Source: Chitinophagales bacterium (GTDB lineage: Bacteria > Bacteroidota > Bacteroidia > Chitinophagales > LD1). Taken from it: DNA of 64,000 nucleotides. The position numbers and the translations under genes were made by a program. Shown here piece after piece: positions 1 through 64,000 of the stretch. The notes under the pieces are model-generated. The model made no database searches. It saw only the letters and a list, made by a program, of their open reading frames with translations, and was not told the DNA's origin. The DNA lies in assembly GCA_016787045.1 (NCBI GenBank), contig JAEUVA010000003.1, positions 62,001 to 126,000 on the forward strand, given 5' to 3'. Within the stretch, counting starts at the first letter, position 1. The number at the start of each line of letters is the position of its first letter.

Positions 1-1726
1 TGGCATACAATCCAAAGTTAGGGGCAGCAGTATGTGTAAGCGGAGAAGTAACGGTAAAAGAAGCCACTGGCGGGCAAGTAGCTGCAATACTACCGGATGT
101 ATCGTAAGTAACAGTGTAAGTGCCGGTTGGTAAAGAATCAATAAACCAAACACCGCTGTTGCCGGTTTCCACCACAATAGCCCCCGGGTTCACAATCGCT
201 CTCCGTTTGTACAAACCCTGCTCGCCAGTATGCTGCTGGCAATCAGCAGACAAATCGTTATAGACCATACCCGATACACCGCGTTGGGAGTATTGAGCAA
301 AAAAAGATCGACTAGAGCCAACCTGATAGTCAGTGTCTATTGGGGTAGTATAATTAGGAAGTATATTAAAGTTGGCATTGCCACTAAATGCACCACCTAC
401 CAGTATTTCATCTGTATGGTCTAGTTCAATACACCACCCTTGTATAAACCCATTGGGTGCTCCGAAGTTCTTAGCCCACTGGTATGCTCCAACAGAGGAA
501 TGCTTAATAATAAAACAGTCTTGCATGCCTATGGGGGTTAACAAGCTTTGTGGTACTTGTTGGTCAAACTGGGTTGGTGCTTCCATAAATCCAAGGGTAT
601 ATATGTTATTGTATTTATCTACATCAATACCCATAACCTCACCATTTGAAGAGCTCCATCCCATTACCCATAGAAGTGATCCCACACTATCAAACTTTGC
701 AGTATACAGATTTCCGGGTACGGAGTAATTGGCAGGGCCCGGATCAAAGTCCACCACTCCTGTAATATTGCCAGTGAGCACTAAATTTTTACTTCCATCT
801 ACTACAGAATTAATAATGCTTGCACCGGAAATTTTTTTGTAAAAAACAAATTGGCCGCTGCTATCTAACCTTAAGATGATACTTCCTCCTCCAGTAACGT
901 ATGATGTATTCGGCCCGGGGTCAGCATCAATAGTATCATTGTATTCAACGAAAAGAGTGACATTATTGACATCTAGAATAGCCACAGAATAACTAATGGA
1001 ATATTGCCCCCAAATAGTTTTTGTCCACTGAAAATCTCCATTAGTATTTAACTTTAACAAATAGCTGTTTATTGGATTAAATTTGTTAGATTGAGAAGTA
1101 AAAACTTGAGTATTGCTGCCAGGGTCAAAATCAATAGACCCATGAAAATAGCCACTTAAGTATATGTTGTCTTGCTCGTCCAGTTGTAATTCGAAGGTGC
1201 TTATGAATGAGCTCGAAGAACCTACACCATCACACTTTTTTGCCCAAAGTAAATTGCCTTGATTTGTTAGGCGAATTAAAAATGTTGCAGGGTCTGTAGC
1301 ATAATATGAAGTTAGGTTTAGTACACCTGAGCCGGGGTCAAAATCCGCAGTGCCCTTGAAGCTACCAACACACACGAGGTCTCCATTTGAGGTAATTGCC
1401 ACTTTTCTGGGATATGCGGATTGGGTGCTGCTAATCTGCCCAACCCATATCAAGTTTCCATCTGTATCAAACTTCGCGATAAACATGCTTCTGCCCCCAG
1501 CAATATTTGTTAGTATATGTTCATTAGGCCCAGGGTCTATATCTATAGTACCTAGAAACCAACCACATGCATACACGTTTCCAACACTGTCTTTAGTCGC
1601 ATCAGTAACCCTAATAGTAAAATCTTGAGTGTAAATCATCTGTGCCCACTTCAAAGCCAACTGGGCTTTTGCATGGAAACAAACAGAGCTAATAAATGCA
1701 AGTAAGATTATCCGAACATTACTCAT
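1..1726 (-). CDS. Secreted DPG-repeat (SBBP-like) protein, truncated at window edge
   Basis: The gene starts at ATG 1726 and runs off the left edge, leaving about 575 codons. It opens with a signal peptide (MSNVRIILLAFISS, cleavage after HAKAQ). At least five repeats of roughly 60 to 90 residues follow, each carrying a D-x-DPG signature (IDIDPGP, ADFDPGS, IDFDPGS, IDADPGP, VDFDPGP) and a turn such as DSVGNVY or NGDLV. These resemble SBBP/beta-propeller repeats. The last visible 80 residues (GVSGMVYND ... TGTYTVTYD) look like a Cna-B/SdrD-type Ig-like domain. The C-terminus is missing, so a T9SS sorting domain is expected but not seen. Specific function is unknown. Confidence 0.8.
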   Translation of the reverse strand, partial: MSNVRIILLAFISSVCFHAKAQLALKWAQMIYTQDFTIRVTDATKDSVGNVYACGWFLGTIDIDPGPNEHILTNIAGGRSMFIAKFDTDGNLIWVGQISSTQSAYPRKVAITSNGDLVCVGSFKGTADFDPGSGVLNLTSYYATDPATFLIRLTNQGNLLWAKKCDGVGSSSSFISTFELQLDEQDNIYLSGYFHGSIDFDPGSNTQVFTSQSNKFNPINSYLLKLNTNGDFQWTKTIWGQYSISYSVAILDVNNVTLFVEYNDTIDADPGPNTSYVTGGGSIILRLDSSGQFVFYKKISGASIINSVVDGSKNLVLTGNITGVVDFDPGPANYSVPGNLYTAKFDSVGSLLWVMGWSSSNGEVMGIDVDKYNNIYTLGFMEAPTQFDQQVPQSLLTPIGMQDCFIIKHSSVGAYQWAKNFGAPNGFIQGWCIELDHTDEILVGGAFSGNANFNILPNYTTPIDTDYQVGSSRSFFAQYSQRGVSGMVYNDLSADCQQHTGEQGLYKRRAIVNPGAIVVETGNSGVWFIDSLPTGTYTVTYDTSGSIAATCPPVASFTVTSPLTHTAAPNFGLYA

Positions 1727-1787
1727 ACAATAAATTTCTATCGCAATGTATATTTTTTTTATGAGTGATAAGCATATACAAATGCAA

Positions 1788-1795
1788 TAATTTTG
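1788..1795 (+). promoter_or_regulatory. Predicted -7 box of radA
   Basis: TAATTTTG matches the Bacteroidota -7 consensus TAnnTTTG exactly. It lies 18 nt before the preferred radA ATG at 1814. No convincing -33 TTG is seen at the usual spacing. Confidence 0.5.
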
Positions 1796-1813
1796 TGCTT
1801 AACTTGTGCCGGA

Positions 1814-3187
1814 ATGAGCAAAACCAAAACCATCTTTTTCTGCCAAAACTGTGGTAACCAAAGCCCCAAGTGGGTGGGCAAGTGCCCGGTATGCAACGAG
1901 TGGAATACTTACGCAGAAGAAATTATTGATAAGCAAGAAGAAAAGCTGAAAGAAAAACGCGGCTATGCCGTGAAGAAAAACGAGACAGTTAAGCCAGTGC
2001 CCATCACGCAGGTACAGGAGTTAGAAATGCAACGCATAGATACTTTAGACACCGAGCTTAACCGAGTGCTGGGTGGCGGCATAGTACTGGGCAGTTTGGT
2101 GCTCATAGGTGGTGAGCCGGGCATTGGCAAAAGTACACTGATGTTGCAACTGGCATTGCAATTAAAAGGCAAAAAAGTACTATACGTTACCGGTGAAGAA
2201 AGTGATAGGCAAATCAAGCTTCGCGCAGAGCGCATAGGCATAAACAACGAGCTATGTTTTTTGCTGACAGAAACCAACACCCAACAAATTTTTAAACAAG
2301 CCGAAGAGTTAGCCCCCGATGTATTGGTGATAGATTCTATACAAACGCTGCACACCGTATATGTAGAAAGCACACCCGGCAGCGTAAGTCAGGTGCGCGA
2401 ATGCACAGCCGAACTCATGCGCTTTGCCAAAGAGAGTGCTATACCCGTTTTTTTGATTGGCCACATTACTAAAGATGGTATGATAGCCGGCCCCAAAGTG
2501 CTGGAGCACATTGTAGATACCGTACTGCAATTTGAAGGCGACCGCAACTACACCTACCGTATTTTACGCACCACCAAAAACCGTTTTGGTTCCACTTCCG
2601 AAATGGGCATTTACGAAATGGTGGGCGAGGGTTTGCGATCGGTGCTCAACCCATCAGAAATACTGATAACCCAACGCGATGAAAACCTTAGCGGAATAGC
2701 CATAGCTGCCATGGTAGAAGGCATGAGGCCTTTTTTGGTAGAAACACAGGCCTTGGTTACTCCCGCGTTTTACGGCACCCCGCAGCGCAGCTCCACGGGC
2801 TTTGATGTGCGCAGAATGAACATGCTGCTGGCAGTGCTTGAAAAGCGCGCGGGCTTTCGGTTTGGCACTAAAGATGTTTTTTTAAACATAGCCGGTGGCC
2901 TGCGGGTAGAAGACCCGGCTATTGACCTTGGTGTGATGGCTGCGCTGTGCTCTTCGTACAACGATATTGCCATACCCAGCAAATATGCTTTTGCTGCCGA
3001 AGTGGGGTTGAGTGGCGAGGTACGCGCTGTAAGCCGCGTAGAGCAACGCATAGCCGAAGCCGATAAACTGGGATTTGAGAAAATCTATATCAGCAAGTTC
3101 AATCAAAAGATAGATGCCAAACGGTTTAACTTAGAAGTGGTGTACATCAGCCGCGTGCAACAGTTGATGGAAGAGCTATTTGGGTGA
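1814..3187 (+). CDS. radA: DNA repair ATPase RadA
   Basis: RadA (Sms) is a RecA-like ATPase that promotes branch migration in recombinational repair. The 457-residue product has the full family layout: an N-terminal zinc ribbon (Cys10, Cys13, Cys24, Cys27), a Walker A motif GGEPGIGKST, the RadA-specific KNRFG motif, and a C-terminal Lon-protease-like domain. A TTG 21 nt upstream is in frame, but ATG 1814 puts the zinc ribbon at the usual distance from the N-terminus and lies just downstream of a consensus promoter. The gene is followed closely by a HicBA module. Confidence 0.96.
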   Translation: MSKTKTIFFCQNCGNQSPKWVGKCPVCNEWNTYAEEIIDKQEEKLKEKRGYAVKKNETVKPVPITQVQELEMQRIDTLDTELNRVLGGGIVLGSLVLIGGEPGIGKSTLMLQLALQLKGKKVLYVTGEESDRQIKLRAERIGINNELCFLLTETNTQQIFKQAEELAPDVLVIDSIQTLHTVYVESTPGSVSQVRECTAELMRFAKESAIPVFLIGHITKDGMIAGPKVLEHIVDTVLQFEGDRNYTYRILRTTKNRFGSTSEMGIYEMVGEGLRSVLNPSEILITQRDENLSGIAIAAMVEGMRPFLVETQALVTPAFYGTPQRSSTGFDVRRMNMLLAVLEKRAGFRFGTKDVFLNIAGGLRVEDPAIDLGVMAALCSSYNDIAIPSKYAFAAEVGLSGEVRAVSRVEQRIAEADKLGFEKIYISKFNQKIDAKRFNLEVVYISRVQQLMEELFG

Positions 3188-3211
3188 TTGCCTCATTTGG
3201 CAATAAAACTT

Positions 3212-3219
3212 TACTTTTG
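3212..3219 (+). promoter_or_regulatory. Predicted promoter of hicBA
   Basis: TACTTTTG is an exact TAnnTTTG box. A TTG at 3188-3190 overlaps the radA stop and lies 21 nt upstream, giving a plausible -33/-7 pair. The predicted start of transcription is only about 8 nt before the hicB ATG. Confidence 0.5.
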
Positions 3220-3233
3220 GGTAAATTGCTCCA

Positions 3234-3440
3234 ATGAATGAGATTATTTTTTCGGTAGAAGAATCAGATGAGGGTGGCTACATCGCTAAGGCACTTGGCT
3301 ACAGCATTATTACACAAGCTGAAACCATAGTAGAGCTAAAGGCAATGGTAACAGACGCAGTAAAATGCCACTTTGAAAGCAGTCAATTGCCCAAGATAGT
3401 ACGGCTTCATTTTGTAAGAGAAGAAGTATTTGCTGTATAG
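3234..3440 (+). CDS. HicB-family antitoxin-like protein
   Basis: This 68-residue protein has the partial RNase H-like fold of small HicB antitoxins: a strand with EESDEGGYIAKAL, then SIITQAETIVELKAMVTDAV, the pattern in which HicB binds and masks HicA. No DNA-binding tail follows, so autorepression would need another factor. The HicA gene starts 9 nt after its stop, so the two form an operon with the antitoxin first, opposite to the classical hicA-hicB order. Assignment rests on the fold-like pattern and the neighbour. Confidence 0.8.
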   Translation: MNEIIFSVEESDEGGYIAKALGYSIITQAETIVELKAMVTDAVKCHFESSQLPKIVRLHFVREEVFAV

Positions 3441-3449
3441 TACTGTTGT

Positions 3450-3692
3450 ATGAAAATCCCGCGCGATCTATCTGGTAAAGAACTAATCCAATTGCTTAAA
3501 CCACTAGGTTATTCACCCACACGGCAAACAGGGAGTCATATTAGAATAACCACCACAGTTAATGGTGAGCACCACGTTACTATCCCTAATCACTCTCCTA
3601 TAAAGATAGGTACGCTATCGGCTATTATCTATGAAATAGCAATACATCATCATACTCCAAAAGAAACGCTGATGAAGCAGTTGTTTGGATAA
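3450..3692 (+). CDS. HicA-family mRNA interferase toxin
   Basis: The 80-residue protein is a typical HicA (YcfA) double-stranded-RNA-binding-like toxin, predicted to cut mRNA unless bound by HicB. It begins with the family pattern PRDLSGKELIQLLKPLGY, followed by RQTGSHIRI, where His30 is the expected catalytic residue, and then HHVTIPNHSPIKIGTL. Length is normal and no lesion is visible, so the toxin is likely functional. It is encoded 9 nt downstream of the antitoxin. Confidence 0.88.
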   Translation: MKIPRDLSGKELIQLLKPLGYSPTRQTGSHIRITTTVNGEHHVTIPNHSPIKIGTLSAIIYEIAIHHHTPKETLMKQLFG

Positions 3693-3771
3693 CTAATTTC
3701 AACGACTCACCATCTTTTTTAAACTATTTCGTTGCTTCTTGCGTCTGTAATGCAGAAATTTGTCGGCTTCG

Positions 3772-4359
3772 GTGAAAAAGTACCTACTTCTTTCCTTTTT
3801 GTTGATAACCACCATGCTCCGCGCAGAGCGGTTGGTGTTTGACATGAGTGCCTTTGGCATTACGTTTGGCAAAATGACGGTAGAGCGTATTCAGGAAACC
3901 GACAGCACTGAATTGTACACCCTTCATGCCAAAGGATATTTAAAAGTACTTTGGATGGAGCGCAGTGACGAAACTAAGTACGAAGTGCGCTACCTCAATG
4001 GTAAACTCATTTCATCGGGCTATAAGCATTACGAAAAAGGGCAACTGAAAAAATGGAGCCGTGTACAATACAACGGTAACGAATACAGTGTAGAAACACA
4101 TAAGGGAAAAAGTTCATTTACCGAGGTGCCGGTTTTTTCGGTACTCAAGTTGCACTTTTTTCAACCCCAAAACATCAGCCGCATTTTTTATGAAGAAGAA
4201 AGTGCATTTACCAATCTCAACAAGCGCGATGCCAACACTATTGAGATAAAAGGCCGCGAAGGAAACCGAAGCGTTTATCACTACGAAAACGGCAAACTCA
4301 AAAGCATGGAGTTTCATATCTCCATTGCCACAGTGTATATGAAGCTGAGCGCTGGTTAA
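3772..4359 (+). CDS. DUF3108-like secreted protein
   Basis: This 195-residue protein starts with a signal peptide (MKKYLLLSFLLI) when read from GTG 3772. A TTG at 3760 is in frame but adds four residues ahead of the positively charged start and is less likely. The mature part is predicted beta-rich, with FDMSAFGITFGKMTVE near the start and DANTIEIKGREGNRSVYHYENGKL repeats toward the end, resembling the periplasmic DUF3108 family. Biochemical role is unknown. It lies between the HicBA module and carA and is read in the same direction. Confidence 0.7.
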   Translation: MKKYLLLSFLLITTMLRAERLVFDMSAFGITFGKMTVERIQETDSTELYTLHAKGYLKVLWMERSDETKYEVRYLNGKLISSGYKHYEKGQLKKWSRVQYNGNEYSVETHKGKSSFTEVPVFSVLKLHFFQPQNISRIFYEEESAFTNLNKRDANTIEIKGREGNRSVYHYENGKLKSMEFHISIATVYMKLSAG

Positions 4360-4430
4360 GTGCATAAGAGCGCTGGTAAAATTGTGTCAACAGCCGCATT
4401 GCAACAATTAGCCATCTGCTTCAATTGCAT

Positions 4431-4438
4431 TATATTCG
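4431..4438 (+). promoter_or_regulatory. Predicted -7 box of carA
   Basis: TATATTCG differs from TAnnTTTG at one position and ends 7 nt before the carA ATG. Its expected transcription start would fall at about 4445, next to the start codon. The same octamer precedes the RDD gene and adk in this window. Confidence 0.45.
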
Positions 4439-4445
4439 CACCCCG

Positions 4446-5552
4446 ATGAACAGAAACTACGCCCCCTCGCCAGCCGTGCTGCTTTTAGCCGATGGCACTG
4501 TGTTTCACGGAAAATCGCTCGGAAAAATTGGTACAACAGTTGGAGAAATTTGCTTCAACACTTCCATGACCGGCTATCAAGAAATTTTTACCGACCCCAG
4601 CTATTATGGCCAAACCATTATCATGACTAACGACCATACCGGCAACTATGGTGCGTTGGATACAGATGTAGAGTCGGCATCGGTAAAAATCTCCGGGCTT
4701 ATTACCAAAAAATATACTGCACACGCATACTCCCGCCTACCCGCCACCGAAAGTTTGCAAGACTATTTTGAGCAAAATGCTCTGGTAGGCATCAGCGATA
4801 TAGATACCCGTGCACTTACTATACACGTGCGCAAGCAAGGCGCTATGAATTGCATTATTAGTTCAGAAACAGAAAGCATAGAACAACTCCAAAAACAATT
4901 GGCACAAGCCCCCGATATGAATGGGTTAGACTTGGCTATAAAAGTATCTACATCAAAACCGTACAGCTATGGTGCCGAAAGCAGCCCGCTGCGGGTGGCG
5001 GTTTTAGATTGCGGCATCAAAGAAAGCATTCTTAAATGCATGACTGAGCGCGGCATTTATGCGCAAGTATTTCCTGCAAAAACTTCTTTTGCCGAAATGC
5101 AAAAGTTTGAGCCAGATGGCTATTTTATTTCTAACGGACCCGGTGACCCTGCTGCTATGGATTATGCCATACAAACTGTAAAAGAAATACAGCAAAGTGG
5201 CAAGCCCATTTTTGGTATTTGCCTCGGTCATCAGTTGCTGGCTTTGGCCAATGGTATTTCTACACACAAAATGCACCACGGCCATCGCGGAGCTAATCAT
5301 CCGGTTAAAAATTTATTATCAGGGCTTAGCGAGATTACCTCGCAGAATCACGGCTTTGAAGTATCGCGAGCCGATATTGAAAAATCAAGTACGGTAGAAA
5401 TTACACACGTTAATTTAAACGATAACACAGTAGAAGGCATTCAGATAAAAGGCCACAAAGCGTTTAGCGTGCAGTACCATCCCGAAAGTTCGCCCGGCCC
5501 GCACGATTCGCGTTACCTGTTCGATAGGTTTGTAAAAGAGATGCAAGGATAA
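4446..5552 (+). CDS. carA: Carbamoyl-phosphate synthase small subunit
   Basis: CarA supplies ammonia from glutamine to CarB for carbamoyl phosphate, the entry point to pyrimidine and arginine synthesis. The 368-residue protein has the N-terminal CPSase domain (LLLADGTVFHG, FNTSMTGYQEI, DPSYYGQ) and a class I glutamine amidotransferase domain with GPGDP, the nucleophile elbow GICLGHQ and the catalytic His/Glu in QYHPESSPGP. ATG 4446 is preferred over an in-frame TTG at 4425 inside the promoter. carB is not in this window, which is common in Bacteroidota. Confidence 0.96.
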   Translation: MNRNYAPSPAVLLLADGTVFHGKSLGKIGTTVGEICFNTSMTGYQEIFTDPSYYGQTIIMTNDHTGNYGALDTDVESASVKISGLITKKYTAHAYSRLPATESLQDYFEQNALVGISDIDTRALTIHVRKQGAMNCIISSETESIEQLQKQLAQAPDMNGLDLAIKVSTSKPYSYGAESSPLRVAVLDCGIKESILKCMTERGIYAQVFPAKTSFAEMQKFEPDGYFISNGPGDPAAMDYAIQTVKEIQQSGKPIFGICLGHQLLALANGISTHKMHHGHRGANHPVKNLLSGLSEITSQNHGFEVSRADIEKSSTVEITHVNLNDNTVEGIQIKGHKAFSVQYHPESSPGPHDSRYLFDRFVKEMQG

Positions 5553-5650
5553 AGTATCGGAGCGCAGATAATCAGGATACTCAAGATTAGTACTGATTTT
5601 TCAATAGTAACATAACTAATCAGCGGTCTATTTTATTTCAATTGTAATAA

Positions 5651-6229
5651 ATGAAGTCATTCAACATATTTCTGCTCATATCCTTAACATTGAGTGTGCT
5701 GTTTTCCTGCAATTTATCAAACCAAACACCTGATGAATTTGGCACCATCGATACGCAAGCCATAGCTGCTGATACACTTATGCAAAAGTCCATTGAGAGC
5801 TCTTACGAGCATCACAGCACTTTAATACAAAATAATAAATTGGTATATGATATTATCGGCTGGGGCGAAACTTACAAGGGGCAATTTGCCATTGTGCGCA
5901 GAGCAGCCGATAACAGGGCAGATACTTTGATCGTATCGGAGCGAAGTGGCGCAATTCAAAAAGCATTTATTACTGATTTAGATGCCGATGGGAGCAAAGA
6001 GGTATTAGTAGCGTTATACAACAGCAGCGGCAAGCTGGATGCCATCAGTGGCTGCGAAGTTTTAGAAACTGCATCTCCTCTGCTGTTGTATTTTGAAAGG
6101 GAAAACATTTCCAGCAGCGATTCAATTTGGTATAATGGTGCAGAGGCACTGGCTATAACCCGCAGCAGCAAATCTTTGGCAGTAGTTGTTTTACAAAACA
6201 ACCGGCTGAGCGTTTCGGTTAATAAGTAA
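5651..6229 (+). CDS. Predicted lipoprotein with FG-GAP-like segment
   Basis: The 192-residue protein opens with a lipoprotein signal (MKSFNIFLLISLTLSVLFSC), so the mature N-terminus is a lipidated Cys20. A stretch around residues 108-122 (FITDLDADGSKEVLVAL) resembles the calcium-binding loop of integrin/VCBS-type repeats, DxDxDGxxE. The rest is unrecognised. Its last 11 bases overlap the end of the oppositely oriented papain-like protease gene. It is probably an outer-membrane or periplasmic lipoprotein of unknown role. Confidence 0.75.
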   Translation: MKSFNIFLLISLTLSVLFSCNLSNQTPDEFGTIDTQAIAADTLMQKSIESSYEHHSTLIQNNKLVYDIIGWGETYKGQFAIVRRAADNRADTLIVSERSGAIQKAFITDLDADGSKEVLVALYNSSGKLDAISGCEVLETASPLLLYFERENISSSDSIWYNGAEALAITRSSKSLAVVVLQNNRLSVSVNK

Positions 6230-7667
6230 TCTCAAACTCATACGGCTTGCCGGTTGCCATAGGGAAATTATCTATAAACAACACCGGCACTATTACTAAC
6301 TTAATGGTAGGGGGTATGGGTATAGCCGGATCATCGGGGTATGGTGGTAGTTTTAACGAAGAGAGAGAAACCTTGCCATCCCAAAAACTTCTGCGGTCGG
6401 AAACTCCATTTGTATAACCTATTTCTGATACTGCTGCTGATTGCCCGTTGGCTAATTGGTACTCTTCGTCTAAACTCATTACCGGTAAGCCGGGCTTACC
6501 CTTGTTACTAAAAAAGATGGGTGTGGCTACATATACCTCACCGGTTACTTCAGGGGCTATGTTGTAAATTCCGTTTACTTCTATTATTCCATTTCGGGTA
6601 TAGGGCTTATCGGTATCTTCTACCAGTACTTCATAAGCAATACCCAAGAGTACTTCGGTGCTGTCTTTGTTCACTATTTCTCCGGCCCATTTGGTTACGG
6701 AGTCCTTGCGTTCGGGAGTATAGTGCCCCCAGTCATACACAATAGTATTGTTGGGGATAGGGTTATATGGATTGTTTTGATCTTTAGGGTTGCCATGTTT
6801 AGGGGGTTTTGTATGGGGTGACGATGGCGCATAATAGTAGCGCGGTTTTATTACATATGCTTCGCGAATAGCTTTGCTCACTAAGGCATAGCTAATCCAG
6901 CCATAACCCTTATTTCCCCATTTTTCTCCCCAAGAGTTCATAAACTTAAATGCCTTGAGCGTATCGTCATACCCCACAAACACAATGGCGTGGCCTATGG
7001 TTTGTTTAGAAGAAGTGAGTGTGCTCCAAAGGTAGTGGGGGGCCTTAGTGTTGTAGCCGTTATCAAAATATTTTTGATCGTAATACGCAGCGCATACTAC
7101 CGGATTACCACCTACAAGAGCGGCCTTCAGGTTGATTAATGCGTTTTGTAAATCTACTTTCCGAAATGCTTCGATGCGGTACTTTTTTGCCTCTTGCATT
7201 TGGTAGTAATTGGGCTTTTTTTTCCAGTCGTAAGGGTCGTAAGGCATAGTACGCATGAGGCAGGCACCGGTATCTAAGAGCATCTGCAAAGCCCTATGCA
7301 GGTTGATGCCGCTGTTTTTTCCTTTGTTGAGCAGATTGTAAATAAACGCGGGCGATATAATAGATGACTCCTGATAATACGGGTCATCTTTACAAATTTC
7401 CTCCAGGTCTTTGTAGATGTAGTAACTGCGGCAAGCATAACCCAGTGCCCAACCCACACAAGAGTTTTGCGGATGCTGGCTGCCCACCGGAGGCAGTTGG
7501 TCAGATAAATCAAGTTTTGGAGGAATAGGATTGCGAAAGTAGGATGGCATAGCCGTGGCTGTGCGGCCCGTGGTACTGCTTGGGGTAAACACTAAGCCGG
7601 TACTTTTTTGCGCTACTGCTACTAAGATAAACAGCAGAAAAACAACAATGGTACCAAGCGCTTTCAT
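6219..7667 (-). CDS. Secreted papain-like (C1A) cysteine peptidase
   Basis: The 482-residue protein has a signal peptide (MKALGTIVVFLLFILVAVAQ) and a C1A peptidase domain over about residues 45-285. The oxyanion Gln64 and nucleophile Cys70 sit in VGSQHPQNSCVGWAL with papain spacing, the catalytic His in GHAIVFVGYDD and the Asn in FMNSWGEKWG. There is no obvious inhibitory pro-domain between signal peptide and catalytic domain. About 190 further residues are not recognised. Its start overlaps the stop of the upstream TPR-cyclase gene as ATGA, so the two are probably translationally coupled. No T9SS tail is seen. Confidence 0.9.
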   Translation of the reverse strand: MKALGTIVVFLLFILVAVAQKSTGLVFTPSSTTGRTATAMPSYFRNPIPPKLDLSDQLPPVGSQHPQNSCVGWALGYACRSYYIYKDLEEICKDDPYYQESSIISPAFIYNLLNKGKNSGINLHRALQMLLDTGACLMRTMPYDPYDWKKKPNYYQMQEAKKYRIEAFRKVDLQNALINLKAALVGGNPVVCAAYYDQKYFDNGYNTKAPHYLWSTLTSSKQTIGHAIVFVGYDDTLKAFKFMNSWGEKWGNKGYGWISYALVSKAIREAYVIKPRYYYAPSSPHTKPPKHGNPKDQNNPYNPIPNNTIVYDWGHYTPERKDSVTKWAGEIVNKDSTEVLLGIAYEVLVEDTDKPYTRNGIIEVNGIYNIAPEVTGEVYVATPIFFSNKGKPGLPVMSLDEEYQLANGQSAAVSEIGYTNGVSDRRSFWDGKVSLSSLKLPPYPDDPAIPIPPTIKLVIVPVLFIDNFPMATGKPYEFEITY

Positions 7668-9400
7668 GTATTTGCTTGATTTAAAAAATACATATCTATT
7701 TCGCCTTTGTTTTTAGCGTGTACTTTACCTCGGTAAGTGAAGTCATATTGCGATTGCAAAAGCGCATGCGTTTCTCCCGATACATTGATCTTTCCGGCTT
7801 CACCATTTTGCTCCATGCGGGCTGCGGTGTTTACGGTATCGCCCCAAATGTCATAGGCAAATTTGAGCGAGCCCACAATACCCGCTACCACCGGGCCGGA
7901 GTGCAATCCAACCCGCACTTCAAAAAACGGTTGATTGTTTTTTACTCTTTCAGCACGGAGCTCATCCATCAATGAAGTGATGGCCAAAGCCGCATTGGCT
8001 GCTTTGGTAGCGTGTAAAGTATCGGGTACCGGTAAGCCGGCCACACACATGTACGCATCGCCTATGGTTTTAATTTTTTCTAAATCAAACTGCTGAATTA
8101 TGGTATCAAACTTTTTAAACAGAAAGTCAATCTCACTAACTAGCTGTTCGGGTGTTAGTTTTTCACTGATTACCGTAAAGTTGCGAATGTCAATAAACAT
8201 TACGGTTACCGCTTCAAAGAGCTTGGCCTTAGCTTTACCGCTTTGCTTTAGTTCATCGGCCACTTCATCGGGCAAGATGTTGCGCAGCAAATTGTCTGAG
8301 CGGTGCTTTTCTTCTTGTAGTTTATCTAAAGCAGTTTTTAGCTCTACATTTTTAAGTTGATGAATTTCGGCTTCTTGTTGTTTGCGCTCCAAATCATATT
8401 TTAAATGTAACTCCTCAAGCAGTTTGATGTTGTGCAAGCTCATCAAATTATCTTTGGCGGCAATGTGTTTTTTGTATTCCTCTAGTGCGTTTTGGTAGTT
8501 GCCGGCCTTTTGTTCAATTTCTGAAAGTAGCAGTGTGGCGTCTTTCACACATTCTTTCAGGTTGTTAGTTGTAGCTATTTGAATAGCTTCTTGTGCATGC
8601 GTAATAGCTTCTTTCAAATTGTTTTTATGCAAACTTAGTTCTGCCAGATTGGTATGTGCTACGGCAGCCAGGGTGTGGTCGCTGGTTTGCTGGCTGAGTT
8701 GTAATACGGTGTTGAAGTTGTTTTCTGCCGCATCAAACTTTCCTAGTTTTAAGTATATCAGCCCACGGTTCATTACTGCTTTTTGAGCATTTAATCCATC
8801 GCCAGCAGCTTGTAGTTTCTCTTCTATGCCTTCCAGATGTTGTAATGCATTGTTGTATTCTTCTTTTCGCCAATATAAAATACCGAGGTTAAGATTGATA
8901 TAAGCCAAAGTTCGCTCATCTTGCAGTTCATGGGCAATTGCTTTTGCGCGCTCATACATTTGCAATTCGCGCTCGGTGTTGTGCAGGCGGCTATATACAC
9001 TGCCTATGTTCACCAAAGTACTGGCAATGCCTTTTTTATCGTTTAGCTCTTCTTTAATTTTTAATGATTTAAAGTAGGCCTCTAATGCAGCACCATGCCG
9101 GCTCATGGCATCTAAAAATACTCCATAGCTGTTGTATGAACTGGCCAGTTTGCCGGGCAGGTTCAATGCGCTGCGTATTTCAATGGCTTTCTCTATTTCG
9201 GCCGCTGCTAACTCGTGTTGCCCTTGACCAAAAACAATCTGCGCCATCAGGTGCCTGGCATCGGCTTCTTCGGCCAAACTTCCCGTATTGGTGGCATGTA
9301 ATATGGCGCGTTCACAAACCGCAAAAGCGGCAGGTGTATCGGTGCCAAACAACTGGCGACATTCCTCTAATAGTTGTTTTACAGAAACGGTAGATTCCAA
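7664..9400 (-). CDS. Cytosolic TPR-class III adenylate cyclase
   Basis: The 578-residue protein has about eight TPR-like helical repeats (residues 1-320), a coiled coil (about 325-365), the NLLRNILPDEVADEL linker and a class III cyclase domain. Metal-binding aspartates are in FIDIRNFT and IGDAYM. The purine-selecting Lys (EKIKTIGDAY) and Asp (FAYDIWGD) are those of adenylate cyclases, and the catalytic Asn/Arg lie in DTVNTAARM, so cAMP is the predicted product. There is no signal peptide or membrane segment, unlike the two related cyclases at 25.6-28.7 kb. The start appears to be TTG 9400, because an in-frame stop lies three codons upstream. It is coupled to the secreted protease. Confidence 0.92.
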   Translation of the reverse strand: MESTVSVKQLLEECRQLFGTDTPAAFAVCERAILHATNTGSLAEEADARHLMAQIVFGQGQHELAAAEIEKAIEIRSALNLPGKLASSYNSYGVFLDAMSRHGAALEAYFKSLKIKEELNDKKGIASTLVNIGSVYSRLHNTERELQMYERAKAIAHELQDERTLAYINLNLGILYWRKEEYNNALQHLEGIEEKLQAAGDGLNAQKAVMNRGLIYLKLGKFDAAENNFNTVLQLSQQTSDHTLAAVAHTNLAELSLHKNNLKEAITHAQEAIQIATTNNLKECVKDATLLLSEIEQKAGNYQNALEEYKKHIAAKDNLMSLHNIKLLEELHLKYDLERKQQEAEIHQLKNVELKTALDKLQEEKHRSDNLLRNILPDEVADELKQSGKAKAKLFEAVTVMFIDIRNFTVISEKLTPEQLVSEIDFLFKKFDTIIQQFDLEKIKTIGDAYMCVAGLPVPDTLHATKAANAALAITSLMDELRAERVKNNQPFFEVRVGLHSGPVVAGIVGSLKFAYDIWGDTVNTAARMEQNGEAGKINVSGETHALLQSQYDFTYRGKVHAKNKGEIDMYFLNQANT

Positions 9401-9483
9401 GTTGGGTCAGGGTTAATTTGCTGAAAGATATTTTTTGTTTTGGTAATAGTAAAATATACCTTGTGGCACTAAAACCCACCACT

Positions 9484-9897
9484 ATGCAAAAACTTTTTCC
9501 CCTGATGGCGGTTGCATTGCTCCTGCTATTCGGCTGTAACAACAACAACCAACCGGCTGCCGATGCCAACACAGAAACCGCAACTCCGGCTACTACCCCT
9601 ACCGATTCGCCATCGGTAGAAGACGTAAAAGACGATGGCGCTACTGCCATGCCTGCACAGGTATTTGATGACGAATCTCTACGCCCCGTAACCGGAGCTA
9701 ATGTAACTGCTATTGAAAGCGGACGCACTATCGCTACAGGAAGCACCAATGCTAACGGTTTTTATTCGCTCAGCAATTTGGTAAGTGGCCGTACATACAC
9801 TTACACTTGTGCTAAGACTGGTTACATTGAAGGCAGTAAAACCGCAGTGTACGAAGGCGATAACTCTCTGCCTTGGTTTGCCATGAAAAAAAGATAG
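9484..9897 (+). CDS. Small lipoprotein with carboxypeptidase-regulatory-like domain
   Basis: The 137-residue protein has a lipoprotein signal (MQKLFPLMAVALLLLFGC) followed by a low-complexity N/A/T/P linker. Residues about 60-125 form a carboxypeptidase-D regulatory-like beta-sandwich (PVTGANVTAIESG, GSTNANGFYSLSNL, RTYTYTCAKTGY). ATG 9484 is chosen over an upstream TTG at 9418 because it places the lipobox correctly. It is divergent from the TPR-cyclase and ends at a clear terminator. Such domains usually bind carbohydrate or act as structural modules; the role here is unknown. Confidence 0.8.
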   Translation: MQKLFPLMAVALLLLFGCNNNNQPAADANTETATPATTPTDSPSVEDVKDDGATAMPAQVFDDESLRPVTGANVTAIESGRTIATGSTNANGFYSLSNLVSGRTYTYTCAKTGYIEGSKTAVYEGDNSLPWFAMKKR

Positions 9898-9922
9898 TTT
9901 TCAAGTTAGCCGCTACACTTAC

Positions 9923-9955
9923 AAATGCCTCGCTATACAGCGGGGCATTTTATTT
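9923..9955 (+). terminator. Rho-independent terminator
   Basis: AAATGCCTCGCT (9923-9934) pairs with AGCGGGGCATTT (9939-9950) with one G-U pair and a 4-nt loop, then TATTTTG. It lies 25 bases after the lipoprotein stop. Confidence 0.8.
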
Positions 9956-10047
9956 TGCCAAAAACATTTAACACAATAGCGCTTATTGCTGAGTCGTGTT
10001 ATTTTGCATGGTGAAAATTGTGCAACATTGCATTGGTAGTGAACCCT

Positions 10048-13000
10048 ATGAATAAATCAGGAGCGTATTCGTCTTTAGTAGAAAAGTTAGACCGGTTCAT
10101 TCGTAAGTATTATACGAATGAAACTATTCGCGGCAGTATTTTTACTGCGGTATATGTGTTGGCCTTATTTATTGCCATTAATGTACTAGAGTACTTTTTG
10201 TATCTGCCTCCACTATGGCGCAAGGTGTTGTTTTATGGATTTGTGTGTTCATCAGTGGTGGTAGCGGCACAGTTTATTTTACGCCCGCTGCTGCATTTTT
10301 ACAAATTAGGAAAAATCATTAGTTATGAGCAGGCCGCTCAGATTATCGGAACACATTTCGCAGAAGTAAAAGATAAGTTGCTCAACATTTTGCAACTGCA
10401 CCACACGGCATCTGGTAGTGAGTCGCAATTGTTATTGGCCGCTATTGACCAAAAAGCTGTGGAGCTAAAGCCCATTGATTTTTCGTTTGCCATTGATTTG
10501 GGCAAAAATAAAAAGCACCTTAAGTATTTAGCACCACCGGCATTGCTGCTACTATTTATTGTTATAGCTGCGCCAAACGTTATTAAAGAAGGCACCAAGC
10601 GGCTGTATCATAACGATACGTTTTATGAAAAAGAAGCACCCTTTCGTTTTGTGGTGCTCAACAAAGAACTTACTGCGCTGCAAGGCGATGATTTTACGTT
10701 GGAAGTAACCACCGAAGGCGATGCCCTACCTGCAGAAATGCAACTGGAAAACTTGAACACCGGTACAACAGTTTTGCTCAAAAAGAAAAGTGCCAATTTA
10801 TTTACCTACGAGTTTGTTAACCTTACTACATCCACAAAGTTTCGTTTGCTGGCCAATGGCTTTCGCTCAAAAGAAATGGCAGTTGTTGTCTTGGCTAAAC
10901 CCACCGTTTCGGGGTTTGAAGTGAGTTGCGATTATCCGGCATATACCGGCAAGCAAGACGAAGTAATTAAAAACATGGGCGATTTAGTGATACCCGCTGG
11001 CACCAAGCTCACGTGGCGGTTTACTACCCAAAGCGTAGAACAAGTGAATATGGTATTTGCAGATTCTGCCTACACGGCCAAGCAGCTAAGCGGCAACGAG
11101 TTTTTATTCAGCAAAACATTTACACAAAGCATTTCATACATCGTAAAAGTTGCCAACACAGAAGTAAAAGAAGCAGATAGCGCCAGCTACTCATTAAATG
11201 TGTTACCCGATCTGTATCCGGTCATAGCCGTACAAGAAAAAAACGATTCTGCGGCCTCTAAGTATTTCTACTACATCGGTGAAATTTCTGATGATTACGG
11301 TCTTCGTAACCTTACCTTCAATTATCAAATCATCCGCGAAGATTCCCTCACACCTTCTTCCTCAAAGAGTTTGGCTGTGCCTTTTTCAGCAGGTACCTCT
11401 TCCCGCTTTACGTATTATTGGTCGCTTACCGATTTCAATATAAAGCCCGGAGATAAAATCACGTATTACTTTGAAGTATGCGATAACGATGGCCTGCATG
11501 GCAGCAAGTGTTCGCGCAGCGAGGTGATGTTTTTTGCCATGCCTTCACTCTCGCAGCTCAACAAAGAAATAGCTAAAGACAACAAAGAACTGAAAGACGA
11601 ACTCAAAGAAACCATCAAAGATGCCAAGCAATTGCAAGAGGAGCTGAAGCAGTTGAAAGATAAAATGATGGATAAGCAAAACCTGAATTGGGAAGACAAG
11701 AAGAACATGCAAAACGCTATTGATAAACAAAAGCAATTGCAAGAGCAGCTTAAAGAGATTCAAGAGAAAATGAAGCAGAATTTTGAGAAGCAGGACGAAT
11801 TTAAAGAAGTAAGCGAAGCTATTAAAGAGAAGCAGAAAAACTTACAGGAACTAGCCGACAAAGTGCTGGACGAAGAAACCAAAAAACTGATGGAGAAACT
11901 GCAAAAAATGCTGGAAGATTTGCAGAAAAAAGAAGCCATTGAGAAAACAGATGAAATGAAAAACAATAGCGAGAACATGGAAAAGGAATTAGACCGCATG
12001 TTAGAGCTGTTTAAGAAAATGGAGTTTGCCCAAAAGCTGGAAGAAACAGCAGACAAGCTGGAAAAGCTGGCCGAAAAGCAAGAAGAGTTAGCCAAACAAA
12101 CCGAACAAAATACCGACCCTAAAACCGGTGCGCCCAAAGACCAACAGTTGCAAAAACAATTGCAAGAGCAGCAGCAGAAACTGAACGAGGAGATGAAAGA
12201 GGCCAAAAACGACCTCAATGAATTGCAAAAGCTAAATGAAGAAACCAAGAGCGAGCAAGATTTTAAAGATGTACAGCAAAGCATGGAGAATGCCGATAAG
12301 CAACAGCAAGATGCCGAGCAGCAAATGGACAAGCAGCAAAACAACAGTGCTTCTAAAAACCAGAAGAGCGCAGCCAATAACATGAAAAACGCTGCACAAA
12401 AAATGAAAGACATGAAGTCGGGTATGGAAATGGAGCAAGCCGCAGAAGATATGCAAGCTATCCGTCAGTTACTGGAAAATATTGTAACCCTTTCGTTTGA
12501 TGAAGAAAAGCTGATGGCTGCCGTAAAAGCAGTAAACATCAACACGCCAAAGTTTGTAGAGTTGATGAAAGAGCAGCAGCGCATTCGCGAAAACTCTAAA
12601 ATGGTGGAAGACAGCTTATACGCCATTGCCAAGCGGCAGGAGAGCATTAAAAGTTTTATTACCAAAGAGATTAAAAACATTAATAAATTTTTAGATAAGA
12701 GCATAGCCGATTTGGAAGACCGCAATGTGGTGAAAGCCGTGGCCAATCAACAATTTGTAATGACCGGTTACAATAATCTGGCACTTATGCTTAGCGAGGC
12801 ATTGCAGCAAATGCAAATGGAGCAAAGCGAAAAAGATCAACAGCAAAGTGGCCAACCCAAAATGTGTATGAAGTGCAAAAAGCCCGGCAAGGGCATGCCT
12901 AGCATATCTAAGATGCAGCAGCAACTTAAAGACAAAATGAACCAGGTAAGCGAAATGATGAAGCGCGAAGGAGCTAAACCCGGTGAAAAAGGAGAGAAGG

Positions 13001-13443
13001 GCAGCAGCATGAGCAAAGAGTTTGCAGAAATGGCGCAAATGCAACAGCAAATTCGCAAAGAGTTAGAGCGTATTGCCAAAGAAGAAGGTAAAGACGGCAA
13101 AAACGGCAACGCGGGCAATCTGGCAGAAACCATTAAACAGATGGAAGAAACCGAAAAGAATTTGGTGAATAAACAACTAACAGCCGAAATGCTCAAGCGC
13201 CAACAAGATATATTGAACAAACTTTTAGAGGCAGAAAACGCCCAGCGGCAGCGCGAGCAACAGCCCGAGCGCGAAAGCAACACCGCCAAAGAAATGGAGC
13301 GCAAACTACCACCATCTTTAGAAGAATACCTCAAGGCCAAGCAAAGCGAAGTGGACTACTACAAAACTGTACCACCTTCGCTAAAGCCGTATTACAAACA
13401 AATTACGGAAGAGTACTTTAGGAATATTAGCGGTACAAAATAG
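10048..13443 (+). CDS. DUF4175-like membrane protein with giant coiled coil
   Basis: The protein has about 1131 residues. Two hydrophobic segments sit near residues 25-80 and a third near 160-180 (APPALLLLFIVIAAP). An Ig-like periplasmic region follows to about residue 500. The remaining 600 residues are a Gln/Lys/Glu/Met-rich coiled coil. A short MCMKCKKPGKGMP insertion at about residue 950 carries a CxxC pair that could bind metal. DUF4175 proteins are widespread in Bacteroidota but biochemically uncharacterised. ATG 10048 was chosen over an upstream TTG (10018) because the Asn-Lys-Ser start leads directly into the membrane region. It ends two bases before the convergent MFS gene. Confidence 0.85.
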   Translation: MNKSGAYSSLVEKLDRFIRKYYTNETIRGSIFTAVYVLALFIAINVLEYFLYLPPLWRKVLFYGFVCSSVVVAAQFILRPLLHFYKLGKIISYEQAAQIIGTHFAEVKDKLLNILQLHHTASGSESQLLLAAIDQKAVELKPIDFSFAIDLGKNKKHLKYLAPPALLLLFIVIAAPNVIKEGTKRLYHNDTFYEKEAPFRFVVLNKELTALQGDDFTLEVTTEGDALPAEMQLENLNTGTTVLLKKKSANLFTYEFVNLTTSTKFRLLANGFRSKEMAVVVLAKPTVSGFEVSCDYPAYTGKQDEVIKNMGDLVIPAGTKLTWRFTTQSVEQVNMVFADSAYTAKQLSGNEFLFSKTFTQSISYIVKVANTEVKEADSASYSLNVLPDLYPVIAVQEKNDSAASKYFYYIGEISDDYGLRNLTFNYQIIREDSLTPSSSKSLAVPFSAGTSSRFTYYWSLTDFNIKPGDKITYYFEVCDNDGLHGSKCSRSEVMFFAMPSLSQLNKEIAKDNKELKDELKETIKDAKQLQEELKQLKDKMMDKQNLNWEDKKNMQNAIDKQKQLQEQLKEIQEKMKQNFEKQDEFKEVSEAIKEKQKNLQELADKVLDEETKKLMEKLQKMLEDLQKKEAIEKTDEMKNNSENMEKELDRMLELFKKMEFAQKLEETADKLEKLAEKQEELAKQTEQNTDPKTGAPKDQQLQKQLQEQQQKLNEEMKEAKNDLNELQKLNEETKSEQDFKDVQQSMENADKQQQDAEQQMDKQQNNSASKNQKSAANNMKNAAQKMKDMKSGMEMEQAAEDMQAIRQLLENIVTLSFDEEKLMAAVKAVNINTPKFVELMKEQQRIRENSKMVEDSLYAIAKRQESIKSFITKEIKNINKFLDKSIADLEDRNVVKAVANQQFVMTGYNNLALMLSEALQQMQMEQSEKDQQQSGQPKMCMKCKKPGKGMPSISKMQQQLKDKMNQVSEMMKREGAKPGEKGEKGSSMSKEFAEMAQMQQQIRKELERIAKEEGKDGKNGNAGNLAETIKQMEETEKNLVNKQLTAEMLKRQQDILNKLLEAENAQRQREQQPERESNTAKEMERKLPPSLEEYLKAKQSEVDYYKTVPPSLKPYYKQITEEYFRNISGTK

Positions 13444-13445
13444 CG

Positions 13446-14789
13446 TTATACTATATCGTCTTTCTCGTTGTAGCCGATATAAACCAGAGCCGCCAACACG
13501 CAAAGTACAGACCCTAACACACCACTCAACCGCAGGCCAAAATCATTGCCGGGGTCTTTGCCATAGAGGGTAAGCATCATAAAGAGCATCACCCCAAGTG
13601 TTTGCCCCAGTTTTTGAAACAGCGCACGCATGCCAAAAAACATTCCCTCTTTGTTTTGCCCGCTGCGCTGGGCTTCTGCTTGAGCAATGTCAGCAACTAC
13701 AGTGTTGGGTAGTATGCCCAAAAACGAATCGAAGGTGCCAAACAAAACCATCAGTAGCACAACTTGCATAACAGGATGAATGGGCACTTTGCCTAAAAAA
13801 TAAATGCCTGCAAATACCACACTTAATGCACTAAAAGCAAAAATGATGAGCTTCTTTTTGCTTATTTTTTTCTCTAATACGTTTACGGGGTAGTACATCA
13901 GTAGGGTAGTAATGAGCATTACCCCCATATACAAAAAGCCATCTTCCTTGCTCATGCCCAGCATGGCCGTGATATAATACAACAGCCCTGAGGATATGAG
14001 CGCCACACTCATAAAAAACACTCCATCTGCAAAGGCAAACACTCTAAAGTTTTTGATAGAAAGTGCCGTGCGTAGCGATTGAAAAACCGGCTCACTAGCG
14101 TTGGCCGGGCGGCAATATTTCGTTTCATCAATCACAAATGCCGGTAGCAACATGCAAGTAGCGCCAAATAGGTTGTACGCAAAAACGGCATACTCCAATT
14201 GTTTCAGGTCTCCCCATTCTGCCGGAAAAAACGTAGCCGCTTTAGTTACCGAACTGGCGGCAAATACACCCGCCATAAAACCCACACTTTGCGAGGTAGA
14301 AAGCTGCATTTTGCCATTCGGATAATGCCCCAATTCGGACAGTAAGGCATTGTAGGGAATCACATACAAACCAAAAAAGAAGTAGTAGCCAATCTGCACA
14401 AATGCCAGCCACTTAACATTGTCTATACTTTCGCCTTTTACCGGTGGCAAAAACATAAGCGAGCAAAACAAAGCAATAAACAACGGAGCTACGCGCATCA
14501 ACGGAATGCGCCTGCCGAGGCGATGGTTGAGCCGATCGCTCCAGTTGGCAATGAGCGGGTCTATAAGAGCATCAAACAAACGGCCGGAGGCCAACACCAA
14601 AGCTATGATGTTGAATACATACAGGTAGGTAGTTTGAGGCACTAAATTAGTGAGCGTAGTTTTTTCATCTGCCGGAGGCAAATACATATAGCTGAGCAGC
14701 GTGCTTACAATGTTCAGCGATAAGCTCCAGCCAAAAATGCCAAAGCCGTAGGCAATCAGTTTGCTGAGGGGTAACCGTTGTGGTTGCAT
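13446..14789 (-). CDS. MFS/GPH-family sugar transporter
   Basis: The 447-residue protein has about twelve membrane segments and the signature of the glycoside-pentoside-hexuronide cation symporter branch of MFS_2: GRLFDALIDPLIANWSD followed by GRRIPLMR in the first half. Members move sugars or glycosides with Na+ or H+ across the inner membrane. Substrate cannot be told from sequence. ATG 14789 is preferred to an in-frame TTG three codons upstream. There is no glycosidase next to it; the nearest, a GH3 enzyme, lies 14 kb away. Confidence 0.88.
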   Translation of the reverse strand: MQPQRLPLSKLIAYGFGIFGWSLSLNIVSTLLSYMYLPPADEKTTLTNLVPQTTYLYVFNIIALVLASGRLFDALIDPLIANWSDRLNHRLGRRIPLMRVAPLFIALFCSLMFLPPVKGESIDNVKWLAFVQIGYYFFFGLYVIPYNALLSELGHYPNGKMQLSTSQSVGFMAGVFAASSVTKAATFFPAEWGDLKQLEYAVFAYNLFGATCMLLPAFVIDETKYCRPANASEPVFQSLRTALSIKNFRVFAFADGVFFMSVALISSGLLYYITAMLGMSKEDGFLYMGVMLITTLLMYYPVNVLEKKISKKKLIIFAFSALSVVFAGIYFLGKVPIHPVMQVVLLMVLFGTFDSFLGILPNTVVADIAQAEAQRSGQNKEGMFFGMRALFQKLGQTLGVMLFMMLTLYGKDPGNDFGLRLSGVLGSVLCVLAALVYIGYNEKDDIV

Positions 14790-14898
14790 GGCGGGCAAGG
14801 TATTTAAGGTGCTCTTCTAATTAGTGATAAACATAATTTTTTATTAAAACATTTTGACGACACACAATTTATGTTTTCTTTTGTTGCAAAAGAATGCC

Positions 14899-17800
14899 AT
14901 GAAAACACACACCAACATTCTATCCCCCCACTTTATTATTAATATTATTAATTTGTGTCTTCGCCTCAGCGCATGCACAAAATGTACCAGAAGTGGATTT
15001 TAATAATTATTACCCATCCACACAACGCCCCGATGGCACCACGCAAACGGCAGTCAATTCGGGCGAGGATTGGTTTTATGATCTAAAGTATGCTACCGAA
15101 AATGGGAAACCGTACGGTTATATATGTGCCGGCTACTCCACATATCCGCAGTTAACCGGCACCACCGGCTGTGGAAATATTGGTCTAGGGGGTTACGATC
15201 CGGACGATTTGGATATACCCGGTACTTGGAATCACAGAGCACCACATTGTAAGTTGGCTTTTGTGAATATGCAAGGCCAGATGGAGTGGTACTACAATTA
15301 TCCGGTAGTCAATGGCAAGGTGGCAGATAACGGTAGGTTCTATGCTGTGTTACAAAATCCAGATGAGTCATATATCGCCTGTGGGGTAACCCGATTTGTA
15401 CAGGGTGTAGCATACAATCCAACACCCCAAAACCCGGGCGGCTTATCACTAAATTGTGTATATGACAATGAAAACAATATTGTAGCCACACGCAAGGCAT
15501 TTGTAGTGAAAACAGATGTAGAAGGGAACTTACTATGGCAATATTACTACGGTATAGATGATTTAATACCCGGTGCCAGCAGTTCCAATGGTGTGTTTTA
15601 TGCCGTAACACCAAATGTAAGTAACGGTAGTTTTTTACTGACCGGCACTTACAACAAAATGATGTTTGTGGTGGAGATAAACGCCAACGGGCAAGTAATG
15701 AGTAAGTCACTCAGAACCGGATTGAACGGTTATTCCTCGCCAATTGACTACATTCGCCCTCGTGCGATTATACATGACCCAGCTACTAACAATATTTTTG
15801 TGGTAGGGTACATAAAAGCTCAAGACCAAACCACGGTTCACCCCGATACCTTGGGACGCTACAAAAGAACGATAGGGAAAGGCAGTAGTTTTGTGGTGAA
15901 ATTAGACGCCAACTATAACCAAGTAGGTAACGGTATATACAAGTCAACAAGCTTATCTGCACAGTATTGGTTTGAGGATGGCAATACTTCCACTTACGCA
16001 TTCATCAACAATTTTGCGCAAAGTATGTGTTGGTTCAATACTACTACAAACCCAAAAACTTTTTTAGTCAGCTTTTTGGCCGATGCAGCAATAGATGCTG
16101 TTAATTCTGAAAATGGATACGGTTACGGCACTGGCGTGGTGGAGTGTTACAACACAAATTTATCAATGCTCAATGCAGCAAGCATAGGTACTGTACGTGC
16201 ATTTGACCTGCAAGTAGGGGTAGCTAAAACCTCAGATGGTGGTTTTGCAGTGGTTTCCACGAAGCATGTTACTCAACTGACCGATTGCACACACCCATTT
16301 TCCCCTTATATGATCAACACCTGTACTTATCAGGGCACAGTTTACAACGGAAGGTACAGTAAGCAACATTGGAATTCAGATGCATACATTTCCAAGTATT
16401 CTTCTGCATTTGTGAAACTATGGGAGAAAACCATTTCAGAAAATACACCTCCTACCAACTGGGGGGGCTACAATCCTCCAACAAATTATGGAAACATTGG
16501 CGACCCGCGTTTGCAAGGAGACCTTAAGCGAGAGGAGTGTGTGTACAAGATTATTGAAACTCCTTTCGATGCTGGATTGGTGGTCTGCGGTAATAATAGC
16601 AACAATTTGGATGATGATTTACTCATAAAACTTCACTCTAATTGTCAGAAATTGCTCACTTTTAGTGGAGCCGACATCAATACAGACCTAAACATCATAA
16701 CCAATACCACACGGAATACCTCTCGTAAAGTAAGCGGAGATATTCGAATAAAACCGGGTGCTACGCTGACCATAAATGGTAGTACCACCGTCATTCAGTT
16801 TACTGATACGCGGCAAGTGGGCAAACAAGTTCACCTGATAGTTGAGCAGGGAGGCAAGTTAGTACTTGCAGGAGGCGCAAAACTCACCGGCATTACTACC
16901 TGCCCAAACAGCACTTGGGAAGGAATACAGGTTTGGGGCAATGGCAACCTATCGCAACTACCCGAAAGCAATCAAGGGGTAGTTGAAGTAAATAATGGTA
17001 CCATTGAAAATGCACGGATTGGAATAGTTGCCGGCTTAATGAACTACACTTACAATGTACAGTCCCAGATAGACTACTCTTTACCCATGACACCTATTTA
17101 TGGCTTTTTGGGTGGTGGCATTGTTAAGTGCTCTAATGCCACTTTTACCAATTGCGGTACCGATGTGCGAATGCACCCTTATGCCTACTTTAGCAGCCCG
17201 GGTGTTGAGGTGGCAAATCGCAGTTTTTTCACTACCAGCAATTTTATCACCAACAATTCATTTTTAGTCAACAACCATCTGGCGCAGCATATTTTCCTCA
17301 ATGGTGTTGGCGGTATCAAGATAAATGGGTGCAAATTTGAAAACAACCGCACCAACATAACCGAAACAGAGGAGATGGGCTACGGCATATACTCTGTCGA
17401 TGCCGGCTATCAAGTATTGCCGCAATGCACCGCCTACAGCGGCTCTACATGTGTAGGTGAAGTGCGCAGCAAGTTTAAAAATTTGGAGTATGGTGTAAGA
17501 GCAACAAGGATAAGCAGCACTCGTACTTTTACAGTAGATAAATCTGATTTTGACGGAAGCATTATTGCAATCAAGAATGAAGGTATTAGCAATATGACCG
17601 TTCAAAACTGCACACTTATAATTGGCAACAGTCCTGTTGCTTTGAGTACTAATACAGGAGTATTTATAGAAGGCAACTGTACTAACTATACAGTAAGAAA
17701 TAACGCATTTAACAGAGCAGCTATTACCAATGGCGTTTCTGTTAATTATGGCGTTAATGTATCAAACACAGGAACATCTGATACAAGAGTAGAGAAGAAC

Positions 17801-19366
17801 AACTATAATCAGTTAAGTGTTTCCAATTCTTCCGCCTACATCAATAGAAGTAGCAATGGTATAACAGGATTACAATTCCTTTGCAACACCTATGCACAGA
17901 CAACCTTGCTTGACCAAGTGGCTTTCCTCAACAATAGTAGCAGTACTGATGGCATACGTTATAGCCAAGGCACAGTAACAATAGCAGCAGGTAATAAATT
18001 CACTTTCCCTCCTCCAACTTTTGGAACAGCGGGTCATTTATGGAGTATGCCAAGTCCTACTGTAACTTATTTCTACGGCAATGGAACAAACGAATTCCCA
18101 ACTAATGTTTCAACCAATGTTCAACGTACGCCAACAAATCAACCAAGCCAATGTTCAACAGGTGGTGGTGGCGGTGGTATGATGGCTCAAGGTGGAGGAT
18201 TAACACAACAGGAACGCTCTGCTTTAGAGATTGAGTTTGCAAGCAACAATCAGAGCTACAATAATTATGTGCAACAACTTCAACTATTAAAAGATGGCGG
18301 CAATAGTCAGCTATTGCAAAACGAAATTGCACTCACTCTAAGTTCCGAAGCAGCCGCATTGAGAACAAAATTGTTGGGTGAATCTCCATATCTAAGCGAA
18401 GCAGCTTTAAAAGAACTTTCTGACAAATCTGGCGTATTGCCAGACGCTTTAATTTTTGAAATACTTGCAGCAAACCCTGACGAGTTAAAAAATGATGCCC
18501 TATTTGAATACTTAGAACAGAAAAACAACCCTCTCCCTCAATGGATGCTGGATATTCTAAAACAAGCCAAAGGAACTATCACTGCTCGTACATTGCTCGA
18601 AGCGGGTATCATGTATTACAAAGAAAAAGCAGAATCAGCAGCTTTTGAAATAATAAAAGGAATACTTGCTGACGAAAACGGTGTAAACAACAATGACCTT
18701 CGCGGTTGGCTTGGCAATCTAAATAGCAAAGAAGCCGACTATGAAATTGTTTCTAATTACTACGAAACCGGTAATTACAATGCGGCACTTTCTTTTTTAA
18801 ACTCTATTCCTCAATTACGCGATTTAAGTAATGATGAATTGGCTGAACATGACTTATTAAATTCAGTATATCAAATAATTTCCTCTGCCTCTGCCAATTC
18901 GAGAAGTATTGACAGTTTAAATACAGAACAAGTAGCATTGCTCACCGAAATTGCAGATGCAAAACCGTGTAAGGCAATGGTCATGGCAAACGCTATTCTT
19001 CGAACTTATTACGGTAGAAAATTCGACACCTATCCTTTTATTCACGAAGAGTTTCAGACAAGTCAATTGCGTTCTGCAAAATATGAGGGCAAAGCATACA
19101 CAAACCCTGCAGACCGGCAAGAAGTAAAAGTGTATCCTAACCCGGCTAAAGACATGTTAATTTTCGATTACCACGTATTTAAACTTTCAGGTATGGTTAC
19201 GATAACTATCTATGATGTTACTGGCAAGAAAATGATGGAAGAAAACTTGACTAACCAGTTAGGGCAATCAATTATTGATACACAACACCTGCCTAATGGC
19301 ATGTATAACTACACAATAACTTCTTCCAACTTTAGCAAGTCAGGAAACTTTACGGTTTTTCACTAA
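14899..19366 (+). CDS. Giant T9SS cargo protein, frame broken at a C6 tract in the signal peptide
   Basis: The natural start is ATG 14899, which reads MKTHTNILSP and then leaves frame at six C residues (14924-14929). The long open frame continues in the other register through a perfect signal peptide (LLLILLICVFASAHA, then QNVPEV). Five C residues would join both parts into one protein of about 1488 residues. Without the join only an internal GTG at 14993 is available, and that start would lose the signal peptide. Downstream are a propeller-like half (to about residue 560), a right-handed beta-helix-like section with many Asn-rich turns, a helical region, and a C-terminal T9SS sorting domain (VKVYPNPAKDM ... 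LPNGMYNYTI). Function is unknown; an adhesin or surface protein is plausible. Confidence 0.8.
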
Positions 19367-19374
19367 ATAAAAAT

Positions 19375-19407
19375 AGTAGTACGCTGTCATTCAAACAGCG
19401 TACTACT
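19375..19407 (+). promoter_or_regulatory. Perfect 13-bp stem-loop abutting the next start codon
   Basis: AGTAGTACGCTGT (19375-19387) and ACAGCGTACTACT (19395-19407) are exact inverted repeats around a 7-nt loop. The structure lies 8 nt after one T9SS gene stop and 10 nt before the next ATG. A following T-rich stretch (CCCTTTCTT) is weak. It could terminate, attenuate or stabilise transcript ends. Confidence 0.75.
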
Positions 19408-19417
19408 ACCCTTTCTT

Positions 19418-20965
19418 ATGAGAGCCATGTTCCAGATATTACTATTTCTCTTGCCTGCCTTCTGTGGGGCGCAAACCAGTTTTTCGCACAGAAGTACGTA
19501 TAGCTATCCCTCATGTATTTTTTCAAATCTAAGTTGTAGAGATAGTACCTGTTTTGTCACGGGTATGTTAGCTGTTCCCGAATCAAACTACTATCCTGTA
19601 AAAACTTTCAACTTAAATATTGATGATAGCAACAATATCCTTGATTCAACAGTATATTGGGGAAATCACAATAAAGATTATTGGGCTGTTTACGGGTATA
19701 GTAACCTTGCAAGTAATAGCAACAACCATTGGGCTATTACTGGTTACACTTACTCATTTGGTACATCGGGGGCGTATAAAGTTCTGTTATCTGTGTTTGA
19801 TTCAAATACACACCTTCAATTCATAAAAGAATATTCCGACAGCGCAGGCAATCAATATGCCTCAGGTAGGGGCATACTTTCAAAAAATAATTCGTGGTAT
19901 GTTTTAGCAAGTGTGCAAGATACTTTGTACAATGGGCAAGTCCTTTTCTTTCAAACGGATAGCAACGGAAATCAACTTTGGAAAAAGTATTATGGCGTTG
20001 CCGGATTACGCGATGAAGCTGGAAGTCTTTTAGCCATTTCCAAAAACAGGTTCTTAATTGGCTACGCAAGAAACAATCTTTCTACTTGGGGGGGCGTAGG
20101 TTTACTGCAAACCAATTCACGGATTATAATAGTTGACAGCTTAGGCACTCAACTTAGCGAATGGGCAGATAATACAGATTCTACTTTTAAGCCTCGAAGT
20201 TTAATCAAAACAAATGATGGCGGTTATACTTTCGTTACTGACCATAAACAGTACACTAACGGTTCGGATGTTTTCACACAACCGGTAATTATCAAACTCG
20301 ATAGTAATTTTAATAAGCAATGGTCTAAACAATACGGACCAACCGACTATCAAACTTTTCTCTACAAAATTGTTGAATTAAGCGACAGCAGTTTCATAAC
20401 AGTGGGAACAATCTGGGCTGGCGACAGCACCCATTACAATACAGCAGGATGGTTTCTTAAACTAAATCAAACCGGGGACAGCATTTGGAGCAGAACGTAT
20501 TCAAAAGTCCATACCACTTTTTCCGAAAACGTAATCTATGATTTTGAAATTCTAAACGATGGCTCACTAATAGGTGTTGGTCAGTCAAACGACCACTTTG
20601 CACAAACACAAGGCCAACAGGGTTGGATTATAAGAGTGGACAGCATGGGCTGCTTAATCCCGGGTTGCGATACGTTTACCGCAACAGCAATACAGGAAGC
20701 GCCCGAAGAGATAATAGGAGTAAAAGTATATCCCAATCCGGCAGCAGATGAAGTGTACCTATTGCTCAAGAGCCCAGAACAGCAACCAGCTGATTTGTCA
20801 TTTCAAGTATACAACTCTTTTGGTGAAGTATTAGTTGGAGAAAAACAAGCATTTACTGATGTAACCTACATACTCAACGTTTCGGGGTATAGTGCCGGAC
20901 AGTACTATGTCCGTATTCTTCAAAATAGTCAAACGGTGGCGGTGCGCAAGTTTTTAAAGGAGTGA
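19418..20965 (+). CDS. T9SS-secreted propeller-like protein
   Basis: The 515-residue protein begins with a signal peptide (MRAMFQILLFLLPAFCGAQ) and ends with a T9SS type A sorting domain (VKVYPNPAADEVYLL ... GYSAGQYYVRIL). The body has repeated blades with DSNTHL, DSNGNQLWKKYYG and DGGYTFVT, resembling the delta-60/propeller repeats of secreted Bacteroidota proteins and the first half of the preceding giant protein. A second in-frame ATG at 19427 is possible. Base composition is AT-richer than neighbouring core genes. Function is unknown. Confidence 0.85.
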   Translation: MRAMFQILLFLLPAFCGAQTSFSHRSTYSYPSCIFSNLSCRDSTCFVTGMLAVPESNYYPVKTFNLNIDDSNNILDSTVYWGNHNKDYWAVYGYSNLASNSNNHWAITGYTYSFGTSGAYKVLLSVFDSNTHLQFIKEYSDSAGNQYASGRGILSKNNSWYVLASVQDTLYNGQVLFFQTDSNGNQLWKKYYGVAGLRDEAGSLLAISKNRFLIGYARNNLSTWGGVGLLQTNSRIIIVDSLGTQLSEWADNTDSTFKPRSLIKTNDGGYTFVTDHKQYTNGSDVFTQPVIIKLDSNFNKQWSKQYGPTDYQTFLYKIVELSDSSFITVGTIWAGDSTHYNTAGWFLKLNQTGDSIWSRTYSKVHTTFSENVIYDFEILNDGSLIGVGQSNDHFAQTQGQQGWIIRVDSMGCLIPGCDTFTATAIQEAPEEIIGVKVYPNPAADEVYLLLKSPEQQPADLSFQVYNSFGEVLVGEKQAFTDVTYILNVSGYSAGQYYVRILQNSQTVAVRKFLKE

Positions 20966-20972
20966 ATTGCAA

Positions 20973-20997
20973 CCATAAATTGTCTTATCATTTATGG
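20973..20997 (+). other. 8-bp inverted repeat after T9SS gene
   Basis: CCATAAAT (20973-20980) and ATTTATGG (20990-20997) are exact inverted repeats with a 9-nt loop. No T-run follows, so it is a weak terminator candidate. It lies just upstream of the first TetR-type operator. Confidence 0.45.
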
Positions 20998-20999
20998 GG

Positions 21000-21013
21000 C
21001 TAACACTTGTTCG
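21000..21013 (+). promoter_or_regulatory. Candidate TetR-family operator, distal copy
   Basis: CTAACACTTGTTCG matches the proximal palindrome at 21038 in CTAACAnnTGTTnG, with one imperfect base in the second half-site. It lies 38 bp upstream of that copy. Confidence 0.5.
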
Positions 21014-21037
21014 TTTCCAATAATTTTCTTTGTTTTG

Positions 21038-21051
21038 CTAACAACTGTTAG
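21038..21051 (+). promoter_or_regulatory. Candidate TetR-family operator, proximal copy
   Basis: CTAACAACTGTTAG is a perfect 6-2-6 palindrome ending three bases before the TetR ATG. A -7-like TTTCTTTG at 21025-21032 would start transcription inside it, so repressor binding would block the operon and its own gene. From memory, the pattern resembles the C-N-AACG-NN-CGTT-N-G site of Thermus PaaR. Confidence 0.65.
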
Positions 21052-21054
21052 TAT

Positions 21055-21636
21055 ATGGCCACAAAAGTAGAACAAACCACCAAAGAGAAAGTAAAGCAAA
21101 CGGCACAAAAGCTATTTCGCGAAAAGGGATATGCCGCTGTGGGCATGCGGGAATTAGCCAAAGAGGTGGGTATACAAGCGCCCAGCTTGTACAACCACTA
21201 CAAAAGCAAAGACGACATCCTGCGCGAAATTTGTATGGATATGGCGGCACAGTTTTTTACAGCATTTGATGCGGCTATTGCTACCGAACAAAAAGCCGGC
21301 AGGCAGTTACGGGCAGTCATCCGCGCACACATTGGCGTAGTAGCCGCGAACATGGATTCGGCAGAAGTGTTTTTTCAGGAATGGATTTTTTTGGAACAAC
21401 CTGCCTTGGGCAAATTCAAAAAAATGCGATTAGAGTATGAAACAAAATTCAGGGGCATTTTAGACAAGGGAATCAGAAAAAAAGAAATTAAAAAAGTAAA
21501 CACTAAGCTGGCCACGTTTGCTATTTTTTCTGCACTTAACGCTACGTATGATTTTATGCGTAGCACCGAGAAATTATCGCAAGAGCAAATGGCAGATGAA
21601 CTGGCCGACCTACTATTAAAGGGATTAAAAACATGA
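21055..21636 (+). CDS. TetR-family regulator, probable PaaR-type repressor of the paa operon
   Basis: The 193-residue protein has a typical TetR N-terminal helix-turn-helix (AQKLFREKGYAAVGMRELAKEVGIQAPSLYNHYKSKDDIL in two parts, residues 16-55) and a C-terminal ligand-binding half with VFFQEWIFLEQPAL. Its stop overlaps the MntA start as ATGA and the same operon continues into paaABCD. By analogy with PaaR of other bacteria, the likely effector is phenylacetyl-CoA or another CoA-thioester. This is inferred from context only. Two matching palindromes sit in its own promoter. Confidence 0.88.
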   Translation: MATKVEQTTKEKVKQTAQKLFREKGYAAVGMRELAKEVGIQAPSLYNHYKSKDDILREICMDMAAQFFTAFDAAIATEQKAGRQLRAVIRAHIGVVAANMDSAEVFFQEWIFLEQPALGKFKKMRLEYETKFRGILDKGIRKKEIKKVNTKLATFAIFSALNATYDFMRSTEKLSQEQMADELADLLLKGLKT

Positions 21637-22001
21637 GCATAGAAAACATTTGCAAACAGTTTGGAATAACGTCCTTGGTGATGTTTGGTTCGGCAGTGCG
21701 TGGTGTAAAACAAGCAGGTGATGTTGATTTGTGTTATACCCGACCGCTTTCACTCTCAATTACTGACCATCTCAATTGTATAGATCTTTTGCAGCAGTAC
21801 TTTAGCAAAGAAAATATAGATTTAGTATACTGGAGCAATATCGCCTCATCGCTCAAAAAAGAAATAGCAGATAATCACAAAATACTATACAGTGAAGGCG
21901 ATACTGCCTTGAACCACATTAACATTGGAGAGCAGATGTTTTGGGACGAAAAGAAGTATTACGATGAAATGTTTCGGGAAATGAAAACAAATTTGCCATG
22001 A
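21633..22001 (+). CDS. MntA-type nucleotidyltransferase antitoxin
   Basis: The 122-residue protein is a minimal nucleotidyltransferase with the GSX...DXD catalytic motif: FGSAVRG (Gly19, Ser20) and GDVDL (Asp30, Asp32). MntA antitoxins AMPylate a tyrosine of the partner HEPN RNase HepT and so silence it. The gene overlaps the TetR gene by four bases upstream and the HepT gene by four bases downstream, both as ATGA, so all three are co-translated. Length is slightly short for the family but the active-site residues are present. Confidence 0.85.
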   Translation: MSIENICKQFGITSLVMFGSAVRGVKQAGDVDLCYTRPLSLSITDHLNCIDLLQQYFSKENIDLVYWSNIASSLKKEIADNHKILYSEGDTALNHINIGEQMFWDEKKYYDEMFREMKTNLP

Positions 22002-22420
22002 AACAGTCGCTGACCAACAAATTAAAACAGATGGAGATAGACCTTCAGAAACTACGAAAGGTTAATGTATCTACCGTGCAGGATTTGGAACCGTTCGAAA
22101 AGTACCATTTGGTTGAACGGCTGATTGAAAAAATAGTAGATACTGCTGTAGGTATTAATCAAATGATATTGAGGGAAAAGTTTAATGCCACCATTAAAAC
22201 AGCCAAGGAGTCGTTTACCGACCTGGCTACAAACGGAGTATTGAATATGGAGTTTGCCACAGAAATCTCTAGATCAGTAGGGTTAAGAAATAAAATTATA
22301 CATGAGTACGATCAGGTAACCACAGTCACGCTTTTTCAGGCAATAGATATTTGCCTACAACAATATACGGAGTATCACAAAGCCACCATCATTTGGATTG
22401 ATAATAACTATACAGATTAA
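21998..22420 (+). CDS. HepT-type HEPN toxin
   Basis: The 140-residue all-helical protein carries the HepT signature R-x4-H-x-Y: Arg97, His102 and Tyr104 in GLRNKIIHEYDQV. Arg and His form the HEPN RNase site, and the tyrosine is the residue AMPylated by MntA in characterised pairs. The motif is intact, so the toxin should be functional. It lies 14 nt upstream of paaA, unusual for a toxin-antitoxin pair, which normally forms an autonomous unit. Confidence 0.88.
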   Translation: MKQSLTNKLKQMEIDLQKLRKVNVSTVQDLEPFEKYHLVERLIEKIVDTAVGINQMILREKFNATIKTAKESFTDLATNGVLNMEFATEISRSVGLRNKIIHEYDQVTTVTLFQAIDICLQQYTEYHKATIIWIDNNYTD

Positions 22421-22434
22421 TTTAATTACAAACT

Positions 22435-23424
22435 ATGTACGGAAGCACTAACCTCACTGAACAGGAAGCCAAACGAATGAACGACACCTCTGCAGAAGAT
22501 GCAGACAAACTTCAGGCCTTTGAAGACCGCATTGCCCGTGGTGAAAAAATAGAACCGGACGACTGGATGCCTGCCGAATACCGCAAGCAACTTATCCGCA
22601 TGATTGAGCAACACGCACATAGCGAGATAGTGGGTGCCTTGCCCGAAGGCACCTGGATAACCCGAGCGCCCAATTTTAGACGAAAGCTGGCGCTCATTGC
22701 CAAGGTGCAAGACGAAATTGGACACGGTCAGTTGTTGTATTCGGCAGCAGAAACCCTCGGCAAAACCCGCGAGCAAATGCTGGATGATTTAATGAACGGC
22801 AAGAGCAAGTATTCCAATGTATTCAACTACCCGGCTGTAACCTGGGCCGATATTGCAGTGATAGGATTTTTAGTAGATGGCGCAGCCATTGTGAATCAGG
22901 TCATCAATTCTAAAGGAAGTTACGGCCCGTATTGCCGCGCATTGGAGCGCATTTGCTACGAAGAGAGTTTCCACCTGAAGCAGGGGCACGATAATGTGGT
23001 GTATTTAGCCACCGGTTCAAAAATTCAGCGAGACATGTTGCAAGCCGCTATCAATCGCTGGTACAGGCCCTTACTGCACTTTTTTGGTCCGCCCGACAAA
23101 ATGAGCGCCCACAGCGAAAAACTGATGAAGTGGAAAGTAAAACTGGCCAGCAATGATGATATGCGCAATCAATTCTTAGACCAGTATGTGCCTAAAATAT
23201 TAGAACTGGGTTTAACCTTTCCCGATCCTAACCTGCGCAAAAACGCAGATGGTGTTTGGGAATTCAGCGACCCGGATTGGGATGAGTTTAAGCGCGTAAT
23301 CAATGGTGATGGCCCGTGCAACAAAGAGCGTCTGGCAGTGCGCAGATATGCTGAAATGGCCGGCCGCTGGGTACGCGAAGCATTGATGAATCCGAGTGAT
23401 AAATACAAAATACCTTTAGCATAA
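22435..23424 (+). CDS. paaA: 1,2-phenylacetyl-CoA epoxidase, catalytic subunit PaaA
   Basis: PaaA is the di-iron catalytic subunit of the multicomponent oxygenase that epoxidises phenylacetyl-CoA. The 329-residue protein shows the ferritin-like ligand helices: [20 protein letters not shown] and [15 protein letters not shown], the last two carrying E-x2-H pairs. Length is normal. It starts 14 nt after hepT and its TAA is followed immediately by the paaB ATG. Confidence 0.96.
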
Positions 23425-23802
23425 ATGGAGAATATGAATTCGTTAGACCCGAGGGTACAGCGCCTGAACATGGCAGCCGATACGGACAATGAACTGCACA
23501 CCAATTCGCACCTTATTACCTGGGAGGTTTTTCATCAGGAAAAAAGAGGCAAGCAAGTAGTGCATGTAGGCATAGTACATGCCCCCAATCCGGAAATGGC
23601 TCTCATTTTGGCCAAAGAACAATATGCCCGCAGAGGCAAAACCACCAACCTGTGGGTGGCAAAAACTGCTGATGTGTACACCTTTAGCACGGGCGATGAC
23701 GACATGTTTGCCACCATACCCGAAAAAACATTTCGCGACCCTGCCTCCTACAAAGTGCGCGACCGAATCGAAAAATTTCAGCAACAAAATAATCTGGTAT
23801 AA
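23425..23802 (+). CDS. paaB: Phenylacetyl-CoA epoxidase subunit PaaB
   Basis: PaaB is a small structural subunit that bridges PaaAC dimers. The 125-residue protein has the family core TWEVFHQEKRGKQVVHVG, ALILAKEQYARRG and NLWVAKTADVYTF. The N-terminal 25 residues ahead of the core are longer than usual; a downstream ATG (codon 16) is an alternative start. Start and stop touch paaA (no gap) and paaC (one-base TAATG overlap), typical of stoichiometric translation. Confidence 0.94.
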   Translation: MENMNSLDPRVQRLNMAADTDNELHTNSHLITWEVFHQEKRGKQVVHVGIVHAPNPEMALILAKEQYARRGKTTNLWVAKTADVYTFSTGDDDMFATIPEKTFRDPASYKVRDRIEKFQQQNNLV

Positions 23803-24557
23803 TGAGCAAAGCACTGCAACAATTACTGTATAAAATGGCCGATGATGCACTCATCATTGGCCACCGCAATTCCGAATGGACAGGCATAGGCCCCATGCTT
23901 GAAGAAGACCTTGCCTTTTCCAGTATGGCGCAAGATAAAATTGGGCATGCGCTGGCCCTGTACACCATTCTTCACGAGCACCTGGGGCAGCCCCATCCCG
24001 ATAAACTGGGATTTATGCGCAGCGAGGCCGAGTTTACCTGTTGCCAACTAGTAGAATTGCCCATTGGCGAATACGATTTTAGTTTAATGCGTCATTTTTT
24101 GTTTGACCATGCAGAGCTACTTCGCTACGAAATGCTGACCAATAGCAGCTTTCTGCCTCTCGCGCAATTGGCTAAAAAAGTAAAAGGAGAAATCAAGTAT
24201 CACGTCCTGCATGCCGACACTTTTTTGAAACAATTGGCACGTGGCACCGAAGAAAGCAAAGCACGAATGCAATCTGGATTAAATTACACTTGGCCCTACG
24301 CATTGGGTATTTTTGAAGCAACCGATAATGAACAAGACCTTACAGCACAAAATGTTTTTACCGGAGAAGAGGAACTAAAAAAGCGTTGGCTTGAAAAGGT
24401 AAGTTTAATCATCAACAATGCAGGATTAACCGTGCCAAAAGTAGAAGAATCAAAAATTGTGTATGGCGGGCGTAAAGGATACCACAGCGAATATTTAAAG
24501 CCATTATTGGATGAAATGACGGAAGTTGTGCGCTTAGACCCTTCAGCAGAATGGTGA
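23802..24557 (+). CDS. paaC: Phenylacetyl-CoA epoxidase subunit PaaC
   Basis: PaaC is the second ferritin-like subunit, which stabilises PaaA. The 251-residue protein keeps the four-helix bundle (EEDLAFSSMAQDKIGHALALY; HVLHADTFLKQL) with DKIGHA and YHVLHADT segments. It forms a TAATG overlap with paaB and is followed by paaD three bases downstream. Confidence 0.94.
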   Translation: MSKALQQLLYKMADDALIIGHRNSEWTGIGPMLEEDLAFSSMAQDKIGHALALYTILHEHLGQPHPDKLGFMRSEAEFTCCQLVELPIGEYDFSLMRHFLFDHAELLRYEMLTNSSFLPLAQLAKKVKGEIKYHVLHADTFLKQLARGTEESKARMQSGLNYTWPYALGIFEATDNEQDLTAQNVFTGEEELKKRWLEKVSLIINNAGLTVPKVEESKIVYGGRKGYHSEYLKPLLDEMTEVVRLDPSAEW

Positions 24558-24560
24558 TTT

Positions 24561-25061
24561 ATGGAAACACCTGTTTCTGAGTTGTTAGAAAATAACATTT
24601 GGCTTGCACTGAATCAGGTGAAAGACCCGGAGATACCCGTTCTATCTATAGTAGAAATGGGCATGATAGCCGGTGTCAAAATTCATGAGCATAAAACAGA
24701 AGTTATCATCACGCCAACCTTTGTAGGTTGCCCGGCATTGCATGTTATTCAACAAAATGTAAAAGACGAGCTGCATAAACAAGGAATAGATGCGGAGGTA
24801 AAAATTGACCTAAGTATTAAGTGGACCACCGAACGAATGACAGCAGAGGCCAGAGAAAAGTTAGAGAAATTTGGCTTAGCTCCTCCGCCCCATATATCCG
24901 ATGATGAGTTAACAGAAGAACAGCTAAACCGAGTGCGCTGTCCTTTTTGCCACAGCACAGATACTACTTTGCGCTCTGCGTTTGGCTCTACCCTTTGCAG
25001 AGCCATTCGCTTTTGCTTTAATTGCAAACAAGGATTTGAACAGTTTAAACCGGTTACATGA
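24561..25061 (+). CDS. paaD: PaaD-like iron-sulfur maturation protein
   Basis: PaaD is required for epoxidase activity, probably in Fe-S or di-iron centre maturation. The 166-residue protein has an N-terminal DUF59/MIP18 domain (QVKDPEIPVLSIVEMGMI, TPTFVGCPAL) and a C-terminal Cys-rich segment (RCPFCHSTD ... GSTLCRAIRFCFNCKQGFE) with four to five likely metal-binding cysteines. The reductase paaE, normally next, is absent here. Its stop overlaps the next ATG as ATGA. Confidence 0.92.
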   Translation: METPVSELLENNIWLALNQVKDPEIPVLSIVEMGMIAGVKIHEHKTEVIITPTFVGCPALHVIQQNVKDELHKQGIDAEVKIDLSIKWTTERMTAEAREKLEKFGLAPPPHISDDELTEEQLNRVRCPFCHSTDTTLRSAFGSTLCRAIRFCFNCKQGFEQFKPVT

Positions 25062-25516
25062 CAAGGATTTTTCTCGCTCTTTTATTGGCAACAGTTTCCT
25101 CTTTTTCATTTGCTCAAACCAACACACTCATAAACTATAAATGGTTAGAAGGAGTTTGGCAGCAAAAAGGAACCGATAGGTTTGAGAAGTGGACTTTTGC
25201 ATCAGACACCATAGCCAACGGCCTGGCCTATATATTGAGTGATGATGGAGAAGCCGTGCCTGATGAGATTTTGCAGCTAAAAGCCACTGGAGGCAAAGTG
25301 TATTACATGCCCTTAGTTAAAAATCAGAACGGTGGAAGGGTAGTGCAATTTTTGGTTGTGAAATCAAATGAACAAATGTTTTTTGCCGAAAACCCCCAGC
25401 ATGACTTTCCGCAGCGCATCGTGTACAAACGCAAATCAGCCACCGAAATGATGGCTTATATAGAAACACTTCAAAAAAAGAAACGCAGCGTATTTTACTT
25501 TACCAAGGTGCAGTGA
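25058..25516 (+). CDS. DUF6265-like secreted protein
   Basis: The 152-residue protein has a signal peptide (MTRIFLALLLATVSSFSFAQ) and the DUF6265 layout: a WLEGVWQQKGTDRFEKWTF strand-turn motif and FFAENPQHDFPQRIVYKR near the end, suggestive of a lipocalin-like beta-barrel. It overlaps paaD as ATGA, so it is co-translated with the epoxidase genes although exported. Whether it has a role in phenylacetate metabolism is unknown. Confidence 0.75.
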   Translation: MTRIFLALLLATVSSFSFAQTNTLINYKWLEGVWQQKGTDRFEKWTFASDTIANGLAYILSDDGEAVPDEILQLKATGGKVYYMPLVKNQNGGRVVQFLVVKSNEQMFFAENPQHDFPQRIVYKRKSATEMMAYIETLQKKKRSVFYFTKVQ

Positions 25517-25569
25517 TGCTCCTTTTTTGCGTTCTCGGTTTAAAATATACTTTCAAAAAAAAATAGCAG

Positions 25570-27456
25570 ATGACGCGGGCATACATTTTGGTGATAACGC
25601 TATTCGTATCCACCCTCAGTTTTGCACAATCTGTAGAGGAATTATTGCAGAGCGCAAGCAGTGAACTCAATCAAAACCCGACTAAAGCTCTGGCCGAAGC
25701 TACTGCGGCTAGAACACAAGCGGCACAATCGGGAAACAAAAAACAAGAAGGAAAGGCAATAGCCATCATGGGTGTGGCCAACTATAAAATTGACAACCAC
25801 GAAGAGGCAGCTGCACTAGTTACACAGGCCATTACCATGAGCGATGAAAACAAAGACACCTCTACTGCCGCCTTTAGTCGCTATTGGTTTGGCAACATGG
25901 CGCTCAACCTTGGTCAATACGCACAAGCATTAGAGTATTACGAAACTGCGTATAATCTGGCTATTGCCATCAACGATAGCAAAAATGTGGCCCGTTGTTT
26001 AGATGGTAAAGCATCTTTATATGAATCGCAAAAACAATACGACAAAGCGCTCGATTTTTACAAACAATCATACGAAATAGCCAAGCAGGCCGGCTTCAAA
26101 GATTGGTATGCACCGGTTACGTTTTCCATTGCAAATGTTTTAAGCTTACAGGGCAAAACTACCGAGGCCATTGCCGGACTACAAGAATCTATACAACTAT
26201 CAGAAGAGACAAATAACCTTAACAACAAAGCCACTTGCTGTCAGGCGCTTGCTACTATTTACTATGCAAAAAATGAACCCCGCAAAGCATTTGAGTTTAT
26301 TCAGCAGGCCATGGATTTGTTTACGCAAACCGGGGCAAAATCATCGTTTAGTTATGCCCGCATTTTGATGAGCTACATCATGATGCAAGACAAACAGTGG
26401 GATCTGGCCATTGGCACAGCACAAGAATCATTTGAAGCCGGCAAAGAAGCCAAGGACACCAAACTACAAAAAGACGCTGCTGAGGCATTGTACAACATCT
26501 ATAATTACAAAGGCGATAAGGCGCTGGCATTACGTTATCACGAAATTTTTCATGCTTTATCAGAAGCCAATTTTTCGGAGGACTTAGCTAAGAAAATGAC
26601 TCAAATAGAACTACAGTCAAAGTTTGAAAAAGAGTTGGCCTTGGCCGATACCAAGCGCCAAGCGCGCGAGGCAGAGTTAAACGCCCAGATAGAACAGCAA
26701 AAGCTGGTTAAGAAGGCCAGTTTCATTGGTATTGGGCTTCTGGCGGTTATTGCTTCACTGGCGGTATTTGCATTTATCCAAAAGCAAAAAGACAACCGCA
26801 TAATTGCAGCCGAGAAAAAGAAAAGTGACGAACTATTGCTCAATATTTTGCCCGCTGAAGTAGCACAAGAACTAAAAGACAATGGCAAGGCCAAAGCCAA
26901 AAACTATGAAATGGCCACAGTGCTTTTTGCAGACATTAAAAACTTTACGGGTGCAGCCGAGCGCCTTACTCCTGAGCAATTAGTAGATGAGATTGATTAC
27001 TATTTCAAAAAGTTTGATGAGATAGTTGCTACCTATAAAATTGAAAAAATAAAAACTATAGGTGATGCCTACCTCTGTGTAGGCGGTTTGCCCACTGCTG
27101 ATCGGGATAATGCAGTTTACGTGGTTAGTGCTGCTATAGACATGCAGACATTTGTAGAAAAAGAAAAACAAGCGCGCGCAGCACGCAGCAAAATCTTTTT
27201 TGAAATACGTATCGGCATTCATACCGGGCCATTGATTGCCGGTATTGTAGGGCTGCGCAAGTTTGCTTATGATATTTGGGGCGATACTGTAAACATTGCT
27301 GCGCGCATGGAACAGCATGGCGAAGAAGGCAAGATTAACATTACAGGGCCAACATACGAGTTGGTAAAAACCAATTTCAACTGTACTTATCGCGGTAAAA
27401 TAGAAGCCAAAAACAAAGGGCAAATAGACATGTATTTTGTAGAAGGTAAAGTGTAA
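25570..27456 (+). CDS. Membrane TPR-class III adenylate cyclase
   Basis: The 628-residue protein has a signal peptide (MTRAYILVITLFVSTLSFAQ), TPR repeats to about residue 350 in the periplasm, a coiled coil, a transmembrane helix (FIGIGLLAVIASLAVFAFI, about 385-405), and a cytosolic class III cyclase domain (about 430-620). The metal aspartates (FADIKNFT, IGDAYL), the ATP-selecting Lys (EKIKTIGDAY) and Asp (FAYDIWGD), and the catalytic Asn/Arg (DTVNIAARM) are all intact. A periplasmic signal is therefore expected to be turned into cAMP. The next cyclase starts 9 nt downstream. Confidence 0.93.
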   Translation: MTRAYILVITLFVSTLSFAQSVEELLQSASSELNQNPTKALAEATAARTQAAQSGNKKQEGKAIAIMGVANYKIDNHEEAAALVTQAITMSDENKDTSTAAFSRYWFGNMALNLGQYAQALEYYETAYNLAIAINDSKNVARCLDGKASLYESQKQYDKALDFYKQSYEIAKQAGFKDWYAPVTFSIANVLSLQGKTTEAIAGLQESIQLSEETNNLNNKATCCQALATIYYAKNEPRKAFEFIQQAMDLFTQTGAKSSFSYARILMSYIMMQDKQWDLAIGTAQESFEAGKEAKDTKLQKDAAEALYNIYNYKGDKALALRYHEIFHALSEANFSEDLAKKMTQIELQSKFEKELALADTKRQAREAELNAQIEQQKLVKKASFIGIGLLAVIASLAVFAFIQKQKDNRIIAAEKKKSDELLLNILPAEVAQELKDNGKAKAKNYEMATVLFADIKNFTGAAERLTPEQLVDEIDYYFKKFDEIVATYKIEKIKTIGDAYLCVGGLPTADRDNAVYVVSAAIDMQTFVEKEKQARAARSKIFFEIRIGIHTGPLIAGIVGLRKFAYDIWGDTVNIAARMEQHGEEGKINITGPTYELVKTNFNCTYRGKIEAKNKGQIDMYFVEGKV

Positions 27457-27465
27457 AACCGGACT

Positions 27466-28722
27466 ATGAACGATAAATTATTAATGTGTTTTCTACTGTT
27501 TTCAGCTCTTGCTTTGCAGGCACAAACAGGCAAACAAGATGTGGAGGAAATGCGCAAGCTGCAAAAACAAATGCAAGAAGAAAACAAAATGATTCAACAG
27601 CAGCAAGAGTGGAACACACAAAACTCTCAGCAAGAAATCGTAAAGCTTAAAACAGAGAGTAACACTGCTAAGCAAGAAGCAGCAAAAGCCAAAAGCGATG
27701 CAGCAAAAGCAAAAGCAGAGTTGGAGGTTAAAAAGAAAGAGCTGGAGGAAACGCTCAGTAAAATTGACTCTGCAAAATCTCGATTAGCCGAAACCGAAGC
27801 AGCTTTGCAAACATCAGAAATGATTATCAAGCGCACCTTGGAAGAAAAACAACGGCAAGAAGACAGCATTACCATTTTGAAGAAAGAGCAAGAGCTAGCA
27901 CAAGTGCAAGCTAAAGCAGATGACCTGGAGAAAAAAAATCTTCGGCAAAAAAACAACCTCTACATTTCTGTTGCGGCAGTTGCATTATTGTTAACCTCTA
28001 TTATTGGTATGCTCTTTATTCAGCGGCAAAAAACGCTGCGCGAACTGGCGGAAAAAAACAAAATAATAGCCGAGGAGAAAAAGCGCAGCGATGAACTATT
28101 GCTAAATATTCTGCCCGCAGAAGTGATGCACGAACTAAAAGCCAGCGGTAAAACACAGGCGCGTAATTACGCCAAGGCCACCGTATTATTTGCCGACATC
28201 AAAGATTTCACCACCATTAGCGAACAACTTACACCCGAAGAACTCATAGAGGCATTAGACACCTACTTTGAGCGATTTGACAAAGTGATTGAGAAGTATG
28301 ATATTGAGAAAATTAAAACTATTGGTGATGCCTACGTGTGCGCTGGTGGTGTGCCTACCAAAAGCGAGAACAACCCCGATGTGGTAGTGAAAGCCGCGTT
28401 AGAATTTATAGATGAGATAAACAAACTAAAAGCCGAGCGCACCAAATCCGGATTGCCCACTTTTGAGTTTAGAATGGGCATCCACACCGGGCAGTTAGTG
28501 GCCGGTGTAATTGGTATTCGCAAATTTGCCTATGATATTTGGGGTGATACCGTAAACATGGCCGCCCGCATGCAGCAATCTGGCGAGCCCAACAAAGTCA
28601 ACATATCCGGCTCTACGTATGCTTTGGTAAAAGATAAATTTTCATGTGTTTACCGGGGTAAGATTGAGGCAAAAAATAAAGGAGAGATTGAAATGTATTT
28701 TGTAGAGAAAGAACTTGCATAA
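27466..28722 (+). CDS. Membrane coiled-coil class III adenylate cyclase
   Basis: The 418-residue protein resembles its upstream neighbour from the membrane helix onward but has a periplasmic part made only of a coiled coil (residues about 25-160, Ala/Lys/Glu/Gln-rich) instead of TPRs. A signal peptide (MNDKLLMCFLLFSALALQAQ) and a transmembrane helix (about 165-186) flank it. The cyclase domain carries FADIKDFT, EKIKTIGDAYV and FAYDIWGDTVNMAARM, again with adenylate-type residues. It may act alone or as a partner for the neighbouring cyclase, since class III enzymes work as dimers. Confidence 0.92.
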   Translation: MNDKLLMCFLLFSALALQAQTGKQDVEEMRKLQKQMQEENKMIQQQQEWNTQNSQQEIVKLKTESNTAKQEAAKAKSDAAKAKAELEVKKKELEETLSKIDSAKSRLAETEAALQTSEMIIKRTLEEKQRQEDSITILKKEQELAQVQAKADDLEKKNLRQKNNLYISVAAVALLLTSIIGMLFIQRQKTLRELAEKNKIIAEEKKRSDELLLNILPAEVMHELKASGKTQARNYAKATVLFADIKDFTTISEQLTPEELIEALDTYFERFDKVIEKYDIEKIKTIGDAYVCAGGVPTKSENNPDVVVKAALEFIDEINKLKAERTKSGLPTFEFRMGIHTGQLVAGVIGIRKFAYDIWGDTVNMAARMQQSGEPNKVNISGSTYALVKDKFSCVYRGKIEAKNKGEIEMYFVEKELA

Positions 28723-28747
28723 GCAGTAAAAAACATATATTTATTTC

Positions 28748-29341
28748 GTGAAGAAGATTTTTAAAGAGGTGGAGCAGCATGTGGTGGCTATCTTAAAACG
28801 GGACCTGCCGAATAACTTATTCTATCATGGCATACACCATACATTTGATGTCTTGCAAAGTGCCGAAGAGATTGGTAGGCATGAAGACATCACTGAAGAC
28901 GAAATGTTGCTACTCAAAGTAGCCGTACTATACCACGATGCTGGGTTCACAAAGGTTTATCGCAATCACGAAGTAGTGGGCTGCGATATGGCTCGTGCCG
29001 ACCTGCCCGGCTTCGGGTTTACTACTGCTGAAATTGAAATTGTTTGCGGTATGATAATGGCTACCAAAATTCCGCAAAGCCCACAAAACAAGTTAGAGTA
29101 CATTATAGCCGATGCCGATTTAGAATACCTGGGCACCGAAGATTTTTGGCGAATCGGAAACACACTATTTGAAGAGATAAAAATATACCTCGGTGTAGAA
29201 AGCGAGCGGCAGTGGAATATCATTCAACTCAATTTTTTAAAAACTCACCGCTACCACACCAATTTTTGCCGCCAACACCGCGACCCTATGAAATTGGTAC
29301 ACCTGCACGAGGTAGAAAAAATTGTGGCGGGCTACGATTAA
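28748..29341 (+). CDS. HD-domain phosphohydrolase
   Basis: The 197-residue protein has the HD metal ligands in order: YHGIHHTFDV, YHDAGFTKVYRNHE and a later Asp in IIADADLEYLG. HD proteins hydrolyse nucleotides, cyclic nucleotides or similar phosphoesters. It starts from GTG 28748, 25 nt after the second cyclase, and is followed 22 nt later by a GH3 gene, so it is likely in the cyclase operon. A cAMP phosphodiesterase role is attractive but inferred from context only. Confidence 0.85.
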   Translation: MKKIFKEVEQHVVAILKRDLPNNLFYHGIHHTFDVLQSAEEIGRHEDITEDEMLLLKVAVLYHDAGFTKVYRNHEVVGCDMARADLPGFGFTTAEIEIVCGMIMATKIPQSPQNKLEYIIADADLEYLGTEDFWRIGNTLFEEIKIYLGVESERQWNIIQLNFLKTHRYHTNFCRQHRDPMKLVHLHEVEKIVAGYD

Positions 29342-29363
29342 CCCTTATACTCCTCGGGCAAAC

Positions 29364-31496
29364 ATGAAAGCGCTATTCGTTATTCTTTGGTGCTGCACAC
29401 TTACAGCAGCAGCACAGTTGCCTTTTGACTCTTTGAGCCATGCAAAAACTGAATATGCGCTATCTAAAATGACTTTAAAAGATAAGGTGTACGAAATGCA
29501 CGGGCATGGCATAGCCCGTTTTGGCATTTCTATGGTGTTTGGTATAAAGCTAAAGCAGATAGTTGCAGGCGGCAACAAACGATGGGGTATTACCGGCACC
29601 ATTTTTAATGATGGCCCGCGTGGGTTGTTTCATTACAAAGGGGCTACTGCCTTTCCGGTAACTATGGCCCGAGGTGCCAGTTGGGATGTAGATTTAGAAA
29701 AAAGAATTGGAGAGGCCATGGCCAGAGAAATTATTGCCGCAGGCGGAAACTACAGCGGAGCGGTTTGCATGAATTTATTGCGCCACCCGGCCTGGGGCCG
29801 TGCGCAAGAAACCTATGGAGAAGACCCCTGGCACGTGGGAGAAATGGCAGTAGCATTGGCAAAAGGCATACAACACCATGGTGTAGAAGCATGCGTAAAA
29901 CACTTTGCCGCCAACAGCATGGAAAACAACCGTTTTGGTGGAAGTATAAACATGAGCGAGCGGACATTGCATGAAGTTTACCTGCCGCATTTTAAGAAAA
30001 CAATAGATAGTGGTGCGGCTTCTGTCATGAGCGCTTACAACAAACTCAATGGCGAGTACTGCGGGCACAATAAGTATTTATTGACAGAAGTTTTACGTAA
30101 GCAATGGGGCTTCAAGGGCTATGTAACTTCTGACTGGAGTTATGGATTATTTGATGCACAAAAAGGAATAGAAGCAGGTATGAATGTAGAAATGCCCACC
30201 GGCAAAGTGTACAAATACAAAACCATTCGCCAACTTTTGCATACCGGAAAAATTACCATGCAACAAGTAGATGATTTAGTGAAGCCAATTCTTTACACAA
30301 AATTCTATTTCAAAAGTTTGCCCAAACAAACATTCAACACATCTGTAATTGGTTGTGCGGAGCATATTGCACTGGCGCAAGAAGCAGCAGAAAAAAGTGC
30401 CGTGCTGCTCAAAAACGAAAACCAAGTACTACCACTTTCAAAAAACATTAAGCGCATAGCAATCATCGGCTCTTTGGCCACTGTACAACAAACCGGTGAC
30501 AGAGGCAGCAGTTCGGTAACTCCGTCATATATTGTTTCTGCCTACGATGGGTTGAAAAAATATGTAGCACCATTTGGAGCAGAAGTGCTGACCTGTAATG
30601 TGCACGATACAGTTGCCATTAAAACAATTTGTAGCAAAGCAAATGCAGTGATTGTAGTCGCAGGCACCACCTATCAAGACGAAGGCGAATACATCGGCAA
30701 CTTTACCATTCGCGACCGCAACAATCCCGATAAGCAAAACTTTGTAGTAAAAGCCGGCATACTTGGTTTGGGTGGAGATAGAAAATACTTACACCTGCAT
30801 TTACCCGATATACAGGCCATTCAAATAGCAGCAGCAGTTAATAAAAATGTAGTGGTGAACTTGGTGGCGGGCAGTGCTATTACCGTAGAAGAATGGTACG
30901 GTAAGACACCTGCAATTCTTCAAACATTTTACAACGGTATGGAGGGTGGTACTGCTTTGGCGCGTTTGCTTTTTGGAGAGGTATCGCCCAGTGGTAAATT
31001 GCCGTTTACGGTACCCAAAAACGAAAATGACTTACCACCATTTGATTCGTATGCCGATACAGTACACTATGGTTACTACCACGGCTATACACTATTTGAA
31101 AAAGAAAATAAGCAACCGCGTTTTCCGTTCGGTTTTGGATTGAGCTACACCACTTTTAGCACCAGCCAATTGCTCGTCAAAGAACACGAAAATTACATAG
31201 AAATAAAATTAAATGTAAAAAATACTGGCGTAATAAAAGCCGCTGAGGTGGTGCAGGCCTACGTTTCATTTCCGCAAACAGAAGTAGAGATGCCCAATAA
31301 ACTATTGCGTGGTTTCAAAAAAATAGAATTGCTGCCGGGCGAAGAAAAGCAAGTAACCTTGCACATACCGCTTTCCTCTTTGCAGTATTACAACGAACAA
31401 CTTCACCAATGGCAGCCCACTAAAGGTACACATACCGTTTTTGTAGGCAATTCATCGGCAGACCCTAATATGCTAAGTGCTACATTTACCCGCTAG
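29364..31496 (+). CDS. Secreted GH3 glycoside hydrolase (beta-glucosidase type)
   Basis: The 710-residue protein has a signal peptide (MKALFVILWCCTLTAAAQ), the GH3 TIM-barrel domain with GPRG, HFAANSMENNR and the nucleophile Asp257 in VTSDWSYG, the second alpha/beta domain (AAEKSAVLLKNE, VVAGTTYQDEGEY) and a C-terminal fibronectin-III-like domain (FPFGFGLSYTTF, AAEVVQAYVSFP). Family members cut beta-linked glucosides or xylosides. ATG 29364 is chosen over an upstream alternative start at 29322 because it begins the signal peptide and clears the HD gene. Confidence 0.93.
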   Translation: MKALFVILWCCTLTAAAQLPFDSLSHAKTEYALSKMTLKDKVYEMHGHGIARFGISMVFGIKLKQIVAGGNKRWGITGTIFNDGPRGLFHYKGATAFPVTMARGASWDVDLEKRIGEAMAREIIAAGGNYSGAVCMNLLRHPAWGRAQETYGEDPWHVGEMAVALAKGIQHHGVEACVKHFAANSMENNRFGGSINMSERTLHEVYLPHFKKTIDSGAASVMSAYNKLNGEYCGHNKYLLTEVLRKQWGFKGYVTSDWSYGLFDAQKGIEAGMNVEMPTGKVYKYKTIRQLLHTGKITMQQVDDLVKPILYTKFYFKSLPKQTFNTSVIGCAEHIALAQEAAEKSAVLLKNENQVLPLSKNIKRIAIIGSLATVQQTGDRGSSSVTPSYIVSAYDGLKKYVAPFGAEVLTCNVHDTVAIKTICSKANAVIVVAGTTYQDEGEYIGNFTIRDRNNPDKQNFVVKAGILGLGGDRKYLHLHLPDIQAIQIAAAVNKNVVVNLVAGSAITVEEWYGKTPAILQTFYNGMEGGTALARLLFGEVSPSGKLPFTVPKNENDLPPFDSYADTVHYGYYHGYTLFEKENKQPRFPFGFGLSYTTFSTSQLLVKEHENYIEIKLNVKNTGVIKAAEVVQAYVSFPQTEVEMPNKLLRGFKKIELLPGEEKQVTLHIPLSSLQYYNEQLHQWQPTKGTHTVFVGNSSADPNMLSATFTR

Positions 31497-31663
31497 GTTG
31501 GGCTATTCGGCAGGTTTGCTAATTTCGTCATTCACTCTGCGCGTGCAGAGGTTTCGCAGCAGGTCAGCGCAAGCCATTTCGGCTACTGACTCACCATACA
31601 AAAGGTGCCGCCATTCATCGCATGGCAACTGCGAAATACAAATTGCAATAAACAACAGACAAT

Positions 31664-32620
31664 ATGAAAAAGGCCAGACAAATACGCCTCATAGAGGTGA
31701 AAAGCGAAGTAGGCGCGGGTACCCGTGGCGCCAGCTTGGGTGTAGATGCCGTAAAAATTGCCGCATTGGATTTTCGCAGCAACTTTTTCAAATCGCATCG
31801 CGCACTAAATATACCCGATGACAATGCTGCATTGTACGGTATGATTGAGAGCCGCTATGCCAAGCGCATACGCAGCGTACTCAAAATGTACGAGCGCATA
31901 GGAGCCGCCACGCGCGATTCACTCAAAGATGGCAAATTCCCCATCACCATTTCGGGCGACCACTCTAATGCCGGAGGTACCATTGCGGGCATCAAAATGG
32001 CCTACCCCGACTCACGTATTGGCGTAATCTGGATAGATGCTCATGCCGATTTGCATTCGCCATACACCAGCCCATCCGGCAATCTGCACGGCATGGCATT
32101 AGCTACTGCTCTGGCAGAAGATAACATTGAAAACAAGGTGAACGACCTGGACTATGAAACTATAGAGCTTTGGGAGCGACTAAAAAACGTGGGCGATATA
32201 GCGCCTAAAGTGGAGTACCGCGATTTGTTGTTTATGACCCTCCGCGATTTTGAAGAGCAGGAAGGATACCTGCTCAAGCAGCATCGGGTTAAAAACTTTA
32301 CCACCACCGAAATACGCAAAACGGGCATTACCAAAATTTGCCGCGAAGCCATGAAGTATCTTTCGCATTGCGATAAAGTATATATATCGTTTGATGTGGA
32401 TTCGTTGGATCCCTCCATCTCGCGCGGCACCGGCACACCGGTAAAAGGTGGCATCAACGAGCGCGAGGCAGCCGATTTGATTTTGGAGTTAGTACAAAAC
32501 GAGCGAGTATGTGCCTTAGAGTTTTCTGAAATCAACCCCACTTTGGATAGCGAAAACGTAATGGCCGAAACCGTGTTTGAAATTTTGCAGAAGGTGGCCA
32601 GGCAGGTGGAGATTATATGA
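31664..32620 (+). CDS. Arginase-family hydrolase
   Basis: The 318-residue protein belongs to the ureohydrolase family, which binds two Mn2+ ions and removes urea from arginine or related guanidines. Metal ligands are visible: His100 in SGDHS, Asp125, His127 and Asp129 in WIDAHADLHSP, and the pair in ISFDVDSLDPS. The motif SRGTGTPVKGG is typical of arginases. Agmatinase or formiminoglutamase cannot be excluded. It is monocistronic, with 167 nt upstream and an AT-rich gap downstream. Confidence 0.9.
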   Translation: MKKARQIRLIEVKSEVGAGTRGASLGVDAVKIAALDFRSNFFKSHRALNIPDDNAALYGMIESRYAKRIRSVLKMYERIGAATRDSLKDGKFPITISGDHSNAGGTIAGIKMAYPDSRIGVIWIDAHADLHSPYTSPSGNLHGMALATALAEDNIENKVNDLDYETIELWERLKNVGDIAPKVEYRDLLFMTLRDFEEQEGYLLKQHRVKNFTTTEIRKTGITKICREAMKYLSHCDKVYISFDVDSLDPSISRGTGTPVKGGINEREAADLILELVQNERVCALEFSEINPTLDSENVMAETVFEILQKVARQVEII

Positions 32621-33267
32621 TTTGATGATTAACAGCATATTGATTTGCTAACTCTATGTACATAGGACAAACCAGTACTTGCGTTGGCATAAGGATCGTA
32701 TAAGAATATTTGTCAAGTATTTTGTTTCTTCAATTTTGTTTGTTTTATATTTGTATTTCAGATAATAAAAGTGAGAATTCTAATATTATGAAACGCGAAA
32801 TTATCCCCCCCCTCTTTTTTCGGATTTTATTATTATTTAATTTGTATTCATAACTTTGCCTACATCTGTTGCAGAGTTAGTGAAGCTCACATACTAAATT
32901 TTCTTAACTCGCACTTTTTTTACTATAGATGTCCAACAGAATTTAAAGACACTAGTTTATACTGTCATGTAAATCTTTATGATACATGCTCTTTGGATGT
33001 ATAGCTAATGAGCAAGAAGACTAACTAATGCGCCTTGCACAGCACCATATCAGTTTGTAGTAAGCGTATAAAGTAAACTCAAAATTTGTGCAACTAAATT
33101 TACATTTTATGTGCTAATGGGATGTGTTCCCGTTAGTTCATAGGATTTATCAACGGTGCTTGCCAAAGTAGCACTGTGGGTTAATTAGACTCCCCCTCAA
33201 TTAAATGAGTCATCTCGGAAGCCGAAAAGAGATTTATTATAAGAGTATGCAAACAACAATGTAAAAT
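32621..33267 (+). other. AT-rich gap with C8 tract and small ORFs
   Basis: No confident gene lies in these 647 bases. A short ORF from ATG 32788 reads MKREIIPPLFFRILLLF, a signal-peptide-like start, and stops after 21 codons. It crosses a C8 run (32805-32812). With seven Cs a different frame would stay open for about 70 codons, to about 33004. Also present are a perfect palindrome CTATGTACATAG (32654-32665) and a TTAATT/AATTAA inverted repeat around 33181-33204. The rest looks non-coding or decayed. Confidence 0.6.
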
Positions 33268-33615
33268 ATGAAACGGGTAATAGAAACAGCTGTATTGCTA
33301 ATATTTTGTGTACAATCGTTTAATTGCTTTGCCATTTATGAACGGTTTACGTCTAATGGGGGGCCAAATGGATACAACTATGTATCAAAAGAAGTTTCTG
33401 GCGATAGAACATGTATTCAATGTTATGACCCGGGTTTTGTATCTTGTGTGTTTATGGTTGAAAATGGCAATCAACAAGAGGCAGATTTGGCCATTATTGC
33501 CGCACAAAAAATAGCACAAGGTGTCTTGACTGGGCGAATTGTAAATAATCGTTACACCTGTGAATGGGTATCTCGGGCAAGTGATGGCTACAATTCTACA
33601 ATTATTGTTTACTAA
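33268..33615 (+). CDS. Small secreted NGGP-motif protein, copy 1
   Basis: The 115-residue protein has a signal peptide (MKRVIETAVLLIFCVQSFNCFA) and a short mature domain with SNGGPNGYNY, two near Cys residues (TCIQCYDPGFVSC), LTGRI and CEWVS. The adjacent gene encodes a clear paralog with the same spaced motifs (NGGPxGY, C-x-DPG, LTGRI, EW, STI). I do not recognise the family. Disulfide-stabilised extracellular or periplasmic small proteins are likely. Base composition is AT-rich. Confidence 0.75.
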   Translation: MKRVIETAVLLIFCVQSFNCFAIYERFTSNGGPNGYNYVSKEVSGDRTCIQCYDPGFVSCVFMVENGNQQEADLAIIAAQKIAQGVLTGRIVNNRYTCEWVSRASDGYNSTIIVY

Positions 33616-33628
33616 AAATCAAATAACA

Positions 33629-33970
33629 ATGAAAAGCATAATATTAACTGTCACATTCTTAGGCATTTACTTCCATAGTTTTTCATACTACAAAAGAGAA
33701 GCTATCAATGGTGGTCCACATGGTTATTACACCACATCTGTTGTCAAGAATGGAGACAACTGGACAGAAATATCTTGTAAAGATCCAGGGTATTCAGAGT
33801 GCCCTATGTTTCCGGAAGATCCGAGCCAAGATGAAGGAGCTCTAGTGAACATTATCATGAGCAGAATATACGAAGGTCAGCTAACTGGACGAATTTCATA
33901 CCGTTCGTTAGTTGGAGAGTGGATAGCTACTGACAATACCGCTCGCACATCCACCATATTGATACGGTAG
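33629..33970 (+). CDS. Small secreted NGGP-motif protein, copy 2
   Basis: The 113-residue protein begins at ATG 33629 with a signal peptide (MKSIILTVTFLGIYFHSFS), then INGGPHGYYTTS, SCKDPGYSEC, QLTGRI, GEWIA and a C-terminal STILIR. It is a diverged paralog of the gene ending 13 nt upstream. The copies differ most in the acidic middle part. An upstream in-frame start at 33560 overlaps copy 1 and is less likely. A strong terminator follows. Function is unknown. Confidence 0.75.
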   Translation: MKSIILTVTFLGIYFHSFSYYKREAINGGPHGYYTTSVVKNGDNWTEISCKDPGYSECPMFPEDPSQDEGALVNIIMSRIYEGQLTGRISYRSLVGEWIATDNTARTSTILIR

Positions 33971-33981
33971 AGATTCACATC

Positions 33982-34012
33982 AACAGAACCGGACATTCCG
34001 GTTCTGTTTTGC
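33982..34012 (+). terminator. Rho-independent terminator
   Basis: AACAGAACCGGA (33982-33993) pairs perfectly with TCCGGTTCTGTT (33997-34008) around a CAT loop, and the stem leads into TTTT. It ends the NGGP-protein transcript just 15 nt before the next ATG. Confidence 0.9.
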
Positions 34013-34023
34013 ATATTTATGAT

Positions 34024-35199
34024 ATGAAACATATAGTGCTTACAATCTTCATTTTTCTGATATTTCGTGGTGCATCACAAAGTTGTTTGTCTGAAATATA
34101 CCCATACGATACGCTTTATGCCTTGCCCTACTTTGACAGAGATATAAAATCAAGCAATGCTGCCTTATATAAAAATGAGTTATGGTTATACACTCCAACT
34201 TTAAAGGAAAATGACACCCTATATTTTCAAGTGTTTAACCTTGATAAACGTACAGTTGTGCAAAAAACAGTATATGTGCCATCGCTTAGTTTTAAAGTAA
34301 GTTACCCAGACAGCCGAGCATTTGCCGTAACTAACAACAACCTTGCATTATATTTCCATGGCGTAGTACTGGTTTTAAAACGGAAAGGCAATGGGCTGTT
34401 CTTTGAAACTATCTTTCCTATTAATGAGGGCATAGAATTTATGCATTTGACCGATGACCGAAAACTAAAATTAGGTAAGGCGTACAATTTTCATCCGCTC
34501 TCACAGTCCACTAAAACATTTGCCGGAGTTTATGATCTAAATTCACAAAAGTTTAATAGCTACATCAACCCGAGTGTTACAGGCATAGAGTTTACCCACT
34601 TTAGTCCACGACAGCACATTGCTTTTTCTGATAAGTTTACCGCCACCGCTGATATGTTAACCTATTTTGTTACAGTATATACCAATAGTTTAAAGGATTC
34701 TGTCACTATAAAAAGAAGCATAGACAACTTTGGATTAAATGCAGAACAAAAAATGGCTTATGAAAAGCATCGCACCATTTCTAATGCAAAAACACTCATT
34801 GATTCTCTCTCAGAAATAGAAGACAATATTGCACGTATAGAGTGGATAGGTTTTATAAACGATACCACACTTTTGGTGCGCCATATTCCCATCCGGCAAT
34901 TAGATAAAAATCGTATTCGGTATTACGATGTTTGGCTATTTAGTAACAATAAATGGTCACTATCACAAACTGATATTGCCGATATATTACCTAGCACAGA
35001 AATTTATAATAGAAAAAATATGCCGATATTATCATCGCAGTCAACAATACTTGTAAATGATAAATTTTTAGTGGTACAAAGCAAAGGTACAGACATCAAC
35101 TTTTTATACTTAAACCAGCAAGATGTTAAAAAAAGGCAAGATGAATATTATGCGGAAAAGTACCCATGCATACGATTGGATGTTCATAAAAAGCATTAG
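34024..35199 (+). CDS. Secreted protein of unknown function
   Basis: The 391-residue protein starts at ATG 34024 with a signal peptide (MKHIVLTIFIFLIFRGASQ). The mature part looks beta-rich and propeller-like (YKNELWLYTPTL, NNNLALYFHGVVLVLKR, GVYDLNSQKFNSY), with a helical segment around residues 240-270. No known domain is recognised. Its last 20 bases overlap the start of a thioredoxin-like gene, suggesting co-expression. Composition is AT-rich like the rest of this stretch. Confidence 0.7.
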   Translation: MKHIVLTIFIFLIFRGASQSCLSEIYPYDTLYALPYFDRDIKSSNAALYKNELWLYTPTLKENDTLYFQVFNLDKRTVVQKTVYVPSLSFKVSYPDSRAFAVTNNNLALYFHGVVLVLKRKGNGLFFETIFPINEGIEFMHLTDDRKLKLGKAYNFHPLSQSTKTFAGVYDLNSQKFNSYINPSVTGIEFTHFSPRQHIAFSDKFTATADMLTYFVTVYTNSLKDSVTIKRSIDNFGLNAEQKMAYEKHRTISNAKTLIDSLSEIEDNIARIEWIGFINDTTLLVRHIPIRQLDKNRIRYYDVWLFSNNKWSLSQTDIADILPSTEIYNRKNMPILSSQSTILVNDKFLVVQSKGTDINFLYLNQQDVKKRQDEYYAEKYPCIRLDVHKKH

Positions 35200-35689
35200 T
35201 GCAGCAGTGTTGCTAAGTTTTAAAGTCCAAGCTCAAGTTGCCCAAGCTAACTTTAATACACTTAAAATGACCAAATTAGTAACGATTTCTGGTGCCGCAA
35301 CTACTTTGGCAGATACCAACTGTGCTTTACAAATTACATTTACATACACGAACAAAAACTGTCTGAAGTGCTTCGCTGATATTGTACAAGCAATAGAAAG
35401 ACAGATAGGTAAAGATTCAAACGTGTGCTACCAATGTATTGCTCCGATGGGCAATACTGTTTTAGAGAGAAGATTTGTGATGGATGCGCTGGAAAAAATT
35501 TTACCTCAGGAAACTCGGTATCTGTTTTTTGATGAGCAAAACGATAGTTCATTATTTTTTAATCTAAAAAATGCTAAGTCGCCTAATCTTTATCTGATTA
35601 ATTGTTACCAGCAAACAGTCAAATATTATTCTTACGATGAGCTTTTTCTAAATGGAAGTTACACTAACGTGATTGCCATATATGATTAG
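35180..35689 (+). CDS. Secreted thioredoxin-fold-like protein
   Basis: Reading from ATG 35180 gives 169 residues with a signal peptide (MFIKSISAAVLLSFKVQAQ). An upstream in-frame ATG at 35150 would extend it by ten residues. The mature part has an oxidoreductase-like strand-CxxC-helix (TYTNKNCLKCFADI, Cys61 and Cys64) and a later SPNLYLIN strand at the place of the cis-Pro loop, both suggestive of a thioredoxin fold. Two other Cys (VCYQC) are present. It overlaps the preceding secreted gene. Redox function is inference only. Confidence 0.55.
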   Translation: MFIKSISAAVLLSFKVQAQVAQANFNTLKMTKLVTISGAATTLADTNCALQITFTYTNKNCLKCFADIVQAIERQIGKDSNVCYQCIAPMGNTVLERRFVMDALEKILPQETRYLFFDEQNDSSLFFNLKNAKSPNLYLINCYQQTVKYYSYDELFLNGSYTNVIAIYD

Positions 35690-35735
35690 AAATTAATTTG
35701 GTACACAGCTTCAAACAAATTTGACTATTGCCGTA

Positions 35736-36485
35736 ATGCCCTTCCAAGACCATTTCAGTACCCAGTCTGATATTTATCGTCAGGCGCGGCCTACCTACCC
35801 CGATGAGTTGTTTGCTTACCTCAATTCGCTGTGCAAAAACCACGATTGTTGTTGGGATGTAGGCACCGGCAATGGGCAGGCGGCTGTTTCATTAGCCAAG
35901 TACTTTAAAAAAGTAATAGCCACCGACCCCAGCGCTGAGCAAATCAACAATGCGATGGCCACAAATGGTGTAGAGTATAGAGTAGCATCGGCAGAGCAGA
36001 GCGGACTGCCCGATGAGTCGGTTGACCTGATAACGGCAGCTACCGCTGCTCATTGGTTTAACCACGAGTTGTTTTACCCGGAGGCACTGCGCGTGGCCCG
36101 ACCTAACTGTACCCTTGCGTTGTGGACATACAGCTCTGCCTCTATAACACCCGAGATAAACGAACTGATGGAGTGGTTTATGTACACCTACTTATATGAC
36201 TACTGGCCCGATGGAAGGTGGTACGTACGGCAGCAGTACAGTACGCTACCCTTTCCTTTTCAAAAGATAACTTCCCCCGACTTTTACTGTAACATTAATT
36301 GGAGTAAGCAGCAGTGGTTGGCTTACGTGTGTAGTTGGAGCGCTTACACACGCCATAGGCAACAAACCGGTGCCGATGCTTTACAAGTGCTGCTACCACG
36401 GCTCAATGAATTGTGGGATAATACAGAGGTAAAAAGCGTGCGTTGGCCATTGCACTTATTGTGCGCCCGATTAAAATCATTGTAA
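35736..36485 (+). CDS. Class I SAM-dependent methyltransferase
   Basis: The 249-residue protein has the Rossmann methyltransferase glycine motif (CWDVGTGNGQAAV), the acidic cofactor-binding strand (VIATDPSAEQI), motif YRVASAEQSGLPDESVDLI and LRVARPNCTLAL. It resembles the yeast Crg1/TMT1-type and ubiquinone-methylase-like small-molecule methyltransferases. Start ATG 35736 gives MPFQDHFSTQSD. Substrate is unknown. Confidence 0.88.
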   Translation: MPFQDHFSTQSDIYRQARPTYPDELFAYLNSLCKNHDCCWDVGTGNGQAAVSLAKYFKKVIATDPSAEQINNAMATNGVEYRVASAEQSGLPDESVDLITAATAAHWFNHELFYPEALRVARPNCTLALWTYSSASITPEINELMEWFMYTYLYDYWPDGRWYVRQQYSTLPFPFQKITSPDFYCNINWSKQQWLAYVCSWSAYTRHRQQTGADALQVLLPRLNELWDNTEVKSVRWPLHLLCARLKSL

Positions 36486-36514
36486 AAATAAGTTAAACCC
36501 CGTACCCCTATACC

Positions 36515-36544
36515 TTGCTTGTGAGTAAAAGGGCATTACATTTG
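36515..36544 (+). promoter_or_regulatory. Predicted promoter of the first DUF1573 gene
   Basis: TACATTTG at 36537-36544 is an exact -7 box; a TTG at 36515-36517 lies 19 nt before it. Expected transcription start is near 36551, leaving a leader of about 44 nt. This is the best-formed promoter seen in the window. Confidence 0.6.
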
Positions 36545-36594
36545 ATATGTCAATGACCAAAACCAATTTCGTATTACCAAAAACTAAAAACAAA

Positions 36595-37035
36595 ATGAAA
36601 AAGTTACTTCTGATGTTAAGCTTTGCCGGTTCCGTTTTCTTAGCCGCTGCACAAGACCCGGCTCAAACTCCTGCTCCGGACCCTAACGCTCCTGATTTGA
36701 AATGGGAATCTACCACTATTGATTACGGCACCGTAACCAAAGGCGATGAAAACAACGCTACCCGTTACTTTAAGTTTACCAACGTAGGCAAAAGCCCGCT
36801 GATTATTGGCGATTGCCGTGGTTCATGCGGTTGTACGGTGCCACAGTGCCCTAAAGAGCCAATCCTTCCCGGTAAAGGCGGTGAAATCAAAGTACACTAC
36901 GATGTAAACCGAGTAGGTCAGTTTACAAAAACAGTAACGGTTACCTCTAACGCAAAAAGCCCTAACGAAACCTTAAAAATTCAGGGTAACGTAATTGACC
37001 CTGCTGCTCAACCGGCTCCTACAGAAGGCAAGTAG
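36595..37035 (+). CDS. DUF1573 secreted Ig-like protein, copy 1
   Basis: The 146-residue protein has a signal peptide (MKKLLLMLSFAGSVFLAAAQ) and a DUF1573 domain, an Ig-like fold of the ASPM/SPD-2/Hydin type. It carries IDYGTVTKGD, YFKFTNVGKSPLII, the Cys-rich SCGCTVPQC and YDVNRVGQFTKTVTVTSNA. Function of the family is not established. ATG 36595 follows a good promoter; an in-frame ATG at 36547 would place 16 residues ahead of the signal peptide. A terminator follows. Confidence 0.9.
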   Translation: MKKLLLMLSFAGSVFLAAAQDPAQTPAPDPNAPDLKWESTTIDYGTVTKGDENNATRYFKFTNVGKSPLIIGDCRGSCGCTVPQCPKEPILPGKGGEIKVHYDVNRVGQFTKTVTVTSNAKSPNETLKIQGNVIDPAAQPAPTEGK

Positions 37036-37064
37036 TAGATATATAAAATTAGTTTCTTATACAT

Positions 37065-37101
37065 AAAGCGGCTTCACTTCGGTGAGGCCGCTTTGTTTTT
37101 T
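37065..37101 (+). terminator. Rho-independent terminator with UUCG tetraloop
   Basis: AAAGCGGCTTCAC (37065-37077) pairs with GTGAGGCCGCTTT (37082-37094) through one G-U pair, closing a TTCG tetraloop, then GTTTTTT. It separates the two DUF1573 genes into different transcripts. Confidence 0.93.
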
Positions 37102-37201
37102 GGGGTTAACATAAGTTGTGTGGTGTTTAACTTTTGTTGCCGAGCGTTAACAATCTTAATGGTGAGCTTTGAAGAATTGTTTCATTCTTAAAAAAACCAT
37201 C

Positions 37202-37642
37202 ATGAAAAATTTATTACTCCTGTTATTCATTGCTACTTCTTTTTTTGCTGTGGCACAAACCGGTGCAAAAACCGATGCCGCCCCCGAAGCGGAAATTACC
37301 TTTGAAAAAACCGAGCACAATTTTGGTACGCTGCCCAAGGGCGGTAACACTACCGTTAAGTTCTATTTCCAAAACACCGGCAAAACACCATTGGTGATTT
37401 CGCGCTGCCAGCAAAGCTGTGGATGCACTACCCCTTCTTGCCCAACCGAGGCCATTATGCCCGGCAAAAAAAGTTTTGTAGAAGTACACTACGATTCGTT
37501 GCGGGTGGGGCAATTCAGCAAAACAGTTACCGTAATGTCTAACGCTAAAACAGCCGATGTGGTACTTAAAATCAGCGGCAATATTACCGAAGAGCAATCG
37601 GTACCAGCGGTAGAAACACCCCTGCTAAAACCCAAAGAGTAA
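37202..37642 (+). CDS. DUF1573 secreted Ig-like protein, copy 2
   Basis: The 146-residue protein is a paralog of the one at 36.6 kb: signal peptide (MKNLLLLLFIATSFFAVAQ), HNFGTLPKGG, FYFQNTGKTPLVI, SCGCTTPSC and YDSLRVGQFSKTVTVMSNA. The two copies share the CGC-T-P-x-C element and the GQF[ST]KTVTV strand. A tandem duplication is likely. The start is ATG 37202, since the upstream in-frame start at 37169 precedes the signal peptide. Confidence 0.9.
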   Translation: MKNLLLLLFIATSFFAVAQTGAKTDAAPEAEITFEKTEHNFGTLPKGGNTTVKFYFQNTGKTPLVISRCQQSCGCTTPSCPTEAIMPGKKSFVEVHYDSLRVGQFSKTVTVMSNAKTADVVLKISGNITEEQSVPAVETPLLKPKE

Positions 37643-37663
37643 CCAAGGTCTGCCCTTTCGCAT

Positions 37664-37671
37664 TACCTTTG
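37664..37671 (+). promoter_or_regulatory. Predicted -7 box of rlmN
   Basis: TACCTTTG is an exact TAnnTTTG match ending 5 nt before the GTG at 37677, so the transcription start would fall on the start codon and the mRNA would be leaderless. Confidence 0.55.
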
Positions 37672-37676
37672 CGGCT

Positions 37677-38708
37677 GTGCAAGACATCCGCCAACTTACT
37701 TTACCGCAGTTACAAACCGCTTTTGAGCAAATAGGAGAGCCGAAGTTTCGCGCCAAACAGGTGTATGAGTGGCTTTGGAAAAAAAGTGCGCACTCTATTG
37801 ATGAAATGACCAACCTGAGCAAAGAACTGCGCAGTAAACTGAGCAAGCAGTTTAAGTTGGTGGCTGTAGAAGAAAACATCGTACAAAAAAGTGCCGATGG
37901 TACCGTAAAGCTGGGTATGCGGCTGCACGATAACCGTTTGATAGAAGGTGTAATGATACCCGAAGAAGACCGCAGCACTGGCTGTGTATCATCGCAAGTG
38001 GGGTGCTCACTTTCTTGCACTTTTTGCGCTACGGGTTTCTTAAAGCGCGAGCGAAATTTAGAAGCAGCAGAAATTTACGACCAGGTAGTGCTCCTCAATA
38101 AACACGCTATAGAGCACAACGGCAAGCCACTCACCAACATTGTCTATATGGGCATGGGCGAACCCTTGCTCAATTATGATAATGTAATGCAGAGCATCCG
38201 ATACATTACCTCGCCCGATGGGTTGGGCATGGCGCAAAAACGCATCACGGTTTCTACCTCCGGCATATCGCGCGGTATTGTGCGCATGGCTGATGAAGGG
38301 ATGAAATTCAACATTGCCCTTTCGCTGCATGCCGCCACCAACCAAAAGCGGGAGAAGATAATGGACATCAACTACAGCAATCCGCTGGAGGAGGTGATAC
38401 GCTCGCTCAACTACTTTTACGACAAAACAGGCAACAAAGTAACCTTTGAGTACATTTTGTTTGATGGTTTTAACGATAGCTTAGAAGATGCCGAACACCT
38501 CATTTCGCTTTACCACCAGGTACCGGCTTTCATCAATATTATTGAGTATAATAATGTTGAAGGGGTAACGCTCAAAAAAGCTAAGCGCGAAAACCGCGAT
38601 GCGTTTGTGAGTTACCTGCGCAACCGAAACATAAGCGTAGCTGTGCGCAGAAGCCGGGGCAAAGATATAGATGCCGCCTGTGGGCAGTTGGCGAATAAGA
38701 ACAAGTAA
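37677..38708 (+). CDS. rlmN: 23S rRNA/tRNA adenine-C2 methyltransferase RlmN
   Basis: RlmN is a radical-SAM enzyme that methylates C2 of A2503 in 23S rRNA and A37 in some tRNAs. The 343-residue protein has the N-terminal helical domain (LPQLQTAFEQIGEPKFRAKQ split around residue 20), the radical SAM CxxxCxxC motif (GCSLSCTFCATG), GMGEPLLNYDNV and SLHAATNQKRE, and a C-terminal conserved Cys (DAACGQLA). The apparent start is GTG directly downstream of a -7 box. Length is typical. Confidence 0.96.
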   Translation: MQDIRQLTLPQLQTAFEQIGEPKFRAKQVYEWLWKKSAHSIDEMTNLSKELRSKLSKQFKLVAVEENIVQKSADGTVKLGMRLHDNRLIEGVMIPEEDRSTGCVSSQVGCSLSCTFCATGFLKRERNLEAAEIYDQVVLLNKHAIEHNGKPLTNIVYMGMGEPLLNYDNVMQSIRYITSPDGLGMAQKRITVSTSGISRGIVRMADEGMKFNIALSLHAATNQKREKIMDINYSNPLEEVIRSLNYFYDKTGNKVTFEYILFDGFNDSLEDAEHLISLYHQVPAFINIIEYNNVEGVTLKKAKRENRDAFVSYLRNRNISVAVRRSRGKDIDAACGQLANKNK

Positions 38709-38712
38709 CTTC

Positions 38713-38742
38713 TTGCTCCAAAACAGGTAAAACCTATATTCG
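38713..38742 (+). promoter_or_regulatory. Predicted promoter of the RDD gene
   Basis: TTG (38713-38715) and TATATTCG (38735-38742) are 19 nt apart. The -7 box ends 5 nt before the ATG at 38748, predicting a leaderless transcript. Confidence 0.55.
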
Positions 38743-38747
38743 GGCTT

Positions 38748-39731
38748 ATGCGGATAAAACTATCTACAGGCAGTAAGCTCAAAATCATCTACAGCTATTT
38801 GTTGCTGTCTATTGTTTCTACACTATTCATGTTTGGCTTAATGTGTAATAGCGAACCGGTGCAAAACTGGCATAGCTACATGAGTTTACCGTTTTACTCG
38901 CCAAGCGATTTGCTCAACCGCAATTTGATTATTGATGATTTGAATGAAGAAATAGTAAGATTCTTTTTTGAAAGAGTATATGAAGAATCTGATACAGGTA
39001 AAAGCTATTACAGTGAGTTTGTGCCATATCTTGAGTTATTGGCTCTTTTGGGGTTGTTTGTTTGTTGGTTTAGAAAAAGACACACGCACCGGTTCATCAT
39101 CTTCTTTTTTATGATGCAGATGATGTACATGGCCTTTTTATTTTTTGTATACCTTAAATACTTAATGGCCGGTGGTGTTTTTTTGAGTTACCTACCGTAT
39201 TTCGCCAGAGTGTTGTTTCACTTTTCTTTTGCTTGGTTTGCTGTGCATACATTGCTTACTTATTACCAACCAACAACACAAGCAGTAGTGCTTTCTGATA
39301 CATACACTGCCACAGAATCAGTGAAGCAAACTAACTGGCAACGTTTTTTTAACCATAGCATTGATAATGTATTGATGTTGACTATTGCCATATCCATGCT
39401 GGTAGGTTTCAGGGTTTGGGAAGAGCCATTCTCTTTTGCAACTGTACTTGGGTTACAAAACCAAGAGGTTGATTTGTATATCTATACCAAGCTGTTCCTT
39501 TTCATGCACTACCTAGTTTTTGAAGGTCTATTTGGAATTTCAGCAGGTAAAGTTTTGACAGCCGGAAGGGCGCTAAGTGCAGATGGAGGTAAACTAACTT
39601 TTACACAAACCATACAGCGAGCGCTCATTCGCATGGTTCCGGGTTATCCATTACTATACTTCTTTTATCCGCTGCATGATAATGTACCTGAAACTATGGT
39701 ATGTAAAGTGGAGTTAGTGGCAAATAATTAA
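38748..39731 (+). CDS. RDD-family membrane protein
   Basis: The 327-residue protein has about six membrane segments. The C-terminal half resembles the RDD domain: NWQRFFNHSIDNVLML at the first helix and FEGLFGISAGKVLTAGRALSADG plus IRMVPG later. In the first motif the usual Arg is an Asn, so the signature is degenerate. An N-terminal pair of helices is separated by a long loop (residues about 35-95). RDD proteins have been linked to transport, but the role here is unknown. It has its own promoter and ends convergent with panC. Confidence 0.75.
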   Translation: MRIKLSTGSKLKIIYSYLLLSIVSTLFMFGLMCNSEPVQNWHSYMSLPFYSPSDLLNRNLIIDDLNEEIVRFFFERVYEESDTGKSYYSEFVPYLELLALLGLFVCWFRKRHTHRFIIFFFMMQMMYMAFLFFVYLKYLMAGGVFLSYLPYFARVLFHFSFAWFAVHTLLTYYQPTTQAVVLSDTYTATESVKQTNWQRFFNHSIDNVLMLTIAISMLVGFRVWEEPFSFATVLGLQNQEVDLYIYTKLFLFMHYLVFEGLFGISAGKVLTAGRALSADGGKLTFTQTIQRALIRMVPGYPLLYFFYPLHDNVPETMVCKVELVANN

Positions 39732-39797
39732 CCGACACAATTATGTGTTGTGAGCGCTCTAAAGCGTCAACTACTTTTGGGCTAATGATTAATCTCC

Positions 39798-40697
39798 CTA
39801 TTTACCCACCACCACATTATCAATCAGCCGCACTCCATCTATTTTAGCAGCTACCAGCACCACCATTTTTTCGCGGATGTTTGTGAGAACGGACAGTGTT
39901 TTGGCGTTGCGTACTTCTAAATATTCTACTTCAAATCCCTTTTTAACTAGCCGCACTTTGCTTGTGGAGGTGTATTTTCCAATCATATCGGCCAAACTTT
40001 TGGCTTCCGGCTTTTGGCTCACGGCTTCCAAATTTTGAATTTTGAGTGTTGAAATTTGAGCTGCCACATAGTTTAACTCCTTATGCAGGCTCACCGCTTT
40101 TCTTCTTGCATCTTTACCCAAACGCACATTGCGCGAGCTCATGGCTAAGCCGTCTTTCTCGCGCAGGGTGGGTAGCGAAACTAATTTAACCCCCATGTTG
40201 CGGTAGCTGATAAGTTGCGCCACAATGAGTTGCTGCTGGTAGTCTTTTAACCCCATAAACAGATAATCTGGCTCAGTAATGCGCAGGAGCCGCTCTACCA
40301 CTTGCGCCATACCATCAAAATGCCCGGGGCGGTGTTCACCTTCTAAAGTGGTAGCCAAAAAGCCAAAATCAATAGGTTTTTTATTGGTGGTACCGGCAGG
40401 GTAAATTTCTTTTACAGAGGGCAAAAAAACCAAATCGCAACCCATAGCCCGCAGTTTGGCCAAATCTTGCTCAGTGGTGATGGGGTATTTTTCAAAATCT
40501 TTAGGGTCGTTAAACTGGGTGGGGTTTACAAAAATGCTGCAAATGGTCACTAAACTTCTGCGTTTAGCCGCCCTCAATAAGGAGAGGTGGCCCTCGTGCA
40601 AAGCCCCCATTGTAGGCACAAAACCAAGCCGTTTTGACCCTTTTTTGAGCAATTTCAAATGTTTTTTTAAACTTCTAACTGTACTGAAAAGCAGCAT
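39798..40697 (-). CDS. panC: Pantothenate synthetase
   Basis: PanC joins pantoate and beta-alanine using ATP in coenzyme A synthesis. The 299-residue protein has PTMGALHEGHLSLL, FVNPTQFNDPKDFEKYP, GHFDGMAQVV, GLKDYQQ and MSSRNVRL. Residues about 212-235 contain a low-complexity insertion (QISTLKIQN, VSQKPEAKSL) that breaks the C-terminal part of the family and adds length. The rest is intact, so the enzyme is probably active. It is divergent from the GT5-like gene. Confidence 0.95.
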   Translation of the reverse strand: MLLFSTVRSLKKHLKLLKKGSKRLGFVPTMGALHEGHLSLLRAAKRRSLVTICSIFVNPTQFNDPKDFEKYPITTEQDLAKLRAMGCDLVFLPSVKEIYPAGTTNKKPIDFGFLATTLEGEHRPGHFDGMAQVVERLLRITEPDYLFMGLKDYQQQLIVAQLISYRNMGVKLVSLPTLREKDGLAMSSRNVRLGKDARRKAVSLHKELNYVAAQISTLKIQNLEAVSQKPEAKSLADMIGKYTSTSKVRLVKKGFEVEYLEVRNAKTLSVLTNIREKMVVLVAAKIDGVRLIDNVVVGK

Positions 40698-40758
40698 AAT
40701 AAGTCGGGGTGCAGTATCTATTTGCGGGCAAACTTGGGTTTATTGGGGTTTTTATTAT

Positions 40759-40766
40759 TATCTTTG
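40759..40766 (+). promoter_or_regulatory. Predicted -7 box of the GT5-like gene
   Basis: TATCTTTG is an exact TAnnTTTG box with a TTG at 40734-40736, 22 nt upstream. The predicted leader is about 67 nt. Confidence 0.5.
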
Positions 40767-40839
40767 CAGCCCCAACCAATTCAGCCCTATTTGAAACAAG
40801 GTTACATTTTCTTCACATTTTCAAAACCAAATCAATAAT

Positions 40840-41655
40840 ATGGAAAAAAAGAAAGTCCTCATTATTACGCAGGAGCTTGACCCGTATTTGGCTATTACCG
40901 AGGCGGCAAAAATCGCCAATGGTGTGCCTAAGCACATGCTGGAAAGCGGCATGGAAATTCGTGTACTGATGCCCAAGTTCGGAACCATTAACGAAAGACG
41001 CCACCGCCTGCACGAGGTAGTTCGCTTATCCGGTATCAATATCATTATCAATGACGAAGATTTTCCGTTGGTGATTAAAGTAGCATCATTGCCCGGTGCC
41101 CGCTTACAGGTTTATTTCTTAGACAACGAAGATTTCTTTAAGCGCAAGCTCGTGTTTCATGATGAAGACAACAAGTTTTTTGAAGATAACAGCGACCGCA
41201 TGATTTTCTTCTGCAAAGGAGCACTGGAAACCGTGCGCAAGTTCGGATGGCCGCCAGACATTATTCACTGCTTTGGCTGGATGACCAGTTTAATTCCGAT
41301 GTATCTTAAAACAACCTACAAAGACGATCCGGTTTTTGCGAATGCCAAAGTGATTTTCAACGTGTTTGAAAATGAGTTTAAAGAAAAACTCAAAAAAGAC
41401 TTTACCACCAAGTTGGCCATCAGCGAAGACATTCAGAAAAAGCACATAGACTTTTTTAAAGAAGGCGATAACACCAGCTTGCTTATTGGCGGGGTGGAGT
41501 TTGCCGATGCTTTAGTGATAGGCGAAAAAATGGATAACAAAGTACAGACGCATGTAAAAAAGGCCAAAGGCAAGGCCGTACTCAAGCTGTCTGACGCAGA
41601 AGAAGACCCGGTAATGCGCGTGAGCGAGTTTTACCGAAATATTTGGGCTAACTAA
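40840..41655 (+). CDS. Short glycogen/starch-synthase-like (GT5 N-terminal) protein
   Basis: The 271-residue protein matches only the N-terminal Rossmann half of GT5 synthases: VLIITQELDPYL, ANGVPKHMLESGMEIRVLMPKFG, PDIIHCFGWMTSLIPMYLK and SLLIGGVEFADALV. The C-terminal GT-B half with the ADP-glucose site is absent and no lesion is visible. Bacteroidota commonly encode such short proteins between panC and a DUF4270 lipoprotein, so this is a conserved form, not a truncation. Catalysis is doubtful; function is unknown. Confidence 0.85.
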   Translation: MEKKKVLIITQELDPYLAITEAAKIANGVPKHMLESGMEIRVLMPKFGTINERRHRLHEVVRLSGINIIINDEDFPLVIKVASLPGARLQVYFLDNEDFFKRKLVFHDEDNKFFEDNSDRMIFFCKGALETVRKFGWPPDIIHCFGWMTSLIPMYLKTTYKDDPVFANAKVIFNVFENEFKEKLKKDFTTKLAISEDIQKKHIDFFKEGDNTSLLIGGVEFADALVIGEKMDNKVQTHVKKAKGKAVLKLSDAEEDPVMRVSEFYRNIWAN

Positions 41656-41677
41656 GCGTTGTTGTGCCGAACAATAT

Positions 41678-41685
41678 TTTATTTG
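41678..41685 (+). promoter_or_regulatory. Predicted -7 box of the DUF4270 gene
   Basis: TTTATTTG, one mismatch from TAnnTTTG, ends 4 nt before GTG 41690. The surrounding TATTTTATTTGC also precedes mnmE at the same distance. Confidence 0.4.
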
Positions 41686-41689
41686 CGCA

Positions 41690-43009
41690 GTGAGCAACAT
41701 CATTTTTCTGACTACTACATTACGTAACACATTAGCAGCACCGGCAATTTTTATTTGCTGGTGCTTGCTTTTTGTGTCCTCTTGCAAAGACCCTTTGATA
41801 GACGATAAAGGGCTGCTGAACAAAGACGATGAACTGGGCTTAGACAAAGACACCCTGAGCATGAGCGCTTTTTCGTTTTTTCAGCCGGCTGTAAAAGCAT
41901 CCGGTATTTCGGTAGGGGCGCTGGGCAATGTGCAAGATGCAGCTTTTGGCAAGGCACACGCCTCGTTTTATGCGCAGTGCCGTATTTCTTCGTCCAATAT
42001 AAACTTTGGAGCCGGAGCCACCTTAGACTCGGTGGTGCTGCGCCTGCGCTACAACGGCACCTATGGCCCGTTTACCACCCCTTTAGATATTTACGTGTAC
42101 GAATTGAATGAGAGCATGGCCGAGGGAACTACGTACCTCACCAACAAATCATTTGCTGTAAAGATTCCTCCCATTGGTACAGCAGCGGCTGTTATACCAA
42201 ACTCAACCGATAGCCAATATGTTTACGGGGTAAAAATTGCTCCGCACTTGCGGGTGCCGCTCAATTTGAGTTTTGGCAACAAAATTTTGCAAGCCGATAC
42301 CAATCAGCTTAAAGACAACAGCACTTTTTTAGAACTGTTTAAGGGCTTTTATATCACCGCATCATCTAACGTACAGGGCAACGGGTTGATGTACTTAGAC
42401 CTCACCTCTGTGGTTTCCGGTATTTCGCTCTATTACCATAATAACGATGCCGACTCGCTCACCTTCTCTATTCCTGTGTCTGGAGTCGCTGTAAATCATT
42501 TTGATAATATTTATTCCGGCACTGCAGTGCTTAGTTCGGTTATTAACCCAAACCCTGCTGGCGAACCAAAATTGTATTTGCAAGGCGGAGCAGGCGTGTA
42601 TGGCAAATTACTGATAAAAAATTTAGACAGCTTACCGCAAAATATTTTGGTCAATAAAGCCGAAATCATTCTTACTCAATCGGTAAACGATACGGGCTTT
42701 ATACCACCTGCAGTGCTGGATTTATTTAGAATAGATGATGTAGGTAACGAGCAAGAATTGGAAGACGATGGCTTTAGCCATTTTGGTGGTACTCGCGAGT
42801 ACGTAACTATTAACGGAGCCACAGTGGCAAGGTACAAATTCAATATCCGAACTTACTTTCAAAAACTGTTGCAGGGCGTGTATAAAAACAATGGTTTTTT
42901 TGTAAAAACACTCACCCCTTATTCTAATACCGATAGGGTAGTTATTTCCAACTCAGGTACTGACCCCAACTACACTATATCTCTCTATATTACCTACACC
43001 AAAATGTAA
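41690..43009 (+). CDS. DUF4270 lipoprotein
   Basis: The 439-residue protein has a lipobox (LLFVSSCKD, preceded by a hydrophobic stretch) and a beta-rich body typical of DUF4270, with GATLDSVVLRLRYNGTYG, LDIYVYELNE and NVQGNGLMYLDL. The family is found in Bacteroidota next to panC and glmS and has no proven function. The start appears to be GTG 41690. glmS follows 6 nt after its stop, so the two are co-transcribed. Confidence 0.85.
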   Translation: MSNIIFLTTTLRNTLAAPAIFICWCLLFVSSCKDPLIDDKGLLNKDDELGLDKDTLSMSAFSFFQPAVKASGISVGALGNVQDAAFGKAHASFYAQCRISSSNINFGAGATLDSVVLRLRYNGTYGPFTTPLDIYVYELNESMAEGTTYLTNKSFAVKIPPIGTAAAVIPNSTDSQYVYGVKIAPHLRVPLNLSFGNKILQADTNQLKDNSTFLELFKGFYITASSNVQGNGLMYLDLTSVVSGISLYYHNNDADSLTFSIPVSGVAVNHFDNIYSGTAVLSSVINPNPAGEPKLYLQGGAGVYGKLLIKNLDSLPQNILVNKAEIILTQSVNDTGFIPPAVLDLFRIDDVGNEQELEDDGFSHFGGTREYVTINGATVARYKFNIRTYFQKLLQGVYKNNGFFVKTLTPYSNTDRVVISNSGTDPNYTISLYITYTKM

Positions 43010-43015
43010 TTTATT

Positions 43016-44851
43016 ATGTGCGGAATAGTAGCATACATTGGCCACCGGGAAGCATACCCTATTTTGATTAAAGGGCTATCGCGTTTAGAGTATCGCGGAT
43101 ACGACAGCGCTGGTGTGGCACTCATCAATGGCTCACTTAACATTTACAAAAAGAAAGGTAAGGTAGCAGACTTAGAAAACGAAACTGCCGGCAAAAATGT
43201 ATCCGGCAAGTTAGGTATGGGCCACACCCGCTGGGCTACACATGGCGAGCCCAACGATGCCAACAGCCACCCGCATTTATCACAAAGTGGCGATGTGGCT
43301 ATTATTCATAACGGCATTATTGAAAACTATGCTACACTTAAAGAAGAACTGGGCAACCGTGGGCATGAGTTTAAAAGCGATACCGATACCGAAGTATTGG
43401 TACACCTCATAGAAGACGTGCAACAAAACACCGGTTGTGAGTTGGAAGAAGCCGTACGGCTTGCGCTGCATGAAGTAGTAGGCGCTTATGCTATTGTCAT
43501 TATCTCTAAAAACGACCCGGCAAAACTGATTGGCGCCCGCAAGGGTTCACCATTGGTGGTGGGCATTGGCGATGGGGAGTATTTTATGGCCTCTGATGCA
43601 TCGCCTATTATTGAATATACAAAAAATGTAACCTATCTCAACGATGGTGAAATGGCCTTTATCAAAAACGGAGAGTTGACGGTAAAAACCATAGACAATG
43701 TGGTGCAAACGCCCTACATCCAAACGCTGGAGATGAACTTAGAAGCCATTGAAAAAGGCGGCTACGAGCATTTTATGCTCAAAGAAATTCACGAGCAGCC
43801 CAAGAGCATTTATGATTCGCTGCGTGGGCGCTTTAACCCGCAAACGGGCAGCTTTGCCATGCGGAGCTTGAAAGAATACGAAGGCAAAATCAAAAACCTC
43901 AACCGCATTATTATAGTTGGCTGTGGCACCTCATGGCATGCGGGTTTGGTAGGTGAATATTTGTTTGAAGAAATATCCAGAATACCGGTAGAGGTAGAAT
44001 ACGCCTCAGAGTTTCGCTATCGCAACCCGGTAGTAGGTGAAGATGATTTGGTGATTGCCATTTCGCAAAGTGGTGAAACTGCCGATACGCTGGCTGCCAT
44101 AGAGTTGGCTAAAGAAAAAGGTGCTACCATTTTTGGTTTGTGTAATGTGGTGGGGTCATCTATCCCTCGCGCATCACATGCAGGGGCATATACCCATGCA
44201 GGTCCGGAGATTGGCGTGGCCAGTACCAAGGCCTTTACGGCTCAGGTTTCTATACTTACTCTTTTGGCATTTGGTTTTGCAGAGTTGCGTGGCAAAGCCA
44301 CCAAGCAGGACTTGCGCAATGCATTTGCAGAGTTAGAGTCAATGCCAGCCAAAGTGGAAAAAACCTTGCAATGCGAAGAAAAAGTAAAACAGTTGGCCGA
44401 ATGGATTAAAGATGCTAATAATGTGTTGTACTTGGGTCGTGGTTATGGCTTTCCGGTAGCGCTGGAGGGGGCATTAAAATTAAAAGAAATATCTTACATC
44501 CATGCCGAGGGCTATCCCGCTGCCGAAATGAAACACGGCCCCATTGCCCTGATAGACGAAAACATGCCGGTGATAGTAGTAGCTACCAAAAACAGCATCT
44601 ACGAAAAAGTAATCAGCAACATACAAGAAGTAAAAGCCCGCAAAGGCAAAATAATAGCCATAGTAACCGAAGGCGATGACAAAGTGAAAAAGATGGCCGA
44701 CCACGTAATAGAAGTGCCCGAAACTAGCGAGTTTTTAGTGCCGCTGATTGCTACCATTCCTTTGCAATTGTTATCGTACTATGTAGCGGTTAGCCGCGGC
44801 TGCAATGTGGATCAACCACGCAACTTAGCTAAGAGTGTAACGGTGGAGTAA
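43016..44851 (+). CDS. glmS: Glucosamine-6-phosphate synthase
   Basis: GlmS makes glucosamine-6-phosphate from fructose-6-phosphate and glutamine, the first step to peptidoglycan and other amino sugars. The 611-residue protein starts MCGIVAYIGHREA, so after Met removal Cys2 is the amidotransferase nucleophile. GHTRWATHGEP and HNGIIENY mark the glutaminase domain. Two SIS domains carry CGTSWHAG, SQSGETADT and the C-terminal DQPRNLAKSVTVE. There is no space for a glmS ribozyme: only 6 nt separate it from the DUF4270 gene. Confidence 0.98.
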   Translation: MCGIVAYIGHREAYPILIKGLSRLEYRGYDSAGVALINGSLNIYKKKGKVADLENETAGKNVSGKLGMGHTRWATHGEPNDANSHPHLSQSGDVAIIHNGIIENYATLKEELGNRGHEFKSDTDTEVLVHLIEDVQQNTGCELEEAVRLALHEVVGAYAIVIISKNDPAKLIGARKGSPLVVGIGDGEYFMASDASPIIEYTKNVTYLNDGEMAFIKNGELTVKTIDNVVQTPYIQTLEMNLEAIEKGGYEHFMLKEIHEQPKSIYDSLRGRFNPQTGSFAMRSLKEYEGKIKNLNRIIIVGCGTSWHAGLVGEYLFEEISRIPVEVEYASEFRYRNPVVGEDDLVIAISQSGETADTLAAIELAKEKGATIFGLCNVVGSSIPRASHAGAYTHAGPEIGVASTKAFTAQVSILTLLAFGFAELRGKATKQDLRNAFAELESMPAKVEKTLQCEEKVKQLAEWIKDANNVLYLGRGYGFPVALEGALKLKEISYIHAEGYPAAEMKHGPIALIDENMPVIVVATKNSIYEKVISNIQEVKARKGKIIAIVTEGDDKVKKMADHVIEVPETSEFLVPLIATIPLQLLSYYVAVSRGCNVDQPRNLAKSVTVE

Positions 44852-44864
44852 GTTTTTTTCCGGA

Positions 44865-45650
44865 TTACTTCTTCACCACCGCCACTTCAAAGTGCATACC
44901 ATCTAAGCGACTGTTGTAATGTCCGCCCCAAAAAAAGCCGTTGTCGTTGGCTATGGGCACCAACTCGCGCACAGAACCATACTCGCCTACTAAGGTAGGC
45001 ACCACGCCTAACTGGTTCCACGCCACATTAATATCAAACGCGGTACCAAATGCGTGATTGCTCAAAATACCTTGTGCGGCTTTGCCCCGCACAAACCGGG
45101 GTACATAGGAGCCGTTGTACGTAATGAGCAAATGCAGCAGCCCGGCTTTTTCCCAATCGCTCCATAATTTTTGCAACTGTTTGGCAGCCGATTGATGAAA
45201 CTGGATTTTGGTACTCGCAGTTATTCTTCGGAGTTGTGGTATATCCACCGATACAATGTTTTCTTTTGCCCAATTATTAGTGACCACTATATTCTCATAA
45301 TTGCCGGGCACCGGTTGGTGGCGATAGGCAAACTTGCCAAAAATTTTTTCGCGCTCTGCATTGCTGCTCAGCGCTTTGAAGGTGGGCTTTGCCGGCCAGT
45401 TTTCGCCCGATTTATCTTTCTGCACATTGGCTACCACACCAAAGCCCAGCAACATGTCTTGTCCTACGCTTTTGTTGCCCACTACTCCATCGGCCTGCAA
45501 ACCATACTTTTTCTGAAAAGCAATGGTGGCGGTTTTGGTCATATCGCCAAACTTGCCGTCTGCCGGCCCTGGCTCAAAACCCTGTCCGGTTAAAAAATAT
45601 TGCCATTTGGTAACATCGTCACCCTTGCTGCCTATTCGTAGTACGTTCAT
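44865..45650 (-). CDS. M15-family peptidase with N-terminal peptidoglycan-binding domain, no signal peptide
   Basis: The 261-residue protein has a PG_binding_1 domain (RIGSKGDDVTKWQYFL ... FGDMTKTATIAFQKKYGL, residues 5-65) and a C-terminal M15 L-Ala-D-Glu or D-Ala-D-Ala peptidase domain with zinc ligands His199, Asp206 (SNHAFGTAFDIN) and His253 (DGMHFEVA). The N-terminus MNVLRIGSKGDD has no signal peptide. This layout is typical of phage endolysins and of some cargo peptidases. It converges with glmS, 13 nt apart. Export route is unknown. Confidence 0.88.
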   Translation of the reverse strand: MNVLRIGSKGDDVTKWQYFLTGQGFEPGPADGKFGDMTKTATIAFQKKYGLQADGVVGNKSVGQDMLLGFGVVANVQKDKSGENWPAKPTFKALSSNAEREKIFGKFAYRHQPVPGNYENIVVTNNWAKENIVSVDIPQLRRITASTKIQFHQSAAKQLQKLWSDWEKAGLLHLLITYNGSYVPRFVRGKAAQGILSNHAFGTAFDINVAWNQLGVVPTLVGEYGSVRELVPIANDNGFFWGGHYNSRLDGMHFEVAVVKK

Positions 45651-45711
45651 GTGCGTTGAGTTTAGGTACTAAACGTACAATAAATTATTTATCAATCAAA
45701 AAAATAATCTT

Positions 45712-48700
45712 TTACCATTTCACAAATCGGCTTTTGTATAAGCCGTTTTCTGACTTGATGAGCAGGAGATAGGTGCCTCTGCTCAGCTCGCTTACAGATA
45801 CAGTGCTGCTGTTTTCACCAACCGTAGATTGGGCTAACAAACAACCATGCAAATCAAAAATCTGTGCGGTAGTATTTGCAGCTAGAGGAGTAGTAAAATT
45901 AATTTGTAAAACATCAGTAGCCGGATTTGGATACACCTCCACCTGCTCAGCACCAATTTCGTTTTCGGCAATGTTAACAGCGCCATCTTGTGTCAGCAAC
46001 ACGGTGTCGGGCGAGTTGTTGGCTCCGCTGGCTTCCACAATCAGTAATCCGCTTCGCGCAGCACCGGTATTGGCAGTGTAGGTAAATATGATTTTTCCTT
46101 GTTGTGTGCCGGTATTGCCTTGGGTAACAGTAACCCAACTAGGTTTAGCAGTTACCGTCCAGTTTAATGTGCCACCACCGGCATTTGCCACTCCAATGCT
46201 ATCGGTACCGGAGTTAGCGCTGAGTTGAATGTTTTGTTTGGATAAAGATAATTGCGCCACCGCTTGGGTTTGCAAAAACAAGGTATCGTCATTGGTGCCA
46301 TTTTGCCCATTGTCCACTATTATCCAAATACCGTTGGTGGAGAGGGAATCTTGATTGGGTATAATGGTGTGGCTGGTGTTTGGCCCAAAGGGGATAGAAT
46401 CAAAGACAAAGGTCTGCTGTCCATTGCTGTTTAGCGATAATATCTCTAAATCGTAATAACCGGCATTGCCGGAATTAGTAATGTAAAATGTATTGCCTGG
46501 ATTTGCCTGAGTGCTAATGGTAGTACCGTTGGTGGCCAACAGAGAATCTACCATGTATGTGAGTGAAGCGTGAGTAACGGTATCTTCTATTACAGTAACA
46601 AAATTAATTATGCGATTGGAGCCCGATGTATTGTTGTACGAAAGCGTAGCATCAGATAACTGCAACAAATCGGTTTCTGCGGCAGCAGTATTGTTTCTCC
46701 AAAACTTTTGAATAAGCCCATCTCTAAAAATATACAGGGCTTGCGTGCCGGCAGTATCGCGCAGCAGTTCATAACTGTAACTGCCACTGGGTTGTAAATA
46801 GTAATGGCGGGGCACCTGCGCATAACCCGTTAGGGGCACGTACGGTCTTGCTGTGGTGAGTGTACCTAATATCGTGTTTCCCCAAGGCCCTGCATAGTTG
46901 CCCGCGTCACCAATTCGGTAGTGGCTTCCCTCAGCAACGGTGCTTAGAAGTACCCCATTGAGCGAGCGACTTAAATCTTCGGCCACTAAGCCGCTAAATT
47001 GGCTGGGTGTACCGATATAGAGCTGTTGTACATACGATAAGTCTAAGGAGCCGATATCGGTATTAATGATGGTAACACCACTGCTTTTGTTGTATTCCCA
47101 CTCCATTGAGTTGTACTGGTTTGGCTTACACGCTATGCCGGTGGCATTATTAAGCGCCTTGTTAGGATCGTAGCAAAAAACCGGTTCTACATATGTGTTG
47201 CTGGTTTGAGTAGTGGTAATTTTGTAAGGCAAAAGGGCATGACCAAAGAACTTATCGTCTTCCATTTTGTATATACCTAAAACGGGATGAACTCCTTCTT
47301 TATCAGCCAACGAAGCTTTTAAAGCGCTAAGTACCTCTCGCGGCTCTTTATCGTTCCAGTAGTTTTTTTGCTGCATAACAATTGGCGATTGTTGCGCGGT
47401 CATGATGATGTTGCACGCATCGCGCCAAGGTTTACTGGAAAAAATATTAGCGGGAGTAGATGTAAAACCTACAGACGGAAAACGTTGCTGTAGTAGCGAT
47501 AAGGTATCCCAAGCCATGATTGAATTGGCTGCCATGCCATAGCATGCGCCATTAAATTTACCCGACAATGCTTCCCACTTAAAATACGCAGACGGAATCA
47601 AGTAAGTATTCCCAAGTGGGCTGGTTACGTAGCAACTATTTGCGCCAAAGGTTTGTACCCATAATGGCCATGAGGGGTATAAGCTTTTTTCAAACGAATT
47701 GCCGGTGGCAAACGGAAAAGGATAGCCCTGACCAAGATATGGATCGGACGTGTAATCCAGATTCTGCCACTCAGTAGCCGGCCAAAGTTCGCTCTCTGCA
47801 TTATCTGGGAGCATGCCGTTGGGGTCCGGGCGAAAATCAATATCGTAGTTGCGCTCGTAAAAACCATGGGCTACACCTTGAGCATCTTCGTACCAACCAC
47901 ATACATGGCCAATGTTATTAATGTCTAATGGATGTACATAGCTTGCCCCTTGTACAGGTATTTCTGCTACTGTGGAGGTAGAGTTTAATGAAATATTGCT
48001 CCCAAAGTACCGAAACCCTTTCGTTAAACCGCTAACTACTTGCTCTACCGCCATGGCATTGTTGTTATTTATTCCACATGCCCTTACTCGGTTGCTGGCT
48101 ACGCTGTTAATGCTTGTAAATGTATTTGTGGTTTTATCAAATAAGAACGATATGTAACTTATTCCGTTGATATACCAGGCGGTAATCTTGTTGTCGTTAG
48201 TCAATCCATGGCCACCATAAGTATTGTATTCCGTATAGGTAGGCCCCGAACCGGTAAAATACTGATGTGAGCCAAACGGAATACTCGGCCCTTCAATCCA
48301 GATTTGGCGTTGCCCGCCATTGTTGAAATCGCCACTAATATTATTTACATCGTTAATGTCATTTACCTTATAGTTAGTGGCCAATGGGGCTATATAACTA
48401 TATGGGAAAGTTATGTTACCATTTGAGGGGTTATACATAAACGGTTTGTAATTAGTGCCATCGCTGTAGTGCCCTGCGGCCAACTCGTGGTTATTGATAC
48501 CCCCAAGCCATACTGCAATAGCTCCGCTGATTTGCGATGGGTTCACAAAAAGGGTGTCTATGCCATTGTAGTAGAAACCCTTAGTAACGCCACTCATGAC
48601 GCAATATCCTACAATACTGCCTGAGTCGTTGTTGCCGGTAACGTATGTGCCGGTAGCACCGGCAATATCAAACTTAAACTGTGCTTGAGCGTGCAGCATT

Positions 48701-48735
48701 GCACAAATAGCAATGAGGGTAAATAACTTTCTCAT
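45712..48735 (-). CDS. T9SS protein with HAF-like repeats, possible cysteine peptidase and BACON domain
   Basis: The 1007-residue protein has a signal peptide (MRKLFTLIAICAMLHAQAQ) and, to about residue 300, HAF-like repeats (NDSGSIVGYC, INNHELAAGHY, INNIGHVCGWY, AHGFYERN). A middle domain contains FNGACYGMAANS (Cys near 398), FGHALLPYKI (His near 498) and CYDPN, an order that fits a papain-like fold but is not proven. A BACON-type Ig domain (GGGTLNWTVTAKPSWVTV) and a T9SS sorting domain (VEVYPNPATDV) end the protein. Transcription of it may follow the hairpin downstream of the LuxR gene. Confidence 0.8.
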   Translation of the reverse strand: MRKLFTLIAICAMLHAQAQFKFDIAGATGTYVTGNNDSGSIVGYCVMSGVTKGFYYNGIDTLFVNPSQISGAIAVWLGGINNHELAAGHYSDGTNYKPFMYNPSNGNITFPYSYIAPLATNYKVNDINDVNNISGDFNNGGQRQIWIEGPSIPFGSHQYFTGSGPTYTEYNTYGGHGLTNDNKITAWYINGISYISFLFDKTTNTFTSINSVASNRVRACGINNNNAMAVEQVVSGLTKGFRYFGSNISLNSTSTVAEIPVQGASYVHPLDINNIGHVCGWYEDAQGVAHGFYERNYDIDFRPDPNGMLPDNAESELWPATEWQNLDYTSDPYLGQGYPFPFATGNSFEKSLYPSWPLWVQTFGANSCYVTSPLGNTYLIPSAYFKWEALSGKFNGACYGMAANSIMAWDTLSLLQQRFPSVGFTSTPANIFSSKPWRDACNIIMTAQQSPIVMQQKNYWNDKEPREVLSALKASLADKEGVHPVLGIYKMEDDKFFGHALLPYKITTTQTSNTYVEPVFCYDPNKALNNATGIACKPNQYNSMEWEYNKSSGVTIINTDIGSLDLSYVQQLYIGTPSQFSGLVAEDLSRSLNGVLLSTVAEGSHYRIGDAGNYAGPWGNTILGTLTTARPYVPLTGYAQVPRHYYLQPSGSYSYELLRDTAGTQALYIFRDGLIQKFWRNNTAAAETDLLQLSDATLSYNNTSGSNRIINFVTVIEDTVTHASLTYMVDSLLATNGTTISTQANPGNTFYITNSGNAGYYDLEILSLNSNGQQTFVFDSIPFGPNTSHTIIPNQDSLSTNGIWIIVDNGQNGTNDDTLFLQTQAVAQLSLSKQNIQLSANSGTDSIGVANAGGGTLNWTVTAKPSWVTVTQGNTGTQQGKIIFTYTANTGAARSGLLIVEASGANNSPDTVLLTQDGAVNIAENEIGAEQVEVYPNPATDVLQINFTTPLAANTTAQIFDLHGCLLAQSTVGENSSTVSVSELSRGTYLLLIKSENGLYKSRFVKW

Positions 48736-48786
48736 AGTTTTATGATTTATTTTTGGGTATTGATTTCAATAAAATGCAAAGTGCTC

Positions 48787-48822
48787 GGGCTGTCTATCCC
48801 CCATTTGGGGGATATTTAGCCC
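48787..48822 (-). promoter_or_regulatory. Two-tier hairpin at the 3' end of the response regulator gene
   Basis: TATCCCCC (48795-48802) and GGGGGATA (48807-48814) are exact inverted repeats around a 4-nt loop. GGGCT (48787-48791) and AGCCC (48818-48822) extend the stem after small internal loops. It overlaps the stop codon of the LuxR-type gene and precedes the T9SS gene on the same strand. No T-run follows, so attenuation or mRNA stabilisation are alternatives to termination. Confidence 0.7.
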
Positions 48823-49460
48823 AGCAATTTCTGGTTGAGGGTTTTAGCTACTGCCTCGGCTGCACAGCTCACATGTAATTTAGAGTAAATATTTTTTACA
48901 TGCGTTTTTACCGTTTCGCGGCTTACAAACAGCTCATCAGCAATCATTTTTAATGACTTGCCTTTTACCAATTCGGCCAGTACATCCTTCTCCCGGTCGC
49001 TAAGGCCATAATCGTTTTCGGGTGCCGGGGTGTTTTGTTGCTGAAAGTGCATCATCACCTTGCGGGCAATGCTGGGGGTCATGGGTGCTCCACCGGCCGA
49101 TACTTCGCGCACGGCATCTATCAGGTCATTGGGCTGCGCACTTTTAAGCAAATAGCCCATAGCTCCGGCACAGATAGATTGAAAAACTTTATCATCTTCA
49201 TCAAAACTGGTGAGCATGATAATGGGTAGCTTTGAAAATTTTTCACGCAGTTTTTTTACCGCTGCAATACCATTTACGCTCGGCATATCAATATCCATCA
49301 ATACCACATCGGGTTTGCTTTCTTCTACGTCTTCTATTACTGTCAATACATCCGGAAAATTTCCGGCCATTTCAAAACCATGGTTGGTTTCAAATAGCAG
49401 AGCAATGCTTTCGCGAAAACGTTTATTGTCATCAAAAATGGTGATGCGGATATCAGACAT
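48816..49460 (-). CDS. NarL/FixJ-type response regulator
   Basis: The 214-residue protein has a receiver domain with acidic pocket FDDN, phospho-acceptor Asp in LMDIDMPSVNG, Thr in MLTSFDE and Lys in YLLKSAQP. A LuxR-type helix-turn-helix follows (LSDREKDVLAELVKGKSLKMIADELF, then SRETVKTHVKNIYSKL). No histidine kinase is adjacent, so it is an orphan here. A consensus -7 box precedes it. Confidence 0.93.
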   Translation of the reverse strand: MSDIRITIFDDNKRFRESIALLFETNHGFEMAGNFPDVLTVIEDVEESKPDVVLMDIDMPSVNGIAAVKKLREKFSKLPIIMLTSFDEDDKVFQSICAGAMGYLLKSAQPNDLIDAVREVSAGGAPMTPSIARKVMMHFQQQNTPAPENDYGLSDREKDVLAELVKGKSLKMIADELFVSRETVKTHVKNIYSKLHVSCAAEAVAKTLNQKLLG

Positions 49461-49481
49461 TGGGGGAGAGGTTTACTTCTT

Positions 49482-49489
49482 CAAAAGTA
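49482..49489 (-). promoter_or_regulatory. Predicted -7 box of the response regulator gene
   Basis: On the minus strand this reads TACTTTTG, an exact TAnnTTTG box, 21 nt before the ATG at 49460, with a TTG 22 nt further upstream. Confidence 0.5.
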
Positions 49490-49538
49490 AAATTTATACT
49501 TGACAGTTATTCAATAACTTCTCTTTACAATTTTTGCT

Positions 49539-50603
49539 ATGAACCACGCATTACTTTTAGACGAGCCCATCAGCACTCGTGCTGGAGAAGAGTTGAATAT
49601 AGCGGCTCTTCAAAACTATTTTGGTAAGTTAGGATTGCACCTTGGAGAAATTAAGGATGTACGGCAGTTTCCGGGTGGATTCTCAAATCTGACTTATGTA
49701 CTTACTACCATCACCGGAGAATTTGTTTTGCGCAGGCCACCCTTTGGTGCCAACATCAAAAGTGCGCACGATATGGGTAGGGAGTTTAAAGTACTGTCGC
49801 TATTAAAGCCACATTATGCATTTATTCCAACACCTATATGTTATTGTGAAGACGAAAAGGTGATTGGTGCTCCGTTTTACTTAATGCAGCGATTGCAAGG
49901 TGTAATACTGCGAGCAGCCAATGCCTCTAAAATGGGCTTAAGTGCAGATGTGTTACGGTACACTTCGGAGATACTGATTGATAATTTAGCTCAACTGCAC
50001 AGCATAAACATATTGCAATCGGGGTTAATACAATTGGGTAAACCGGAAGGTTATGTATTGCGACAGGTGGAGGGGTGGACAAAACGCTATTATGCCGCAG
50101 AAACAGATAAGATTGGTTCATTAGATGAAATTGCAGTTTGGTTGAAAGCGAGTTTGCCCGCTGACCAAACTCCGGTGTTTTTGCATAATGACTACAAGTA
50201 TGATAATGTAGTGTTTGATACTTCTCTTGAAAAAATAATTGGAGTATTAGATTGGGAAATGAGTACCGTAGGCGACCCCTTGATGGATTTAGGCGCAGCG
50301 CTTGCCTACTGGAGCGAACCGCAAGATGTACCGGAAATCAAATTTTTTAATTTGACATGGCTGCCCGGAAACCTATCGCGATTAGAAGCCGCAGAACGGT
50401 ATGCTAACATGACCGGGCGTAACATTTCTAACTTGCTTTTCTATTACATTTTTGGATTATATAAAAATGCGGTGATTGTGCAGCAGATATACGCCCGATG
50501 GAAACAGGGTCATACAAAAGATGAGCGTTTTGGAAAGCTACTTCCGGTGGTACAGGCCTTGGGTGTTAGGGCAACAGAGGCATTAAGTAAAAATGCTATT
50601 TAG
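49539..50603 (+). CDS. APH/ACAD11-like phosphotransferase
   Basis: The 354-residue protein is a kinase-fold aminoglycoside-phosphotransferase-like enzyme of the ACAD10/11 type. It has FPGGFSNLTYVLT and GEFVLRRPPFG (ATP lysine region), the catalytic loop FLHNDYKYDNVVFD and the metal motif GVLDWEMSTVGDPLMDLG. Relatives with acyl-CoA dehydrogenase domains act on hydroxylated acyl-CoAs; substrate here is unknown. It overlaps the end of the phosphatase gene by 8 bases, tail to tail. Confidence 0.88.
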   Translation: MNHALLLDEPISTRAGEELNIAALQNYFGKLGLHLGEIKDVRQFPGGFSNLTYVLTTITGEFVLRRPPFGANIKSAHDMGREFKVLSLLKPHYAFIPTPICYCEDEKVIGAPFYLMQRLQGVILRAANASKMGLSADVLRYTSEILIDNLAQLHSINILQSGLIQLGKPEGYVLRQVEGWTKRYYAAETDKIGSLDEIAVWLKASLPADQTPVFLHNDYKYDNVVFDTSLEKIIGVLDWEMSTVGDPLMDLGAALAYWSEPQDVPEIKFFNLTWLPGNLSRLEAAERYANMTGRNISNLLFYYIFGLYKNAVIVQQIYARWKQGHTKDERFGKLLPVVQALGVRATEALSKNAI

Positions 50604-51054
50604 AGTATCGCTCAAGTACTTTATCAGTAGCCACATCCAACATTTCATATACTTCTTCATAATGTTTTTGGGTTAGCCCCCAGGGGTCGGGTACAGCTTG
50701 GTACATACCGGGCGATACTTCGTTCATTATCATTTTCACTTTGGCTATTTCTTCTTCGCTTTTGGCCATTTCGGTTACGTTTTTGTAATTGGAGGCATCC
50801 ATCACATAAATCACATCATAGTATTCTAAATCATTTCTACGCAGTGGCCGGCTGCGCTGATAAGTAATGTCTATGCCAAAATCATTCATCACTTTAATGG
50901 ACTTTTCATTAGGCAATTCGCCCTCGTGCCAGTCAGAAGTACCGGCAGAGTCCACCTCCCAGTTTAATCCGAGTTTATCGGCTTTGTATTTTAGTAAACC
51001 ATGTGCAATGGGTGAGCGGCAAATATTGCCGAGGCAAACCATGAGTATTTTCAT
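50596..51054 (-). CDS. Low-molecular-weight protein tyrosine phosphatase
   Basis: The 152-residue protein has the P-loop CLGNICRSP (C-x5-R) at residues 7-15, DSAGTSDWHEGE, and the general-acid Asp in VPDPWG near the C-terminus. Such enzymes remove phosphate from protein tyrosine or small substrates. Length is normal and the active site intact. It is convergent with the phosphotransferase gene. Confidence 0.95.
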   Translation of the reverse strand: MKILMVCLGNICRSPIAHGLLKYKADKLGLNWEVDSAGTSDWHEGELPNEKSIKVMNDFGIDITYQRSRPLRRNDLEYYDVIYVMDASNYKNVTEMAKSEEEIAKVKMIMNEVSPGMYQAVPDPWGLTQKHYEEVYEMLDVATDKVLERYSK

Positions 51055-51096
51055 AATAAGACAGTTGATTAAAGAATCAGCAAATGAATCAGTAGC

Positions 51097-52851
51097 TTAA
51101 CGAACAATCAAGCGTTTCACTATTTCATTTTCGCCCAATTTGTAGTGAACGAAATAAACACCCGCTGAAATATTTTGAGTATGGGTAAAATACTTGTTGT
51201 CGCCTGGTTTGGTTTCGCCCTCAAAAATAGTTTGTACTTTTTCGCCAAGTGTATTCAGTAGCGTAATAGAAATTTTTTGAGATGACAGCGTGTTTACAGG
51301 TAAACAAGTGATGCCTTTGGATGGATTGGGGAAAGGGTTTTGAATTTCGGATCCCGTATTCTGAAGTTCTTCGTTGGCAGTAGTACTCAGAACTTTAAAG
51401 TTGTAAAAACCCTTGGGTGCTGTAATGGGTCGTACCTGTTGTTTACCACTATTTGCTTTGGCTTGTATGTAATAAAACACTTCTGTACCAGCCGGTTGTG
51501 CAGGAATATAGGCCTCGTAGTGGTCTCCAAATACATCAAACATGGGTATGCTTTGATAAGCAGAATTGGTATCGGTAGTGTAGTAGAGCATTATGCTATC
51601 TATACCGGTACGGTGATGGGCAGTGGCGGCTACCATGTAAGGGTTTTGAGTGTTGTAAGTATCGCGCAAACGCATGTGGTTTATCAGTAATGGGTCTGTT
51701 GCACCTATTTCGTGCGTGATGCAGTGTAATGCGCCACTAGCAGGTATGCTGGGATTGCTGTTAATGCCCACTACCTTGTACCCCGGACATGCCTCTCGCC
51801 AAATACGTAGTGCAGTGGTGTCTTCTGTTTCGTTGTAAATGGGAACAATGATTGTTTTATTGATAAAAGAGGCATTGGTGTAGGTCAGATAATCGCCACC
51901 ATTGCTGGGCCACTTGCCCACATCATCGGGCATGGGTATGCGCACCACGCGCCAGTCGGTACCGTAAGATGTTTTAAAAGTATTTAATACGTATTGCAGG
52001 TTGGCTTCTATCTGTGGGCCATCAGATGTACCCTGCGGATATTCTCCAACCAGCAGGGTTTCTTCATCTAGCAATTTCATGTGCATATCAATGTGGTGTA
52101 TGCCGTCATACGGCAGTGTTTCCATTTTAATATAGCGGGTAATGCCCATAAAGTTTTTTACGATAGTGTCAATTTCTGCTTCAGTGTGGTTTACACCAAA
52201 ACCGCCACTGGCTTTATTTTCATCTATAATCAATTTTGAAGAAAAAGCAGTGCCCATGCCATCGCTCATCCAATTGCCACCGGTACCTACAAAACCGTAA
52301 GGCGATTGTGTGGTTAAAAAAACGGGTATCTGCATGTTTTTTGCCAAGGCCAAAGGCAGGGTATCATCTTTTGGGCGAGGGCGGTTATATATCCAATCTA
52401 CAAACACTAACGAATCAACCCTATTAAGATACACATTGTTGTGGCCATAATCGCGTACCCACACACTATTAAAAGGCGCATTGAGAAATGTAATGTTAGT
52501 GGTATCAATTCCGGCACTTTGCAAGTCGCTGATGGTGGTACCAATGTTATCGGTCACTACATACATTCTGCATTCTTGTTTGCCGTATTTAATGATTTCG
52601 CGCACCATACTTTTGTATGAAGTATAAGTAACCAAATACCCACCAGACTCTTCCCATTCAGCCATGTTGCGAATGTGGTTAGAGGTTGGCGGGTTGAAAA
52701 ACTGGTTGTAGTCGCGGCTATCCGATTGTTTGAAGGGATAGTTGTAAGAGGGCAACAAATTTTTTTCGTACGGAGTCATTCCCTTGGGCAAATCTTGCGC
52801 AAAAGACAGACAGATTTTGGCAATAAAAAGAAATAGTATACAGTACCTCAT
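51097..52851 (-). CDS. PPAD-type peptidylarginine deiminase with T9SS tail
   Basis: The 584-residue protein (signal peptide MRYCILFLFIAKICLSFAQ) is a guanidino-group-modifying enzyme. Catalytic residues of bacterial PAD are visible: Asp134 in VWVRDYG, His253 and Asp255 in GIHHIDMHMK, and nucleophile Cys377 in ASGALHCITHEIG. IYNRPRPKDD (Arg157, Arg159) sits where Porphyromonas PPAD uses Arg152/Arg154 to hold C-terminal arginine. A T9SS sorting domain ends the protein (TLLNTLGEKVQTIF ... SAGVYFVHYKL). It should citrullinate peptides outside the cell. ATG 52851 is preferred over an upstream TTG. Confidence 0.9.
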   Translation of the reverse strand: MRYCILFLFIAKICLSFAQDLPKGMTPYEKNLLPSYNYPFKQSDSRDYNQFFNPPTSNHIRNMAEWEESGGYLVTYTSYKSMVREIIKYGKQECRMYVVTDNIGTTISDLQSAGIDTTNITFLNAPFNSVWVRDYGHNNVYLNRVDSLVFVDWIYNRPRPKDDTLPLALAKNMQIPVFLTTQSPYGFVGTGGNWMSDGMGTAFSSKLIIDENKASGGFGVNHTEAEIDTIVKNFMGITRYIKMETLPYDGIHHIDMHMKLLDEETLLVGEYPQGTSDGPQIEANLQYVLNTFKTSYGTDWRVVRIPMPDDVGKWPSNGGDYLTYTNASFINKTIIVPIYNETEDTTALRIWREACPGYKVVGINSNPSIPASGALHCITHEIGATDPLLINHMRLRDTYNTQNPYMVAATAHHRTGIDSIMLYYTTDTNSAYQSIPMFDVFGDHYEAYIPAQPAGTEVFYYIQAKANSGKQQVRPITAPKGFYNFKVLSTTANEELQNTGSEIQNPFPNPSKGITCLPVNTLSSQKISITLLNTLGEKVQTIFEGETKPGDNKYFTHTQNISAGVYFVHYKLGENEIVKRLIVR

Positions 52852-52907
52852 GGCAATAGTTTTGAATGATAGCTGCAATCTCTACATTTAATGTCAAACT
52901 ACAAACC

Positions 52908-53243
52908 ATGCCCCAATACATCCTGATTATCCGAGAGGATTTAACGCGTTATCCAATTGCCGAGCAAGAAATGAAAACGATTGTTGATGCACATGTGCAA
53001 TGGGCAAAAGAATTAGCCGCAAACGGAATTTTTAAGGGCGGAAATGGAATTAAGAGCTACGGAAAATTGCTGGAACAGAAAGAAGGAGAGATAACCGAGC
53101 AACCTTTACGTGATGCCAAAGAAGGAATTGGCGGATACTACATGATAGAAGTACAAAATTTTGAAGTAGCGGTAGAAATAGCCAAGCAGATGCCCACATA
53201 CCATTTGGGTGATAAAGTAGAAGTGAGGGAGTTGGGTGCTTGA
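52908..53243 (+). CDS. YCII-family protein
   Basis: The 111-residue protein is an alpha-beta-barrel-like YCII domain (MPQYILIIREDL, AHVQWAKELAANG, GYYMIEVQNFEVAVEIAKQMP). YCII proteins are small dimeric enzymes or accessory factors, often next to ECF sigma factors; none is adjacent here. ATG 52908 is chosen over the in-frame start at 52866 because it starts the first strand. Confidence 0.85.
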   Translation: MPQYILIIREDLTRYPIAEQEMKTIVDAHVQWAKELAANGIFKGGNGIKSYGKLLEQKEGEITEQPLRDAKEGIGGYYMIEVQNFEVAVEIAKQMPTYHLGDKVEVRELGA

Positions 53244-53257
53244 TATGGCTAGTTTAT

Positions 53258-53265
53258 TTTATTTG
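53258..53265 (+). promoter_or_regulatory. Predicted -7 box of mnmE
   Basis: TTTATTTG, one mismatch from consensus, ends 5 nt before GTG 53271, predicting a nearly leaderless transcript. Confidence 0.4.
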
Positions 53266-53270
53266 CCTTA

Positions 53271-54680
53271 GTGATTTCAACCGATACCATAGCCGCACTT
53301 GCCACTCCGCAAGGCACAGGAGCCATAAGCGTTATCCGCTTGTCTGGCAAAAGTGCAATTGGTATTTGCAATAGTGTTTTTCGCGGAAAAAGTTTAGAGA
53401 AGCAGCCAAGTCATACCATTCACTACGGGCATATTGTAGATGCTGATAGTATAATAGATGAAGTAATGGTGGCTATTTTTCGCGCACCAAAAAGTTTCAC
53501 TACCGAAGATGTGGTGGAGATAAGCTGCCACGGATCACCGTTTATTGCCGAACAAGTGTTGCAATTGCTAATTAAAAACGGAGCGCGTGCTGCAAAGCCG
53601 GGAGAGTTTACACTACGCGCTTTTATGCATGGGCGTATAGACCTCACACAAGCCGAGGCAGTGGCCGATTTGATAGCCAGCGACAGCGCGGCTTCGCACG
53701 ATGTGGCACTCAAACAAATGCGCGGTGGTTTTGCCACAGATTTAAAAAATCTGCGACAGCAGTTGATTGATTATGCAGCACTCATTGAACTGGAGTTAGA
53801 CTTTGGCGAAGAGGATGTGGAGTTTGCCAACCGGCAAAAACTCATTGATCTCATTTCGCAACTTACAACTCACAATTCACAACTAATAGAGTCGTTCAAA
53901 GTGGGCAATGTGATTAAGAACGGAGTAAACACGGTGATTGCCGGAAGGCCCAATGCCGGGAAGTCAACCTTGCTTAACAAGTTGCTCAATGAAGAGCGCG
54001 CTATTGTGAGCGATATACCCGGCACCACGCGCGATACGATTGAGGAGGTCATCAGTATCAATGGTGTGCAGTTTCGGTTTATTGATACGGCAGGTATTCG
54101 TCAAACCGATGATGTGATAGAAAAACAAGGGGTAGAAAAAACATTGGAGAAGCTGAAACAAAGCGCGGTGTTTATATACTTGTTTGATGTCAACACGCTA
54201 ACACCGGAAGAGCTATTGCTGGACATTAATGAACTCAACCTGCTTGGCTTTAAAGGCATTTTAGTAGGAAACAAAATTGACCAAGCCGGCTGGAAAACCA
54301 CCGCACCGTTTTATCACATTTTAGAAACCAGCTTAAACAAGGAAGAAAACATTGCTACAAATTTGGAATTACTTTTTCTATCAGCCAACACCGGATTTAA
54401 TGTAAACCTGCTGAGGCAAAAGTTATATGACATTACACTTGGCTCGCAACTCGCAACCCACAACTCTCAACTTATCACCAATCTCCGCCATTACGAAGCA
54501 TTAGTAAAAGCCAACGAGTCTCTAGATAAAGCCAAAATTGGATTAGAGCAGAAACTTAGCGGTGAGTTGGTGGCTTTTGACTTGCGCGATGCGCTGGAAC
54601 ATCTTGGAAGTATAACAGGTGAAGTAAGTAACGAAGAAATTTTAGGGAGCATATTTTCCCGCTTTTGTATAGGAAAATAA
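53271..54680 (+). CDS. mnmE: tRNA modification GTPase MnmE
   Basis: MnmE with MnmG modifies the wobble uridine of several tRNAs. The 469-residue protein has the N-terminal THF-binding domain (TPQGTGAISVIRLSG), the G domain ([31 protein letters not shown]) and the C-terminal CIGK with the catalytic Cys. Two in-frame low-complexity stretches, SQLTTHNSQLI (about residue 200) and SQLATHNSQLI (about residue 395), interrupt the linker and G domain. The start is GTG 53271. Its stop is two bases from the convergent obgE stop. Confidence 0.96.
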   Translation: MISTDTIAALATPQGTGAISVIRLSGKSAIGICNSVFRGKSLEKQPSHTIHYGHIVDADSIIDEVMVAIFRAPKSFTTEDVVEISCHGSPFIAEQVLQLLIKNGARAAKPGEFTLRAFMHGRIDLTQAEAVADLIASDSAASHDVALKQMRGGFATDLKNLRQQLIDYAALIELELDFGEEDVEFANRQKLIDLISQLTTHNSQLIESFKVGNVIKNGVNTVIAGRPNAGKSTLLNKLLNEERAIVSDIPGTTRDTIEEVISINGVQFRFIDTAGIRQTDDVIEKQGVEKTLEKLKQSAVFIYLFDVNTLTPEELLLDINELNLLGFKGILVGNKIDQAGWKTTAPFYHILETSLNKEENIATNLELLFLSANTGFNVNLLRQKLYDITLGSQLATHNSQLITNLRHYEALVKANESLDKAKIGLEQKLSGELVAFDLRDALEHLGSITGEVSNEEILGSIFSRFCIGK

Positions 54681-54682
54681 AA

Positions 54683-55711
54683 CTATATATCGGACTTGAT
54701 TGTATCCAGCAACTTCATCAACTCATCTTTCAGTTTTTCAATATTGTATTGAGTAGCCGATGAAATAAAAATTACGGGCACGGTCTCTTTCATTTTTTTG
54801 AGTTGCGCTTTCAATTCTTTTTCTATCATCTTTCGTAACTCGTCATCTACTAAATCGCATTTAGTAATGGCGAGCAAGCGCTGTTTGGTCAGCAGCTCGG
54901 GGTTGTATTTTTTCAGCTCGCTAAGCAGAATGCTATATTGTTTTATTATATCATCGGCATCTATAGGTACCATAAACAGTAAGGCAGCGTTTCGTTCAAT
55001 GTGGCGTAAAAACCTGTCGCCTAAGCCCTTGCCTTCGGAGGCACCTTCAATAATGCCGGGTATATCTGCCATTACAAACGAGCGATTGTTTCTGTATTGT
55101 ACCATTCCCAAATTAGGCACTATAGTAGTAAACGGATAATCTGCAATTTCGGGTTTGGCATTACTAAGCACGGAGATAAGTGTTGACTTTCCGGCATTGG
55201 GGAAGCCCACCAAACCCACATCAGCCAGCAGTTTTAATTCTAATATTTTCCATCCCTCTACACCGGGTAATCCGGGTTGCGCATAAGTAGGCGCCTGATG
55301 CGTAGAAGTTTTAAAATGATTGTTTCCCCAACCGCCTTTGCCACCGGGCATCCAAATATATTCTTGTCCGTCTTCAGTAATTTCCACATCTACCTCTCCG
55401 GTTTCAGCATCACGGGCAACAGTACCCAATGGCACTTCTATATAGATATCCTCGCCATATTTACCGCTACACAAAGCACCTTGACCTCGCCCCCCATCTT
55501 CGGCCATAATGTGTTTTTTATACTTGAGGTGCAGCAAGGTCCAAAGTTGTGCATTGCCTTTAAGTATAATATGTCCGCCACGTCCTCCATCGCCACCATC
55601 AGGACCGCCTTTGGGTACATATTTTTCACGATGAAAGTGAGAGGCACCCGCACCACCTTTTCCGCTCTTGCAGAAAATTTTCACGTAATCAATAAAGTTT
55701 TGTGTGGCCAC
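54683..55711 (-). CDS. obgE: GTPase ObgE
   Basis: ObgE is an essential ribosome-associated GTPase. The 342-residue protein has the glycine-rich OBG domain ([37 protein letters not shown]), the G1 motif [26 protein letters not shown] and TKCD. The start is GTG 55711 ([10 protein letters not shown]). The extra C-terminal OCT domain of some Obg proteins is absent. It lies 33 nt after adk and is probably in one operon with it. Confidence 0.96.
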
Positions 55712-55744
55712 GGGTGGTAAATCAAGTAATAGAAATGTATAAAG

Positions 55745-56326
55745 TTATTTAGATGCCCCTGCATCAATTTCAGCACACAGCAGATCAAAAATATCATCTA
55801 TAGCACCCACGCCATTCACTGCTTTGTATTTATTTTGTTGAGTATAGTATGCTTTGGCAGGTGCAGTATCGCGGTGATATACGTTGATTCGGTTTTGAAT
55901 CACCTCCGGGTTTTGGTCATCGGCACGGCCGGAGTCCTTGCCTCTAAGCAGTAGGCGTTTTTTTAGTTCTTCTTCTTCTACTTCTAATGATAGCATCATG
56001 CTTACCGAAGTGTTGCGAGCGGCTAAGTAGGCATCTAATGCTTCTGCTTGTTGAATGGTGCGCGGAAATCCGTCAAAAATAAAACCGTTTACACCGGTGT
56101 GTTTATCTGCTTCGCTTTGTAATATGTGTATGGTTACTTCATCGGGAACTAGCTGCCCCTGGTCTAAATAGCTTTTGGCCAGTTTACCCAGTTCGGTTTC
56201 GCCTTTGATGTTGGCTCTGAAAATATCTCCGGTAGAGAGGTGGACTAAGTTGTATTTATCTACCAGTTTGGCGGCCTGAGTGCCTTTACCACTTCCCGGA
56301 GGGCCAAACAAAACAATGTTTAACAT
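55745..56326 (-). CDS. adk: Adenylate kinase
   Basis: Adk interconverts AMP, ADP and ATP. The 193-residue protein has the P-loop GPPGSGKGTQ, the AMP-binding STGDIFRA, GFPRTIQQAEALD and the LLLRGKDSGRADDQ lid. It is a short-lid form without the zinc-binding Cys cluster. ATG 56326 is preferred over an in-frame start at 56368, which would add 14 residues and lie beyond the -7 box TATATTCG. It leads the adk-obgE operon. Confidence 0.97.
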   Translation of the reverse strand: MLNIVLFGPPGSGKGTQAAKLVDKYNLVHLSTGDIFRANIKGETELGKLAKSYLDQGQLVPDEVTIHILQSEADKHTGVNGFIFDGFPRTIQQAEALDAYLAARNTSVSMMLSLEVEEEELKKRLLLRGKDSGRADDQNPEVIQNRINVYHRDTAPAKAYYTQQNKYKAVNGVGAIDDIFDLLCAEIDAGASK

Positions 56327-56342
56327 AGTATGGATTGAGGGG

Positions 56343-56350
56343 CGAATATA
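56343..56350 (-). promoter_or_regulatory. Predicted -7 box of adk-obgE
   Basis: The minus strand reads TATATTCG, the same variant box seen before carA and the RDD gene, with about 16 nt to the adk ATG at 56326. Confidence 0.4.
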
Positions 56351-56366
56351 TAAAGCGCTATCAAAC

Positions 56367-56398
56367 AAAAACGCCCCGCGTGTGGGCGAGGCGTTTTT
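56367..56398 (-). terminator. Rho-independent terminator
   Basis: AAAAACGCC (56367-56375) pairs with GGCGTTTTT (56390-56398). On the minus strand the stem ends in a T5 run. It lies just after the stop of the T9SS hydrolase and just before the adk promoter. Confidence 0.85.
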
Positions 56399-56415
56399 GA
56401 AAAGATTTTATCAAA

Positions 56416-59400
56416 TTACTGAACAATAAATTTCTTAGTTTTATTGTCGGCTGGGTTGTTAATGTCACGAACGGTGGCAAAGTAGATGCCACTGCCCATG
56501 GTTTCAGCACTTACAATGATGTTATCATCAAAACGACCAGTAAATACTTGTTTGCCGGTAATATCCGTAATCGTCAACTCGTGGTCGCCCGGTTTGTTTA
56601 CAAAAATATGCAGGTTGTCTGATGTAGGGTTAGGGAACAGTGTCATATCCAAATCAGTTGCTGCTATCTGCGGTACATTATTGTACTGGTAATCGGTGCG
56701 GTACATCGGGAAATTAATGTTAGTAGGATGCTCTGGGCTGAAATGTACACGATGAACGCTCACCCGGGGTGCGTATTCCTGACCTTGGTAGGTGTACGAC
56801 TGTCCGTCACCGGGTTTTCTGCGGAAGAACTCACCTTCTTCAATGGGTACATTTGGGTTGGATTGATAACGGGTGTAGTTAGATGAGCTGATGAGAACGC
56901 GTAATTTATGTCCGGGGGCAAAGGTGTATCCAATGGGTTGAAACTTGAATACATACTCATAGGTTTCACCAATATTGATGTTGCTGTAAGGAATGTCCCA
57001 GTCACCGGGGTCTTCTTCGCCATTGCCATACTTAGGTGAGCCGGGCACTTCCATATCGTCTACCAAAGCGCGTGCGTAGTCGCGTGCGCGGGCATTTACG
57101 CATCCTTCTTGCACAAAGTAAACGCGACCATCAGGCCAAACATCGCATAGCCGCACAAACCAATCGGCATCAGTTGGGCCGCTTTCTATACCACCCGGGT
57201 TAGTTTTGGAGTAAAGCGTACAAACCGGTAAGCCCAATATGGTAAAGGTATCGGTAAGTACATCAGAGTTAAACTGCACCACGCCTTCGCGATTCATGGT
57301 GTACGGAGCGTTTTCAGGAGCTGTCATTTCCATTTGGCTTTGTGTATTGCGAGAGCCGTCTGGCGAGCGCACAATCATGTTATTTCCACCTACAGTAAGA
57401 ATTGGATCGTCCGGGTCGTGTACAAACATTTTGTAGCCCTCATCTGTGGTTGGTGCATTTGCATTCATGCTGCCATCTTGGTGTAAATACAATCTGTTCC
57501 AGAGTAAATGTTCTTTGATGGGGAACTCAGAAGCTCCCAGCCAGTAGTTGCCATATTTGTGATTATCCGGGTAACCCATGGCAGCATCAGCAGCAGAGTC
57601 GGGGCCGGCTAAGTACATGCGGTAGTTAGGCACATCATTTTCAAAATCAGTATATGAGTTGCCGCTGAGTTTGCTACCGCCTACAGGGAGGCCGGTGCTA
57701 ACTTTCGGAATATCTTGAGTGGTTACAAACTGTTGGTTTATGAGTGGTACTTTTACTTCTAGTTTTAAGGCCTTTAATCCTTCAAAACCGGTGAGGAAGT
57801 TGATCATATCATTAAAAGTCACTACATAGTTTTCTGATGGTACGCGTACAAAAATATCACCCAAAATTCCAGCATTGCCCAACTTCTGCCAGTTTTGGCT
57901 TTCGCGGATAATAAACTTTGGCTCGCCCAAATAGCTGCCGGGCTGGTAGTTGAGGTTGTAGCGGAACCAAGTAATCAAATCTGATTTTACAAGTTCATTT
58001 AGCGGCACCTCATTAATGTCAAACTCAGACAAGTCAATTTTGGTGAGGTCGGTTACGTTTTTCGGATAGATTCTATCGCCCGAAACGCGGCCACCCACCG
58101 TTTGGTGAGCCCATGGGCCGAGTACAATTTTCTGTAATCCCTTAGCGTAGTTGTTGATGTTTTTGAAGGCATAGTCTCGAGTATAAATCTGTCCTTCGGT
58201 AAAAATATCCCACCAACCCGTGATGTGCATGACCGGTATATTGAGGTTGGTATAGCGGCTATAATTGAGGTCGGGTAATGCTTTTTGAGTGATGGGGTTT
58301 ACGGCCTCGCCAAACTGATTTACCGGTGCGCGGCTGCCGTCCATATCGGGGCGGCCGGTAGAGTTGGGGTAAAATCCGGCATTGCCCAATACACCGGCTT
58401 CATCTACATAGCGCATAGCGGTAAAGTGATCAATACTCAGGTTGGCGGCCTCAAATTTATTGGCCTGATAGGTTTTGTTTTTGCTGTTGAGTGTAATGTT
58501 TTTTGGCAAGTCGTAATCGGCAGAGGAGTGGATGGAGTTTTGGCGGTCGTAATCTACGGGTATCAAGTCATCATCGGTACCGCTAAAAATTTGGCCTTTC
58601 AACCAGCCGGTTACAATTCTATCGCGAAAAACACCGTTGTTGTAACCGGTGGAGAGGTAGTGCTCTGTGGTAGCCACAATAGGCATTAAACATTTAAGGT
58701 TAGGCATGCTGTCGGTTACGCGGTGCGAAAGCGCTAATTGCAATTGTGTGTTGCCAAGTGCAGATGCGCCAAACATACCCATGGTGCCATTGCTGATACG
58801 CTCGTTAGTGTGTGGCAGGCCATCATAAAATCCGGGGTAGGTGATTTTTTCAATAATCTTAACCGAGTGGTAGCCGTCTTCGTGGCGGTTAGAGTGTTTG
58901 GGGTCAGAGGTAGGCAAATAATCTAACACGTGCCCCACCAAGGGGTGGTAGGGGTTTTTGTTCCAGCTATCAGAGTACATCGGGAAATAAACGCCCTCTG
59001 AAGTATAGCGCCCGCGCATATCTTGCAACATGTAGTTGTAGCCCAAGATAGAAAGCACAGAACCTACCTCGTCAAACTCGCCTTTGTTGTATGGCGTACG
59101 GGTGTATATGGTAGGCAACTGGTAGGGGTTTGGGTTGGGCTGCCCGTTGAGGGAGTCGTAGAAAATAATTTGTGAACCAAACGGAATAAACGTAATGGTA
59201 TCGGTAACCAAAGTGGCCAAGCCAAGGTCAAGTGTGCCGAGCGACATCCGGAGCGAATCGCGCAAGCGCGGTACGTACACATCGGTCATCAACTTTACCC
59301 CATCGGGCATTACAAATGGTACGGTTACTTTAGAGCTAAACTCTTTAAAGTCATCTAACTGACCGTTGATGTTTTGTGCCGTTGAAAAATGAAGGGAGGA

Positions 59401-59436
59401 AATGAATGCAGTTAAGCCGAGTAAAAACTTCTTCAT
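56416..59436 (-). CDS. CocE/NonD-family (S15-like) hydrolase with T9SS tail
   Basis: The 1006-residue protein has a signal peptide (MKKFLLGLTAFISSLHFSTAQ), an alpha/beta-hydrolase with TPYNKGEF, QDMRGRYTSEG and the nucleophile elbow MFGASALG, a region matching the X-Pro dipeptidyl-peptidase C-terminal domain (DADWFVRLCDVWPDG, GHKLRVLISSSN), and a T9SS sorting domain (MTLFPNPTSDNL ... SGIYFATV). Members act as peptidases or esterases. It is about 400 residues longer than typical, mainly from the middle part and the tail. Two upstream in-frame starts (59517, 59457) are less likely. Confidence 0.88.
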   Translation of the reverse strand: MKKFLLGLTAFISSLHFSTAQNINGQLDDFKEFSSKVTVPFVMPDGVKLMTDVYVPRLRDSLRMSLGTLDLGLATLVTDTITFIPFGSQIIFYDSLNGQPNPNPYQLPTIYTRTPYNKGEFDEVGSVLSILGYNYMLQDMRGRYTSEGVYFPMYSDSWNKNPYHPLVGHVLDYLPTSDPKHSNRHEDGYHSVKIIEKITYPGFYDGLPHTNERISNGTMGMFGASALGNTQLQLALSHRVTDSMPNLKCLMPIVATTEHYLSTGYNNGVFRDRIVTGWLKGQIFSGTDDDLIPVDYDRQNSIHSSADYDLPKNITLNSKNKTYQANKFEAANLSIDHFTAMRYVDEAGVLGNAGFYPNSTGRPDMDGSRAPVNQFGEAVNPITQKALPDLNYSRYTNLNIPVMHITGWWDIFTEGQIYTRDYAFKNINNYAKGLQKIVLGPWAHQTVGGRVSGDRIYPKNVTDLTKIDLSEFDINEVPLNELVKSDLITWFRYNLNYQPGSYLGEPKFIIRESQNWQKLGNAGILGDIFVRVPSENYVVTFNDMINFLTGFEGLKALKLEVKVPLINQQFVTTQDIPKVSTGLPVGGSKLSGNSYTDFENDVPNYRMYLAGPDSAADAAMGYPDNHKYGNYWLGASEFPIKEHLLWNRLYLHQDGSMNANAPTTDEGYKMFVHDPDDPILTVGGNNMIVRSPDGSRNTQSQMEMTAPENAPYTMNREGVVQFNSDVLTDTFTILGLPVCTLYSKTNPGGIESGPTDADWFVRLCDVWPDGRVYFVQEGCVNARARDYARALVDDMEVPGSPKYGNGEEDPGDWDIPYSNINIGETYEYVFKFQPIGYTFAPGHKLRVLISSSNYTRYQSNPNVPIEEGEFFRRKPGDGQSYTYQGQEYAPRVSVHRVHFSPEHPTNINFPMYRTDYQYNNVPQIAATDLDMTLFPNPTSDNLHIFVNKPGDHELTITDITGKQVFTGRFDDNIIVSAETMGSGIYFATVRDINNPADNKTKKFIVQ

Positions 59437-59560
59437 GGGGTTATGTTGTGAGTTCATGAAATTTATAGTGGGTGAATGTAAACGGATTTTGTGGGATTTG
59501 TAGTAACACAAGCACAAAAAAATTATCTCACAATAACCGGTTGCCAGATCGCATTCAATA

Positions 59561-59707
59561 CTACTTTGATTTTTGTTTGCCGGTCCTGCATTTATTGCTG
59601 CAATGTTTTACTTCTTTCCACACTTTCTGCCATTTTTTTCGCCAGCTAAAAGGGCGGTTACAAACCTCGCAAATTTTTTGTGGTAAGTGTTGTTTGCGAT
59701 GGGTCAT
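59561..59707 (-). CDS. DUF2256 miniprotein
   Basis: A 48-residue basic protein reads MTHRKQHLPQK, then KICEVCNRPFSWRKKW and VKHCSNKCRTGK, the full DUF2256 signature with four cysteines likely to bind zinc. Its start lies 4 nt after the SDR stop, so the two are co-transcribed. Function is unknown, but the family often neighbours photolyase/cryptochrome-like and SDR genes. It is too short for usual ORF cut-offs. Confidence 0.88.
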   Translation of the reverse strand: MTHRKQHLPQKICEVCNRPFSWRKKWQKVWKEVKHCSNKCRTGKQKSK

Positions 59708-59711
59708 CCTC

Positions 59712-60395
59712 TTATAGTTTTATGGTGCTAATACCGCCATCTACTGCTATTATTTGTCCGGTCACCCATGAAGATTTATCGGACAGCAAAAACAATGCTG
59801 CCTCAGCTACATCTTGCGGTTGCCCAATGCGTTGCAGCGGATGTCGTTTGGCAGATGCTTCTATCTTTTCGGGCGATGCAGTTAGTTTTTCGGCCAGCGG
59901 AGTTTGAGTTAAAGAAGGCGCAATAGCATTGACTCTGATTTTTGGAGCCAACTCTGCGGCTAATGAACGAACTAAACCCTCTACCGCACCTTTAGATGCA
60001 GCTATGGAAGCATGAAAAGGCATACCTATTTGTACTGCTATTGTACTAAACAATACCACAGAAGAGGAGGAGGAATTTTTGAGCTTGGGTAATACGGCTT
60101 GGAGTGCCCTTACCGCACCTAACACATTAATCTCGTAGTCCTCTTTAAAGTCCTGAACACTTAACCTGCTAAATGGTTTAAGATTAATGGTGCCCGGGCA
60201 ATAAACCAGCCCGTTTATTGTGTCGGGGAATTCAACATTGGGAAAATCTTCTTTAGCATCCCATGGGGTAAAGTGATGAGCAATAATAGTGCTTGAGCGC
60301 GCTGTAGTGAAAACGGTATGGCCATCTGTTTTTAGAGACTCGCTAATGGCTTTGCCAATTCCTTTTGTGCCACCAATTATTAGGTAGTTTTTCAT
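59712..60395 (-). CDS. SDR-family protein lacking the catalytic tyrosine
   Basis: The 227-residue protein has a Rossmann cofactor site (IIGGTKGIGKA) and the usual SDR C-terminal pattern SSWVTGQIIAVDGG. The active-site Tyr of YxxxK is replaced: the motif reads HASIAASKGAVEG, with Ile in the Tyr position while Lys is kept. The NNAG motif is YCPGT. It may be non-catalytic or use another acid. ATG 60395 starts the Rossmann strand; an upstream alternative (60476) adds 27 residues. Confidence 0.88.
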   Translation of the reverse strand: MKNYLIIGGTKGIGKAISESLKTDGHTVFTTARSSTIIAHHFTPWDAKEDFPNVEFPDTINGLVYCPGTINLKPFSRLSVQDFKEDYEINVLGAVRALQAVLPKLKNSSSSSVVLFSTIAVQIGMPFHASIAASKGAVEGLVRSLAAELAPKIRVNAIAPSLTQTPLAEKLTASPEKIEASAKRHPLQRIGQPQDVAEAALFLLSDKSSWVTGQIIAVDGGISTIKL

Positions 60396-60517
60396 GCTCA
60401 AAATAACAACATGAGCGGGTTTTTGTTGAACAGTTTTATGCGAATAATAGTCCCAAAGAATTTTGTTAGTCGTCATTTAGTTGGTACTATTCGCCCTCAA
60501 ACACTTTTTTACAGCTC

Positions 60518-62980
60518 ATGAGCAAAACCCTCGTTATCAAATTTGGTGGCACCTCGGTAGGCAGCGCAGAGCGCATTGCTCAGTTGCCCTTCATTCTAAC
60601 ACCATTTACCAAACAGTATTCAAAGGTAATTGTGGTGTCATCGGCCATGAGCAAAGTAACCGATATGCTCATTAAAGCAGGTGAACTGGCCGCCTCGCAA
60701 AATGAAAACTATAAAAACGTATTGGCAGAAATTGTGAGTAAGCATTTGCTGGCCACTAAAACTTTGCTTCCCAAAGATAAGGTGGTGGAGCAGGTAATTA
60801 CCGAAATGGTAGGAGCTTTAGAGCAAATTTTAAAAGGAGTGTACTTAACCGGTGAGTTTACCGCCCGCACGCGCGACTTGGTGATGAGTTTTGGTGAGCG
60901 CTTGTCCTGCACTTTGCTGAACGAATATTTTAATCACCAAAAACTGAAGTCAATTTTTTGTGATGCACGAAACATCATTAAAACCAATGAGCAGTTTGGT
61001 GAGGCAGCTGTAAATTTTACTACGACCAACAAATTGATTAAAACCTACTTTGAGTTGAAACGCGGTATAGTGGTCACCACAGGGTTTATTGCCAGCACCA
61101 GAGAGGGAATCACTACCACACTTGGCAGAGGTGGCAGCGATTACACGGCAGCCATTATTGGTGCTGCATTGGGAGCCGATGAAATTCAGATTTGGACTGA
61201 TGTAAACGGAGTAATGAGTGCAGACCCCAACAAAGTAAAAACAGCTATCACGCTCCCCTATTTATCTTACGATGAAGCCATGGAGATGTGCTATTTCGGA
61301 GCAAAAGTGATTCATCCGCCAACAATTATTCCGGCCCTTGAGAAAAATATTCCGCTGCGCATAAAAAACACTTTTGAGCCACATGAAGTCGGCACATACA
61401 TTGCAAAAAAAATACCTTCATCGAACCTCATTGTAAAGGGCATTACCTCTATTGCAGAGGTATGTATGCTTACGCTGCAAGGTTCGGGCATGGTGGGTGT
61501 AGCGGGTATCTCTGCCAGATTGTTTTCGGCATTAGCAGTGGAAAAAGTGAATGTGATTTTAATTACGCAGGCCTCATCTGAACACAACATTTCTTTTGCC
61601 GTAAAGCCAGAGGATGCAGCACGTGCCAAACAAGCTATTGAAGAAGTGTTTCTTTTAGAAATTAGATCAAAATTGATAGAGCCGGTTATTGTACAAAATG
61701 ATTTGTCTGTACTGGCTGTGATAGGCGAAAACATGAAAAACACGAGCGGTGTAGCAGGCAAACTTTTTCAATCGTTGGGTAAAAACGGCATTTCTGTTAT
61801 TGCAATTGCGCAAGGTTCTTCAGAGTTGAATATTTCTACGGTTATCCAAAAGAGCGATTTGGCCAAAGCGCTGAATGCCGTACACGATGCCTTCTTTCTA
61901 TCGGATACCAAAACCGCTAACATCTACTTAGTGGGAGTGGGATTAATTGGCGCTAAACTCATTGAGCAAATCAATAAACATGCAGAATTACTTAGCAGCA
62001 AACACCAGATGAAATTGCGCATTGCTGCCATTGCAGACAGCAAACGCATGTATTTTCTGCCAGGCACAAAATCAATTACAAACGCAAAGCAATTGTTGAG
62101 CGAAAAGGGGGAACCTTTAGATGTTCCGTCATTTATTCGTAAGCTACAGCAACAATCGCTCTCCAATACAATTTTTGTGGACTGCACTGCAGGAGATGCC
62201 TGGGCTAAGCATTATGAAACTTTGCTAAACCAAAGCATTAGTGTGGTAACCCCCAACAAAACGGCTGCTTCATCTACCCAGATGTATTATGATAAACTGA
62301 AGGCCGCGGCACAAAAACATAACGTACTTTATTTATATGAAACTAACGTGGGCGCGGGTCTTCCGGTTATCAATACACTTCATAATCTGATGGTAAGCGG
62401 TGATGAAATTTTAAAAATAGAAGCCGTGCTTTCAGGTACTCTGTCGTACATCTTTAATAACTTCAATTCACAAACCCCATTCAGTAAAGTGGTGAAAGAA
62501 GCCAAGGCAAAGGGCTACACCGAGCCCGACCCCCGCGATGATTTGAACGGTAAAGATTTTGCCCGCAAACTGCTCATTTTGGCTCGCGAAAGCGGAGCTA
62601 AAATGGAAATGAAACACATAGCCATAGAAAACATACTCCCTATAGAGTGTGTAAAAGCAAAAAATGTAGAGTCGTTTTTTGAAGCATTAATAAAGAACGA
62701 TGAGCATTTTGAGCAAATGGCGCAAAAAGCAGAAAAGGCAAACAAAGTACTCCGCATGATTGGTGTGTTTGAAAAAGGCAAAGCCACTATTCGTTTGCAA
62801 GCGTTAGATGCAGGGCATCCATTTTACAATCTATCGGGTAGCGACAACATTATTACTTTTACTACTAACCGTTACCGCGAAAGGCCATTAGTGGTTAAAG
62901 GCCCCGGTGCTGGTGCCGATGTAACTGCAGCAGGAGTTTTGGCCGATGTGATACAAGCAGCCAATTATTTATTGAAATAA
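60518..62980 (+). CDS. thrA: Bifunctional aspartokinase / homoserine dehydrogenase
   Basis: ThrA catalyses the first and third steps from aspartate to threonine and methionine. The 820-residue protein has the kinase domain (KFGGTSVGSAERI, GRGGSDYTA), two ACT regulatory domains (near VMVGVAGISARLFSAL and NTSGVAGKLFQSL) and the dehydrogenase domain (VGVGLIGAKL, TAGDAW, VLSGTLSYIFN, GYTEPDPRDDLNG). Threonine feedback through the ACT domains is expected. thrB follows 38 nt after its stop. Confidence 0.97.
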   Translation: MSKTLVIKFGGTSVGSAERIAQLPFILTPFTKQYSKVIVVSSAMSKVTDMLIKAGELAASQNENYKNVLAEIVSKHLLATKTLLPKDKVVEQVITEMVGALEQILKGVYLTGEFTARTRDLVMSFGERLSCTLLNEYFNHQKLKSIFCDARNIIKTNEQFGEAAVNFTTTNKLIKTYFELKRGIVVTTGFIASTREGITTTLGRGGSDYTAAIIGAALGADEIQIWTDVNGVMSADPNKVKTAITLPYLSYDEAMEMCYFGAKVIHPPTIIPALEKNIPLRIKNTFEPHEVGTYIAKKIPSSNLIVKGITSIAEVCMLTLQGSGMVGVAGISARLFSALAVEKVNVILITQASSEHNISFAVKPEDAARAKQAIEEVFLLEIRSKLIEPVIVQNDLSVLAVIGENMKNTSGVAGKLFQSLGKNGISVIAIAQGSSELNISTVIQKSDLAKALNAVHDAFFLSDTKTANIYLVGVGLIGAKLIEQINKHAELLSSKHQMKLRIAAIADSKRMYFLPGTKSITNAKQLLSEKGEPLDVPSFIRKLQQQSLSNTIFVDCTAGDAWAKHYETLLNQSISVVTPNKTAASSTQMYYDKLKAAAQKHNVLYLYETNVGAGLPVINTLHNLMVSGDEILKIEAVLSGTLSYIFNNFNSQTPFSKVVKEAKAKGYTEPDPRDDLNGKDFARKLLILARESGAKMEMKHIAIENILPIECVKAKNVESFFEALIKNDEHFEQMAQKAEKANKVLRMIGVFEKGKATIRLQALDAGHPFYNLSGSDNIITFTTNRYRERPLVVKGPGAGADVTAAGVLADVIQAANYLLK

Positions 62981-63018
62981 GAGAATAAAAAAAACACTAT
63001 CAAATTAATCGAGCAGTA

Positions 63019-63945
63019 ATGAAAAGTATTGGCGTACGCACACCGGCTACGGTAGCCAATTTAGGCAGTGGGTTCGATCTTATAGGCCTGGCCATTGCGC
63101 AAACTGCCGATGAAATAATCGTAAAGCCAAACGACAGAAAAGAGCTAAGCATTTTAGAAATTACCGGAGATGATGGTAAGCTACCAAAAGCGGCAGAGGA
63201 GAATACTTGTACGGTAGCTATTCAATCTCTGTTGAACGCTGTGAGTACGGTGCAAGGATTTGATATTTCTATTCACAAAAAAGTTGGATTTAAAAGTGGC
63301 TTAGGTTCCAGTGCCTCCAGCGCAGTGGCGGGTGTAGTAGCCGTCAATGAGTTGTTAGGAAGTCCATTTACCAAAACCGAACTTATCCGTTTTGCATTAG
63401 ATGGCGAGTACGTGGCCAGCCGTGGCTACCATGCCGATAATGTGGCACCCTGTATGTTGGGCGGCATTACATTTGTGCAGAGCACACAACCGCTAAATGT
63501 TATTTCGCTACCGTTTCCACAGCAAATGCACCTGGTAGTGCTGTATCAACCAGTTTCTATTTCTACTGCCGAGGCGCGCGAGCTATTGCCAAAGGAGTAT
63601 GAACGGAAAAAAGTGATTCAACAAACCTCAAACTTTGGCGCATTAATCACCGGGTTGTTTACACAACAAAACAGCATGATAAAAGAAGGTTTGAACGACC
63701 TGATTGCAACACCATATAGAAAACAACTCATTCCGCATTTCGATACGTTACAGCAAATTGCTATACATTCCGGAGCAATTGGTTTTAATATTTCCGGCTC
63801 CGGACCATCTGTGTTTGCCTGGTGCGAATCAGAAATACAGGCCAATGAAGTACAAACGCAGTGGAACAACTATATGGAGCTAAATGAAGCATCATTCACT
63901 ATTTACAGCTCAACCATTAATGGAATAGGAGCTGAAATTATATAA
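63019..63945 (+). CDS. thrB: Homoserine kinase
   Basis: ThrB phosphorylates homoserine. The 308-residue GHMP-kinase protein has ATVANLGSGFDLIGLA, the ATP-binding GLGSSASSAVAGVVAVN and the C-terminal GFNISGSGPSVFAWC. Length is typical. It is the middle gene of a thrABC operon. Confidence 0.96.
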   Translation: MKSIGVRTPATVANLGSGFDLIGLAIAQTADEIIVKPNDRKELSILEITGDDGKLPKAAEENTCTVAIQSLLNAVSTVQGFDISIHKKVGFKSGLGSSASSAVAGVVAVNELLGSPFTKTELIRFALDGEYVASRGYHADNVAPCMLGGITFVQSTQPLNVISLPFPQQMHLVVLYQPVSISTAEARELLPKEYERKKVIQQTSNFGALITGLFTQQNSMIKEGLNDLIATPYRKQLIPHFDTLQQIAIHSGAIGFNISGSGPSVFAWCESEIQANEVQTQWNNYMELNEASFTIYSSTINGIGAEII

Positions 63946-63951
63946 AGATAA

Positions 63952-64000
63952 ATGAGCATGTACTTTTACTCTACCCGCAATTTATCTTATCAAGTCAGTA
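63952..64000 (+). CDS. thrC: Threonine synthase, first 16 codons (truncated by window edge)
   Basis: The reading frame starts ATG 63952 (alternative ATG 63958) and gives MSMYFYSTRNLSYQVS, resembling the usual MxYYSTxxxxxxVS start of threonine synthase. It follows thrB by 6 nt, the expected operon position. Only the N-terminus is visible, so the call rests on this motif and synteny. Confidence 0.65.
   Translation, partial: MSMYFYSTRNLSYQVS

Follow-up and report, generated by a model that had tools for sequence, protein, structure and literature searches.

An out-of-frame T9SS cargo gene with a C6 run ahead of its signal peptide core, and a candidate class of similarly built surface protein genes across its order

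The window, i.e., the whole 64,000-nucleotide stretch analyzed, comes from a 3.62 Mb genome (51 contigs, 99.6% complete) in which 150 T9SS sorting domains are found, as fits Bacteroidota membership, and it holds a 1,478-codon frame for a secreted protein that lies, as frame translation of the assembly shows, in a different register from the ATG at 14899 (Table 1). The long frame reads PPTLLLILLICVFASAHAQNVPEVDF at its start and runs through PTLLLILLICVFASAHA, followed by QN, which is an evident signal peptide, and its translation from 14903 onward offers no in-frame start before the cleavage site. An earlier note on this DNA had described the peptide MKTHTNILSP read from ATG 14899, the C6 run and, in another frame open for more than 1450 codons, a signal peptide core with an AHA site, all of which hold, including the coordinates given for the run; its statement that 14899 is the only ATG was wrong, as another one, at 14894, lies in the long frame itself. 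That upstream ATG was set aside as a start, since it stops at once, and readthrough of the TGA at 14900 was weighed and likewise set aside.

Table 1. Features of the window gene and its start region (positions are those of the window).
Feature	Position	Strand	Remarks
ATG-CCA-TGA mini-ORF, in the long frame	14894..14902	+	TGA (14900-14902) overlaps the ATG at 14899
Start ORF as assembled, MKTHTNILSPHFIINIINLCLRLSACTKCTRSGF	14899..15003	+	34 codons, then stop
(AC)4, alternative frame-shift place	14905..14912	+	read by eye
C6 tract	14924..14929	+	longest homopolymer between ATG 14899 and the signal peptide core
Signal peptide hydrophobic core and AHA cleavage site, TLLLILLICVFASAHA, then Q	14930..14977	+	long frame
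1,478-codon T9SS cargo frame	14930..19366	+	stop 19364-19366; open since 14903
Residues 588-1470, aligned to homologues in G024, G006 and G041	16691..19339	+	29-33% identity, in frame
T9SS type A C-terminal sorting domain (PF18962, TIGR04183)	19130..19339	+	Pfam E 1e-11; TIGR04183 match

The identification of the product as a T9SS protein, proposed earlier, is confirmed by its C-terminal sorting domain, which also matches a solved sorting domain (8glj, E 6e-6). Like other T9SS type A cargo, the protein combines this domain with a Sec-type signal peptide in the long frame; unlike them, it has its start codon out of frame as assembled, so that the signal peptide is not readable from a start codon. 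The sorting domain, the in-frame homologues and the absence of a C/G run of six or more from the first 75 nt of all the 131 intact T9SS genes described below indicate that this frame is a genuine gene and goes beyond chance. The N-terminal part has no match in 17 other genomes of the same genus, the 5' region is single copy in its own genome, and scanning genome contigs for the protein returned only a weak match, to the C-terminal part. The closest homologue, in genome G024, has an ordinary in-frame start (MKKILLIVGTCIFMMHAMAQ) and no C/G run, so homologues do not share the run as a conserved shift site. In G041, the homologue (L005) has a G8 in the corresponding position and lacks an in-frame start, which is weak support, as just 84 contig bases precede it, with no ATG among them in any frame. 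An Rfam search gave no match, and a sigma-70 promoter and terminator scan found nothing, the sigma-70 consensus being unsuited to Bacteroidota.

As to where the frame was broken, the earlier proposal that one C fewer would restore the full-length frame stands, whereas the placement of the shift at C6 does not follow from it: between 14902 and 14943 there are about 40 positions at which loss of a single base would rejoin the two frames, and a gain of two bases, i.e., an extra AC unit in (AC)4 (read by eye), would do the same, meaning that the sequence alone does not place the shift at the run. C6 is the likeliest place for the sole reason that it is the longest run in the interval. No second lesion is seen in the remainder of the 1,478 codons.

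How unusual the run is can be judged from 131 T9SS genes of the same genome that have a clear ATG and signal peptide, and were thus chosen as intact. Within their first 75 nt there is one C5, located past the core, and none of the 131 has a C/G run of six or more there, while the next 300 nt of the same genes contain four such runs; C6 is therefore unusual here and the gene carrying it is the broken one, which, with the 131 being preselected as intact, is an association and not a cause. All 67 C/G runs of seven or more in the genome were located and inspected. One of them, the G9 at C49:160415, follows an ATG that opens MKPALLSR and precedes the signal peptide core (KSLKIILYFFILVQLKVNPVLSQA) of a protein whose 1,413-codon frame encodes ice-binding (PF11999), PKD and DUF11 domains; this gene is OFF, i.e., out of frame with no in-frame start. 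Another, a 13-base G run at C47:72770, lies directly past the signal peptide region of a T9SS gene that has 1,654 codons in its frame and is ON. Runs of 10-14 also occur between genes. Three further T9SS cargo genes (C6:90368, C16:82 and C21:37499) are broken by in-frame stops or shifts away from any C/G run, indicating that ordinary decay among cargo genes does occur in this genome.

Some other tracts of the genome and of related ones are recorded here in their own right. The window itself has, within 32789-32850, a C8 (32805-32812) right behind ATGAAACGCGAAATTAT (MKREII) and followed by a hydrophobic stretch, the longest frame there being about 70 codons, hence a remnant or a small protein, adjoining small secreted ORFs at 33269 and 33630. 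Three intergenic C10-C14 tracts (L034, L035 and L147, at C6:129907, C10:32335 and C35:5880) have a common conserved leader of about 140 nt with the sequence GTTGACATATACAA.ATACCTGCTTTG..., which has no Rfam match, has the look of a promoter or leader that is repeated and carries a C run, and in one instance ends 103 nt upstream of the ATG of a secreted protein; a second shared leader, AATAAGAAAAC.ATTCGTAC.CTCGTGTACCTAAAACACTAAGCC, stands ahead of C10 and C8 tracts (L077 and L055, at C21:34420 and C21:161188). A C12 (L036:3975-3986) lies 78 nt upstream of a non-surface gene, for an aromatic amino acid lyase (PF00221, E 6e-184). Among G12-G14 runs inside long genes, one of the same genome (L033:437-450) is in frame, and those at about 1998 of L208 (G015, a repeat protein) and about 2002 of L185 (G008) are frame-breaking. 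In 40 stretches from the same genus, long C/G runs are mainly intergenic or gene-internal; one genome of the same-genus set, G002, appears contaminated.

Across the order, 399 genomes were searched for ATGAAA followed after 0-30 nt by a C or G run, with the reversed pattern as the control. ATGAAA with C10 or more within 30 nt is present in 34 of the 399 genomes versus 10 with the reversed pattern, and ATGAAA with C8 in 95 versus about 60; the 51 matches to C8 or more, against 2 reversed ones, come from nine genomes picked for having matches and are not a fair enrichment. No clear excess is seen for ATGAAA with G8 (86 genomes versus about 79 in the control), so the claim of a class rests on C tracts. 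The loci retrieved were filtered for an N-region that is open, at least 100 codons of frame past the tract and a strongly hydrophobic segment, which left 24 genes with C9-C15 and three with C8, all combining a signal peptide with a long frame; the C8 genes are ON (3/3), whereas those with C9-C15 are OFF in 17 of 24 cases and ON in seven, and the 17 OFF genes all lack an ATG in the long frame ahead of the core. The 17:7 split is that expected of random length, and choosing the longest of three frames yields 2:1 for unrelated tracts too, so the ratio alone is not evidence; what supports the class is that starts are missing, that signal peptides are present and that ATGAAA is in excess. The products include T9SS cargo (L331, and L275, whose sorting-domain match falls short of the curated cut-off), a subtilase (L312), M12-type metallopeptidases (L322 and, weakly, L324) and lipoprotein-like proteins bearing no Pfam name (L270, L311 and L288). 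Paralogues within one genome share their N-region and differ in run length: in G148, MKTQNFYLES with C13 (L317) is OFF and MKTQKFYVDS with C8 (L332) is ON, so that the state differs too, and in G361, MKFNYHL with C11 (L269) and MKFN with C9 (L326) are both OFF. Genes of one layout, then, are found in both the ON and the OFF register in related genomes.

What these genes resemble most are the G/C slippage systems of Campylobacter, Helicobacter and Neisseria, in which a G/C run in the 5' end of a surface protein gene sets, by its length, the frame of the start codon. The window gene has a run sited where its length sets the reading frame, and it is an otherwise intact gene in the OFF state (1,478 open codons and a sorting domain); it departs from those systems in that its run is of six, below the cut-off of seven or more G/C given for slippage-driven switching (PMC6321876), and in that its host is a T9SS-bearing member of Bacteroidota known here from one assembly. 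The switching described for Bacteroidota in a review is DNA inversion, including the phase variation that invertases drive at SusC/SusD and capsule genes of Bacteroides (PMC11868660); those systems are found in the same phylum and likewise target surface proteins and lipoproteins, but they invert DNA segments, whereas the loci here carry homopolymers.

The explanation that we prefer, with a confidence that is evenly balanced, is that the assembled sequence represents a real OFF (null) allele of a T9SS surface protein gene, made by slippage, a slow or decayed member of its class and not an active fast switch. Strand slippage would have added one base, most simply in the C run between the ATG and the signal peptide core, and ribosomes starting at ATG 14899 would halt after 34 codons. 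The layout of MK with a short N-region, a C/G run and a signal peptide core would constitute a recurrent start-proximal, contingency-like class in the order, whose slippage would toggle the export of surface proteins and lipoproteins, and with a run of six bases the return to ON would be rare, making the window gene a slow or decayed member. We infer both the slippage origin of this allele, with its reversibility, and real switching of the related genes. Since C6 is below seven, the window locus most probably holds a real OFF allele that would seldom revert, and fast switching there is not supported; phase variation, which the earlier note had raised for this gene, finds support as an architecture in the genome and the order, and is countered at the locus itself by the short run and by the three C8 cases being ON. 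Those same points, together with an indel that is not to be pinned to C6, the decay of cargo genes elsewhere in the genome and the single assembly, speak against the OFF-allele reading as well.

Of the other readings, a sequencing or assembly error, with one base overcalled and the gene intact, has the merit that a single base in a single homopolymer accounts for everything, the remaining codons being clean. However, among clear C/G runs of 7-8 that fall within genes of this assembly, 37 out of 38 are read through in frame (the lone exception, C8:25973, is a possible break signature), which makes miscalls at such runs rare, and Nanopore-type errors usually shorten runs; the base error put forward earlier is thus unlikely. 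An ordinary recent pseudogene, with a fixed frameshift that is perhaps outside the C run and does not switch, would agree with the many positions able to hold the shift, with the other T9SS genes broken at places lacking C/G runs and with a C6 too short for fast slippage, but the rest of the frame has no second lesion, and the lack of such a run in the first 75 nt of any intact T9SS gene ties the break to the run, leaving this reading improbable.

Programmed frameshifting, also suggested earlier, would here be a +1 shift at CCC-C among the first codons and yield a regulated amount of the full-length protein; the tract reads TCC-CCC-CAC in the start frame, and proline tRNA is known to slip by +1 at CCC-C in other bacteria, but with the G024 homologue having a normal in-frame signal peptide and no tract, the shift site is not conserved, and we consider this very improbable. 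Translation from a non-ATG codon of the long frame is hardly credible: the first common start, GTG 14993, is past the cleavage site, so that the signal peptide needed by T9SS cargo would be lost, and upstream of it there are just ATA/ATT codons within the hydrophobic core.

Beyond the locus, it is quite probable that the class taken by itself, with the window gene left out, has its export switched by C-run slippage in the N-region of the signal peptide; that the window gene is a slow, short-tract member of a set extending across the order, made up of genes for T9SS cargo, lipoproteins and secreted peptidases with a slipping N-region C run, is a doubtful proposition, suggested by its layout. 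In the open-access literature, no paper was found that deals with phase variation by homopolymers in T9SS cargo or in the signal peptides of Bacteroidota, nor a description of a homopolymer phasome in that phylum. Sequencing data that already exist allow a direct test of the idea, since they give the tract lengths. Should the class prove real, automatic annotation would be dropping the start and the signal peptide of many surface proteins in the order, and its bacteria would share the repeat-slippage bet-hedging that is best known from pathogens.

Follow-up and report, generated by a model that had tools for sequence, protein, structure and literature searches.

The mau cluster brings together a large propeller protein, a small cysteine-bearing subunit and maturation proteins. 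The quinone cofactor of methylamine dehydrogenase is formed from two tryptophan residues, and the small subunit of this enzyme contains many disulfides. Homologues of mauE also occur in three candidate decRiPPter families of Streptomyces, one of which has a mauD homologue as well, and the predicted precursor of each of these families carries at least eight cysteines (PMC7794033). In that report, help by MauE in disulfide formation is regarded as speculative and the function of MauD as unclear (PMC7794033).

A comparable arrangement involves DUF6520 (PF20130), a family of small secreted Bacteroidota proteins with a signal-peptide-like start and several cysteines. DUF6520 genes adjoin a MauE domain (PF07291, E 1e-28 to 2.5e-30) at all five loci that we read (L070-L074); at four of these, MauE is joined to an extracytoplasmic part of about 350 amino acids, and at the remaining one a separate 360-aa protein is present. 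A full-text literature search, with subscription journals and preprints outside its coverage, returned no paper on DUF6520 or on NVEALA (PF14055). Under the same coverage, the titles and abstract openings of the papers listed for 6-bladed beta-propeller and thioredoxin/TlpA systems, Mau proteins (12 of 883 in one case) and Bacteroidota small secreted proteins do not describe the cassette reported here.

In the 64,000-nucleotide stretch of DNA from a Chitinophagales bacterium that we analysed (the window), an earlier note had singled out two orphan genes for small secreted proteins. We find that the unit extends past the terminator that follows them to two further genes, outside the region covered by the note, and we now interpret the two orphans as one component of a conserved, putatively redox-type cassette of the cell envelope. 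The features of this region are as follows.

33268..33615, + strand: small secreted protein 1, 115 aa (ORF and family profile)
33629..33970, + strand: small secreted protein 2, 113 aa when counted from the ATG (ORF and family profile)
33983..34007, + strand: terminator-like hairpin followed by a T run (beats 60 of 60 shuffles)
34024..35199, + strand: secreted protein of 391 aa, beta-rich and propeller-like (homologues are preceded by a small gene at 17 of 19 loci, window included)
35180..35689, + strand: secreted CxxC (NKNCLKC) protein, probably thioredoxin-like (CxxC motif and gene order)
32621..35720, no strand: AT-rich stretch enclosing the cassette (1-kb windows of 35-38% G+C versus 39-49% in the flanks)

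This cassette resembles the mau cluster in its large propeller-like protein, its small cysteine-bearing protein and its putative maturation protein. It differs in having no Mau family among its Pfam matches, one conserved tryptophan and a single conserved Cys loop, and Mau family membership is not supported by these searches. The small proteins share with DUF6520 their size, their signal-peptide-like start and the presence of cysteines, whereas DUF6520 has a MauE neighbour where the family of the window has a CxxC thioredoxin-like partner, and the large partners of the two do not align (probability 1%). Membership in DUF6520 was considered and rejected. One of nine small proteins (that of genome G053) gives a DUF6520 match at E 0.012, with 16.4 bits versus a cut-off of 25.4; this is best read as a signal-peptide match, because hhalign comparison of the two families (probability 5.4%) aligns the first 21-22 residues only. 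NVEALA was also rejected, as neither the window proteins nor the nine members match it in Pfam at E<=1. Among 61 genomes NVEALA itself appeared at one weak locus, below the cut-off (G444), where we recognised no large beta-rich or CxxC gene alongside.

Small secreted proteins and their family

The description of two adjacent, related genes for secreted proteins of about 115 residues is borne out. The ORFs encode 115 and 113 amino acids, both proteins have an MK start and a hydrophobic stretch that together look like a signal peptide when judged by eye, and within the 3.6-Mb source genome a search aligns them with each other at 37% identity (E 8.4e-15), from which the two copies are judged homologous beyond chance. 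Every motif listed in the earlier note is found in both: NGGPNGY/NGGPHGY, CYDPG/CKDPG, LTGRI, EW and STI. The cysteine-bearing segment forms part of a longer element, CYDPGFVSC at residues 52-60 of the first protein (which also has the conserved tryptophan, W100) and CKDPGYSEC at residues 50-58 of the second. The source genome yielded no third copy, even with a 19-member profile, and searches of relatives gave a family of 23 members, the window's two included.

The family was said to be unrecognised, and the databases agree. Pfam gives zero matches at E<=1 for either window protein, the sole NCBIfam match is irrelevant (E 0.18), PADLOC gives none at E<=0.1 for seven proteins, and a PDB sequence search with a nine-member profile gives none at E<=5. 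Over nine members, Pfam returns five scattered weak matches, one member each (E 0.012-0.14). Structure prediction, which the note had proposed, yielded models at pLDDT 45.9 for the small protein, too poor to use, and 32.8 for the AlphaFold model of the large protein, likewise unusable; the alignments were shallow because they were made of the window proteins and one related locus only.

The 23 members, 19 of them found through small-protein searches and neighbourhoods and four through the large-protein search, are 113-159 residues long and can be aligned over much of their mature length. When profiles were built with all copies of a member's own genome excluded and were restricted to the mature part (after residue 24), all 23 were recovered, with E values (scaled to 1000 sequences) between 1.9e-21 and 2.5e-5. 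On the strength of these profile comparisons, the window pair is placed in an unnamed family.

Conservation within this family is concentrated in a Cys-Gly-Cys loop and one tryptophan. The motif C-x3-G-x3-C occurs in 19 of 23 members, compared to a mean of 0.17 and a maximum of 2 in 2000 shuffles, and one more member has C-x3-G-x4-C. The remaining three lack both motif cysteines, and no member has just one of the pair, a pattern of pairwise loss that is what a disulfide would give. Of these three proteins, one, the second copy in G575, resides with a full cassette and the other two are both G660 copies with no cassette seen; the family thus does not require the loop in every case. An alignment that took in 19 of the 23 proteins contains a single invariant tryptophan column.

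Adjacent copies exist at three places (the window, G787 and G660), and G575 has two copies, one on each side of its cassette; the other loci with a small gene have a single one. Divergence between the tandem copies is too great for a rate test. The G660 pair (L061, 4890-5738) is the one without motif cysteines, and, counting this pair, a surrounding cassette is absent for three small genes from two places (G693 C9 and G660).

Gene order and partner proteins

Reading of the neighbourhoods revealed a recurrent order, in which a small secreted gene is followed by a large propeller-like gene and then by a CxxC gene. This order is present in the window, in G053 and G250, in four genomes of another class, and in more. 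We compiled 19 large-protein loci, of which 15 came from the large-protein search, one (G476) from the small-protein search, and three (the window, G053 and G250) from order-wide searches with the small and large proteins; five of 20 places were left out as partial or weak (the G515 C93 fragment, G464, G823, G579 C38 and G854). A small gene lies upstream on the same strand at 17 of the 19 loci, window included. At 16 of these 17 no ORF of at least 50 aa intervenes, and G476 has one of 116 aa. No small gene is found within 1,470 and 1,191 upstream bases in G767 and G820, respectively.

A separate CxxC gene follows the large gene at 17 of 19 loci, and at 16 of these 17 the two ORFs overlap or are at most 15 nt apart. 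In G787 the CxxC domain is instead fused to the large protein (residues 458-586, E 9.1e-21), and G744 has no CxxC gene downstream; its upstream ORF is a larger, CxxC lipoprotein-like protein whose match to the CxxC profile is not significant (E 0.31). Leave-one-out profiles were applied to a subset of these genes. Of the 19 large genes, 13 were tested, and each of the 13 was the best ORF at its locus (E 2.2e-58 to 0.0075); of the 17 separate CxxC genes, 11 were tested and all 11 were likewise picked out (E 1.8e-17 to 0.024), three of them with values weaker than 1e-3.

The association also emerges when the search is begun from the other end. The strong matches of the small- and large-protein searches fall in the same three of the 396 genomes of the order, and a search started with the large protein added six loci not reached from the small protein. 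A small-family gene lies upstream at four of these six, and its mature part matches at E 2e-6 to 5e-10 a profile built without those four proteins.

The large proteins are 358-459 residues long (607 in the fusion) and share 15-27% identity with that of the window across genomes of two classes. From their length and a strand pattern judged by eye, they look like beta-propellers. The large-protein profile gives no convincing Pfam or PDB match, the best in PDB being Dcr3 at 0.022. In G515, a 76-aa ORF (L092, 1549-1779) closely resembles, by eye, a portion of that genome's large protein and is perhaps a partial, recent duplicate; this locus is cut by a contig end.

The CxxC motif is present in 17 of 17 separate partner proteins. 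In the window, the ORF opens at 35123, and we chose the ATG at 35180, which we read as the start of a signal-peptide-like N-terminus; the gene overlaps the 3' end of the large gene. As in secreted proteins of the Thioredoxin/TlpA type, a TP-type motif is also common: 13 of 17 have a motif of the [TSFA]P type, a pattern chosen after the sequences had been seen, which may mark the cis-proline. The window copy differs, in that it has no Pfam or NCBIfam assignment and reads KSPNLYL, without the proline motif by the pattern used. Pfam Thioredoxin_2, AhpC-TSA and Thioredoxin are each matched by one of seven members (E 0.0024-0.0029), and the copies of the window, G476, G523 and G579, scanned singly, have no thioredoxin-family match. 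The top PDB matches of the CxxC profile, a thioredoxin (0.064) and a DsbG-type protein (0.093), are not significant. From these features, the partner is probably thioredoxin-like.

A single terminator shared by the two small genes had also been proposed, and this agrees with our hairpin analysis: the strong hairpin sits between the second small gene and the large gene, whereas no signal follows the first small gene (42 of 60 shuffles are equally good there). We considered the terminator as a general feature of the cassette and rejected this idea, retaining it for some loci, because the best hairpin beats all 60 shuffles at only six of 17 small-large junctions, counted one per cassette (the window, G053, G250, G575, G515 and G476), and the signal is absent at the other 11. 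The hairpin extends into the next gene in G053 and G515, and G515 and G476 have a poor T run. After the large gene, the hairpin beats all shuffles at one of 17 junctions. The second, solitary small gene of G660 is also followed by a terminator-like hairpin. Where such a terminator follows the small gene, an excess of its product might be made.

Distribution and genomic setting

The cassette is widely but thinly spread. Among the 396 genomes of the order, a three-member small-protein profile found strong relatives only in G053 and G250 besides the window; 14 weak places (E 0.004-0.09), some with in-frame stops, were set aside as noise, as were three (E 0.0028-0.0053) in the order-wide large-protein search. 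A phylum-wide sample of 395 genomes gave four more carriers, all outside the window's class, and one such other class has the family in 11 of 197 genomes, these four included. A further 119 genomes added no carriers. In none of the 17 searched congeners (69-99% complete) did the 19-member profile detect the family.

Because it is sparse, AT-rich and undetected in all 17 of these congeners, we regard the cassette as accessory. At 17 loci of relatives (16 from the genus and one from the family) with the arginase gene that neighbours the cassette in the window, neither the cassette genes nor the methyltransferase that follows the cassette were matched, and no clean empty insertion site was evident; the full 1.5 kb downstream, where the small genes would be expected, is visible at 13 of the 17 loci and none of it at one. 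Shortly downstream of the cassette, at 36547-37642 of the window, are two tandem DUF1573 proteins (Pfam E 5.3e-32 and 9.5e-33), and in G002 a homologue of the first of these is on the opposite side of the arginase gene.

Possible roles

What we observe directly is the family, the gene order, the paired presence or absence of the motif cysteines, and the natural fusion of large and CxxC proteins. Since the family usually precedes genes for large and thioredoxin-like proteins in distant bacteria, we think it most likely that the small proteins serve within a disulfide-handling unit of the cell envelope and not as effectors acting alone, and the recurring context of large propeller-like and CxxC genes indicates a redox or maturation role in the envelope. 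We give about even chances to a three-component cassette with a thioredoxin-like protein that controls the state of the Cys loop and a large protein to which the small one binds. Both small proteins would be exported, and each would fold around the nine-residue loop C-x3-G-x3-C, presumably closed by a disulfide and followed by a helix-like stretch and then a putative strand with the conserved tryptophan. The secreted CxxC protein, if it has the thioredoxin fold, could form, isomerise or reduce this loop, and the large protein, if it is a propeller, could bind the small protein as a scaffold or partner. Where a terminator follows the small gene, the predicted result would be an excess of small protein. 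The chemistry of such a repeated three-gene unit is testable, through its Cys-Gly-Cys loop and its dedicated thioredoxin-like partner.

The earlier note had suggested that the tandem genes might be under selection as effectors, inhibitors or recognition peptides, and this part of it finds no support, given that most loci are single-copy and that the context consists of large and CxxC partners. In a rival reading, the small proteins are secreted for competition or recognition and exert their effect extracellularly, on neighbours or a surface; the large protein would serve as carrier, receptor or immunity partner, with only a folding-helper role left for the thioredoxin-like protein. This fits the signal-peptide-like starts, small size and strong divergence of the small proteins, as well as the extra copies in the window, G787, G660 and G575 and the sparse distribution. 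We nevertheless consider it unlikely: conservation is concentrated in the Cys-Gly-Cys loop and tryptophan, there is usually one copy, the seven proteins have no PADLOC match, searches of plasmids with the large protein and of phages with the first small protein gave no match, and no transporter was recognised by eye among neighbouring ORFs. Shared transfer of neighbours that have no joint function is more improbable by far; an AT-rich stretch and a cassette undetected in 17 of 17 congeners are what an accessory island might look like, yet the same order is kept in two classes, where large proteins have 15-27% identity to that of the window, with overlapping ORFs and a natural fusion.

It is quite unlikely that the small and large proteins form an undescribed two-subunit envelope redox enzyme or sensor, with the loop (perhaps with the tryptophan) as active site, the propeller-like protein as carrier and a thioredoxin of its own for recharging, as one of several parallel Bacteroidota systems with unrelated small cysteine proteins. 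We would be surprised by a methylamine dehydrogenase-like oxidoreductase with a MauD-like maturation factor: the same kinds of parts do stand side by side, and DUF6520 offers a second small secreted cysteine family beside true MauE, but no subunit family appears among Pfam matches at E<=1, the 19 aligned members have a single invariant tryptophan column, and the many-disulfide small subunit known from that enzyme has no counterpart. Slightly more surprising would be a ribosomally made, modified peptide, with the small protein as precursor and its partners as modifying enzymes. Candidate decRiPPter families with mauE homologues, in one case also mauD, and cysteine-rich precursors lend this idea some appeal (PMC7794033), but members of 113-159 aa that align over much of their mature length are unlike a leader with a short core, and no protease or ABC transporter was recognised by eye in the cassettes.

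The three-component cassette that we favour may have parallels, as a similar plan with other small proteins (DUF6520 with MauE, and proteins of 89 and 96 aa) suggests a broader Bacteroidota strategy in which beta-rich partners and redox factors accompany small cysteine proteins that are secreted. At L062, a second cassette (2261-4335) directly upstream of the described one consists of an 89-aa secreted protein (C-VGTGT-C) with no Pfam match, a beta-rich, lipoprotein-like protein of 431 aa and a CxxC protein of 150 aa whose match to the CxxC profile is weak (E 3e-4 and 0.028 in two runs). At L088 (86-2274, G464), a 96-aa Cys-rich small protein, a 212-aa CGAC protein and a 370-aa propeller-like lipoprotein are encoded in a row, an order that differs from that of the window. 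By reading, both loci have the same three kinds of part, with small proteins that look unrelated.
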